From the NCBI GenBank assembly GCA_018433885.1, contig JAHDQK010000050.1:1-47177 (forward strand): a DNA stretch of 47,177 bases, read 5' to 3'. Each line of letters begins with the position of its first letter. Position 1 is the stretch's first letter. This document shows positions 1 to 47,177 of this stretch, in pieces. Source of the DNA: Candidatus Cloacimonadota bacterium. GTDB taxonomy: Bacteria; Cloacimonadota; Cloacimonadia; Cloacimonadales; Cloacimonadaceae. A program made the position numbers and the translations under genes. A model generated the notes under the pieces. The model worked only from the letters and a program-made list of their open reading frames with translations. It was not told the origin of the DNA and ran no database searches.

Positions 1-323
1 AGCTGTCTTTGGGGTGATCGTGCCTCAGAATGCTTGTTGTCAATTCTGGATTTGATGTTTAGAAACACTGTTTCGCCCACTTTTCTTACACTGCTTTGTC
101 GCAACTAACTGAAACTAATGACTGTCTTGGTGGACAGTCTCCAATGCCTTTGCCTGAAGGACAGGGCAAGCAGAAGAATCTCCCAGCAAAAAAGAAGTTG
201 AGATCAGCTGATAATCATCGTGATCCTGCTCTTGCGATAGGCAGATTCGGATCGCAATTAAGATGCTGGATGGAATGTAAATTGCGTACCTAATAATGAA
301 CGTGGATCAAACTGGGAGGAGAA
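1..323. other. Leader/intergenic region with small inverted repeats
   Basis: No convincing gene is seen here. Frame 1 is open from base 1 to a TAA at 106-108 and could be the last 35 codons of a gene starting outside the window, but nothing in it is recognisable. Two short perfect inverted repeats are visible: GACTGTC (120-126) with GACAGTC (133-139), and CGCAATT (253-259) with AATTGCG (280-286). The second lies just before the GGGAGGAG ribosome binding site of the CapA-like gene, so both may be part of its 5' leader. Confidence 0.4.
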
Positions 324-3266
324 ATGCGTATTTTGCTGATTGGATTGTTTCTATATTGGTTGATAATCCCTCTTGCAGGGCAGACCGGCGCAGTGTTGAT
401 CGAGGATTTTGAAAGCGGCGCGGTCCAGCTTACTTCCTGGGATAATGAGGATCTAAACCCGCAATCCTGGAGCTTGGATAGCAGTATCACCTTCGGTCAA
501 TCGGCATACTCCCTGAAACTCTTTGGCAACACCTGGAAACAACAACAGATATCCCCATTTCCCACCCAACTGAACACAGTTATAGAGTTTGCCGCATATC
601 ACAATTCCGGTGCAACCTTGCAGGGCATCGGCTTTTCAGACGGCGAGAATGCTCTTTTCTACAGTATCTCCGGTTCTCGCATTGCGGATCTGGAGACATG
701 GATTCCCGTATATCAAGGCTCAAAAAGCGCAAATACCTGGCAACAATACAGATTGCCCCTTGGTGCGGATTGGCGAAGCTTCTTTGAATATGATCCGAGT
801 ATCACTTCCGTGATCTATGTAAACGATCTCGACCAAAGTTCAAACCGCTCAGTGTGGTTTGATAGCATTTTCAACATCACGAACACTCTGCCCATTGCCC
901 CTCAAGTAAATATTGTCACTCAGATTCCAGCGGGAACCATGCGCTTTGTGGGCATCCAGTTTTCGGCAATCATCACCGATCCGGATAGTGATGAGTTCAG
1001 CTATCAATGGACTTTTGGGGATGGCAATAGCAGTAACTTGTCAGAGCCCTACCATGTCTATGATAGCTTCGACGCGCATGAGTACACCGTGAATCTCACC
1101 TTGACCGATGATAGTGGCAAGAAGGGATACGCCGCTACCCGCGTCACCTTGGATATTGGTCCCAGCTCGTTGCCACTGAAGCTCAACTTCGTAGGGGATG
1201 TGATGCTTGCCCGGCGCTATGATACCCAGATCATCCCTTACTACGGTGTGGAATCCATCTTCGCTCCCACCTATTCGATTTTGGGTGGCACTGCAGACCT
1301 CACAGTCGCAAACCTGGAAGTCGTATTGGCAAATTCCGGGAGTCCTCATCCCACAAAATCCGTAGTCTATCGGGGCAATCCGGCAAATGTGGCTGGTTTA
1401 GTAGCCGCAGGCATCGATAATGTCTCGCTGGCAAATAACCACACTCTGGATTATGGTCTTCCAGCTCTTCGGCAAACGCAGAGCATCCTGGACGCAAATA
1501 GCATTGACTACAGCGGCGCCGGCGCAGAATCCTACGAGGCATATCTGCCTTCCTTCCTGAACCAAAAGGGGATCAGCATAGCCCTTCTGCGCAGTAGCGA
1601 CCGCAACGGACAGTACAACAACGCTCAACCCTATTTGCATGCAGGATTTGCCAAGGAAGGCTTTGCCTACATGACCCCGTTTTACAACATGTTGCAATTG
1701 CAAGCGGTAGAAGGGATAGCGGATCTTAAAGTAATCGAAATGCACGCCGGGAGCGAATACTCTACTGCCCCTGGGGCGGATTACGGAAAACACATGCCAT
1801 TCATAGGATACGACCAGGATGAAGATTACGATATCCGTTACGACGTTCCGCATCAATGGGATCGCGAGATTCGCCACAGCGTGGTGGATAACGGAGCCGA
1901 TTTGGTGATCGTCCATCACCCACATATCGTGCATGGTTTTGAGCTTTATAACGGAAAAGTGATCGCGCATTCGCTGGGCAATTTTGCCTTTGATCTGGAC
2001 TACCCTGAGTGCATGAACTCTGTGATCTTCTATGTGGATGCTTATCCTGATGGATTCAAAAACCACCACATCCGTTCCGTGTACATCGACGGCTATATCC
2101 CCAAACAGGCGTCTGGGCAACTGGCAATATATATCCTGGATTACGTGGCGATGAGATCCCGGGAGCTGGATACCATCGTAGTTGTTGATAAAGAGCAGCT
2201 TAGAGCGGATATCCCCACCCAACCCACCGCACTCAGAGAGACTTTACACCCCTTCCGGCTCGCTCCGGATTTCGCAGAGCACATAGATGGATACCAGATC
2301 ACCGCCCCGCAGAAGCTACCCCGCTTTGGCAGCATCAGCTCCGTAGATTATTCGGGTCCCGCGACTGATACCGATTTGCGATTGGGAACTGAATTGATCT
2401 GGTTTGGCAATTTTGAAGACGAAGGTTCTACGCTCTGGGACGTGGAAACCTTTTCGAGCGCAGCTTTGGATGGTGAGCGTTGCGCTTGGTTCTCAAGCGA
2501 TAGCGGCGGCTCTCAGACTGCCACGATCTCCAAGAAAATGAAGCTCAATGACAACTTGAAACACCACACTCTTCATGGTTGGATTCGCACCCGAAACGCA
2601 GAAACAGCGAACATCAAGATCCGCTACTACTCTGCACGAAACACAAGCTATCCCATTTCCAGCGAGAGCATCACAAGTGATATCACCGGAAACACATCTT
2701 GGTCTTGGTATTACTCTCAACTAAACATCCCTTCCAACGCCCAGTTTTACGATATTCAACTTAGCTTCAGCGGAGTATCAGGTCAGAATTCCCAAGCTTG
2801 GTTCGACAACGTTGGTCTGATAGAGTGGGACGCATGGAAACCGCGTTCCGATCTGGCTCTTGTACCTCACCCAAATTATTGGTATTGGATGCAACTCCGC
2901 ACCCAGGAAGGAATCAAATCCATCCGCTGTGAACTTACGGAAACAGCATTTTCATTACCACAAGAACAACCAAGCCAGCGCATTAGCACCCCGACAATTC
3001 CCGTCAGCATCTATCCCAACCCCTTTAATCCGCGAGCAACCATCAGTTTTGAACTTAGCCATGTAAGCCCTACTTCTGTAAAAGTGTATAACATCAAGGG
3101 TCAACTCGTTACCACCTTGGCAGATGATACGTATGGACCCGGTAAACACACACTTTTCTGGGATGGGGACGACCAATCCGGCTCACAAGTGGCATCAGGG
3201 ATATATCTTGTAAGAATCCAGAGTAAAGCTGCGGCGACCACTCGGAAACTGATCCTGATGAAGTAA
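324..3266 (+). CDS. Secreted CapA-like metallophosphatase with PKD domain and FlgD-like sorting tail
   Basis: A 980-residue exported protein. Residues 1-20 form a signal peptide. Residues about 25-185 look like a beta-sandwich (carbohydrate-binding-like) domain. A PKD domain follows at about 195-280 (YQWTFGDG near 228-234). The CapA/PGA_cap phosphoesterase fold spans about 285-560, with VGDVML (290-295), NLE (330-332), NNHTLDYG (371-378) and HHPH (531-534) as likely metal and active-site motifs. A second jelly-roll lies at about 690-850. The last 90 residues form the FlgD-like Ig tail (IYPNPFNP, VYNIKGQLV, FWDGDD, RKLILMK), the sorting-type end shared with three other proteins in this window. 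CapA relatives act in poly-gamma-glutamate capsule synthesis, but no pgs/cap partners are nearby, so the substrate is unknown. The ATG is preceded by GGGAGGAG. Domain family is confident; role is inferred. Confidence 0.85.
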   Translation: MRILLIGLFLYWLIIPLAGQTGAVLIEDFESGAVQLTSWDNEDLNPQSWSLDSSITFGQSAYSLKLFGNTWKQQQISPFPTQLNTVIEFAAYHNSGATLQGIGFSDGENALFYSISGSRIADLETWIPVYQGSKSANTWQQYRLPLGADWRSFFEYDPSITSVIYVNDLDQSSNRSVWFDSIFNITNTLPIAPQVNIVTQIPAGTMRFVGIQFSAIITDPDSDEFSYQWTFGDGNSSNLSEPYHVYDSFDAHEYTVNLTLTDDSGKKGYAATRVTLDIGPSSLPLKLNFVGDVMLARRYDTQIIPYYGVESIFAPTYSILGGTADLTVANLEVVLANSGSPHPTKSVVYRGNPANVAGLVAAGIDNVSLANNHTLDYGLPALRQTQSILDANSIDYSGAGAESYEAYLPSFLNQKGISIALLRSSDRNGQYNNAQPYLHAGFAKEGFAYMTPFYNMLQLQAVEGIADLKVIEMHAGSEYSTAPGADYGKHMPFIGYDQDEDYDIRYDVPHQWDREIRHSVVDNGADLVIVHHPHIVHGFELYNGKVIAHSLGNFAFDLDYPECMNSVIFYVDAYPDGFKNHHIRSVYIDGYIPKQASGQLAIYILDYVAMRSRELDTIVVVDKEQLRADIPTQPTALRETLHPFRLAPDFAEHIDGYQITAPQKLPRFGSISSVDYSGPATDTDLRLGTELIWFGNFEDEGSTLWDVETFSSAALDGERCAWFSSDSGGSQTATISKKMKLNDNLKHHTLHGWIRTRNAETANIKIRYYSARNTSYPISSESITSDITGNTSWSWYYSQLNIPSNAQFYDIQLSFSGVSGQNSQAWFDNVGLIEWDAWKPRSDLALVPHPNYWYWMQLRTQEGIKSIRCELTETAFSLPQEQPSQRISTPTIPVSIYPNPFNPRATISFELSHVSPTSVKVYNIKGQLVTTLADDTYGPGKHTLFWDGDDQSGSQVASGIYLVRIQSKAAATTRKLILMK

Positions 3267-3299
3267 GGCTTCACAAGAAACGGCGAAATCATTTTGGGC

Positions 3300-3329
3300 T
3301 TGACACATTAGGGCATTTTACCGGATTAT
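3300..3329 (+). promoter_or_regulatory. Candidate sigma-70 type promoter of the acyl-CoA dehydrogenase operon
   Basis: A perfect -35 box TTGACA (3300-3305) and a -10-like GATTAT (3324-3329) are separated by 18 bases. They lie 38 bases before the ATG at 3368, which has AGGAG at 3357-3361. No terminator was found between the CapA-like gene and this site, so readthrough is also possible. Confidence 0.45.
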
Positions 3330-3367
3330 GTTCACTTCATAACTAATAATAGATACAGGAGATACAC

Positions 3368-4513
3368 ATGAATTACTTTCTTACTGATGATCAACTCGAA
3401 ATGCAAGAAATTGCCCGGCGCATCGCCATCGAAAAGATGAAGCCCCTCTCCGAACATTACGACCAGGAAGGCATCTTCCCTTGGGATATTGTAGAAGTAA
3501 TGCGACAAAGCGACCTCTTTGCCATCCTGATCCCCGAAGAATACGACGGAATCAGCGGCAAAGTGATGGATCTCGCGGTTGTTACCGAAGAACTTTGCGC
3601 TGTGGACGCTGGTATCGCCCTTGCCTTTGGTGCCACGGGATTGGGTATGTATCCCATCTTGATCGCCGGCTCTGAAGAACAGAAGAAAAAATACCTGCCG
3701 ATAATCGCCGCCGGAGAGCAGCTTGCCGCCTTCGCGCTCACCGAAGCCAATGCCGGTTCGGATGCCGGGGCGATCGAAACCACTGCTCGCAAAGAAGGGG
3801 ACTACTATATCCTCAACGGCACCAAACAGTGGATTACAAACGGTGGAGAAGCAGGCATCTACACCGTGTTTGCCATGACGGATAAAAACAAAGGCGCACG
3901 TGGCTGCTCCTGTTTCATCGTAGAGAAAGGCACTCCCGGGTTCAGCTTCGGAAAAAAGGAAAACAAGATGGGCATCCGTGCCAGCGCAACCCGCGAATTG
4001 ATCTTCGAAGATTGCAAGATTCCCGCGGAAAACCTGCTGGGTAGAGAGGGCACTGGCTTTATCACCGCGATGAAGGTTTTCGATAAATCCCGTCCCATGG
4101 TCGGCTCTCAAGCCGTTGGCATAGCTCGTGGCGCCTTTGAAGCCGCTGTGCGCTATTCCAAAGAACGTCAGCAATTTGGCAAACCGATCTCCAGCTTCCA
4201 AGCCATCCAGTTTATGCTGGCAGATATGGCTACCCAGATCGAAGCTGCCCGGGCACTGGTGTTTCAGACAGCCAAGATGGTGGATGCCGGCATCAAGAAC
4301 TATGCCAAAGAAAGCGCGATGTGTAAATACTACGCATCGGATGTGGCGATGAAGGTTACCACCGATGCCGTCCAGATCCTCGGTGGATATGGCTACATGA
4401 AAGAATATCCCGTGGAAAAAATGATGCGTGATGCCAAAATCCTGCAGATCTACGAAGGAACCAACCAGATCCAAAGATCCATCGTTGCCGCGAACATCCT
4501 CAAAGAGTTCTAA
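3368..4513 (+). CDS. Acyl-CoA dehydrogenase
   Basis: A flavoenzyme of 381 residues, the usual length of short- or branched-chain acyl-CoA dehydrogenases, which oxidise acyl-CoA to 2-enoyl-CoA and pass electrons to an electron-transfer flavoprotein. Signature motifs are present: FALTEANAGSDAG (122-134), KQWITNGG (153-160), a C-terminal region GGYGYMKEYPVEKMMRD, and YEGTNQ (362-367), whose Glu363 is the expected catalytic base. AGGAG precedes the ATG by six bases. It is the first gene of a dense operon; the next gene starts immediately after its TAA. No etfAB lies in the window. The substrate (butyryl-, isovaleryl- or glutaryl-CoA type) cannot be decided by eye. Confidence 0.95.
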   Translation: MNYFLTDDQLEMQEIARRIAIEKMKPLSEHYDQEGIFPWDIVEVMRQSDLFAILIPEEYDGISGKVMDLAVVTEELCAVDAGIALAFGATGLGMYPILIAGSEEQKKKYLPIIAAGEQLAAFALTEANAGSDAGAIETTARKEGDYYILNGTKQWITNGGEAGIYTVFAMTDKNKGARGCSCFIVEKGTPGFSFGKKENKMGIRASATRELIFEDCKIPAENLLGREGTGFITAMKVFDKSRPMVGSQAVGIARGAFEAAVRYSKERQQFGKPISSFQAIQFMLADMATQIEAARALVFQTAKMVDAGIKNYAKESAMCKYYASDVAMKVTTDAVQILGGYGYMKEYPVEKMMRDAKILQIYEGTNQIQRSIVAANILKEF

Positions 4514-4849
4514 ATGCACGACTGGATCCAAGAACTCCCTGTGGCGATCACGGTATGCGATAAAGACGCCATCGTGATCGAAATGAACGACAAAGCCGCC
4601 CAGGTAAATGCCTCCCATGGCGGAAAAGAACTGATCGGACACAGCCTCTACGATTGCCATCAAGCCCGTAGCATCGAGATCATCAAGCGGATGTTGGCAA
4701 CCGGCGAAGCAAATACCTATACCATCGACAAAGCCGGGCAAAAAAAGCTGATCCACCAGCAACCCTGGTTCAAGGATGGCGAGATTGCCGGTTTGGTGGA
4801 GTTCTCCATTATCCTGCCAGCCGATATGGCTCATTACGTACGTGGCTAA
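4514..4849 (+). CDS. Small stand-alone PAS domain protein
   Basis: A 111-residue protein that is essentially one PAS fold: an N-terminal helix and strand (WIQELPVAITVCDKDAIVIEMN), a middle GHSLYDCH element and C-terminal strands running to the end. It has no kinase, cyclase, GGDEF or DNA-binding partner domain, no signal peptide and no membrane segment, so it is a cytoplasmic sensor or binding module without an obvious output. Its ATG directly follows the TAA of the acyl-CoA dehydrogenase gene and its last codons overlap queH by 8 bases, so translation is probably coupled. Ligand unknown; a link to acyl-CoA or redox metabolism is only suggested by position. Confidence 0.75.
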   Translation: MHDWIQELPVAITVCDKDAIVIEMNDKAAQVNASHGGKELIGHSLYDCHQARSIEIIKRMLATGEANTYTIDKAGQKKLIHQQPWFKDGEIAGLVEFSIILPADMAHYVRG

Positions 4850-5393
4850 AATACTTATTCACACTTGTTGTGCGCCCTGCCTCATCGCCCCCTATACTGG
4901 GTTAAAGCAGGCAGGGCACCAGCTTGCGGCATTTTGGTTCAATCCAAACATCCATCCTCTCTTGGAGTATCAGAAGCGGCGCGATGCCTTGCGTGAGTTT
5001 ACTGGCAAAGAAGGCATCCCCCTTTTTGAAGATGACCACTATGGGTTGGTGGGATTTCTTGAGCAAACATTGAACAACATAGATGAACGCTGTGACTACT
5101 GTTATCGAACTCGCCTGGAAGCCGCCGCTCTGCGCGCAGTTCAGGAAGGCTACCCGGCTTTTACCACCACTCTTCTGTATAGCCGCTATCAGAAGCACGA
5201 CCGCATTATCGCCATTTGTGAAGAACTAGCAGCTCGCCATTCTATGGATTTCTTCTATGAAGATTGGCGCACCCTGTGGCAGGAAGGCATCCGGCTCTCC
5301 AAAGCCGCGGGAATGTATCGCCAACAGTATTGCGGTTGCATATTCAGCGAGGAGGAACGCTATCGTGAGCAAATACACCGAGATCGACGTTAG
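4842..5393 (+). CDS. queH: Epoxyqueuosine reductase QueH (DUF208)
   Basis: QueH reduces epoxyqueuosine to queuosine in tRNA, replacing the cobalamin enzyme QueG. This 183-residue protein carries the family's metal-binding cysteines and hallmark segments: HTCCAPC (7-13), NPNIHP (34-39), RCDYCYRTR (83-91), FTTTLLYSRYQKH (107-119) and YCGC (163-166). The frame is open further upstream to an ATG at 4776, but the family begins at the KILIHTCCAPC strand, so the GTG at 4842, overlapping the PAS gene, is the better start. It overlaps the next gene by 29 bases. A tRNA-modification gene inside a redox operon has no obvious functional reason. Confidence 0.9.
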   Translation: MAKILIHTCCAPCLIAPYTGLKQAGHQLAAFWFNPNIHPLLEYQKRRDALREFTGKEGIPLFEDDHYGLVGFLEQTLNNIDERCDYCYRTRLEAAALRAVQEGYPAFTTTLLYSRYQKHDRIIAICEELAARHSMDFFYEDWRTLWQEGIRLSKAAGMYRQQYCGCIFSEEERYREQIHRDRR

Positions 5394-6297
5394 CCAGATC
5401 ACGGCATATTCCATAAAAGACCGCTACAGCAAGGTTGATCTAGGGCAATTTGCCCGAAAAGGTGCTGTGGATACCAGCTCGTTGTTGGACGCTTTACCCG
5501 ATCTGCTCTGCGCCAAAGATCTCAAAGAGCTGATTACAGCCTGTAAAGTAGCAAAGAACCAAGGCAAAGCGATTATCCTCGGCTTGGGCGGCCACGTGAT
5601 CAAATGCGGCATGGCACCGCTACTTATCGAACTGATGGAAGCGGGATACGTCTCCGCGATCGCCATCAATGGCTCTGTGATCATCCACGATTATGAGATC
5701 GCGCATTATGGAACCACGTCCGAGGATGTAGGCAAGGCTCTGGAAACCGGATCCTTCGGCTTGGCTTTTGAAACTTGCTATAACATCAACAACATTATCT
5801 CAGCCGGCAGCGAAGCTGAACTGGGCTTGGGAGAAGCGGTAGGCAAAGCGATCTTGGAAGAAGCTCCGAATCGGGATCTATCCTTGCTCGCCATGGCTTA
5901 CAAACTTAGTGTCCCGGTTACCGTTCATGTAGCCATCGGTACCGATATCATCCATCAAACTCCCTGCGCCAACGGCAAGGCAATCGGCGATTGCTCCCTT
6001 AGGGATTTCCGCATTCTCAGCCACAAGGTTCGCGAGCTCAACGGTGGCGGCGTGTATCTCAATTTTGGCTCCGCCGTGATCCTCCCGGAAGTTTTTTTGA
6101 AAGCCCTCAATCTCGCTCGCAACATCTACGGCGAAGTAAAAAACTTCAGCACTGCCGTGTTCGACATGAATCAACACTACCGCGCCAGAGTGAATGTGTC
6201 TCAACGCCCCGTGTCATCGGGCGGAAAGGGCTATTACTTCATCGGTCACCACGAAATCCTGATCCCCCTCTTCATCAAATCCATCCTCTACAACTGA
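5365..6297 (+). CDS. Deoxyhypusine-synthase-like protein of unknown function
   Basis: A 310-residue cytoplasmic protein that I do not recognise with certainty. The pattern resembles the deoxyhypusine synthase Rossmann fold: an early glycine-rich ILGLGGHVIKCG stretch, a middle GTDIIHQTP, a glycine-rich LNFGSAVILPEVFLKAL segment and a C-terminal GHHEILIPLF. The bacterium is not expected to make hypusine, so another substrate is likely. The GTG at 5365, preceded by GAGGAGG at 5350, is preferred to the ATG at 5257 because the extra residues lie wholly inside queH. It overlaps queH by 29 bases and is followed after 13 bases by the AOR-family gene, so a metabolic partnership with that enzyme is possible but unproven. 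Confidence 0.75.
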   Translation: MSKYTEIDVSQITAYSIKDRYSKVDLGQFARKGAVDTSSLLDALPDLLCAKDLKELITACKVAKNQGKAIILGLGGHVIKCGMAPLLIELMEAGYVSAIAINGSVIIHDYEIAHYGTTSEDVGKALETGSFGLAFETCYNINNIISAGSEAELGLGEAVGKAILEEAPNRDLSLLAMAYKLSVPVTVHVAIGTDIIHQTPCANGKAIGDCSLRDFRILSHKVRELNGGGVYLNFGSAVILPEVFLKALNLARNIYGEVKNFSTAVFDMNQHYRARVNVSQRPVSSGGKGYYFIGHHEILIPLFIKSILYN

Positions 6298-6310
6298 TGC
6301 GGAGGCTGTC

Positions 6311-8173
6311 TTGAACCATACTCTGAAAGTCCTCATCGTGGATGCCGCCACAGGTTTCTACCGCATCCAACGCTATCCTCTGGGTGCTTTTTTTGGCCCG
6401 GTAGATCTGGGCTTGCATCTTTCCGGAAAATACAACTCCCTGAATATCGGAGTCGGAATCCTCGCTGGCTCGATCTTTCCCGGCTCGAACCGCTTGGTGT
6501 TCACCGGATTTTCCCCCGCTTGGGGCGGATATTACATCTCCAGCATGGGCGGCGCAGGTTTGGTCTTCGACAACCTGGGGATCAACCTGATCTCGATCAT
6601 CGGCAAAGCAGCAAACCCCTCTGTTTTGGTGCTAAACCGCTTTCATGGGGAAGAAATCGAACTGGATCTGGAAACGGTGGATCCAGAGCTGATCTGGCAA
6701 GAAGACGGCGTGTACAGCATAATGCAATTTGTACAAGACAGGTACCACAGCCGCTATGTGAATGATCCCAGAATCCTGGCAGTAGGACCCGCGGCAAAAT
6801 ATACCGATATCGGGGGAATTGTCTCGGCTCCAATCAAAGACGGAATTCTTAGCCACATAGACACTTGGGCGGGTAGAGGCGGCATGGGCTCCAAGCTCTT
6901 CCAACAGCATGGCATCTGCTCCATTATCTATGGTGGGACCCATATCGATGAAGATTTTAGGGATCGTAAAGTGGCGGATGAGTGGTTCCAAGCACGCTAT
7001 GAACAGAAGATGATCGCCAAGGATATCGAAGCTACAAAGAAGTATCGCTTTGATCCAGATGTGGATACCGGCGGCACTTTTGGCGTGAACTTTAACAACA
7101 ACAGCGAAAACTTCCTCGCTTTCAACTATCGCAATATCTTCTGGAGCGATCAGCGACGCAGTGAATTTCACCAAAAACACATCAAAAACCATTATCTGAA
7201 GCAGTTCAATACCGAAACCATCATTCCCAAAAAACAACACACCTGTGGCGAACCCTGCGTGGCGGTGTGCAAAAAGTATGAGGGCATCTACAAAAAGGAC
7301 TACGAACCATATCAGACTATGGGACCCCTCTGCGGGATATTCGATCAACGCGCGGCGGAGAAGCTCTGCCACAAGGCAGACGCCCTGGGCTTCGACGCCA
7401 TCTCGGTCGGAGGTTTTCTGGCATGGTTGATGGATTGCTTGGATAGCCAACTCATCTCTCCCACAGAGCTCGGCGTAAGCGACTCTCCCCGCTGGAATAT
7501 CCAAAATTTCGACACCGTCATGGATTCCCTGCACAATGCGGAGCTGGGCTGTGCTCTGTTGGACAATATGCTGGGCGAAAATCGGGCAATCAACATCGAT
7601 GAAGGGGGCAGAAAGTATGCCCGCCGGCTTGCCCGCGCCAAGGGTCAACCCGTGATGGATGGCTTTGTCTTCAATTCTTTTGGCAGAAGAGGCTGGATGG
7701 TGCCAAACCAGTATTGGAGCCCCGGTGTACTTAGCCCCATGCCGGCGATGGGTAGATACTATATGTATTATGGATACCAATATTTTAACCCTCGTTATCT
7801 GGGCATAGTGAACGCAGACAGAATGAAGACGGAGATCATGCTGGACAACCTCGGCGTGTGCAGATTTCACCGCGCCTGGGCGGAGGAGATGTTACCCGAG
7901 ATCGTGGAGGAACTCTTTGGCATGCGCAAAGAACTGGAACTCTCGAACCACATCACCGCGCGCCGCATAAACTGTCGCAATGCTTCCGTATTCTGGGAAT
8001 CCGAACGAAACTTGGATTTTGTGCATCAAGCTCTCTTGAAAATGGCAACTAAATCCCAAGATCCCAATCTGATGGATTGGTTGTGCCGTTTCGCCGAGGA
8101 CAAACGGGCTGCCGCTTTCGATTTCTGGTACGAAATCCGCAAAGGAATCGACGAAAGCCTGCAAGAATTGTAG
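6311..8173 (+). CDS. Aldehyde:ferredoxin oxidoreductase family protein (tungstopterin enzyme)
   Basis: A 620-residue protein of the AOR family, whose members oxidise aldehydes to acids with a tungsten bis-pterin centre and reduce ferredoxin through a [4Fe-4S] cluster. The N-terminal pterin-binding domain is clear (LSGKYNSLNIGVGILAG near 38-53; SSMGGAGLVFDNLGIN near 78-92). Cluster ligands are C312, C316 and C320 (HTCGEPCVAVCKK) with C517 (DNLGVCRFHRAW). The YE-x-GP motif at 331-339 matches the active-site Glu region of characterised AORs. The first cysteine spacing is CxxxC, not the CxxC of archaeal AOR. It starts at TTG with GGAGG at 6301-6305. Its position just before rnfC suggests that reduced ferredoxin feeds Rnf. 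Substrate unknown. Confidence 0.88.
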   Translation: MNHTLKVLIVDAATGFYRIQRYPLGAFFGPVDLGLHLSGKYNSLNIGVGILAGSIFPGSNRLVFTGFSPAWGGYYISSMGGAGLVFDNLGINLISIIGKAANPSVLVLNRFHGEEIELDLETVDPELIWQEDGVYSIMQFVQDRYHSRYVNDPRILAVGPAAKYTDIGGIVSAPIKDGILSHIDTWAGRGGMGSKLFQQHGICSIIYGGTHIDEDFRDRKVADEWFQARYEQKMIAKDIEATKKYRFDPDVDTGGTFGVNFNNNSENFLAFNYRNIFWSDQRRSEFHQKHIKNHYLKQFNTETIIPKKQHTCGEPCVAVCKKYEGIYKKDYEPYQTMGPLCGIFDQRAAEKLCHKADALGFDAISVGGFLAWLMDCLDSQLISPTELGVSDSPRWNIQNFDTVMDSLHNAELGCALLDNMLGENRAINIDEGGRKYARRLARAKGQPVMDGFVFNSFGRRGWMVPNQYWSPGVLSPMPAMGRYYMYYGYQYFNPRYLGIVNADRMKTEIMLDNLGVCRFHRAWAEEMLPEIVEELFGMRKELELSNHITARRINCRNASVFWESERNLDFVHQALLKMATKSQDPNLMDWLCRFAEDKRAAAFDFWYEIRKGIDESLQEL

Positions 8174-8271
8174 GATATTATTCACAAAAAAAAACTTGCC
8201 TAATCTTCACTCATCAGAAAAGTGGTCAAAAATCTATTTGGGCTTTGTTTCCAAAGCCTGTGGGAGAGTTA

Positions 8272-9591
8272 ATGCGTTTAAAGACCTTTCCTGGGGGGAT
8301 CCACCCTCACGATGAAAAGCATTATTCAAAAGCCGCCCCCATCACCAATTTTCCCACCCCAAACCGGGTGATCATTCACCTTTCTCAACATATTGGTGCT
8401 CCTTCCACGCCCATCGTGGCTGTGGGCGACACCGTTTTGAAAGGTCAGCTTATCGCCGAACCCTCTGGTTTTGTTTCGCTCAATCAACACGCATCCATCA
8501 GCGGAAAAGTAACCAAGATCGGCAAATTCATGCATCCTACCGGTGCGTTGGCAATGGGAATCGAGATAACTTCCGACGGTATGGATCAAATGGTAGAACT
8601 GGTTGACGACGAGAACTTTATGTCTCTTCCGGTGGAAAGCATCAAAGAGCGTATCGCCGCTGCCGGAATTTCCGGCATGGGTGGAGCAGGATTTCCCACC
8701 CACGTAAAACTCTCTCCCCCGGCAGATAAGCCAATAGACGTTGCTATCCTGAACGGTGTGGAGTGCGAACCGTATCTCACCAGCGATCACCGCCTGATGC
8801 TGGAACATGCCCAAAAGGTCATCGACGGGCTGAAGATCATCATGAAAGTTACCGGTGCCAGAAAAGGCATGATCGGCATCGAAGCCAATAAACCAGACGC
8901 GATCGACCTCATGCACAAGCTCTGCTCCAAAGAGAAGAACCTGGAAGTAGTGGGGCTTAAAATGCAGTATCCGCAAGGCGCGGAAAAGCAACTGATTTTT
9001 GCCGCTACCGGACGCAAAGTCCCGGCAGGCGGATTGCCCATGGCGGTAGGCGTGGTAGTGCAAAACGTGGGCACCGCCCTTGCCATCTACGAAGCCACCC
9101 GCTACCGCAAGCCGCTGATCGACCGCGTAATCAGCATTACCGGTTCGGTAGTAAAGAAACCGATGAATATTTTGGCACCTATTGGTACCCTTTATAGTGA
9201 TCTGGTAGAATTTTGTGAAGGCACCACCGCCCCCGTGGGAAAGGCAATCTCCGGCGGCCCCATGATGGGCTTTGCCCTGCCCTCTCTGAATGCCGCGATG
9301 ACCAAGGGTAGCAGCGGTCTGGTTCTTTTCGATGAAAAAGAAGCAAAATCCATGGCGGAACACACCTGCTTGAGGTGCGCGCGATGCGTGGATATCTGCC
9401 CCATGAACCTGATGCCGTCTCTAATTGCCAGTTCCGTGAAATATCATGATCTAGATTCCGCTGTGGAAGCCGGCTTAAACGACTGCATCAAATGTGGAAG
9501 CTGCGCCTATGTTTGCCCCGCCCGGATTCGCCTCGTTCAATGGATCGACACCGGTAAACTCCGCTACGCAGAAGCTCAGAGGAACAAATGA
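8272..9591 (+). CDS. rnfC: Ion-translocating oxidoreductase subunit RnfC
   Basis: The NADH-binding, peripheral subunit of the Rnf complex, which couples ferredoxin oxidation to NAD+ reduction and Na+ or H+ pumping. Of 439 residues, the N-terminus has the typical FPGGIHPHDEK, followed by a biotinyl-like barrel and the flavin/NADH domain (GMGGAGFPTHVK). Two [4Fe-4S] clusters are bound by C366/369/372/376 and C405/408/411/415. The frame is open to 8077, inside the AOR gene; the ATG at 8272, at the family's usual N-terminus, was chosen. It is the first gene of rnfCDGEAB, 98 bases after the AOR gene with no terminator between, so it may be partly co-transcribed with it. Confidence 0.97.
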   Translation: MRLKTFPGGIHPHDEKHYSKAAPITNFPTPNRVIIHLSQHIGAPSTPIVAVGDTVLKGQLIAEPSGFVSLNQHASISGKVTKIGKFMHPTGALAMGIEITSDGMDQMVELVDDENFMSLPVESIKERIAAAGISGMGGAGFPTHVKLSPPADKPIDVAILNGVECEPYLTSDHRLMLEHAQKVIDGLKIIMKVTGARKGMIGIEANKPDAIDLMHKLCSKEKNLEVVGLKMQYPQGAEKQLIFAATGRKVPAGGLPMAVGVVVQNVGTALAIYEATRYRKPLIDRVISITGSVVKKPMNILAPIGTLYSDLVEFCEGTTAPVGKAISGGPMMGFALPSLNAAMTKGSSGLVLFDEKEAKSMAEHTCLRCARCVDICPMNLMPSLIASSVKYHDLDSAVEAGLNDCIKCGSCAYVCPARIRLVQWIDTGKLRYAEAQRNK

Positions 9592-10697
9592 TGAATTCCA
9601 GCGATAAATTGATCGTCTCCCCCGCTCCCCACGTGCACGATAAAAGCACGGTGAAAAACGTAATGTGGAACGTAGTGCTGGCTTTATTGCCCGCACTTGT
9701 CTTTGCCACCTATTTCTGGGGCATCCGCGCCTTACTGCTCAGCCTCACCGGCGCTGTGGCAGCAGTGGTATGCGAAGCCATCATCCAAAAGCTCCGCAAA
9801 GTCCCGGTCACGGTTCAGGATGGCTCTGCCTTCCTCACCGGTTTACTTTTGGCGTTCAACATCCATGCCGGCGCTCCGATCTGGCTACCCATCGTAGGTG
9901 CTGTGTTTGCCATCGGAGTGGGAAAGCAGGTATTTGGCGGCTTGGGCAACAACCCGGTGAACCCTGCGCTTTTAGGCAGAGCGTTCCTTCTTGCCAGCTG
10001 GCCCACTCAGATGACCGCGGGTTGGGTTGCCGTAAAAAATTCCGCCATGAGCGGTTTGAACGACCTTACCCGGATCGCCAACAACCTCGGTGAACTTTCT
10101 CCCAAAGCTTACGAACTGGTTACCTCCGCCACTCCCCTGGGTGTGGCAAAGACCTTAAGAGACACCAGCTTCGTTTCCCAGATCAATGCTGAAGCAGGTG
10201 GAATCGATCTGGGAGGCAGAATCTTTGGCGGTCTCACCGAAATGGAAACCCTGAAGAGCTTGTTTTGGGGAAACATCGGTGGCTGTATCGGCGAAGTCTC
10301 GGCTTTTGCCCTGCTTCTGGGAGCCGCTTACCTACTCTATAAAAACATCATTGAATGGCGCATCCCGCTCTTTTATATTGGCACGGTGTTTGTGCTCAGC
10401 TTCATCTTTGGCGGAATTCCCGGTAGCGGTACCTCTATCATGCTGCCCTTCTTCCATATCTTTTCCGGAGGTTTGATGCTGGGTGCCTTCTTCATGGCTA
10501 CGGATTATACCACTACACCTCTTACCAAATCCGGCAGAATCATCTTTGGTATCGGCTGCGGCTTACTCACGGTCGTGATCCGACTGGTCGGCGGATATCC
10601 GGAAGGCGTGAGCTACAGCATTCTGTTCATGAATGTGCTTACTCCGCTGATCGATATGATGACCATGCCGAAAGCATTCGGGAAGGTAAAAAAATGA
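9588..10697 (+). CDS. rnfD: Ion-translocating oxidoreductase subunit RnfD
   Basis: Integral membrane subunit related to NqrB, 369 residues with about nine or ten hydrophobic segments. It carries covalent FMN: the motif TSATPLG (179-185) contains the expected acceptor Thr182. GNNPVNPALLGRAFL (120-134) and the DYTTTPLT region are typical of the family. It overlaps rnfC by four bases (ATGA) and rnfG by four bases, so translation is coupled along the operon. Confidence 0.96.
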   Translation: MMNSSDKLIVSPAPHVHDKSTVKNVMWNVVLALLPALVFATYFWGIRALLLSLTGAVAAVVCEAIIQKLRKVPVTVQDGSAFLTGLLLAFNIHAGAPIWLPIVGAVFAIGVGKQVFGGLGNNPVNPALLGRAFLLASWPTQMTAGWVAVKNSAMSGLNDLTRIANNLGELSPKAYELVTSATPLGVAKTLRDTSFVSQINAEAGGIDLGGRIFGGLTEMETLKSLFWGNIGGCIGEVSAFALLLGAAYLLYKNIIEWRIPLFYIGTVFVLSFIFGGIPGSGTSIMLPFFHIFSGGLMLGAFFMATDYTTTPLTKSGRIIFGIGCGLLTVVIRLVGGYPEGVSYSILFMNVLTPLIDMMTMPKAFGKVKK

Positions 10698-11242
10698 AGT
10701 ACTACATCAAGCTTGCATTGATCCTGTTTATCTTTTGTGCCGTTGCCAGCGGCATCCTTGCCTATGTGAACACGCTCACAGCCTCGGTGATAGCCGAACG
10801 TAAGGCACAAGAAGAGATCTCCACTCGGGAAGAGCTAATCCCCGGTGCGGTTTTCACGGAAGCCAAAACCGCCGATGGCACAAGCTATTTTGTTGCCAAC
10901 AATCCTGAAACCAAAGAGGTTCTGGGTTACAGCTTCATCTCCGAGGAAATTGGATATTCCAGCACCTTACGCACCATGGTGGGCGTTGATAAAGATTTCA
11001 ATGTGTTGGCGATCAGGGTGATCGACCAGGCAGAAACTCCCGGTCTTGGCGCAAATTGCGTACTTGAGAGTTTCACCCATCAGTTCACCGGGATGAACAA
11101 GGATAACTTAAAGGTGGATAAAGATGGCGGCGCGGTAAAATCTCTTTCCGGGGCTACCATCACCTCCCGCGCTATTGCAAATTCCATCCGCAACAGCATC
11201 CTGGCTGTGCAATCTGAACTCGCTACAGGAGTGTCACAATGA
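10694..11242 (+). CDS. rnfG: Ion-translocating oxidoreductase subunit RnfG
   Basis: A 182-residue protein with one N-terminal membrane anchor (about 5-27) and an FMN-binding domain outside the membrane. The flavinylation motif SGATITS lies at 152-158, with Thr155 as the expected phosphoester-linked FMN site; ETPGLGA near 114-120 is also conserved in RnfG/NqrC. Attachment of FMN normally needs an ApbE flavin transferase, which is not in this window. Four-base overlaps with rnfD and rnfE. Confidence 0.96.
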   Translation: MKYYIKLALILFIFCAVASGILAYVNTLTASVIAERKAQEEISTREELIPGAVFTEAKTADGTSYFVANNPETKEVLGYSFISEEIGYSSTLRTMVGVDKDFNVLAIRVIDQAETPGLGANCVLESFTHQFTGMNKDNLKVDKDGGAVKSLSGATITSRAIANSIRNSILAVQSELATGVSQ

Positions 11243-11829
11243 GCTTTATCAAAGAACTATCCAAAGGGATCATCAAGGATAACCCTACCTTTGTTCTCGT
11301 CCTTGGTATGTGCCCCACCCTCGCCGTTACGACCTCTGTGGTGAACGCTCTCGGTATGGGTCTTGCTGCCACATTTGTGCTGATTTGTTCAAATATCATC
11401 ATTTCCTTGATCAAGAACATCACTCCTTCCAAGATCCGCATCCCTGTTTACATCGTTGTCATCGCCGCATTTGTCTCTATTGTCGATATGGTGATGTCTG
11501 CATATCTGCCCGCACTACACAAAAGCTTGGGACTCTTCATCCCCCTGATCGTGGTGAATTGCATTATTTTGGGCAGAGCAGAGGCTTTTGCCAGCAAGAA
11601 TAACGTATTTCTCAGCATAGCAGATGCCATCGGCATGGGCTTGGGTTTCACTCTGTCCCTTAGCGTCGTGGCTACCATTCGGGAAATCCTGGGTGCAGGC
11701 ACTTGGCTTGGCATGCGGGTTGTGGCAAGCAACTATGATCCCATGCTGATCGCCATCCTTGCCCCTGGTGCATTTATTACTCTGGGCTTTCTGATGGCAC
11801 TGATGAATATGTTGAAGGAGAAGAAATAA
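11239..11829 (+). CDS. rnfE: Ion-translocating oxidoreductase subunit RnfE
   Basis: A 196-residue polytopic membrane subunit with six hydrophobic segments. It forms, with RnfA, the membrane core that holds an intramembrane iron-sulfur centre. The two expected cysteine loops are present: GMCPTLAV with C25 and VVNCIILG with C108. It overlaps rnfG by four bases and shares one base with rnfA (TAATG). Confidence 0.96.
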   Translation: MSFIKELSKGIIKDNPTFVLVLGMCPTLAVTTSVVNALGMGLAATFVLICSNIIISLIKNITPSKIRIPVYIVVIAAFVSIVDMVMSAYLPALHKSLGLFIPLIVVNCIILGRAEAFASKNNVFLSIADAIGMGLGFTLSLSVVATIREILGAGTWLGMRVVASNYDPMLIAILAPGAFITLGFLMALMNMLKEKK

Positions 11830-12437
11830 TGGGTTACTTTGGCGAACTCTTTGTAATGGCGATGACCGCCATCTTCATCCAAAATTTCGTGCTTTCTCGC
11901 TTCCTGGGGCTCTGCCCCTACCTGGGTGTTTCCAAAAAACTGGATTCCGCTCTCGGGATGGGCATGGCGGTGATCTTCGTGATGACCCTTGCCAGCGCGA
12001 TTACTTTCTTGATAAACAAATATCTGCTCCTTCAATTTGGGCTGATGTATCTTCAAACTATCGCTTTTATCCTCACCATCGCTGCTTTGGTTCAATTTGT
12101 GGAGATGGTGATTCAGAAGAATGCGCCTGCGCTCTACAAATCCTTGGGCGTCTTCCTGCCGCTGATCACCACAAACTGTGCGGTTCTGGGCGTTGCCATT
12201 ATCAATACAACCGCTTTTCGCAGCGATGGCATCACACCCTACAACTTTCTGGATAGCACTTTGAACGGTTTCTTCAGCGGAGTGGGCTTTACCTTCGTAC
12301 TGCTCGCCATGGCGGGTATCCGTCAACGCCTGGAGAAAGTGGATCTACCCAAAAGTATGCGGGGCATGCCGATCGCGCTGGTGCTTGCCGGCATCATGGC
12401 TCTTGCCTTCTACGGCTTCATGGGCTTCAAGATTTAA
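11829..12437 (+). CDS. rnfA: Ion-translocating oxidoreductase subunit RnfA
   Basis: A 202-residue membrane subunit homologous to RnfE and in inverted topology with it. Cysteine motifs GLCPYLGV (C29) and TTNCAVLG (C117) match the ligands of the shared iron-sulfur centre. Six hydrophobic segments are visible. It is followed after ten bases by the GTG of rnfB. Confidence 0.96.
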   Translation: MGYFGELFVMAMTAIFIQNFVLSRFLGLCPYLGVSKKLDSALGMGMAVIFVMTLASAITFLINKYLLLQFGLMYLQTIAFILTIAALVQFVEMVIQKNAPALYKSLGVFLPLITTNCAVLGVAIINTTAFRSDGITPYNFLDSTLNGFFSGVGFTFVLLAMAGIRQRLEKVDLPKSMRGMPIALVLAGIMALAFYGFMGFKI

Positions 12438-12447
12438 GGGAGGAAAT

Positions 12448-13470
12448 GTGTTTTATATAATTCTTGAAACTACCTCCACCTTTTCCACTATCGGAATCCC
12501 CGTCCTCATCATCAGCTCTTTGGGGTTGCTCTTTGGTCTCATCCTTGCCATCGCCTCCAAGGTCTTTGAAGTGAAGATCGATCCCCGCGTGGAAGCTGTG
12601 ATCGAAGCCTTGCCCGGAGCCAATTGCGGCGCATGTGGCGCCGCAGGTTGCGCCGGATATGCCGAACGCGTGGTAAACGAAGGCGAAGCCGCGAACAAAT
12701 GTGCCCCCGGAGGTCCTGCAGTGGCGGCTTTGATCGCCAAGATCATGGGTCAAGATGCCAGCGCAATGACCCAAAAAGTGGCGGTAATCCATTGCTCCAG
12801 CGGCGGCAAAGATAATACCAAATGGAAGTATTACTACCAGGGAGTGGATTCCTGCAAAGCCGCAGTGAATATCGCCGGCGGACCCAATAGCTGCTCCTGG
12901 GGCTGCATGGGCTTAAACGATTGCCAAAAAGCCTGTATGTTTGATGCCATCTCCATCGACGAGAATGGCATGCGGGTGATCGACTTCAACAAGTGCACCG
13001 GCTGCGGTGCCTGCGTAAAAGCCTGCCCCCGCAAACTCATCATGCTGGTTCCCATCAATCGCAACGTATATATCAAATGCTCCTCCAAGGAAAAAGGTCC
13101 GGATGCCAAAGCTGTCTGCGGCACCTCCCGTCCCTGCATCGGTTGCGGCATCTGCTCCCGCAAATGCCCGGTTCAAGCCATTACGGTAGAGAACAACCTT
13201 GCCCGCATCGATTACGACAAATGCATCAATTGCGGCCTCTGCGCCACCGTATGCCCCACCAAAGCTATCCAAGATCTCTTGGCTGGAATGCGTAAAAAAG
13301 CAGATATCAACCCTGAACTCTGCATTGGTTGCACCATCTGCGCCAAGGTCTGCCCCGTCACCGCCATCAGTGGCGAACTCAAGCAACTGCATGTGGTGGA
13401 TAAAGACATCTGCATTGGCTGCGAACGGTGTGTATCAAAATGCCCCAAAAAAGCAATTGAAATGGTCTGA
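12448..13470 (+). CDS. rnfB: Ion-translocating oxidoreductase subunit RnfB, cluster-rich form
   Basis: The ferredoxin-accepting subunit, 340 residues and much longer than the roughly 190 of E. coli RnfB. An N-terminal membrane anchor (about 14-38) is followed by the Fe-S domain GANCGACGAAGC (C60, C63, C68, C85). A cysteine group around C149-C163 comes next, then five CxxCxxCxxxCP ferredoxin motifs starting at C183, C230, C259, C292 and C322. Long, cluster-rich RnfB is typical of anaerobes that oxidise ferredoxin. The in-frame ATG at 12385 lies inside rnfA; the GTG at 12448, four bases after GGGAGG (12438-12443), is the best start. Last gene of the operon. Confidence 0.95.
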   Translation: MFYIILETTSTFSTIGIPVLIISSLGLLFGLILAIASKVFEVKIDPRVEAVIEALPGANCGACGAAGCAGYAERVVNEGEAANKCAPGGPAVAALIAKIMGQDASAMTQKVAVIHCSSGGKDNTKWKYYYQGVDSCKAAVNIAGGPNSCSWGCMGLNDCQKACMFDAISIDENGMRVIDFNKCTGCGACVKACPRKLIMLVPINRNVYIKCSSKEKGPDAKAVCGTSRPCIGCGICSRKCPVQAITVENNLARIDYDKCINCGLCATVCPTKAIQDLLAGMRKKADINPELCIGCTICAKVCPVTAISGELKQLHVVDKDICIGCERCVSKCPKKAIEMV

Positions 13471-13492
13471 TAATTCATTTCACCAGATATCG

Positions 13493-13521
13493 AGCCGGAT
13501 CCCCTGGGTCCGGCTTTTTTT
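13493..13521 (+). terminator. Rho-independent terminator of the rnf operon
   Basis: Seven-base stem AGCCGGA (13493-13499) and TCCGGCT (13509-13515), nine-base loop and a run of T to 13521. It lies 23 bases after the rnfB stop codon. Confidence 0.9.
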
Positions 13522-14074
13522 ATTATGAATTCCCAAATCGATCCCCGATAAGCTCCAGCCCATTCCCCGAAGCAATTGCCATGCGGTGCTGATGCAGTGG
13601 AGATTGCATCGACAGGGCTGGGTAACCCGATGGATGAATGGGTGTGCGAAACAATCCATTGAGATAGCATAATGGTATTCTTGCTTTGGAGTTCAAGCCG
13701 GCATGATAAACAAAAAATTTACAGGTAATTATAAAGCCGGCTTGGACTTCTAACAGCAGAAGCAGCGAGAAACAACACATGAAGTCCTAAGAGCCGCGAA
13801 ACAAGAGGTAGATTTGGGACTGGAAAAAGCTCTTTAAACTCCATGCTCCAGTTCGTGTATTTACCCAAAATGCCCCGCTAGGGGCGACACCGATCATAGC
13901 GAGGGTGCGTAGCTTCAGCGGAGCCCCTCGTTTATGCAACAAACACTCCTCAGAGCCCCCTGCGGGCGACACAAAAGAAACGCAATCCAGGTTTTCATTC
14001 AACGAAACATGATTGTACGTTATTAGCCAACAAGACCCAAGCGAATAGTGTAATCACTACGAGACAGATAGTTT
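13522..14074. other. Convergent intergenic region with inverted repeat and dispersed repeat copy A
   Basis: This lies between the ends of rnfB (+) and the epimerase gene (-). No credible gene is present: the open frames at 13523-13780 and 13787-14002 (both -) run through repeats and have no recognisable content. It holds a 12-base inverted repeat with one mismatch (13691-13702 and 13736-13747, core AAGCCGGC) and repeat copy A (13803-13975). A TAGTG/CACTA hairpin lies just below the epimerase stop but has no T-run. Confidence 0.6.
13803..13975. repeat. Dispersed modular intergenic repeat, copy A
   Basis: Two modules are shared with 26810-27016. Module 1 (13803-13847) runs from AAGAGGTA to AAACTCCATGCT. 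Module 2 (13872-13975) holds a small hairpin GCCCC-GCTA-GGGGC followed by GACACCGATCATAGCGAGGG. A larger stem CGAGGG (13900-13905) with CCCTCG (13925-13930) comes next, then a second mini-hairpin (13955-13967) again followed by GACAC. The 28 bases from GGGCGACACC onward are identical to copy B. In copy B the module order is reversed. Confidence 0.75.
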
Positions 14075-15046
14075 TCAGGATTTCTTCAACCAGTCGGCAA
14101 AGCTTTCTAGTCCATCCTCAAAACTGGTCTGGGGTCGATACCCAAGCATCCGCTTGGCTTGGGAAACATCGGCAAAGGTGATCTCTACATCGCCTGCCTG
14201 CATCGCCTGACGCTTGATCCTTGCTGGTTTTCCCAGAGCGATCTCCAGTTTGTGGATCATATCCCTCAGCGTAATGGGTTGCGAGTTTCCCAGGTTATAT
14301 ATTTCGTAAAGCTTATCTGGAGTGCTTTCGACGCGCCGGATGGCACCTAAAATCCCGTTCACAATGTCCTCTACAAAGGTATAATCCCGCGCTGTGCTGC
14401 CATCTCCAAACATCGTGATCGGCTGCTCCGCCAGTATGGCGCGGGCGAATTTGTGGATCGCGAGATCGGGTCTCTGCCGGGGACCATAGACCGTAAAAAA
14501 CCTGAGGCAGATCGTGGATAGATCATAAAGGTGGTGCCAAGTGTAGCACATCAGTTCCCCCGCTTTCTTGCTGGCGGCATAAGGCGATATGGGGTGATCC
14601 ACCCTGTCTTCTTCGTGGAAAGGAACATTGTTGTTGCCATAGATCGAGGAGGACGAAGCAAAGATGAAGTGCTTCAAGTTGTGCAAGCGGCAGAGCTCCA
14701 AGAGCTTCTCTGTGCCGGCTACGTTCACGTCGAAATACAAAGCAGGATTTTCGATGGAAGGGCGCACCCCCGCCATCGCCGCCATGTGAATCACCATGTG
14801 GATGTTGTGTTCCCGGAAGATGCTACTCATCGCGTCAATATCCCGGATATCTGCTCTCAAAAAGTGGAATCCGGGCTGCGGCAGCAGGCTGCGAAGGTTT
14901 GCCAGCTTTATCTCTGGATCATAGAAATCGCAGAGATTATCCACACACAAGACCTGTGCTTTTTGCTTCAACAAGGCATCACACAGATGCGAACCGATAA
15001 AGCCGGCTCCTCCAGTTACCAAATATGTTCTCGTTTGTTCCATCAT
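14075..15046 (-). CDS. NAD-dependent sugar epimerase (UDP-glucuronate 4-epimerase-like)
   Basis: A short-chain dehydrogenase/reductase of the extended type that interconverts nucleotide sugars, probably at C4. Counting from the chosen ATG, 323 residues: NAD-binding TGGAGFIGSH (11-20), the HMAAMAGVRPS segment typical of UDP-glucuronate epimerases (87-97), catalytic SPYAASK with Y156 and K160, and RFFTVYGPRQRPD. The frame also allows a GTG at 15076, preceded by AAGGGA, adding ten residues before the fold; the ATG at 15046 fits the family better but the choice is open. It is the last gene of the minus-strand surface-glycan cluster, about 90 bases after tcdA. Confidence 0.9.
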   Translation of the reverse strand: MMEQTRTYLVTGGAGFIGSHLCDALLKQKAQVLCVDNLCDFYDPEIKLANLRSLLPQPGFHFLRADIRDIDAMSSIFREHNIHMVIHMAAMAGVRPSIENPALYFDVNVAGTEKLLELCRLHNLKHFIFASSSSIYGNNNVPFHEEDRVDHPISPYAASKKAGELMCYTWHHLYDLSTICLRFFTVYGPRQRPDLAIHKFARAILAEQPITMFGDGSTARDYTFVEDIVNGILGAIRRVESTPDKLYEIYNLGNSQPITLRDMIHKLEIALGKPARIKRQAMQAGDVEITFADVSQAKRMLGYRPQTSFEDGLESFADWLKKS

Positions 15047-15136
15047 CCATCCCGCGTTAGAAAGTCTTTGTACCACACGATTTCCCTTGGCTGCCTTGTG
15101 TCAAGATATTCGTATTTCTGCACACCCATACCTTGC

Positions 15137-15901
15137 TCATCTACAAGCAATATCCGGCACCTTATCCATAATACTATCAAGACCCGCAGAACGGATCACC
15201 CAGGAAGCCGCCATCATGCCCATTATCGCCGGCATATAGCTGATGGAACCGATTGTCTGGCGCTGCCTGCCCCGCTCAATGATCAGCTCGTTGTCGCTTA
15301 CTACATCATCCACTGTATCCATTGCCAGTTCTGTGGAATAGACACAGGGGAAATCCAGTTTTACGCCTCTGCGGCGTAAGAACTTGCGCACCCTTCGCGC
15401 CAGAGGACAGTTGTAACTCTTGCTGATTTTATCCACATGGATTTTACTGGGATCCAGCCTATTCCCCGCTCCCATCACGGAGATAAAGCGTCTGCCGCCT
15501 TTGGCGAGATCTTCCAGCAGCCCGATTTTGGGCCCCAAACTATCGATGGCATCGATCACATAATCCGCTCCAGCAGTAAGCTCCACCCTGTTCTCGGCAT
15601 CCAGAAACACTTGGTGACAGATCACATTTGCTTCCTCGTTGATCGCCAAGATGCGCGCCTTCATCAGCTCGGTTTTGGGTTTTCCGATGCTTTTCAAGGT
15701 AGCAAGCAGTTGTCGGTTCAGGTTGCTTGCGCCCACAGTGTCGAAATCGATCAGGATGAAGGTTCCGATGCCTGCCCGTGCCAGGGCTTCAGTGGCATAG
15801 GAACCCACGCCTCCCAGACCCACCACGCACATGGTGGTGCGCCGTAAGCGGGCAAGTGCATCTGCCCCCAGAAGCAGTTCAGTGCGCGATAAATCCGTCA
15901 T
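15137..15901 (-). CDS. tcdA: tRNA threonylcarbamoyladenosine dehydratase (TcdA, ThiF/E1-like)
   Basis: An ATP-dependent enzyme that cyclises t6A at position 37 of ANN-decoding tRNAs. It has 254 residues, the usual family length. Seen: the nucleotide-binding VVGLGGVGSYATEAL (26-40), FDTVGASNLNRQL, DYVIDAIDSLGPK and GAGNRLDPSKI, which together distinguish TcdA/YgdL from ThiF and MoeB. It overlaps the tatD-like gene by four bases and so sits in the glycan operon, though its function is tRNA modification. Confidence 0.92.
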   Translation of the reverse strand: MTDLSRTELLLGADALARLRRTTMCVVGLGGVGSYATEALARAGIGTFILIDFDTVGASNLNRQLLATLKSIGKPKTELMKARILAINEEANVICHQVFLDAENRVELTAGADYVIDAIDSLGPKIGLLEDLAKGGRRFISVMGAGNRLDPSKIHVDKISKSYNCPLARRVRKFLRRRGVKLDFPCVYSTELAMDTVDDVVSDNELIIERGRQRQTIGSISYMPAIMGMMAASWVIRSAGLDSIMDKVPDIACR

Positions 15902-16641
15902 AAATCATAACCTGTAAGGTATTTATAGTTGGTAGCCTGTACTGCCGTTAGTTCCTCAATTGGGATACCGGAGAGTTCCGCACTGCGGTTGAGGACATTT
16001 ATCAGTCTTAGTAGCGGATTTGCCTCGTTTTCCGCCACATAGTAGCGGGTAATGTCCGTTTCGAAGAGATATCTGCCACCAGCGAGCATTTCTTGCAGGA
16101 GATCATGTTTATCCGGGCGCAAGATACGCTCGCTAATCGTAAAACAGCAATCCAGCTTTGTAAAAACCTGAAAGGCTTCCAGACTTCCCGCGTAACCGTG
16201 GATCAAGTAGCGCAAGGGAAAATCTTTTAAAATGTTATACGCTTCCTGTTGATGCCCCACGATGTGTAAAACCACGGGCAATTTGTAGCTGGCGGCAAGC
16301 TCCAGCTGGCGGATGAAGATACTTTGCATCCAGTCTGTATCCTTGGTATTGCGATCCATGCCGATCTCTCCTATTGCCCAGATCTGCCTGGCTTCGCAAA
16401 GCTTCTGGATATCTTTAATCTCCAAATCGCACTCATCATAGGAAGGGTGGATGCCGGCGCTATAGAGCAATCTTCCCGGTAGTTGCGCCTGTAGGCTGGG
16501 ATAGCTGGCAAGCTCCGCTTTACTGAGTGCGGAAGAGAGGTAAGTAGTAATGCCGTGGCTGGTTGCCTCTGAGATCAACGGCGCAAGGGGCATATCTACG
16601 GATAGGTTTGCCAGATGACAGTGGGCATCGCATAATTTCAT
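15898..16641 (-). CDS. TatD-family metal-dependent hydrolase
   Basis: A 247-residue TIM-barrel hydrolase of the TatD DNase group. Metal ligands expected for the family are seen: HCH (7-9), E92 (GEIGMD), H126 (VVLHIVG), H148 (IHGYAG) and D196 (FETDITR). TatD proteins act as DNases or D-aminoacyl-tRNA-type hydrolases; the exact substrate here is not known. It overlaps both neighbours by four bases. Confidence 0.9.
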   Translation of the reverse strand: MKLCDAHCHLANLSVDMPLAPLISEATSHGITTYLSSALSKAELASYPSLQAQLPGRLLYSAGIHPSYDECDLEIKDIQKLCEARQIWAIGEIGMDRNTKDTDWMQSIFIRQLELAASYKLPVVLHIVGHQQEAYNILKDFPLRYLIHGYAGSLEAFQVFTKLDCCFTISERILRPDKHDLLQEMLAGGRYLFETDITRYYVAENEANPLLRLINVLNRSAELSGIPIEELTAVQATNYKYLTGYDL

Positions 16642-17654
16642 AACTTATTCTCCGGTAAGAGGTCGATGATGTGCCGCGCGACCCGCTCCCCAGCTTTGCC
16701 ATCCAGTTTATCAAAGAACACTTTGTTTGCCTGCTGGCGTTCTTGGGCAAGGGCGGCTGGCTTTGCCAAAGCCAGATCCAGAGCGCCTGCGAGTTCCTCG
16801 AAACTTTCAATTTGGATGCTGATCCCGGCAATGATGTCGTACACTTCCGGCACCGAACGGCGCGCGGCAGGGATCTTCCAGCTGATCATGGGTTTATCCA
16901 ATGCACAGATTTCGGCAATGATGGAGGATGTATCCACTATGCATACATCGGCATCCGGGATGTGGTGCAGAGGGTTGTCTTCAATAAAACTGATCCCCTG
17001 CATCGCGCGGAGCCGCTGGATGTATTCCGGATTTGTCCAGGGATGCACGCTAACCGCGATCTCGTAACGATCCGTGAGTTCATGCAGATGGTCGATCCAT
17101 CTGCCGATGCCACTCATGCCGCTACTATCGTAGGTTGCAGTAAATAGTAGTTTGGGCTTGGCCCCACTTCTTTTGGGGATGGCTGGGGGCGGCAGATAGG
17201 GATCCAGCTTGGGATATCCGCCTACCTTTCCGCAAGTTACGCCGATACTCACCGCGTTGTCCAAATCCATTTGGGAGCTGAACATATAGAGACTGAAGGG
17301 GAGATAGTTTTTGGCGGAAGTACGGCGTTTGAAATGGTAAGCACCATGCATCATGCCGATCTTGATAACCTTCTGAGAGGGGAACTTGTGTGCGGATACC
17401 CGGCACATGATCACCGCCTTGGGAAACGCGGGCAGTTTGCGCACGGAAAAGCCTTTGCCCTTCAGAAACTCATAGGTTTCCCGCTTGTCGGTAACTATGG
17501 GGATGGGGTTTAGATATTTCTGTACCGGCAGCCAAATCTCCAGATCCACCGGAGTGTGGCAATAAAACACCGTCTCTTGGCGTTTGTGCAACAAGTTCAA
17601 CAGACGCCATCCCGCGCTGTAAAACGGCTTGAACAAGTAGTAGGAAAATACCAT
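16638..17654 (-). CDS. CDP-glycerol glycerophosphotransferase-like protein
   Basis: A 338-residue GT-B-fold protein. The C-terminal half has the pattern of the CDP-glycerol:poly(glycerophosphate) glycerophosphotransferase family: SVHPWTNPE followed by DADVCIVDTSSIIAEICALDKPMI-type nucleotide-binding strands near 240-262. In Gram-positives the family builds teichoic acids; in Gram-negatives it can add glycerol- or sugar-phosphate to surface glycans. Hydrophobic residues at the N-terminus suggest membrane association. It lies in a run of glycan genes with one- and four-base overlaps. Family placement is fairly firm; donor and acceptor are not known. Confidence 0.75.
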   Translation of the reverse strand: MVFSYYLFKPFYSAGWRLLNLLHKRQETVFYCHTPVDLEIWLPVQKYLNPIPIVTDKRETYEFLKGKGFSVRKLPAFPKAVIMCRVSAHKFPSQKVIKIGMMHGAYHFKRRTSAKNYLPFSLYMFSSQMDLDNAVSIGVTCGKVGGYPKLDPYLPPPAIPKRSGAKPKLLFTATYDSSGMSGIGRWIDHLHELTDRYEIAVSVHPWTNPEYIQRLRAMQGISFIEDNPLHHIPDADVCIVDTSSIIAEICALDKPMISWKIPAARRSVPEVYDIIAGISIQIESFEELAGALDLALAKPAALAQERQQANKVFFDKLDGKAGERVARHIIDLLPENKL

Positions 17655-18694
17655 CAGGTGTTCACAAAGTAGTGCAAAGCTCTGGCAAGTTCTACCTCGA
17701 AACTGGCATGACCGGGATTGAACTTCCAGGTGGAATCTTCATAAAACCAGTATCCTGGAGCGTTCAGGATCGTGAAAATGCCGAAATGCTGAGCTTGGAA
17801 TTCGAAAAGATGTATCCGGGAATCCCGATCCACTCCCAAATCCACCGAAAGGCTGGGAACATCAAGTTTGGCGCGGATTTCTGCCGTGTATTGCAACAAC
17901 CGCTGGGGGTCCTTGAGCTCGAAATCGAAATGTTTGGAGCCGCTTGCCCGGAAATCTCCCTTGCGGTTCAGCCGTTTGGATATGTAGTAATGCTCGCCCA
18001 ACGCCACCACTCGATAGTCGCAATCCAGATTGGGAATAAAATCCTGCAACATGAAGGGGATCTCGGGGGTGATGTAATCCTGATAGAGCCGGGCATCCCG
18101 CTTCAGGTCGTAATTTGGGTAACCGGGGAACTTCTTGTTCTTGCGCAGATATTTACGGCTGAAGAAATCCCAACGTTGATACAGCCCCGGTTTGGGTTCC
18201 AGCTTGCCAAGCTCTTTTAGAATATCCTCTTTACTGTGCACCAAGGCTACTCCGCGGCTGTTTGAGCCATCCAAGGTCTTGAACACCAAAGGAAACTTCA
18301 GGTCGTAGTTATCCAGCTCGCGCTTGCTACTGAAATACAGGCTGTTCAGATCCCCAAAACCCAGCTCCCGCCGCAAGTATTCCTGCCAGCCTTTGTTGGC
18401 ATGGCAGCAAAACATCTCGAAATTGGGGATCAGGATGTTGCCCTGTTTCTTTAGGGACATCAGCAGGTCGCGTATGTAATGCTGAAGGTTCAGACGATGG
18501 CTGAAGCTATAATATACGATGCTATCTTTGATTTCTACTCTGCCGTTTGCCACTTCATGAAAATCGTGGGTTTTCACCTCGAAGCCCAAGGCACGAAGTT
18601 CCTTGATAAAAGCTTGGGTATCGATGCTCACCCAAGGCTTGCGGGTCTGCCCGATAAAGCCATCATATCCGGTAAGAACGTGGATCGTTTTCAC
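17654..18694 (-). CDS. ATP-grasp family protein in the glycan cluster
   Basis: A 346-residue soluble protein. ATP-grasp hallmarks are seen: FPLVFKTLDGSNSRGVALV (134-152, Lys139 and the glycine-rich loop), LQDFIPNLDCDYRVVALG (216-233) and the metal-binding end SVDLGVD...LFEFQAQHFG with D285 and E298. The usual final Asn of the ExN triad appears as Gln300. ATP-grasp enzymes ligate a carboxylate to an amine or thiol through an acyl phosphate. Between a glycerophosphotransferase-like gene and a heptosyltransferase-like gene, it may add an amino acid or similar group to the glycan; this is inference. It overlaps its neighbours by one and four bases. Confidence 0.75.
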   Translation of the reverse strand: MKTIHVLTGYDGFIGQTRKPWVSIDTQAFIKELRALGFEVKTHDFHEVANGRVEIKDSIVYYSFSHRLNLQHYIRDLLMSLKKQGNILIPNFEMFCCHANKGWQEYLRRELGFGDLNSLYFSSKRELDNYDLKFPLVFKTLDGSNSRGVALVHSKEDILKELGKLEPKPGLYQRWDFFSRKYLRKNKKFPGYPNYDLKRDARLYQDYITPEIPFMLQDFIPNLDCDYRVVALGEHYYISKRLNRKGDFRASGSKHFDFELKDPQRLLQYTAEIRAKLDVPSLSVDLGVDRDSRIHLFEFQAQHFGIFTILNAPGYWFYEDSTWKFNPGHASFEVELARALHYFVNT

Positions 18695-19716
18695 TTATTA
18701 ATCCTGGAAATCATGGCATCCAGCCATAGTTTGCAAGCGGAAACTACCTTCTCGCTGGAAAGCGTATCGATGCGGTCTCCTGCCAGTTTGGGATCACGGT
18801 TATCTGGCTCTACACAAACATGGATGTCGGTGTCCGGCGGGGTCCAGTGACGATGCCAGAAATGGCCAAAGGGAGTGAAAGTAGGTAAACCAGCACCAAT
18901 GGCGAGATGCCGGGGACCGCTATCGTTACCCACCCAGAGGTCTGCTTTTTCATACATAGCCGCCAGGGTGTGGAGACTGTCGATCTTGTAATCGATTTCT
19001 GGGGATGCCTCTTGCATCAGGCGTTTCACTTCCTCCACAAGATGCTTTTCTCCGGGTCCCCAAGTGAAGATGATCTTCACGGGATAGTTTTGCAGGATAA
19101 AATCACACAAACGGGCAAAATGGGGAGGCTTCCACAAGCGTTTGGAGACCTTGGAGACTGGCGAAACAATCATCACAATATCGCTATTAGAGATGCCTTG
19201 TTTGGCAAAAATGGCGTTTGCTGCCTGCCGATGAACCTCTGAGTAATAAACCTTGGGGATCGTGAGCGATGCGGGCTGGCTCAGGATGTGGTTGGCAAGG
19301 CGCAGCTTTTCGATCGGGACATAAGTATCCAGATCGTAATCCGGCAATAACACATCGTAGCCAATATTACGGCGCGCGGATCGAAAAGAGATTTTCCTTC
19401 TGGCACGGATCAGCAAGGCGAATTGATGGCTGCGGGGGTTCTTGTGAAAATCGATGAGGATATCGTAAAGAGGTTTTCTCAACCGCCGTAGAAACCCCAG
19501 GTAGGGAAATAGCGGAGTCTTCTTGCCCCAGATGATGAAACGGTCGATCCCCGGGTGATACCGCAGAATTTCATAAGCAACGTCGCTGGTGATGAAGGTG
19601 ATTTCCGCTTTGGGATACTCCCTGCGGATCGCCGCTATGGAAGGCTCGCACATCAGGGTATCCCCAATGGCTTTAAGTTGCATTAGGGCGATATGTTTAA
19701 CGTCTGCCGGCTTCAT
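18691..19716 (-). CDS. Glycosyltransferase family 9 (heptosyltransferase-like)
   Basis: A GT-B enzyme of 341 residues like ADP-heptose:LPS heptosyltransferases. The N-terminus has IALMQLKAIGDTLMCEPSI, the family's RxxxxGDxLM pattern. The C-terminal domain has VSPVSKVSKRLWKPPHFARL and WVGNDSGPRHLAIGAGLPT, the conserved donor-binding D-S-G-x-x-H motif. This supports an LPS-type inner core in this organism. Its C-terminal codons overlap the ATP-grasp gene, and its start overlaps the GT2 gene by 20 bases. Confidence 0.92.
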   Translation of the reverse strand: MKPADVKHIALMQLKAIGDTLMCEPSIAAIRREYPKAEITFITSDVAYEILRYHPGIDRFIIWGKKTPLFPYLGFLRRLRKPLYDILIDFHKNPRSHQFALLIRARRKISFRSARRNIGYDVLLPDYDLDTYVPIEKLRLANHILSQPASLTIPKVYYSEVHRQAANAIFAKQGISNSDIVMIVSPVSKVSKRLWKPPHFARLCDFILQNYPVKIIFTWGPGEKHLVEEVKRLMQEASPEIDYKIDSLHTLAAMYEKADLWVGNDSGPRHLAIGAGLPTFTPFGHFWHRHWTPPDTDIHVCVEPDNRDPKLAGDRIDTLSSEKVVSACKLWLDAMISRINK

Positions 19717-20470
19717 GATTCATCTCAGCGAGAATGATGTGTTTCATAGCCACATTCACGGCTCCCAGCGCACATACCACCAAGCCTTCGATACCATCTC
19801 TAAAGCCGCCTTTGATGATGTAGAATTGCAAGAATTTGCCTACCGGACGCAGGGTAAAATGCCACCAACGGGCGCGTTTGCCGGCATCGAACATATCCTG
19901 CGCCTGCCAGCGGGAGTAGCGCGCCATCTTACGGAAATGATCCGAGAAACTGCCGATGGGATTGTGGATTATATAGTATTTCGCGGGCATCTCCTTCTTG
20001 TTGTCCAGGCGAAGCTGAGCGTGAACTCTGGCGGGACGCCAATAGCGGGTGGCATGCTTGGTCATCACTAGACGCTTTCCTCTGCTACTAAGTAGATCTT
20101 GGTGTTTTAGCAACTTCCCAAATATCTGGGTACGGATCAGGAACAGGTAGCCATCGTGGGTTTCATCGCCACTTTTCAGGATTTCGATGATCTTCTCCCG
20201 CAGGGGGTCGGAACACACTTCGTCCGAATCTAAAGTAAAGGTCCATTTAGTTTTTACGTGGGGAATGCCCCAAATGCGCTGTTCCATATAGTTTTCGTAT
20301 TCATGTTGTAGAAAGCGTACCTTGGGATAAGACTTGGCAATTGCTTCCGTGGTATCAGTGCTGAAGGAATCCACCACAATGATCTCATCGCACCAATACA
20401 GGCTGTCCAAGCAAGCCTTCAGGGTACGTTCGTTATTCTGAGTAAGCACAAAACCGGTAACATCAAGCAT
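19697..20470 (-). CDS. Glycosyltransferase family 2 (LPS core, WaaE-like)
   Basis: A 257-residue GT-A enzyme. The nucleotide-sugar site is marked by CDEIIVVDSFSTDTT (27-41) and the metal-binding DSD at 81-83. The C-terminal part with RPARVHAQLRL, SDHFRKMARYSRWQA and KFLQFYIIKGGFRDG matches the WaaE/KdtX-like group that adds glucose to the LPS core. AGGAGGA lies just before its ATG. It directly follows the MsbA-like exporter gene. Confidence 0.9.
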   Translation of the reverse strand: MLDVTGFVLTQNNERTLKACLDSLYWCDEIIVVDSFSTDTTEAIAKSYPKVRFLQHEYENYMEQRIWGIPHVKTKWTFTLDSDEVCSDPLREKIIEILKSGDETHDGYLFLIRTQIFGKLLKHQDLLSSRGKRLVMTKHATRYWRPARVHAQLRLDNKKEMPAKYYIIHNPIGSFSDHFRKMARYSRWQAQDMFDAGKRARWWHFTLRPVGKFLQFYIIKGGFRDGIEGLVVCALGAVNVAMKHIILAEMNHEAGRR

Positions 20471-20478
20471 TCTTCCTC

Positions 20479-22401
20479 CTACTTGCTAAACTGTAGATTG
20501 TACAGGGTCTGATACCGCGGGCAGGTCTTCAGCAGCTCCTCGTTGTTGCCTATACCCACGATCCTTCCGGCTTCTAAAACCACAATTTTATCCGCAGCCA
20601 GAATCGTGGAGAGCCGGTGTGCGATCAGGATCACAGTGCGGTTCCGGGTAGCTTCGTCGATGGCATCCTGCACTTTACGTTCACTTTCCGTATCTAAAGC
20701 GCTGGTGGCTTCATCGAAGATCAGGATCGGCGGATTGCCCACAATGGCGCGGGCGATGCAGAGCCGTTGCCGCTGACCACCAGAAAGGTTCAAGCCTTTA
20801 ATATCCAAGAGCTGATCATATTTATCCGGAAAACTATCGATGAACTCATCCGCGTGAGCAATCTGGGCAGCCCGGAGGATATCGACATCCGTAAGCGCTT
20901 TCCTGCTGCCATAGGCGATGTTTTCACGGATGGATTTAGTAAACAGCACGCTATCCTGGGTGACCACGCCAAAGAGTGCGCGAAGATCGTCCAGCTTAAT
21001 CTGCCGGATATCGGTGCCATCGATCAGGATTCTGCCGCCCTTCACATCGTAGAGCCGGTTGATCAGGTTTGTAACCGTGGTCTTCCCGCCTCCGCTGGCA
21101 CCCACGAAGGCTACTTTGCTGCCTTTTTTTATGGTAAGATCAAGTTTATCCAATACATTCTTACCAGGTTTGTAGTAAAAATCCACCTGCTCAAAGGTGA
21201 TGGAATCCACAAAATCCGGTTTGCTGATGGCGTTTTCGTCATCTTTGATGCTGGATTCCTGATTCAATACAAGCGCGATGCGGTCCAGAGATACCGTCGC
21301 TTTCTTGATCTCGGTATAAAGCTGGGTAACGCTCTTCATGGGATGCAACATTGAAAACACAGCAAACAAAAAGGCGGTGAAATCCCCCAAAGAAAAACCC
21401 GCAGCGGGATCCAGGATCATACCCCCGCCGATGATCACCACCACTACCCCGGTAATCGCAGAATTGAGCTCCGATAAAGGCACATTGAGCGCAGCATAAA
21501 TCTGAGACTTCTGCCACTGGCGCAGATGGTTCCGGTTGATCTTGCTGAAGGCTGCAAATTCGTCCTCTTCCCGGCGAAATGCCTTCACGATCTTGATACT
21601 GTTCAAAACTTCTTCCACGACGCTGAACATCGCGGATATCTGGCTCTGGATGCGGCGTGAATACTTCTTGATCTTCTTGCCCAGATAACCGATAGTGAAG
21701 GTAAGCAGAGGTACTACCAGCAGGCTGTAAACAAACAACCTGGCATTGAGAAATACCGCGAGATACATGTAAACGATCACGGTGCTGATGTCGCGAATGC
21801 TGTTGAATACGGCAAAGATGAACTGATTGGAGACGATCTCCACATCGTTTACCATCCGCACAATAGCGTCTCCCACCTGGTTTTTCCCAAAGAACTCCAA
21901 GCTTTGGTTCAGATACCGGCGAAACATATGTGCACGCATATCGCGGATAGTTCTACCCCGGATCACCACAAAGAAACTGCGATTGGCAAAATATGCGAGA
22001 TTCTTCAACACGATGATGGCCACGATCGCCATGCACAATAGATATAGCAAAGATAAGGAATCGCTTACCAGCATGATTTCTTTCAGATCTTCCCAGAGCG
22101 GGGCAAGAGCATCCAAAGATCTAATCTGCCACAAAGAACCGGTTTTAACGCCAAAATCCGACACTGCTCCACGCAGAGCGGCAAGGATATCCTTGGAATT
22201 GTGGTAAAGTATCTCCGGTTTATTGGGATTGAACACAAAATCGAATAGCGGGATCAGGATGGTGATGCTCACACCGCTGAAGAGGGCGTAAAGTGCCATA
22301 GCGACGAGTCCGGCGATGATATGGGGCCAATAGCGGAACATCATCCTATAAAGCAGGATCAGGTTTCCACCGCGATTTTCTGTGTGCTCTTTTCTATCCA
22401 T
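20479..22401 (-). CDS. ABC exporter, fused permease and ATPase (MsbA-like)
   Basis: A 640-residue half-transporter likely to flip a lipid-linked glycan or lipid A across the inner membrane as a homodimer. Six transmembrane segments lie in the first 330 residues. The nucleotide-binding domain has Walker A GASGGGKTT (434-442), LSGGQ (539-543), Walker B ILIFDE (559-564) and the switch His595 (AHRLST). The frame continues upstream into the tRNA gene, so the ATG at 22401 is the first plausible start. No clear ribosome binding site precedes it, and a terminator ends 10 bases upstream. The neighbouring glycosyltransferases support a lipopolysaccharide role, but the substrate is inferred. Confidence 0.9.
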   Translation of the reverse strand: MDRKEHTENRGGNLILLYRMMFRYWPHIIAGLVAMALYALFSGVSITILIPLFDFVFNPNKPEILYHNSKDILAALRGAVSDFGVKTGSLWQIRSLDALAPLWEDLKEIMLVSDSLSLLYLLCMAIVAIIVLKNLAYFANRSFFVVIRGRTIRDMRAHMFRRYLNQSLEFFGKNQVGDAIVRMVNDVEIVSNQFIFAVFNSIRDISTVIVYMYLAVFLNARLFVYSLLVVPLLTFTIGYLGKKIKKYSRRIQSQISAMFSVVEEVLNSIKIVKAFRREEDEFAAFSKINRNHLRQWQKSQIYAALNVPLSELNSAITGVVVVIIGGGMILDPAAGFSLGDFTAFLFAVFSMLHPMKSVTQLYTEIKKATVSLDRIALVLNQESSIKDDENAISKPDFVDSITFEQVDFYYKPGKNVLDKLDLTIKKGSKVAFVGASGGGKTTVTNLINRLYDVKGGRILIDGTDIRQIKLDDLRALFGVVTQDSVLFTKSIRENIAYGSRKALTDVDILRAAQIAHADEFIDSFPDKYDQLLDIKGLNLSGGQRQRLCIARAIVGNPPILIFDEATSALDTESERKVQDAIDEATRNRTVILIAHRLSTILAADKIVVLEAGRIVGIGNNEELLKTCPRYQTLYNLQFSK

Positions 22402-22411
22402 ATTGCGCCAA

Positions 22412-22435
22412 TAAAAAAAGCCAGCAAATGCTGGC
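22412..22435 (-). terminator. Rho-independent terminator after tRNA-Arg
   Basis: Perfect six-base stem GCCAGC/GCTGGC (22420-22425 and 22430-22435), loop AAAT in the plus strand, and seven T in the minus strand after it. It lies between the tRNA and the start of the ABC exporter gene. Confidence 0.85.
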
Positions 22436-22446
22436 AAGAAAAAAAG

Positions 22447-22523
22447 TGGCACGCCCTAAGGGAGTCGAACCCCTAACCTTCTGATCCGTAGTCAGATGCT
22501 CTATCCAATTGAGCTAAGGGCGC
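22447..22523 (-). tRNA. tRNA-Arg (anticodon ACG)
   Basis: A full cloverleaf of 77 bases including an encoded CCA. The acceptor stem is GCGCCCT with AGGGCGT (G1-U72 is a wobble), the D arm GCTC...GAGC and the anticodon stem TCTGA/TCAGA with loop CTACGGA, giving anticodon ACG. The T arm is AGGGG-TTCGACT-CCCTT, the discriminator G. The A34 is normally edited to inosine by TadA in bacteria. Confidence 0.97.
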
Positions 22524-22536
22524 ACAACGTTTTTCC

Positions 22537-22565
22537 ATTCATTTTCAATCCCGCTTTTCTGTCAA
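22537..22565 (-). promoter_or_regulatory. Candidate promoter of tRNA-Arg
   Basis: On the minus strand, a perfect -35 TTGACA (22560-22565), 17-base spacer and a weak -10-like ATGAAT (22537-22542). They lie 13 bases before the tRNA 5' end. Confidence 0.45.
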
Positions 22566-22636
22566 TGAAAAAATGCGCATTAGGGATTTTCTAGCCATAA
22601 AGACCATCCATAAGATATGCAACGTTTGCTCCTTGT

Positions 22637-22897
22637 TTACATTCTTTGGATCTCTACAGAGGCAAATCCAGAGCGTTCAGAAATTCTTTTGCGCATCTGT
22701 GTAATCTCGCCGAGAGTTCCCCATGGAAAAAAAAGCCAATAAATACAATTGTTCACCTCCTCGCAATTCATTAGTAAATGGTAATATAGAGATGTTTTGA
22801 TATTTTTGCTTGACAGTTTATTCATAAATGAAAGCATCGTTTCAGATAGATATGAGCTATCTGCAGACGTAAAATATAAATTACTTTTATGATTCAT
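22637..22897 (-). CDS. Hypothetical small protein, doubtful
   Basis: An open frame of 86 codons with an AAGG just before its ATG. Its composition (many Ser, Asn, Lys and a mid-protein hydrophobic YWLFFPWG patch) shows no domain I recognise. It stands alone, divergent from the secreted beta-helix gene and upstream of tRNA-Arg. It could equally be chance in an AT-rich spacer. Confidence 0.25.
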   Translation of the reverse strand: MNHKSNLYFTSADSSYLSETMLSFMNKLSSKNIKTSLYYHLLMNCEEVNNCIYWLFFPWGTLGEITQMRKRISERSGFASVEIQRM

Positions 22898-23314
22898 ACC
22901 TTACCAATATTCAAAGAATGTCAAACAAGGAGAAGGAATATGGTGTGTCTAGCCGAAGTGAAGCAAGCGAGCATTTGCGCGGGATCACCCTGCATTTCGC
23001 AGGATGATACAGCTCATGAAGCGCGATTCATGAACGCGAGATAAATATAACCTGTCGTATCGAATATCCATCTTTACCTATAGTCTCACCTGTTAAGAAA
23101 TAATCGTCGCACATTATAACTATATAGTGAGATTAGGGATTAGATGGAGCTTCGAGCTAACGCCAGTCGATATCAGAAATAGCTATAACCGGACAACCGG
23201 AAGTTCCAGACGAGAGCCCTAACAACGCCTCGAAAGGTCTTTTCTTAGCAGCGATAAGCTATTTACAGACTGGCACAGAACTCAACTAGAGAATCTCAAC
23301 TAAGGAGAACCTTA
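22898..23314 (+). other. Long, structure-rich leader of the beta-helix gene
   Basis: No gene is seen in these 417 bases, but nested inverted repeats are dense. They are a near-perfect hairpin around CCTGC/GCAGG (22984-23008), TCATGA repeated at 23014-23019 and 23028-23033, the stem TAGTCTCAC/GTGAGATTA (23081-23089 with 23127-23135, one G-U pair), and the multibranched element 23162-23274. AAGGAG precedes the ATG at 23315. It probably belongs to the mRNA leader of the downstream gene or contains a separate small RNA. Confidence 0.5.
23162..23274 (+). ncRNA. Candidate structured RNA / riboswitch-like element
   Basis: A closing helix GCCAGTC (23162-23168) pairs with GACTGGC (23268-23274). Inside it AAATAGCT (23177-23184) pairs perfectly with AGCTATTT (23257-23264). 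These enclose a small hairpin CCGG-ACAA-CCGG (23189-23200) and a stem CC-aga-CGAG pairing with CTCG-aaa-GG (23206-23237). This gives a compact multibranched fold of 113 bases ending 40 bases before the start codon. It matches no riboswitch consensus I know (TPP, cobalamin, SAM, glycine, FMN, c-di-GMP-I were considered). Pairing is seen; function is inferred. Confidence 0.4.
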
Positions 23315-26300
23315 ATGAAGAGAACAGCTCTTATTGTAGTCCTCAGCGTCCTTGCGGTTATGTCTGCCGCTTTGATATCGGACTACTATGGCCCCCCTGT
23401 TGCCTCTCAGGGCACATATACACCAATAGACGGATCTGACCCCGCTGGTTACGACGGCAACCAGACCGACGAAGAACTAAGCTGGGCAATTCCACTGGGA
23501 TTTACATTTAATTATTGTGGCGTGAACTACACAGAAGCAAAACTATCTACAAACGGATATCTTGCCATGGGTAGCAACCACTCCTGGTTTTATTCATACG
23601 ATAACATGCTCGCGTCCACAAATCCTCAATATTATCCCTTTATCGCCCCGCTGTGGGACGATCTGCAATGTGACGACATGACCTATCTGACCACAGGCAC
23701 TGCTCCCAATCGCGTTTTTACCGCTCAATGGGCAAACGCCATGTGGGATTATAGTGGATCACCGGTCCAGAACTTCCAACTGAAGCTCTACGAGACATCC
23801 AACAAGATCGAGTTTGTATATGGATCACTCACCAGTCCGAATAATCCAGGTGCCACGATAGGGATCAACACTGCTCCCGGAGGCCCCGGCCACTTCTACA
23901 GCATTACTCCCGGAGCTACAATCTCGTACTCTACCACGGTAGAAAACGACCAGGTAAATTCTATTGCCTATCTGACTTCTGGGACAACCTATACCTTCGA
24001 AGTTGCTGCTCCCAGGACTCCAGATCCCGCAGTAGCGGTATCCCCCGCAAACAACGCCAGTTCTGTTCAGATCAATTCCAACCTGATGTGGACGAGCGGT
24101 GGCGGCATCCCCACCGGTTACAGGCTGTTTTTCGGCACAGACGGCGCGGGAAGCACCAGCCCCACAAGTATCGCAAACAATCTGAATGTTGGATCATCTA
24201 CAAGCTACGACCCCATGAATGATCTTACTCCAAATACTACTTATTACTGGCAGGTTGTTCCCTATAACTCTTTGGGGAGCGCCACAAACTGCCCGATCTG
24301 GTCCTTTACGACCAGTGGACTTCCGCTCAGAGGTGAAAAAACCATCGATCCCGCCGGCAGTGGCCCCGAAAACTACAGCTCTTTTACTGCCGCCATTAAT
24401 GAACTCAACAGCGTGGGAGTCGGTCAGGACGGAGTAGTCTTCTATATTCCTGCCGGAACCACAATCAATGAAAGCACAATGATCCCCGCAATCACTACCT
24501 CAGGTAGTGCGGAAAACCCAATCTCCTTCGTAAAATCCGGAACCGGGGCAAACCCACTGGTAACCGTCCCCGCGACCACGGCATCAAACGATGCTGCTTT
24601 CCGGCTTAATAGTGCAAGCTATATCACCTTCGATGGCATCGACGTAAGCAATGCCTCCGGCTCCAGTGATCTGGAACACGGATATCTGCTTACCGACGGA
24701 GGTGCTTTTGGAGGAAGTTCTTACAACGTGATCAAGAACTGCACAATTACCCTAGACCGGACAAACATAAACAGTACTGGTGTCTATGTAGATGCCGGAT
24801 ACTCTCAGAACAACAACAACTTACTGCAAAACATCACAGTTAACGATGCATACAATGGAATCTGGATCGAAGGTATGTCTTCGTTGTCAGATCAAAATAA
24901 CGTAATCCAGGGTTGCACATTCAACGACATCGCCTCTTCTAATATTCGATGCGACTATCAGAGCGGTATGTCCGTGTTTGACAACGTGGTAAACTACCCC
25001 AGCTCAGGCAATCTGAGCAACCACATTCATGGTTTCAATAGCTACGCACTATCCAATTCCTCCGTTTACAACAACACATTCTCCGGTGGTAACCTCAGTT
25101 CGATGCTATACAACATGTTCTTCAACGTTCCTTCCGAGATTGAAGTTCATCACAACACAATCAGCGGTACCATAACCACCTCTACGTGGTGGATAGGAAT
25201 ATATGTGAACCTTGCTGAGTGGGGCACCGTAAACGTCCATCACAACGAAATCTATGATATCCAGGCAGGAATGATCGCCAGCATGATCTATACCATGCGT
25301 GGATATGAAATGAACATCAACGACAACCATATTCACAATATCACGGCTGGTTCTTTGATCCGAGCCATCCACATCATCGAGAATCTCAGCCTCGAAAGCC
25401 CCGCAAACATCTACAACAACCGGGTTCACAACCTGGAGCTTACAGGCGAAGGCCTGGAGATGATGACAGGAATTGACGTGCAGGATAGATTTGCCAATGT
25501 TTACAACAACATGATCTACGATCTGCGTAGCCCGAACTCCAACTTCGCATCTTGGGATGGATCTCCTCAGATCGCTGCGATCAGCCTCAAAGACATGCAA
25601 CCTGGACAGGCAGAACGGGGTTATGTGTATAACAACACGGTGTATCTTGATGCTGCAGGCACTCAGGACAACGCTTCCTCCACCTGCTTCTATACCACCT
25701 TTATCGGGCCTGTTGACCTGAAGAACAATATCTTCGTGAACAACAGCACACCCGGAGCAAACGGAAGAACAGTAGCTTTCGAGAAATATGGCGCGTCTTT
25801 CGACAACTTCCTCGCCACTATGGATCGGAACATCTATTATGCTGGCACTCCCAGTGCTTCCAACCTGATCTACAAGGACAGCGTAAACAGCGCTCAAACC
25901 TTGGCTGAATACAAGGCACTGAATGTCGGTAAAGATCAAAACTCTTATACCGAAAACACACCCTTCGTAAGCAACGTCGCACCCTATGATCTGCACATTG
26001 ATCCTACCGTTCCCACCTATGTGGAAGGCAATGGTGTTTATCTGCCTACCGTGCTGATCGACGACATCGATGGCGATATTCGTAGCACGACTCCGGATCT
26101 CGGCGCTGATGAAGGCGATTTCATGATCTACACCGGCGCAACCGTAACTGCTCCTGAAAACGTGAATATCAGCGTTTCCGGAGCTAACATCGAGATTAGC
26201 TGGGATGCTGTGGACGGCGCTGCCGGATACTATGTATATGCCTCCGAAGAGCCGTATGCAACCCTGCCTTGGGGTGAACCTCTGATGACCATTGACGCAC

Positions 26301-26368
26301 CTAACACTACCGCCGTCATCAGCCCAAGCTCAAGCTTCAAGTTCTTCTATATCAGTGCGTTTGATTGA
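23315..26368 (+). CDS. Secreted beta-helix protein with fibronectin III domains
   Basis: An exported protein of 1017 residues. A signal peptide (about 1-20) is followed by a roughly 200-residue beta domain with LSTNGYLAMG and FIAPLWDDL, shared with two other giant proteins here. An Fn3-like domain follows at about 235-335. A right-handed parallel beta-helix runs from about 350 to 900, rich in YNN, HHN and VYNN turns typical of polysaccharide-binding or lyase folds. The last 75 residues form a second Fn3-like domain. No polysaccharide lyase active site can be named with confidence. Unlike the other large secreted proteins it has no FlgD-like sorting tail and ends in FFYISAFD. AAGGAG precedes the ATG, and a strong terminator follows. 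Confidence 0.85.
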   Translation: MKRTALIVVLSVLAVMSAALISDYYGPPVASQGTYTPIDGSDPAGYDGNQTDEELSWAIPLGFTFNYCGVNYTEAKLSTNGYLAMGSNHSWFYSYDNMLASTNPQYYPFIAPLWDDLQCDDMTYLTTGTAPNRVFTAQWANAMWDYSGSPVQNFQLKLYETSNKIEFVYGSLTSPNNPGATIGINTAPGGPGHFYSITPGATISYSTTVENDQVNSIAYLTSGTTYTFEVAAPRTPDPAVAVSPANNASSVQINSNLMWTSGGGIPTGYRLFFGTDGAGSTSPTSIANNLNVGSSTSYDPMNDLTPNTTYYWQVVPYNSLGSATNCPIWSFTTSGLPLRGEKTIDPAGSGPENYSSFTAAINELNSVGVGQDGVVFYIPAGTTINESTMIPAITTSGSAENPISFVKSGTGANPLVTVPATTASNDAAFRLNSASYITFDGIDVSNASGSSDLEHGYLLTDGGAFGGSSYNVIKNCTITLDRTNINSTGVYVDAGYSQNNNNLLQNITVNDAYNGIWIEGMSSLSDQNNVIQGCTFNDIASSNIRCDYQSGMSVFDNVVNYPSSGNLSNHIHGFNSYALSNSSVYNNTFSGGNLSSMLYNMFFNVPSEIEVHHNTISGTITTSTWWIGIYVNLAEWGTVNVHHNEIYDIQAGMIASMIYTMRGYEMNINDNHIHNITAGSLIRAIHIIENLSLESPANIYNNRVHNLELTGEGLEMMTGIDVQDRFANVYNNMIYDLRSPNSNFASWDGSPQIAAISLKDMQPGQAERGYVYNNTVYLDAAGTQDNASSTCFYTTFIGPVDLKNNIFVNNSTPGANGRTVAFEKYGASFDNFLATMDRNIYYAGTPSASNLIYKDSVNSAQTLAEYKALNVGKDQNSYTENTPFVSNVAPYDLHIDPTVPTYVEGNGVYLPTVLIDDIDGDIRSTTPDLGADEGDFMIYTGATVTAPENVNISVSGANIEISWDAVDGAAGYYVYASEEPYATLPWGEPLMTIDAPNTTAVISPSSSFKFFYISAFD

Positions 26369-26431
26369 ACAATCCGATTAGAGAATAGCCTGATCTGAGT
26401 CAAGGCTATCCGATTCAGATCTAGTTCCCAT

Positions 26432-26463
26432 GAAGACTTCCCTCAGGGAAGTCTTCTTTTTTC
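26432..26463 (+). terminator. Rho-independent terminator after the beta-helix gene
   Basis: Perfect 11-base stem GAAGACTTCCC (26432-26442) with GGGAAGTCTTC (26446-26456), three-base loop, followed by a T-rich run. Confidence 0.95.
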
Positions 26464-26574
26464 TTTACAGCCAAGGTTGTCTGCACTAATCAGTTTGCTC
26501 TTTCATTATTGCCAATCAAGCCATTATCCTGGAACTGATTACCACTCTGATCCTGCGGTTAATCCTCTGGGTGA

Positions 26575-26665
26575 CAAAGGGCTTTGGGGGTGTCCATGCC
26601 AGGTACAAGAGCTTCGCTAAACTAAGCACTCTCACTAAGGGTAGTGGAGCTCCCTTGGGGCTTTC
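26575..26665. repeat. Diverged inverted copy C of the dispersed repeat
   Basis: Read on the plus strand, this segment resembles the reverse complement of copy B: AAGGGCTTT, GGGGGTGT, an AGAGCTTCGCT core, GCACTCTC and CCCTTGG-GGCTTT occur in the same order. Similarity is partial with small gaps. Together with copy B it forms a large imperfect inverted repeat. Confidence 0.45.
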
Positions 26666-26809
26666 TATACCAATACATCCGGCATTATTGAATATTCAAT
26701 TTGATTCGATATTTGAATGCTTGGGGTTCCGTTTTTTGTGGCGCCCATATTACACCACATTGACGTAGTACTATAAAACGCGGCAGGATGCCGCGTCCAC
26801 ACTAAAAAA

Positions 26810-27016
26810 GCCCCGCCAAGGGCGACACCGATCATAGCGAGGGTGCGCAGCGTAGCGGAGCCCCTCGTTACATGTGACCCACACCCCCAAAAAGCCCTTA
26901 ATGGGCGACACAAGGCATTGGGATGGCGCGGGGCATTGGGCGAAAATGGGAAGTCCAAAGTGCCGTAAAAAAGAGGTATGATTGATACTGGGAAATGGCT
27001 TCATAAACTCCATGCT
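26810..27016. repeat. Dispersed modular intergenic repeat, copy B
   Basis: Module 2 (26810-26910) comes first here: the mini-hairpin at 26810-26823 followed by GACACCGATCATAGC, stem CGAGGG (26838-26843) with CCCTCG (26862-26867), and mini-hairpin GCCC-ttaat-GGGC (26894-26906) followed by GACAC. Module 1 (26971-27016; AAGAGGTA to AAACTCCATGCT) follows. In copy A the same modules stand in the opposite order. Confidence 0.75.
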
Positions 27017-27115
27017 GGTACACTATGAAATGTATGCTCTTACTCTATAATCCTACTGGAAAACATCAGATCCATCCACTACTCTTCCTAACTCAGATTC
27101 GTTAATCAAGTGGTT

Positions 27116-27164
27116 ATCCCCCCTTAATCAAGCGTTAATAATTAACGCTTGATTAAGGGGGGAT
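27116..27164. repeat. Near-perfect 49-bp palindrome
   Basis: Arms of 24 bases (27116-27139 and 27141-27164) are exact reverse complements around a single central A. The core is CTTAATCAAGCGTTAAT. Further half-sites flank it: TTAATCAAG at 27102-27110 and GTGATTAA at 27171-27178. No T-run follows on either strand, so it is not an ordinary terminator. Confidence 0.85.
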
Positions 27165-27370
27165 TAAGAAGTGATTAAGGCTTTGGAATAAGGGAGAAAT
27201 GGCTATATGATTTATTATCAGGAGATTAGAGTGATTTCGCGATGCTGCGATTCCAGAGCTTAATCCATGATGCGATATTGGTTGTAGAAATTGCTATTGG
27301 GAGAGTTTCTACCTGTTAAACTAAATAAACAGGGAAGCTTTGGGAACAGGATGATCCGCTAACCCTAAAG

Positions 27371-27409
27371 AACAAGAAAGCCTCCAGAACTGGGGTGGAT
27401 GCTGGAGGC
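27371..27409 (-). terminator. Rho-independent terminator of the giant-protein gene cluster
   Basis: On the minus strand an eight-base stem GCCTCCAG/CTGGAGGC (27402-27409 with 27380-27387) is followed by TTTCTTGTT. It lies 38 bases after the stop of the first C25 peptidase gene. Confidence 0.8.
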
Positions 27410-27447
27410 GTCATGGACTGAAGAATACTACGATATTTACACAATAA

Positions 27448-30400
27448 CTATTTCATCAACAGCATCTTACGGGTTCTGCTGGTTCCACCTACGATCAGCC
27501 GGTAGAAATAAACACCGCTGGAAATGGCATTACCCCGATCATCGGTACCATCCCATACAATTTGGTGTTGTCCCGCAGGCATGCTGGAATTCACCAAGCT
27601 TTTTACTAGTTGTCCTTTTAGGTTATACACATTCAATTGCACTAATTGCGCGGTTGGCATGCTGAAGCTGATTTGCGTTTCCGGGTTGAAAGGGTTGGGA
27701 TAGTTCTGCTCCAGCTTGAAGACAGCAGGAGCGATCTCTTCAGGCGATGATACGGGAAGCTCGCACTCCAGATGGATATCGTCGATATACCAGCCTGCTC
27801 CATTGATGGAGTTATCGCTACCGAAGACAAATCTGAGCCTGATCGTGCCAGAATACTGATCCAAGTTAAACACCGCTTCGGTCCAGTCGAAATTACCTGA
27901 ATACACAGGAGTACCCATACTGAAGGGGGAGATTGCACTGCTATGAATGCTGTAGGGATATGCACCCTCTGGTTCGATGAGGAACCATGCCGCACCATTG
28001 ATGGACATCTGTACGTTTCCACCATCCCATGCTTGATTTTGCATAGTCGCGTGGGTTTGAGCATCCATTTTGTGCCAGAACCGGAGCCTGCTTTGGGGTG
28101 CCAACACAAATTCCGGGGAGCTTAATGCACCATAAGCGCTAACGGCATACTCTGTGTTTCCCGCGCCACCGAATTTCATGGAACGACTTCCATTCTGGGT
28201 ATGGTTATCATCGCTACTGTGGTGCCATTGATTGATGAAATTGGGTTGCAGTAGTGAGAAGTTCCAATCCTGCTGATCGGTTTCAAAATCGAAGCTGAGC
28301 ATGCCCACATGAAGCACAAGTGTGCCTGCCACTTCCGTCCCGCTTTCCGCCAGCAATATGTAATCCAGAACGATGTCATCGCCGGATTCTGCCTGCTCTG
28401 AGATACTGATGGCAAACGCGCTGTTCAGATCGATTATGCCTGATGCATCCAGTAGTGGCAGATTTATCACCGGGTTGATGATGGTGAGGTTCTCATTCTC
28501 GCTGGAAATGGACATACTTACACCCGTAGCGGAACCCCTGCCGGTGTTATGGAGACGGATATCTATAAAGGCATCATCGCCGGGCATGATAAAGGGGTTA
28601 TCTCCATGAAAAGAATGACTGGCAAGGTTCAGCACCGGAGCCGAAAGATCCAGGGAGAAATAGGACTCTGTCTCATAATCTTGGAAGGATGCCACAAACG
28701 TGATGCTTAGCTCTGTGCGATCTGCAAATGCACCCACGATGCCTATCTCAAATGCGTCTTCCACATAGAGACTATCGCTGGAAGCCAGGGCACCAAAGGC
28801 ATATTCACCGTGCAAGATCTGAACATTTTCGGAATTACAATTCAGGCTGATACTACCACCTTCCTGAAGGTTCACCATACCCAGATTTTTAAGCGCAACA
28901 GAGAGGGTAAGGGTATCCCCGCTTTCGATGATACCATCTACGGAGGAAGTACTTACGTTGTCGCATACGATAAATGGCATATCGCTGGCGGTAACGAAGA
29001 TACTGTGAGTACTGGGATAGAAATTCGCCGCACTGATGGAAACCTGGTAATTACCCGGAACCAATGCCTCTACCAGGCTAATGCTGATGAGTCCCGCAGC
29101 ATCGGCAAAACCTTCATAGTAAGTTTGATCCCCCCGCTTGATCCTGATCATCGCGTTGGGAGCGTTGGTTTGAATGGTATATTGAGTGATGTCCACCAAC
29201 CAAGTTTCTGGCAATTCCACAATCATCGTGGCAGGAGTAGCCGTCCACGCCTTGGTGAGCGGGCAACCTAACAGATTGGTGTTGTAATCTGTATAAAGCA
29301 TATGTGGAGATGTGGTGATAAATGGGATGTTATCTATTTTGGAATCCACTAGAGCAGAGCCAATTTCTGGGATGGATTCTCCAAACAATGCGTCCAGATA
29401 CTCCCGGTGAAAGCGCTGGCTTACCCCATTTGTGGAACCTCTCACATACCATCCATAGCGGGAATGGGCGATCATCGCCGCGGCAGACCCGGGCAAAGAG
29501 GTAAAGCGCTCGGCAATGCAATCATCTCCATACGCTTGGGCAGATTCACCCCTGTTATCAAAACTCCCCGCATAACAACCCTGAGTAAAATAGATCGAGA
29601 AATTCTCTTCGATGCCATCGTTTGAGATATTCGCCGAAGTTACCTGATAGCTTGAGATCTTCATGTTGTATGTGGTATTGGAATGCCCCAAATGGTTTAC
29701 CATATTCGCGCCGGATGCCAGAAGGGGGAGGATTTCCGCACTACCCCACGAGGATGTCCGATCGTATAAGGTAGCGATATTCCAATCCACCGGCACTCCC
29801 GTGGTGCTATAGTGGTTATCCGACACCCCAATCATGTCGTCCATATAATCTCCGCCGTAGGTGGGAATGGCATCCATCAGTTCGCCCACCATCACCGCGC
29901 TTTCGATGCCGCTTTCTACCGGATTGGATTGGTACATAATGATCTTGGTAATCTGATTGGCTATCTCTGCGTCTGTGTTATAGCAAATTCTGCCAATTGC
30001 CAGTTCCGGCGTGAGGTCCGCTTCATCCGGTTCTCCCCACAGGGCGTCGTTGTTTGTGTTCCAGTTGCCATCCAAGCAAGAGTAATACATATCGGCAGCG
30101 ATATCGTGATCCACATATTCATCATTGATGTAAACATGCAGACCTCTTTGGGGCACTACATTGGTATCGCCCCCAAGGAGGACATAACGCAGAGGATTTT
30201 CCAGATAGAAGCTACTGATGTAGTTGCGGATCTTTTCCTGAGGATCTCTGCCTGGTGTGGTGCTTAGAATTTGATCTACTGGTTTGATCAGCACAGAGAT
30301 ACCTTGGCCGATGTAGTAATTTGCCAGAGGTTGCCATTGAGACGTCTTCGCAGCATCGATGATCATCAGATACTCGTATCCAGTATCTCTAGTAAAACGG

Positions 30401-31014
30401 TAATCCGGAACATCAGACAGGTTATCTACACTGTTGGACAACCTGCGAGAGGTAAAGGGATCCTGTTTCAGCAGATTCATCGCATCCGCGGCTCTGGCTC
30501 CAGGGACACTCTCCACTTCCACAACTACCTTGCGATAAAAAACCAATTCGTTCTTCTGAGGGTAATAGTCGAAAGGGGTAAAGAGTCCGAAAGCGATGGG
30601 ATGCCCATTTAGAAACTCTGTGCGTAAGCCCAATTCATAGTGTTTGGGATATCCACTTTGCGAAGAGTAAATGGAATCCAGCGGCAGATCCCATCCTTCG
30701 ATCTTTCCTTTCGAGATGGGGTGTTGAGCTTGAATCGGCATCACAATATCTGCTAAAGAATAGATCACTTCATCATAGCGGGTAACGGTCACTTTCGAGG
30801 CTTCCGACCCGGGACTGAGGAGTAATTTGTAGCCAAACCAAGGGATATCCGGCTCGGAGGGATTCCCTTGGCTGTTTCCACCAGCGAGAGAGACCCGTAT
30901 CCCTCGTTCATGTTGCGCGAAAATGGGCTCTGAAAATTCGTAAGTGTGTAAGACACCAGCCCCAAGGGGCAGGAACGAACAAAGTAGGATGACATAAAAT
31001 AAGACCGATTTCAT
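27448..31014 (-). CDS. Secreted C25 (gingipain-type) cysteine peptidase with sorting tail
   Basis: An exported protease of 1188 residues. The signal peptide is at 1-20, followed by a propeptide-like beta domain. The C25 peptidase domain spans about 215-640, with the expected catalytic His444 ([11 protein letters not shown]) and Cys480 ([11 protein letters not shown]) plus [14 protein letters not shown] downstream. Ig-like and CARDB-like beta domains fill 700-900, and a jelly-roll/MAM-like domain lies at about 909-1084. The FlgD-like tail occupies about 1099-1188 ([29 protein letters not shown]). The frame is open 36 codons further up, but the ATG at 31014 has GAGG seven bases before it and starts the signal peptide. 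It is the last gene of a three-gene minus-strand cluster. Peptidase activity is likely; specificity unknown. Confidence 0.9.
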
Positions 31015-31115
31015 AATATTCCTCAAATCCAGTTGGTTAGCTTTCTTTGCCCAAATAGAGGGGCATTGAGTGAGCCATTGTCTAAGGCTGTTAGCATCGA
31101 TGTTTCCTAGATCAT

Positions 31116-31142
31116 GGGGCACGATGATATATACCGTGCCCC
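31116..31142 (-). other. Stable intergenic stem-loop between the two C25 genes
   Basis: Eight-base perfect stem GGGGCACG/CGTGCCCC with an 11-base loop and no T-run. It may be an RNA-stabilising hairpin in a common transcript. Confidence 0.4.
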
Positions 31143-31180
31143 TGCTATTCGAATCAAGTTTATTCAGCGCCTCGCCTCTG

Positions 31181-34100
31181 TTACTTCATCATCAGCATTT
31201 TGCGTGTGTGAACAAAGCTACCGGTTTCCAAGCGATACAGATATACTCCGGATGCTACTTGGCGATTGTTTGAATCCTTACCATCCCAAACCAGCCGGTG
31301 ATGTCCCGAGTTCAGAAATCCTCTGAACAAGGTGGATACCAGTTGACCTTTCAGGTTGTATATCTTTATACTCGCATTACCATTATCAGCCAGATCAAAG
31401 GAAATGGTGGTGGAGGGATTGAAGGGATTCGGACTATTTGGATATAGCGCATTGATTGTGGGCGAGACCTGATCCTCTGTGCTGGAAGTAGGGGGCAAGA
31501 TCTGCAATTCCAGGGTATCGGAAGGGGCACCCTCTCCCTCTGCGTAGAGCGGATGAACATGGTAGTAATATGTACCTGTGGGGAGAGAATCTTCGCTATA
31601 GCTCAAGCCTGTCAATTCGGCAATTTCCTGAACCAAGCCGGGACCCGTCTTGCGATAAACACGATATGCCAGAACCGGGTATGGAGGTTCTGATGGGGGT
31701 GTCCAATTCAAGGTTACAGAAGATTCCTCTTCATCGTGATCCAAAGAAATATCTGATACTCCCGGCAGATGAATTAGGTGGAAATCCATATAGTGCTCCC
31801 AAGCCGAATCACCGATCTCGAAGGCAGGGGAACTCAGGCTTATGTGATACGGTTGGCCAGCGGTAAGAGTGTATGATCCTTCCGGCAGATAGATAGTGTA
31901 ATCGCCAGTGGTGGTTGGATTGGAGATGAAGGTTCGGTTAGCAAGGGGCACAGATAGCTTGGTTACACTGGGGTCTCCCTCATCGGATAGAGTTATGGAA
32001 CCACTAATGGAGCCTGCTTTGATCGCATATCCCGTAACCGTGACATCGTCGATAAACCACCCATACCCCGTTGTGGAGCCATCGGAAGTGAAATGCCAGC
32101 GCAGGAGAATCTCACTATTGGCAAACATCGAAAGATCAAAGCTAGCATTGGTCCAATCCGGAATATCGGAGGCAAAGCCAGGTTCATTCATGGAATACAC
32201 CGTTCCCGTGTAGGGACTTCCGGAACTGGGATAGATCAGGATCCAATTTGCGCCGTTGTTGATGGATACGGAGACATTCCCGCCATCGAAGTTTTGTTGA
32301 CACTGCATCCGGTGCCAAAAAGAGAGCGAAGCATTGGTTCCGATGAAGATTGGTTCCGAGATCAATTCATAGTTCGCTCCATTGGCGTAGTTCCCGTCCA
32401 GAACCGTAGCCCAGACCTTCTCTCCGGAATTGGCGTTGTATTGAAGTGAAGTTCCCCATTCCCAGCCGCTTTGAGCGCTCAATCCACCAGGATTACTCTC
32501 AAAATCGCTATTCATTCCCATGCTTCCGCAACCCAGAGAGATAAGTTCAGAGACAGGAAACGCATTTGCCGAGCTGAGGTTGAAGGCGATTGGGATGGTT
32601 TGGTTGATCGATGCTTCTGAAGATATTGAGATCTGGTAAACAAATTGAGCTACCTCTCCGGGTGCTAATTCTGCAATGATGTAGGCAGGATTATCGAAAC
32701 TAACCTGCGGGAAGGTGGTGGAAATCTCTCCCACCAAACCAACTGCCGTCACTTGGGATGTATTGGATACATTCACTACGAAACTTATGGTCTCACCCGG
32801 ATCAGCTGCTCCGTTACCGTTACCGGCGGAATCGTGGATATAGAAACCATCATAAACCATACCGGATTTTTTGACTTCAATTTCCAGATTGTGGGACCAG
32901 GTTCTGTAGGAGTTTGTGACGATAAGTTCGAATCGCAAGATATGACCAACAGGAGTTTCCGGCGAAACGACGAAGGTAAAAGCACTATTGTTTACGCCAT
33001 TGCCCTGCCCTTGGATCGGATGATATTCCGAGCTGCCGTTGATGATCGACACAAAAGGATCTCTGATCTCTAGGACGGCAGACACATCGTCCGCTACTTG
33101 GATGCCCAAGTTATCCAGGTGAACACCCATAGCAACGGTTTCACCGGGTTCCACGGTTCCATTGAGATCGTTTATCACGATGTCACTTACGACCAACCAA
33201 GGGTGATCGTAATATTCAGGTCTCTTGGTGATGTATATTGCCCGTTCGTGACCCAAGGGGGATGCCGCTGCCGGATAAGTATTCATGAAAGTGTATTCCA
33301 GACCATCCAGTTGATCCGGGCTTTCGATCCCGATGGTGCAGAAGTTTCCATGATTCTGGAATGTTGCACCTGAATTTACATTGTTAAACACCTTGTATTG
33401 GATCTTGATGGGGCCATCGCCAAAGCTCTTGGGGTAGTGAACGGGATCGTACAAGATCACCTGGAATGTTTCCAGATAGCTGTTATCGTAGCCATTCATC
33501 ATCTTGTACCATTCAATGATGAACAAATGGTTTGCGGCATCATACCAGGTGCAGATCTGACTGTTTGAATCCATGGACAGATCGTCCCAAAAAGCCGCGA
33601 TCAGCGGAGAGGGTCCCATCGGACCCGGGATGCGATAATTGCGAAACTCGTGGTTATCGGTGTGTCCGAAAGAAATTACACCGTTTGAGCTAACTGTGAT
33701 ATCCTGATAATCTACACCGTAGAACCTGAATGTAAAAGGAAGATCCACCCAAGCCAGAGAGTTGGAATTCACATCGTCACCCTCCGTGGGCAATTCCGGA
33801 TCGTCGATGGGAAGCAGAGTTCCATCGCCGCCCTCAGCAGGAGCTATCTCGATCCAATCATAGACCGGGCACTCTTCGTAATCAGTATCGCCATCATCAT
33901 AGATCACATAGCCATGTTTATCTGGCCCCAGAGGATCAGTAACAGTGACGGTTCCTACAGATACGCTGAAGTAAAGCCATTGTAGAAAACCTGAGGGATT
34001 GCTAAGCTTCAGGCGCATGGGAATCAGCATCCCTGGCAACAAGTTATCGCGACCTTGAATTCTAAAGCTGTTTTCCACGCTTGACATCGGAGTGTTGATC

Positions 34101-36655
34101 CCGGCATCACCAAAGCTTCCAAGGTTCTCTAGTACGGAAACCATATCGTTGTCTGAATACAGCTCTCCCACCAAATCTGATACAGCTACTGCTCCCTGAT
34201 TTCGCACGGTGAGGTTCAGATACACCGATTCGCCGGGATCAAGCACATTGTTGCCAGCGTCCGATATTTCATAAGAAACAAAGCTCAGCTCTGCATCGGA
34301 TACAGAGAGGTAATCTCCCACAGTGTATAGATTTCCAGCGCTATCTTCGAGAGTTAGAACAAACCTGAGCAGAGTGTTGTTCGGAGTTTGGGGAGATATC
34401 TGCAAAACAACGGGGCTGTTGCTGGCGGCATTGGATCCCGCGGGGATGCTTCCGAAAGCGAGAGCGGAATCTACGATAGTTACATAGGGACTATCGCAAG
34501 AGATAATGCCGGATACATCCGCGATGCTCTCCAAGGAGGTATTTCTGAGGTTGAAGACTACTTCCAGGGTTTCGCCTGAATTGGGCAGACCATTACCGTT
34601 TCCGGATGACTCTCCTTGAAGATCATCGTCTATGATAGGAGCAGATGCCAAAAGCGAACCATCTCCCACAACCAGATCCTGTTGCAAGGGCTTGAAATCG
34701 TGTTTGGAAACCGTCAGTAGCAGATCCGTGGAGCTGTATTCCGCATCCAGAGGAAGATACACCCGCCCCATATCGTCGGTATAAGCTCTGCCTACAATGT
34801 TTTGTTCGGTGCCCTGGGTATGAGTAACCGTTACAGCGGCATTGGCGACAGGGAAGTTATGCTGGTCAAGAACGATAAAATCCAAGCTATTGACCCCGGC
34901 GGGGACACTTGCCGGCGCACTGATATTGAATGTGTTTGGGATGCTGATAAATATCTCCATGGTGGGATCTCCCATCAGGTTACACCACTGGGTAAATTTA
35001 CTGTGCATTACAGGATTACTGATCCCGTAAAGCTCGAAGAAGTGCAGTTTTGTAAAGAGAAAAGCCTCTCCCATGGTTCTCATATCGTAAAGAAAGATTC
35101 CGGAGTATATCCCCCCACATAGAGCGTTGTTTGGCATTGTAGCCGTTTCGTTGCCCCACATCCCAATCGAGGTTACGGCTCCCTTGGGCGAAGCGGAAGT
35201 ACCAATCCGGATCATCTGTTCGGTAGTGGCAGTCATATGATAATCACCGGTATTGCAAGTGATTATGATAGAGTGAAACAGTTTGTTTATGTTTTGCAAG
35301 CTGGTTTCGGAGGGCGACCAACCGCTCATGCCACCGATACCCCGGAAGTTGAAAAATCCCACACCTTGGTTCATCGCGTTATTCATATCTGGTGGATTCG
35401 GATGATGTTGCGCCAGAATGGTATAGCTGTAATCTGGATTCTCCATCTGGCTGATTTCTTTGATATAGTAGCTTAAATTCCGGGGGGAGATTCCCGAGAC
35501 CGCAGTATCGGCAACCAGTAGCATCCGATTCAGATGCTCGGCGTTTTGCACCTCGATATCCTTTTCGTAAGCATAGATTTTGGATAGAATCACAACCAAT
35601 TGCGTTGTGTTCTCTGCAGATATCCTGCCGATGAAGACATCGCCCAGTTGATCGTTACCTGCCAGCATTTGATAAGGGTAATCTCCAAAGCCGTTTTCAG
35701 TACTCCATGCGGGCACGGAAAAGGTCCCCGTGACATCACCGATAATCACCAGATAGTCAAATCTGGTTTGGGGGTTGTCGTACAAACCCTGAAGATAGCT
35801 CTTGATAGCTGTGTTTGAAGACCCCGTGACAGATGTGCTGAGCAGCGTTACATCCGCTCCCTTTTGCCTTTTCCAGAGGGCGAAGTTATCCACCACCATT
35901 TTGAATACCGGGTCATTGTTTTCACCGTGCAACATGACGATTCTGGGGGGTGTGTTTGCCAAGATGGGACTACGATAATCTTCATAATTCATTACTTGGG
36001 CTTGATAAATTTTGTCAAAAGCGGACGAAATCCGGTGGAACGCGGTCAGTTCATTCACTCCCGGTTCATCCGAGTAGTTTATCCTCAAGGTTATCTCGTC
36101 TTGCACGAGGAGTTCTTTGGAGGTGGGATCCCAGGTGAAGGGCTCGACCTGTAGCGTTATCACGCGTAAATCCCGAATTATCTGAGGTTCACTGAACTGC
36201 AGAGGCTGAGAAGTAGTATATTTATCTCCTCTGTAATATTCTTCATCGATGATAAACTTACGAGGTCCAGATTTATCACTCTGCACGGGAAGAGGTTGGA
36301 TGTTTTGCATAGTGGAGGTGCGGGATCCCAATACTTCTATCTCTACCTTTCCCTGGCGAGGTATTGCGATCATTCTGGACAGAACCGGTAATTCCGGCAT
36401 GCCTTCTTTAACAGGATATGAAGCCTCGTTTATCGTTAGTTGATGATAATCTTCCCCTTGGTGCCTTTGGTTATTGAGCTCATAAGCCGGAAGGGTGAAT
36501 CTGATATCCATGTGCTGATCTGATCTTGAAATCAGGCTAAAAGCAGATCGCTGCGTCGCAGTATTCGCCAAAAGCGAACAAGTAGACATCAACATCACTG
36601 CCAGAACCTTGATAATCATGCTAACTGTGCTAGTTTGGGGCAGGACTTTTTCCAT
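31181..36655 (-). CDS. Giant secreted C25-like peptidase with altered active site and sorting tail
   Basis: About 1824 residues. A signal peptide is followed by a propeptide-like domain and a C25 domain at about 240-590. The Cys motif is present (IITCNTGDY, Cys467), but where active relatives have a catalytic His in an RGHG-like turn this protein has FNFRGIGG (435-442), with Ile440. Several CARDB/Ig-like domains follow. Next are the SSNGVISFG...IAAFWDDL beta module (about 972-1122), a jelly-roll domain (about 1385-1542), a carboxypeptidase-regulatory-like domain, an Fn3 domain (about 1631) and the FlgD-like tail. Start choice: ATG at 36655 with GGAG 12 bases upstream; a GTG at 36673 and an ATG at 36619 are alternatives. 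It may be a pseudo-peptidase or binding protein. Confidence 0.85.
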
Positions 36656-36913
36656 TTGTTCAAATATCTCCACTATTCATAGGATTCGTTGGGCTGTATC
36701 GCGAATTATCGCGGGGGTATGCAAACTTGACTGGAATGGTTCGGGCGATGAAGCCTTCGACATCCCAGTCAGTTTACTCTTTATGTCTTTGCTAGAGGGT
36801 GTATGGGAGTTCATGCTCCTCACTGTTACCAAAGGCAACCTGTTAAGCATCTTGATGCATCAACAGAATGTGGGAAAGGAATCTCAATCACTCGCGTTTC
36901 CTTCGGTTTTCTA
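36656..36913 (-). other. Intergenic leader of the giant C25-like gene
   Basis: No gene. It holds a stem AAAC-t-TGACTGG (36723-36734) with CCAGTCAGTTT (36765-36775), 11 pairs with one bulge, and a 12-base palindrome TTGATGCATCAA near 36850. The stem would fold in the 5' leader about 70 bases before the start codon. Confidence 0.4.
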
Positions 36914-39900
36914 CTATTTTAGCAGGGTCATACGTTTGATTTCGTGGTGCTTTGGGGTCTTCAGAATGTACTGATACACTCCGTTGCCCACGATAGCTCC
37001 GTTGCTGTCTTTTCCATCCCACATAACTGTATGGCGTCCGGCAGATTGGGGTGCATCTACAAGTATGCGGATCAATTGACCCTTTACGTTGAAGATGGAA
37101 AGACTCACTGTGCCAGGATCTTTGATGTCGTAGCTGATAGTAGTGTGAGGATTGAACGGATTGGGATAGTTGCCAATCAATCTGGTAGCTGTAACTTGGA
37201 CATCATCCTCATTTGCCACGGGCTGGATAATGAAATTCAGCACAGTTGTCTGGTTTAGATTGATCTGCACATTATCTTGGGTCTGGCTGAAGTAATCCTC
37301 ATGACTACAGGTAACACTATAAGCTCCGGGAGGCAGATTCAGGAAATAACCACCATCTGCCACGGTAGTTGCTTGATATGTACCCACCACGATCGTTGCG
37401 CCTACTATGGGCTGCATCTCGCTGTTTCTTACTACACCGGATAATGTCCCGGTGGTACTTACCGGGGTGAGAGTGAAATTCAGCTCTGTAGTTTCGCCTA
37501 CTACTATCTCAATCTCGTGCTGAGTAACATTGTAGTAACCCTCTTTGCTACACACAACACTGTATGAGCCATCGGGAAGATGCAGGGTGAAGCTGCCATC
37601 TGCAAGGCTAGTAGCGGAATAGGAACCGGCGGAAACCACTGCTCCTTGGATAGGTTCATCTTGTAAGTTGTGTACATATCCCGTCAATTTCCCCGTAGTA
37701 CGAAGGCCATTGGATAGCGCAGCTTCAGAGATCAGATCTCCGGTATAAACGCTTTTCACAGCCCATTTGAAGGTGCCCTGCGGCAAAGTAGGCCAGGCTG
37801 AATCTGTGAAGCGTAACAATGTGATGGGATTGGGAGTAAGGGATACCCAATCTGTCTCATCGGTTTCCTGACCAAGCTGCAATCTCCATATCTTGTAACC
37901 AGTAAGAGCACGTCCCGCCATTTCAGGATCCGGCGCCAACCAGAGCAGATCCACGCTGGTGTGATTGTTCACTACAATGGCGCTTACATTACGCGGCATA
38001 TAGGTGATTTCTGCTAAGATGATGCCTTGGATTTCTGTATCCGACTCGCCTACCTCTACAATACCAGAACGAGACACATAACCTTCGGCTTCTACCAAAT
38101 ACTCATAGCTCTGTTCGGCAAAAACTCCGCTTATGGAGAATGACCCATCAGCATCCGTGATTGCCTGATAATCTTCATATCCGGAAAGGATGATGGTGGC
38201 GTCTCCCAAACCTTCTTCGCCTGTATCACTCCCGGTGATTCTGCCCGTAACCATTACTGTTTGTCTGGATTCCAGCGAGAAATCCAGAAGAGTAATTCCC
38301 TCTGTTGCCACAGTTACGTATGAAGTATGATCGTAGAAACCATGAGCGCTTACTGTTACGGCGTAGTCGCTTGCCAGAATAAACGGGAACGAATACGCTC
38401 CGTTTTCATTGCTTAGTGTATGAGGTCCATTTTGGATTCTTACCACCGCATTTGCCACCGGCATATTCTCGTTGTCCTTTACGATGCCATCGAGCCTGCC
38501 TGCGGCTCCTGGGGTGATGTAGAATCCCGTTTTGGGATAACTATTCACATATGATCCATTGGGAGGGTTGTTCGGATCTATTTCGGTAGAAGCTCCTGCT
38601 ATTCTGGAACGATTAGCAGAATGATTCTGGCTCCGGAAGCTTTCCCAGGAACCATAGGTCTGGGAACTATAAGGACGTTGAACCATCATTACCAGGTTAT
38701 AGCCCGAAGCAAGAGTGAACGGCTCCTGCAAGCCTATGGAAATCGTGTTGACCCCGGAATTGTAGTTCACATTGCCATCAAACACAAGATTTAACTGGCT
38801 GGCAGGGATCCATCCCGCATCCAAGTTATCCTCAGTGGTCATTCCCAACCAGATCTTGGTAGGAGCATTCAAGACATCTACGGTAAAGGAATTGTAGAAT
38901 TCCACTATTGTGATGAGTCCCGCATGTAGCATTTCGGATTGAGTGTAGATGTTCTGAAACAAACTGCTGTTCTCGCTCATATCCATCGGCATGTAGCTGG
39001 ACACTTGGTCGCCTAAGCCTACTGTTACTAAAGTGGTAGCTGAAGCTTGAACCGAAACATTCAGGTTCGCGGTCTGGTCGTTCGCGGGGTTCTCATCAGA
39101 AGCGAGGATGACCTTGGCGTACAAGATTGTATTTTCTATCTGCGTGGGCTCCCAGGGGATTGTTACCACGGCGGAAGTATTTCCGGATAATGGAGGTCCT
39201 TGCATGGTGGCAAGCTCGATGCCGCCTTGTTTATAGAGTGAAACCTGATAATTCTGTTGAGGATTCAAGCCCCGGTTAAATACCCCGATCGAGTAGTTAC
39301 TGATGCTACCTATGTTTGGGATGACATTCCCGGAGATGCTCACCGCGGCAAGATCATTTTGCAACAAAGCCTCGATTCTTACATTATCCAGGTAGATACT
39401 CCGGTTGTTGCCACCTTGCGCGTGTTTGAAGGCGATAAATGTACCGTTGCCGGAATATGTGCGCAAATCCACAGAGTATTCCGCCCAGTCCGAAGTAAGC
39501 GTAATGCTTTGAACATCCTGGAAAGTATTTGCCTCCTGAGGATCAGACATCACTCCCGTGGTCAGCGAAAACGCAGACGCGCCCTTTGCCATGAATCTCA
39601 CTATCAGGGTGTTCATCGGAAATTGAGAGCTGATCGGTGGGGCGATGAGGAAGGGACCAAGCGCACTATTAGAATTGTTCATCATCACGCTATTGGGAGC
39701 GGTGAACGACATGGTGGACACAGTAGTAACCGTACCCGTTCCGGTTGTGAGTTTACGCCATCCCAAGGGCAGGTTTGGCGATGTAACCGAATCAAAATTT
39801 TGGGTATGTGGCAAGCTTAAAATAGTAGGATCCACACAAGTCCCGTGCAAAGATACGGTATGGGTGATCCGGGTAAGATCATCGGTGATGTTCACAGAGC

Positions 39901-41701
39901 CACTATGAGCGCTAGCCTGCGAGGGCAAATACTGAACACTGAAGGTAGTGCTCTGTCCACTTCCCAGAGCTATGGGGAGTGCGGGCGGATTTTGGACACT
40001 GAAAAAGGGGCTGCCGCTGATTTCGATGCTGCTTATGTTTAGCACCCCACCGCCGGAGTTATAAACCGTGAAGCTCTGGCTAGCACTGTTGTTGATGATT
40101 ACCTGACCGAAATTGTGAGATTGGGGATCTATACTGAAGGCTGGTTCATTTGCCCCGGTTTGCATATAGAACGTGGTCTTGGGGAACTGCCCGCTGGCAC
40201 TGCCAATGGTGCCCATGTTGTTGGGATCATATGTGGTTACATCCGAGAATGCCATTCTGGAGCGGTTTGTGCCAATTGTCTGACACTGGAACCGATTGTT
40301 GACGCTGTAAAAAGAGGTAGACATAGGGCGATTTACCAACATCACAAGGTTACCGCCGTTGTAGGTAAATGGAGTGGCGGTATTGAAGGTGATGTTTACA
40401 CTGTTTTGCCCCGAGAGGTAGTTCACACTCCCATCAAACACCTGTACCAATTGATAGGCAGGTATCCAGCCTGAAGCAAGGCTGCTCTGGGTGGTCGTCC
40501 CAAGCCATATCTTGGTCTGAACATTAGGGCAGGTTTCAGTAAAATCACTATAGAAGGTCAAGCCAGTTAGGGTACCATTTATTGGGATCTCACTGGCTGG
40601 GAAGATAGTTTCAAACATACTGTTTCTATAAGATACATCAATGGGTCTTCTGGCAAGCTGCGAGCCATCACCGATAGTTATCGCCGCCATCCCCTCCGGT
40701 TGTACCATCAGGCTCATGGCTTCGGTTTCGTTGTTCGCAGTGTTTTCATCCCCGGCAAAACTCACCTTGCCCCTGATGCTTGTGGCTCCGGCTGTTCCAG
40801 GAACCCAAGGGATGGTAACCAAAGCTGTTGCCAGCGGACTCAAGGCAGGACCTACCACGGTGGCGAGTTCCGTGGTTCCAGACATCAGGCTCACAGAATA
40901 GGATGTCTGAGCATTGATACCAGCGTTGAATACAGAAACCACATAGTCATAGCTCACTCCCACCGTAGGAGTCTGATTTCCGCTGAGCGAAACGGCTGCT
41001 AGATCGTTGTTGTGTTGATTGGGAGCACTGAAAGTGTATTTTGTGTTCGCGCCAGGCCAGCTATTCACGTTTGCGTTTTCCACCGTGAATGAAGCGCTGG
41101 CGGGATTTCCCGGAGTTACGCTGCAAAAGTTGTTGTAGCCCCCTGGCAACATATTGATTCCGATCGAAGCGCTAGCTCCCACAGGCATGCCCACTCCAGG
41201 ACCATATATGAATTCGATGGTTCTATCTTCGTAGAGCTTCACCTGATAGTTAAAACTCGTAACAGAGTTCGCCGGCCACTTTATTCCGGCAAATTGCACG
41301 GTAAACACACGGTTCGGGGCTGTGCCTCCCAAATGATACTGAGCAGAGCCTTGAAGATAGGTATCATCCCAAAGAGGTGCGATCACCGGGCAGGTGGCAG
41401 AACCAAGAGCATTTACTGCCATGGATCCGGGGGCAGTTCCTAGAGTGATGTAGCCATTGGAGCTGATCTTTATCTGCGAATACGAATTTGCTCCATATAC
41501 AAATGGAAAACCGATGTCAATGGGATTTGATATGACATTATCGCCTATTGCCGTTGGCACCGGAGTTCCGGACACAGCCACATAAGGCTCTGTACCGCCT
41601 GTAAAGGCATAAAAATTGCTAATTTGAGCGGTTAAAGACGCTATGACTGCCAAAAACACGATCAGCATCACGGTCACCTTTTGCATCATAAATCTGGTCA
41701 T
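36914..41701 (-). CDS. Giant secreted multidomain adhesin-like protein with sorting tail
   Basis: An exported protein of 1595 residues with no catalytic domain that I recognise. After the signal peptide it has the beta module shared with the beta-helix protein (ISSNGYITLG, VIAPLWDD). Two copies of a roughly 290-residue unit follow, each a CARDB-like domain (NDLAAVSxSGN, near 232 and 780) plus a beta-sandwich with TKIWLG and GWIPA. Between them lie a choice-of-anchor/ASH domain (about 520-610) and a MAM-like domain (about 637-777). Carboxypeptidase-regulatory-like repeats lie at about 1067, 1150, 1337 and 1417, an Fn3 domain at about 1234, and the FlgD-like tail at 1507-1595. The ATG at 41701 is preceded by AAGGAGG. 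Probably a surface binding or adhesion protein. Confidence 0.85.
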   Translation of the reverse strand: MTRFMMQKVTVMLIVFLAVIASLTAQISNFYAFTGGTEPYVAVSGTPVPTAIGDNVISNPIDIGFPFVYGANSYSQIKISSNGYITLGTAPGSMAVNALGSATCPVIAPLWDDTYLQGSAQYHLGGTAPNRVFTVQFAGIKWPANSVTSFNYQVKLYEDRTIEFIYGPGVGMPVGASASIGINMLPGGYNNFCSVTPGNPASASFTVENANVNSWPGANTKYTFSAPNQHNNDLAAVSLSGNQTPTVGVSYDYVVSVFNAGINAQTSYSVSLMSGTTELATVVGPALSPLATALVTIPWVPGTAGATSIRGKVSFAGDENTANNETEAMSLMVQPEGMAAITIGDGSQLARRPIDVSYRNSMFETIFPASEIPINGTLTGLTFYSDFTETCPNVQTKIWLGTTTQSSLASGWIPAYQLVQVFDGSVNYLSGQNSVNITFNTATPFTYNGGNLVMLVNRPMSTSFYSVNNRFQCQTIGTNRSRMAFSDVTTYDPNNMGTIGSASGQFPKTTFYMQTGANEPAFSIDPQSHNFGQVIINNSASQSFTVYNSGGGVLNISSIEISGSPFFSVQNPPALPIALGSGQSTTFSVQYLPSQASAHSGSVNITDDLTRITHTVSLHGTCVDPTILSLPHTQNFDSVTSPNLPLGWRKLTTGTGTVTTVSTMSFTAPNSVMMNNSNSALGPFLIAPPISSQFPMNTLIVRFMAKGASAFSLTTGVMSDPQEANTFQDVQSITLTSDWAEYSVDLRTYSGNGTFIAFKHAQGGNNRSIYLDNVRIEALLQNDLAAVSISGNVIPNIGSISNYSIGVFNRGLNPQQNYQVSLYKQGGIELATMQGPPLSGNTSAVVTIPWEPTQIENTILYAKVILASDENPANDQTANLNVSVQASATTLVTVGLGDQVSSYMPMDMSENSSLFQNIYTQSEMLHAGLITIVEFYNSFTVDVLNAPTKIWLGMTTEDNLDAGWIPASQLNLVFDGNVNYNSGVNTISIGLQEPFTLASGYNLVMMVQRPYSSQTYGSWESFRSQNHSANRSRIAGASTEIDPNNPPNGSYVNSYPKTGFYITPGAAGRLDGIVKDNENMPVANAVVRIQNGPHTLSNENGAYSFPFILASDYAVTVSAHGFYDHTSYVTVATEGITLLDFSLESRQTVMVTGRITGSDTGEEGLGDATIILSGYEDYQAITDADGSFSISGVFAEQSYEYLVEAEGYVSRSGIVEVGESDTEIQGIILAEITYMPRNVSAIVVNNHTSVDLLWLAPDPEMAGRALTGYKIWRLQLGQETDETDWVSLTPNPITLLRFTDSAWPTLPQGTFKWAVKSVYTGDLISEAALSNGLRTTGKLTGYVHNLQDEPIQGAVVSAGSYSATSLADGSFTLHLPDGSYSVVCSKEGYYNVTQHEIEIVVGETTELNFTLTPVSTTGTLSGVVRNSEMQPIVGATIVVGTYQATTVADGGYFLNLPPGAYSVTCSHEDYFSQTQDNVQINLNQTTVLNFIIQPVANEDDVQVTATRLIGNYPNPFNPHTTISYDIKDPGTVSLSIFNVKGQLIRILVDAPQSAGRHTVMWDGKDSNGAIVGNGVYQYILKTPKHHEIKRMTLLK

Positions 41702-42000
41702 ACCGACCTCCTTGGGAAAGTAAATCTCTGAATGAAAATATTTTAACTGCGTTGTTCTCCGCTTACTCATCGGTATCCACATATTTTGGTATAATAATAC
41801 AATTTTCCGACATGATTTATGGAGCACGCTGGCAGCCAAAATTCTCTACTATCAGATAATTATTTTACAAAGAATCTGTCAATGATTTTTTTTATTTCTA
41901 CTTCTCGCCCACCGCCAACATGCCTATCACATCCCTCCAACAGATTCCGACACATAGATATAGCCAGCATTGGCTTTCTCGTTATATTGTGAGTTTGAGT
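41702..42000 (-). promoter_or_regulatory. Upstream region of the giant-protein cluster
   Basis: No gene. On the minus strand a perfect TTGACA (41877-41882) is followed after 17 bases by TTATCT (41854-41859), a weak -10, giving a leader of about 150 bases. AT-rich alternatives (TATTATTATACC near 41790) could also serve as -10. The promoter call is tentative. Confidence 0.3.
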
Positions 42001-42033
42001 GGAAACAAAAATGCCCGGATCATTAATCCGAGC
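42001..42033 (-). terminator. Rho-independent terminator after the NIF3 gene
   Basis: On the minus strand, stem GCtCGGAT/ATCCGgGC (42026-42033 with 42013-42020, one mismatch) followed by ATTTTTGTTT. It ends the 42-46 kb operon about 200 bases after the NIF3 stop. Nothing else is seen in 42034-42232. Confidence 0.75.
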
Positions 42034-42232
42034 AGAATATTTACCTTGCTGAACCTAGGTTTTTTTAGGGCTTAAATGAGAAACAATGGCTGAAATGGAT
42101 ATAGGATTGCTCTGTTATCACGCCGGCAAATCGCCCCTATTACGTTCAGAACAATGTGCTAATCATACGTTAATGGCTGGCAAGAATCCTCATCTCCCCT
42201 GTTCTTATGCGGCAGATCCATCTTGTTTTCCT

Positions 42233-42997
42233 TTACAAATACCGCATGAAGAGCTGCCATTCATGGTGTGATTCCGGGAAGATCTCCCGAGGCAAACCAG
42301 TAGGAGCCAGATACTCCTGCAGGATCTTCAGGGCTGGATACTCCGTTGCAAAGTGCCCGGCATCGATGATGGGGATGCGGCTATCTAGGAAGCTATGGTA
42401 GGAAATATCCCCGGTGATCAAGAGATCCGTCTCCCGTTCCGCCATGGCAAGCACAGAGCCGCCAGCCCCACCGCAGATGGCGATGCGGCGAATCTCCGTT
42501 CTCTCGGAAAGCCCCGCCGTCCATAGTTTCAGGTTTGTAGCCCCCAGTTTTTCCTTCACCGTTTCTGCGATTTCGTACAGATCTTGGGATTCTCGCCAAG
42601 AGCAGATCAAGCCGATATCGCGTGCCTCTCCAAGTCCCAAGCTTTCCAGGATCTCGAAGCCAAGTGTATCCGCCAGAGCATGGTTCACTCCACCGATCGC
42701 GGCATCGAAATTGGTATGCATGCTGATCAGTCCGATCTTATGTTCGATCATTTTCAGGATTACCGGATTGGTGACAGTTTTAAGCGGACGAAAGATCAAA
42801 GGATGATGGCTTACGATGAGATCGAATCCCTTTTGTATGGCGTATTCCAGCACATTCGGCGTAACATCCAGGCTGATCAGGATCTTTTTCACCTTGCGCG
42901 AGGGATCTCCGATTAGGTGCCCCACGTTGTCCCAATCCTGCGCCAAGGCTGTGGGGATGAAGCGTTCCAGTTGCGCAAATACTGTGGCAATAGTCAT
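42233..42997 (-). CDS. NIF3-family dinuclear metal protein
   Basis: A 254-residue member of the NIF3/YbgI family, toroidal hexamers with a two-metal site. Seen are DWDNVG (21-26), SHHPLIF (63-69), HTNFD (94-98) and the C-terminal AGHFATE with H215 and E219, the expected metal ligands. Some members are annotated as GTP cyclohydrolase I type 2, but the true reaction of the family is unsettled. TAGGAGAA precedes the ATG. It follows the acyl-CoA synthetase gene after nine bases. Confidence 0.92.
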   Translation of the reverse strand: MTIATVFAQLERFIPTALAQDWDNVGHLIGDPSRKVKKILISLDVTPNVLEYAIQKGFDLIVSHHPLIFRPLKTVTNPVILKMIEHKIGLISMHTNFDAAIGGVNHALADTLGFEILESLGLGEARDIGLICSWRESQDLYEIAETVKEKLGATNLKLWTAGLSERTEIRRIAICGGAGGSVLAMAERETDLLITGDISYHSFLDSRIPIIDAGHFATEYPALKILQEYLAPTGLPREIFPESHHEWQLFMRYL

Positions 42998-43006
42998 GGA
43001 ATTCTC

Positions 43007-44698
43007 CTATTGATAGAGGAAGCGTTTGATCTTCTGAGTGGGTGTCTTCTCAAAGGGTTCTTTTTGTTCTATGATTCTGTGAATCTTGGAAAACGACGCC
43101 ACGTTTGAATTCAAATTCGTTTTCAACTCTGACAAGTGTTTTTCGATGAATTTTTCAGACTGAGCGCTACCCATCCGGGTGAGATTGTGGGTATTTTCCA
43201 GTGTCTCGTAGTTCAGAAACACTCTGGCGATGATGTGACCTTCGCTTTCATAAATCATGGATTCCAGCACGCTTTCCGCTTCATTGAGTTTTGCTTCGAT
43301 CTCTTCCGCATAGATGTTTTCGCCACCAGGACCGATGATCACGTTCTTGATCCTGCCCTTGATGTAGAGATAGTTTTTCTTGGTAAGCAAGCCCAGATCT
43401 CCGGTTTTAAAGTATCCATCCTCCGTAAAAGCCTGCTCCGTGCGCTGTTTGTCCTTATAATAACCTTTCATGACGGTAGGTCCTTTGATCTGAATTTCGC
43501 CTACCTTGGTTTTGGGGTCCGGATCCGCGATGCGAACGTCCAATTGGGGCAAAACAGTGCCCGTGGAGCGGAATTTTACCACAGAGGGACTGCACCCGGC
43601 GATCAAAGGTGAAGTCTCGGTAAGCCCATAGCCTATCGCATAGGGGAAGGAGGCATCGCTTAGAAACCGTTCTACATCGTGGGATAGCAAGGCTCCGCCG
43701 ATGCCGAAGAAATGGATTTTGCCTCCGAAGGTCTTCATCAACTTCCTGCCTGCCACTTTGTGCAAAGCCTTGCGGGCTGGGGGCAGTTTATAAAGTTCAC
43801 GCATCACGAGATTCTTGGTAAGCTGAGGATATATTTGAAGTTTGAAGATCTTTTCGATGATCAACGGCACGGTGAGGATCATGGTGGGACGGATCTTCTG
43901 CATGGCGGGAATCAGGATGCGAGCCGTAGGCGGTTTATCCAGATAGTAAACGCACGCGCCAGTCATCATCGGAATGATGAATCCGATAGTGCATTCATAG
44001 GTGTGAGAAAGCGGCAACACCGAGATCAGGCGGTCGTTTTCGTCCACATTCTGAATATGCAAGGTTAGCCAGGCATCCATTACCAAATTCCGGTGAGTGA
44101 GCATCACATCCTTGGAGCTGCCTGTAGTGCCGGAAGTATAGATGATGGCGGCGAGATCATCTTCAAGGGGTTGATCATCCACCAAACCCACGCTCGCCAG
44201 TGCTTTATTCCGGAATTTCTTCCACGCGGCTTTGCGTTCATTGATGTATTCAGAGAGCTTGTCTTTACTCAGATTTGCTTCGATGGGAGTAAGGTTATCC
44301 AAAAGAAACATCAGCGGTTGAGGGTCCAGATCGCTGTAACCGACCTTGTCGTAATGGGCGTTTGAGACAAATATTGCCTTGGCTCCGCTGTGCCGAATGA
44401 TCCGATGAATCTCATTCAAGTGAAAATCCACCAGAATCGGCACCACGATGGCACCCATGTAAGTAATTGCCAGATACGCCACTCCCCAATTGGGAAGATT
44501 TTGGGAAAGGATCACTACTTTGTCGCCCTTCTGGATCCCGTGGTCTTTCAACATCTCGATTACATCCTGGATCATATTGCCCATTTGTTCGTAGGTTATG
44601 GGCTTCTCGTCCACCATCGAAAGCGCTGCGTGATTAGGGAATCTGGCAATGGTCTGATCGATCATCGCCCTTAAAGTATAAGATTCAAGTTGAACCAC
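43007..44698 (-). CDS. AMP-dependent acyl-CoA synthetase (long-chain fatty acid type)
   Basis: A 563-residue adenylate-forming enzyme that activates a carboxylic acid as acyl-AMP and then acyl-CoA. The P-loop reads YTSGTTGSSKDVMLTHRN (187-204). YGLTETSPL, YFKTGDLG and the C-terminal lysine region TPTQKIKRF are also present. The P-loop differs from the usual SGTTGxPKGVML, with Ser for Pro and Asp for Gly. The start is GTG at 44698, six bases after GAGGAG; the overlapping ATG at 44700 is in another frame. It is likely co-transcribed with nif3. Chain-length preference unknown. Confidence 0.9.
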   Translation of the reverse strand: MVQLESYTLRAMIDQTIARFPNHAALSMVDEKPITYEQMGNMIQDVIEMLKDHGIQKGDKVVILSQNLPNWGVAYLAITYMGAIVVPILVDFHLNEIHRIIRHSGAKAIFVSNAHYDKVGYSDLDPQPLMFLLDNLTPIEANLSKDKLSEYINERKAAWKKFRNKALASVGLVDDQPLEDDLAAIIYTSGTTGSSKDVMLTHRNLVMDAWLTLHIQNVDENDRLISVLPLSHTYECTIGFIIPMMTGACVYYLDKPPTARILIPAMQKIRPTMILTVPLIIEKIFKLQIYPQLTKNLVMRELYKLPPARKALHKVAGRKLMKTFGGKIHFFGIGGALLSHDVERFLSDASFPYAIGYGLTETSPLIAGCSPSVVKFRSTGTVLPQLDVRIADPDPKTKVGEIQIKGPTVMKGYYKDKQRTEQAFTEDGYFKTGDLGLLTKKNYLYIKGRIKNVIIGPGGENIYAEEIEAKLNEAESVLESMIYESEGHIIARVFLNYETLENTHNLTRMGSAQSEKFIEKHLSELKTNLNSNVASFSKIHRIIEQKEPFEKTPTQKIKRFLYQ

Positions 44699-44754
44699 AT
44701 TTATCTCCTCATTGAGCTAAGTTCCATACATGATAATCCATAATACCAGAAAGA

Positions 44755-45927
44755 TCAAATACTATTCACTGCGGATACACCCGCCAGGTAACCCGTGCTG
44801 AACGCCATCTGAATGCTGAAACCTCCGCTGGGCAAGCTATAAGCCAAGCTTTCTCCGGCGAAATATAAGCCGGGGATTATTCGCGATTCCATGGTTTTGG
44901 AATTCACTTCCATAAGCGACACTCCTCCGTAATCAGACATCGCGGAATCCAGGCTTTCCAAACTTTGAATCCGGAATTCGGCGGATTCCAGCCAGTTTAT
45001 AAGGCGATTACGCTCGGAAGCGCGCAATTCTGCGGCAGTTACATCCGAAGAAATTCCCAAGTGCCGAAAAGCAGCCTCGGCAACGCTATGCGGCAATGCC
45101 ATCCCCCAGACCAGCGAGATCACCCGTTTCTTGGGATTCTCTGCCAGGCTACGGATAAAATCTGTACAATCCACAAAAGATATCCTGATCGCAGTTTTCG
45201 GCTCCATCCGCCAAGAGTTGTCCAGGATCACGGGTCCGCTGAACCCTTTGTGAGTAAACAGCAAATCTCCCTTGAACATCTGTTTTCCTATCCTCAGCCC
45301 TGCTCGCAAGGATACTCCGGCACATTGGTGAAAGGCATCCCATCCCTCTATCTGAACGCCGGATAACGCCGGCCGGGGCTTAACAATGCTGTGCCCCATG
45401 CTCTCTGCCAATCGATAGGAAGCACCGTCGCTGCCCGTGTGTTTCCACGCCGCACCTCCCGCGGCAACTATTACTTTTTCTGCCGCCAGCCTCTTGCCAT
45501 CGGCAAGGGTTACCAGAAATCCCCCCGCGGCTTTTACAATGCTCTGCACCATGAATCCAGTCCGTAGCGTTCCTCCCCGTTTATGCAGCACTGTCAGCAG
45601 AGTTGAAAGCACATCGTTTGCTTTCCGGCTTTGAGGAAACACCTTGCCATCCTCCCGGATCCACACTCCGCAGCCGTTCTCCGCCAGAAGATCCATCAGC
45701 GCTTGGTTGTCATAATTGTAGAAAGCCGGCTTCAACCAAGCACGGAAGTCTCCCAAGGCTGCCAAAAACTCCTCATGGGATCTCGCGTTGCTTAAGTTAC
45801 ATTGCCCACTGCCAGATATCAACAGCTTTTTGCCCGCTTCCGGATTTCGCTCTAGAAGAATCCCCTTTTTTCCGCAGGCGATGGCAGCCGCTAGCCCCGC
45901 TGGACCTCCCCCCACGATCAAGATCAT
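44755..45927 (-). CDS. HI0933/YhiN-family FAD-dependent oxidoreductase
   Basis: A 390-residue flavoprotein with the N-terminal dinucleotide-binding motif IVGGGPAGLAAA (3-14), the family's GKKLLISGSGQCNLSN signature (about 32-47), an IVAAGGAAWKHTGSDG segment and the C-terminal PGLYFAGESL plus GGFSIQMAFSTG. Homologues are widespread but mostly uncharacterised; some are called BaiN-like. It overlaps the LolA-like gene by four bases. Confidence 0.9.
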   Translation of the reverse strand: MILIVGGGPAGLAAAIACGKKGILLERNPEAGKKLLISGSGQCNLSNARSHEEFLAALGDFRAWLKPAFYNYDNQALMDLLAENGCGVWIREDGKVFPQSRKANDVLSTLLTVLHKRGGTLRTGFMVQSIVKAAGGFLVTLADGKRLAAEKVIVAAGGAAWKHTGSDGASYRLAESMGHSIVKPRPALSGVQIEGWDAFHQCAGVSLRAGLRIGKQMFKGDLLFTHKGFSGPVILDNSWRMEPKTAIRISFVDCTDFIRSLAENPKKRVISLVWGMALPHSVAEAAFRHLGISSDVTAAELRASERNRLINWLESAEFRIQSLESLDSAMSDYGGVSLMEVNSKTMESRIIPGLYFAGESLAYSLPSGGFSIQMAFSTGYLAGVSAVNSI

Positions 45928-46661
45928 TTGTGGAGCATCGCTTTGTTAAAGATATACGCCGGCAGATTGGGATTTATCTGTATTTCTTCCAGATAATACT
46001 CCGTTCCTTTACCTTGTTTAAGCTTGTCTTTAAACACGTATTTAGTGGGAACCCAGCGTCCATCAACGTTTTTAACGGAGGAAGCTTCCACGGTTTTAAG
46101 CAGCTTCCCGTTTTTGCCATACCACTCTTCATAAAGGTTCACATTGCGTTCTTTATCTACATAAATCATGCGTTTATTGTAGCTTTCGTCCGGATTTTTG
46201 GCGATCAGATTCAGCACCCAACATTGTCTGCCTTCGTGCTTGATCTCTTTCTGGATTTCCGCCGTATGATTTTCATGTAAAGGGGCCACTTCCATCATAT
46301 CTTCGTAGGAAAGATCGCTGCCCACCAGGGATTGTTTCAGCATGCTCCCGGATATCTGAATGCAGCGGTCTGTAGCGGGATCAAAGATCCAGAGATCCTC
46401 ACCCAGTTTAAGCATTTTGGTGCCTTTCTGTTGGGCTGGAGATAGATACTCGCAATAGAACTTGTCATTGCCCTCCGCGTAGCTGACAGCTTCCAAAGTG
46501 CGGGAAGCGCGGCGGGAGTGTACTATCATGCGGGATCTTATCTTGATTGTATTGGTAATCCTGTTTTTATCCACCAAACGGAGGATCTCTTCCGCGGTCT
46601 TTTTTTGGGCAAAAAGTGGTAATGATAACACAACTAAAAACAAAATCAGAATTCGTTTCAT
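45924..46661 (-). CDS. LolA-like outer-membrane lipoprotein-sorting protein
   Basis: A 245-residue exported protein: signal peptide 1-18 (ending LPLFA), then a half-barrel of the LolA-like type with KGTKMLKLGEDLWIFDPATDR and LVGSDLSYEDMM. This form is often encoded beside RND/MMPL exporters and is thought to carry lipids or lipoproteins through the periplasm. No such exporter is seen here. AAGGAG precedes its ATG, and an upstream short frame ends in a four-base ATGA overlap with it, suggesting coupling to a now-damaged or very short gene. Confidence 0.88.
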   Translation of the reverse strand: MKRILILFLVVLSLPLFAQKKTAEEILRLVDKNRITNTIKIRSRMIVHSRRASRTLEAVSYAEGNDKFYCEYLSPAQQKGTKMLKLGEDLWIFDPATDRCIQISGSMLKQSLVGSDLSYEDMMEVAPLHENHTAEIQKEIKHEGRQCWVLNLIAKNPDESYNKRMIYVDKERNVNLYEEWYGKNGKLLKTVEASSVKNVDGRWVPTKYVFKDKLKQGKGTEYYLEEIQINPNLPAYIFNKAMLHK

Positions 46662-47123
46662 AGTTCAAACTCCTTGAATATTGGGGATGTTTCCCGCAGA
46701 AAGGATTCCACCCTTGCTTTGAGGGCAGGTTTATTATGCATCAACGCCCCCCAGACATCCGAACAAGATCGTTTTTCGGAAGCGAAACTTTGCATCGTTC
46801 ACCCGAATGCAAGTTCCCGGATGGCAAATCATCCGAAATTGCTGCTCGCCATCGGGAATTAACTCCGACGATGCTTCTGTAACCACCATGTGTTTTCTCA
46901 TGCGTGCTTCTTCAGATATGCTCCCCGATGATATGTGTACATTACCGAAAAAATGAGCATACAACTCTCCCTTTAAGTCTGAACACAGTTTATTCATTTC
47001 CCTACATACGTCAAGATATTTTACAAGACCATTGCATAAACCTTCGATGCTTGTATTGAGATGAATTTGTTCTGTTGCCGCCCGCCATTTTCTGTCTCGA
47101 AGTGACCTTTTTGGTCTATTTTC
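46658..47123 (-). pseudogene. Possible broken gene upstream of the LolA-like gene
   Basis: Two overlapping open frames suggest one interrupted gene. The frame from 47123 to 46734 is open for 129 codons after a TGA at 47124-47126, with its only in-frame ATG at 46997, and ends just after a run of six G near 46750. The other frame (46795 to 46658, 45 codons) ends with TGA overlapping the next ATG. Removing one G would join them into one protein ending ALMHNKPALKARV...KEFEL, coupled to the LolA-like gene. Family not recognised. Alternatives are a natural slippage site, a sequencing error or chance frames; a promoter-like TTGACG/TAAACT pair (47009-47014, 46987-46992) lies inside it. Confidence 0.35.
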
Positions 47124-47177
47124 TCAATTATGCCTCATAAAACCCCTCTTTTGAAGCCCTTTTTGGGTCTGTTCCAA
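47124..47177. other. Edge of window, no gene seen
   Basis: AT-rich bases with small hairpin-like ACC-TTTTT-GGT and CCC-TTTTT-GGG motifs (near 47105 and 47155). Nothing can be assigned. Confidence 0.3.

Follow-up and report, generated by a model that had tools for sequence, protein, structure and literature searches.

A conserved hairpin leader with a stop-free upstream frame precedes secreted-protein genes in the Cloacimonadaceae

The window analyzed here is a stretch of 47,177 nt from a Candidatus Cloacimonadota bacterium of the family Cloacimonadaceae, and the features of one of its intergenic spacers are collected in Table 1. A tRNA-Arg (ACG) gene at 22447-22523 on the minus strand stands at the edge of this 0.8-kb spacer and points away from the leader. 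Further along the window lie two minus-strand genes, 36914-41839 and 31181-36673, whose very large secreted products carry type IX secretion sorting tails (TIGR04183). The gene that follows the spacer had been predicted to encode a secreted beta-helix glycan-binding protein. Its signal peptide bears out secretion; the one other match is a weak one to fn3, so that glycan binding is putative, and the beta-helix label reflects a sequence pattern, because the single-sequence structure model of the protein reached a mean pLDDT of 34, too poor to give the fold. No PDB sequence match was found for the 1017-aa protein.

Table 1. Features of the leader and its downstream gene in the window
Feature	Position	Strand	Basis
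TTGACA, candidate -35 of the leader promoter	22810-22815	+	sequence; hexamer enrichment in the family
AAGGAG, Shine-Dalgarno of the upstream ORF	22927-22932	+	sequence; Shine-Dalgarno ATGs at such a distance are a family feature
Upstream ORF, 34 codons (MVCLAEVKQASICAGSPCISQDDTAHEARFMNAR), ending before Domain I	22940-23044	+	sequence; family-wide open frame
Domain I, long hairpin, lower stem covarying across the family	23068-23147	+	z = -3.70; R1 match; covariation
Tip AUAAU-CGUCGCAC-AUUAU, 5-bp stem and 8-nt loop	23100-23117	+	near-invariant in the family
Domain II, the multibranched element originally predicted	23162-23274	+	fold z; spacer resampling; orthologue architecture
Domain II outer helix GCCAGTC/GACTGGC	23162-23168/23268-23274	+	sequence
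Domain II inner helix AAATAGCT/AGCTATTT	23177-23184/23257-23264	+	sequence
Domain II stem-loop CCGG-acaa-CCGG	23189-23200	+	minimum-energy fold
AAGGAG, Shine-Dalgarno of the secreted-protein gene	23302-23307	+	sequence
Secreted-protein gene, 1017 aa, signal peptide, weak fn3 match, beta-helix-like repeats	23315-26368	+	sequence; 75% orthologue

The original prediction concerned Domain II, described as a multibranched RNA 40 bases before the gene. The nested helices of 7 and 8 pairs lie exactly where they had been placed, the two additional short stems (the CCGG stem-loop and the weak stem CC-aga-CGAG/CUCG-aaa-GG, with the aga/aaa internal loop) both belong to the minimum-energy fold, and the distance to the ATG is indeed 40 nt. 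The 113-nt element folds at -29.8 kcal/mol compared with -20.98 ± 3.09 for shuffled sequences (z = -2.85), an energy matched by 1 of 200 shuffles. A nested pair of perfect 7- and 8-pair helices appeared in 7 of 300 first-order Markov resamplings of the whole 791-nt spacer (tRNA to gene), and the pair recovered by scanning the real spacer is the predicted one. The fold is thus unlikely to be chance, as had been claimed, although these values alone are not overwhelming.

A full-length orthologue of the window gene, 75% identical, occurs in one other genome of the genus, and the two leaders are 61% identical over 270 bases. At L040:4035-4140 the orthologous leader shows the nested architecture of the window's Domain II (z = -2.67), with helices of 8 and 10 pairs (CTAATCA/TGATTAG and GTTCTAATGC/GCATTAGAAC) that share nothing with the window helix sequences. 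This comparison, made on two sequences, supports the predicted structure better than energy alone does. Across the family, the Domain II regions have a median z of -1.96, and 47% fall below -2 relative to shuffles. Most relatives carry a simple GGC..GCC hairpin at this place, whereas the window's Domain II is larger, and the multibranched form is seen only in the window and orthologous leaders. Between Domain I and the start codon of three other leaders, repeats of the TTCCTGCGAAGGCAGGAATCC type or the GGGATTAGGGATTAG type are inserted in the Domain II loop, which therefore seems tolerant of insertions.

Alignment of the window and orthologous leaders led upstream to the string AATAATCGTCGCACATTA, which also matches leaders of unrelated genes. 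Within the genus it gave 28 matches at up to two mismatches, versus 2 for the reversed control, and ATAATCRTCGCACATTAT gave 66 matches at up to one mismatch in a set of 125 genomes of the phylum, versus 0 for its reversed control. The 18-nt tip, with the consensus AUAAU-CRUCGCAC-AUUAU, is present within the family in 64 copies, distributed over 24 of 50 genomes and 8 of 10 genera. Outside the family there are two isolated matches (L093 and L094; genomes G104 and G116), both lacking the leader context; L093 was rejected as a leader copy, lying inside a coding sequence. Viral matches (L145-L148) were also set aside, since on inspection by eye they appear to fall in the coding regions of unrelated phage genes, on the opposite strand. 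No further tip was found in the 47,177-nt window. Five genomes of the same genus (G002-G005 and G010) and most of genus g7 are without the tip, and several of these genomes have related secreted proteins.

The hairpin that bears the tip, Domain I, lies directly upstream of Domain II, is better conserved, and folds with a z of -3.70 in the window; neither this hairpin nor the upstream ORF had been part of the original prediction. Covariance model R1 matched the window's genome at 23075-23139 (47.5 bits, E = 2.3e-8). The tip stem and its 8-nt loop hardly vary, while the lower stems change freely and show covariation. Across 53 sequences, the number of double-change cells was 137, versus 61.2 ± 7.4 after shuffling, and none of 500 shuffles reached 137; 80.1% of cells were paired, versus 30 to 45% in slid controls, and double changes affected 9 of 14 pairs. 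The covariation in homologous leaders that had been proposed as a check is found, and it resides in the stems of Domain I. The internal loop of the hairpin has a U-rich 5' strand and CAC on the 3' strand, with partly conserved bases at C -13, U -8, A -1, A +19, and C +20. Unlike most RNA helices, those of Domain I do not tolerate G.U more than A.C (40 versus 60 helix-interior mismatches; 26 versus 43 on A4), so selection gives no favor to RNA-type wobble on this strand. We found no partner for the tip loop elsewhere in the leader, where complementary 5- and 6-mers are not enriched.

Essentially all tip copies lie on the same strand as, and 143 to 430 nt (median, 196) before, signal-peptide ORFs that begin MKK or MKR, a constancy of strand and position relative to coding sequence that fits a structured cis-regulatory RNA. 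The downstream proteins are mutually unrelated and include choice-of-anchor J and D, fn3, cleaved adhesin, C10 and C39 peptidase, and FGE-sulfatase types. Two leaders of one genome, L045 and L052, share 97% identity between -463 and +163 relative to the tip and then run into unrelated secreted-protein genes; the pair is best read as a recent reuse of one leader with different cargo. Similarly, L044 and L058 are 94% identical up to +96 and are followed by unrelated genes, and similarity matrices show the leader to be coherent from -280 to about +140, beyond which it parts from its cargo. The original prediction is hence partly redrawn. A conserved structured leader does stand before the secreted-protein gene, backed by the orthologue and about 64 family members, and the reported element is folded and real; however, it is merely the 3' domain of this larger leader. 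The conserved, sensor-like part is Domain I, upstream of it, and the leader structure is not specific to this gene, since its Domain I stands before many unrelated secreted proteins.

Other arrangements were also seen around the tip. Secreted-protein genes of 5 to 7 kb often form tandem arrays, with one leader copy each and 0.6 to 1.3 kb between genes, as at four loci (L149 in G016:C15, L150 in G040:C41, L151 in G012:C1, and L155 in G024:C237). To the right of the tip, L072 and L075 share 93% identity over 1.1 kb; this similarity does not extend to the left, although each of the two left arms can still pair with the common right arm. In L046, near a contig end, the secreted-protein ORF expected about 200 nt past the tip is interrupted three codons into its sequence, counted from the ATG (ATGACTCTGTAG), possibly by insertion of a mobile element.

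Taken along its length, the leader comprises a candidate promoter, the Shine-Dalgarno sequence and ATG of the upstream ORF, Domain I, a TCAAAA linker, a variable Domain II, a second Shine-Dalgarno sequence, and the secreted-protein start. In 62 leaders, the hexamers TTGAC[N]/TTG[N]CA occurred 61 times at -400 to -250 of the tip, versus 24 times on the reverse strand; for the candidate promoter of the window, no good -10 element was found. Given promoter-like hexamers 250 to 400 nt before the tip, a single transcript would carry the upstream ORF, Domain I, the linker, and Domain II. The stretches that precede Domain I are unstructured, with median z values of -0.4 and -0.55, and the A-rich linker was detected in 38 of 61 leaders, at +69 to +74 in most of those. 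A hairpin at the main Shine-Dalgarno sequence (GAAAAAC..GUUUUC) recurred by eye, and it was dropped when the mean helix proved to be 5.22 versus 4.93 in shuffles. The spacer of the window contains no intrinsic terminator, and 61 leaders yielded a single candidate, which makes a translational, stability, or Rho-type readout likelier than classical attenuation.

In 54 of 64 leaders, the interval from -150 to +90 relative to the tip contains no stop codon in one of the frames, whereas 8.0 such leaders would be expected and the maximum of 200 resamplings was 22. In bins that had not been used to choose the frame, stops numbered 8 of 1,440 at -180 to -90 and 1 of 480 at +60 to +90, compared with a rate of about 5% in the remaining frames and beyond the stretch, whose edges are sharp at about -180 and +90. 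Upstream ATGs with a Shine-Dalgarno sequence fall 36 times in the open frame and 7 times out of it. The resulting ORFs span 35 to 150 codons and in most relatives run through Domain I; in some leaders their stop overlaps the main start as AUGA. Ten leaders lack a frame open from -150 to +90, including those of the window and its orthologue, and most of the other eight start late, 20 to 31 nt before the tip. The window's own leader is a variant in which the upstream ORF stops before Domain I, and in the orthologue, an ORF of 55 codons has its stop just 5' of the tip.

The peptide itself bears no mark of constraint. Substitutions in the upstream ORFs are spread evenly over the three codon positions (379/376/364), as opposed to 73/63/168 in the downstream genes; indels do not come in multiples of three; and codon usage is not gene-like, with the actual frame scoring best in just 22 of 50. 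Some leaders read the tip in frame A (IIVAHY), others in frame B (NNRRTL), and besides the residues that the tip encodes, no peptide is shared among the ORFs. From the flat codon positions, the indels, the codon usage, and the two frames, we conclude that what is conserved is the tip at the nucleic acid level and the openness of the ORF; selection keeps a frame open through Domain I and does not act on the peptide. That the upstream ORF encodes a real small protein, with the hairpin incidental to it, is accordingly very improbable, for the in-frame Shine-Dalgarno starts and the open frame of 54 of 64 leaders come with none of the codon-position, indel, codon-usage, or shared-peptide signals of purifying selection on a protein, and with two frames through one tip.

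We propose that this mRNA leader acts in cis to control a secretome regulon, its tip being read by a trans-acting factor in competition with ribosomes that pass over the hairpin, and we put the probability of this reading at roughly 0.55; the anatomy of the leader is much more certain than its mechanism. Within one bacterial family, genes for large secreted proteins would form a regulon with a common leader of about 500 nt, Domain II being the element that was originally reported. Ribosomes would translate the upstream ORF and sweep Domain I regardless of the encoded peptide, which fits the observation that the open frame ends just past the point where a ribosome would have cleared Domain I. 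Between passages the hairpin would refold, and its tip could be recognized by a putative trans-acting factor, most likely an RNA-binding protein and possibly a ligand or sRNA. The balance of tip occupancy and ribosome passage would then decide whether the downstream start is reached, through mRNA stability, Rho-dependent termination, or initiation, and Domain II may tune access to this second start. In the window and its orthologue, where the upstream ORF stops before the tip, Domain I would fold freely and the leader would be more tip controlled. A more specific form of the proposal, that translation of the leader is sequence blind, the upstream ORF being kept open through the recognition hairpin purely for ribosome passage, as a mechanical part and not a peptide gene, while the tip-reading factor coordinates the secretome with that traffic, we offer only as a tentative idea. 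Several observations do not favor the regulatory leader: G.U is not commoner than A.C in Domain I, the tip loop has no partner found in the leader, the stop-free frame could mark another function of translation, the window's upstream ORF falls short of Domain I, and the multibranched Domain II occurs in two leaders only.

Alternatively, the leader might be a ligand-binding riboswitch, with Domain I (internal loop and invariant tip) as the aptamer and Domain II as an expression platform near the ribosome-binding site. A conserved tip and partly conserved internal-loop bases on a covarying stem, placed in a 5' leader 143 to 430 nt from the start, would suit such a device, and the lack of an intrinsic terminator is compatible with a translational switch. 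However, the conserved core is a single small hairpin of about 20 nt, the targets are many unrelated secreted proteins (choice-of-anchor, fn3, C10 peptidase, and FGE-sulfatase) and not one metabolic pathway, Rfam similarity is nil, and a long upstream ORF through an aptamer would be unusual, so we regard a riboswitch as unlikely.

The tip could also act at the DNA level, its 5-bp inverted arms and asymmetric 8-bp center on an imperfect palindrome serving as a recombinase or DNA-binding site by which leaders are shuffled among cargo genes. This would account for the reuse of leaders before unrelated cargo (L045/L052 and L044/L058), the tandem arrays of cargo genes, the G.U and A.C counts, which bear no sign of RNA-strand selection, and the homology of L072 and L075 that starts exactly at the tip. 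Yet the two sides of the tip are the best correlated of all neighboring stretches (r = 0.61), which speaks against the tip as a recombination crossover despite the L072/L075 break, and the main similarity break lies at about +140 and not at the tip. The constant strand and distance to the start codon, together with a bounded stop-free frame that has its own Shine-Dalgarno sequence and crosses the tip, make a DNA-level role a rather poor prospect.

Slightly less probable still is that the multibranched element is a chance fold and Domain I alone is functional. Its z is only -2.85, the inner details are unlike between the two orthologous leaders, and most family members have a simpler hairpin here, but both orthologous leaders place nested helices of unshared sequence at the same spot (7 and 8 pairs; 8 and 10 pairs), comparable pairs arise in only about 2 to 4% of resampled spacers, and Domain II regions fold better than shuffles family wide.

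As the original prediction had anticipated, the element matches no known riboswitch class. Among the 4,227 families of Rfam 15, compared at gathering and permissive thresholds, only a tRNA matched the window at the gathering cutoff; nothing matched its leader region up to an E value of 5, nothing matched in eight relatives, and two leaders (L066 and L115) had no credible match up to an E value of 2. In open-license papers we found nothing on Cloacimonadota together with riboswitches, or on the tip sequence. Leader-peptide attenuators such as trp and mgtL combine a short leader ORF with a switch in which ribosome movement acts over alternative RNA structures. The present leader differs from these, as we found neither conserved codons or a stalling peptide nor an intrinsic terminator, the ORF is much longer, and its frame is not conserved. 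A further related case is the pair of B12 riboswitches of Mycobacterium tuberculosis metE and ppe2, in which translated upstream ORFs change downstream expression and termination-reinitiation or Rho has been proposed (PMC11260477). That pair provides a precedent for a structured leader gated by translation of an upstream ORF, and it resembles our case in having a structured 5' leader crossed or adjoined by an upstream ORF, with AUGA overlaps in some leaders here. However, it concerns two genes and a known cobalamin aptamer (PMC11260477), whereas here a new hairpin with an invariant tip precedes dozens of secreted-protein genes and the long ORF is without peptide selection. Our motif shares with the candidates of a 104-motif comparative-genomics set (PMC2864571) its covariation and its cis-regulatory position ahead of genes from a single lineage; it differs in being tied to a stop-free upstream ORF and in having no Rfam match. 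The conserved tip on a variable covarying stem in a 5' leader also recalls ribosomal-protein leaders (PMC7247131), as expected of a protein site, but the targets here are secreted proteins and not the own operon of the putative binder. The leader thus looks undescribed, its new points being a structured leader and a peptide-blind open frame that passes through a recognition hairpin.

This would be an undescribed regulatory leader in a family known here mostly from fragmented draft genomes, and it would provide a common handle on the control of the large secreted proteins of these organisms. The invariant 18-nt tip could serve directly as bait for its putative reading factor, and the patchy presence of the tip may help to find this factor by phylogenetic profile. 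Finally, the open but meaningless frame would offer a clean natural case for the role of leader translation when the peptide is irrelevant.
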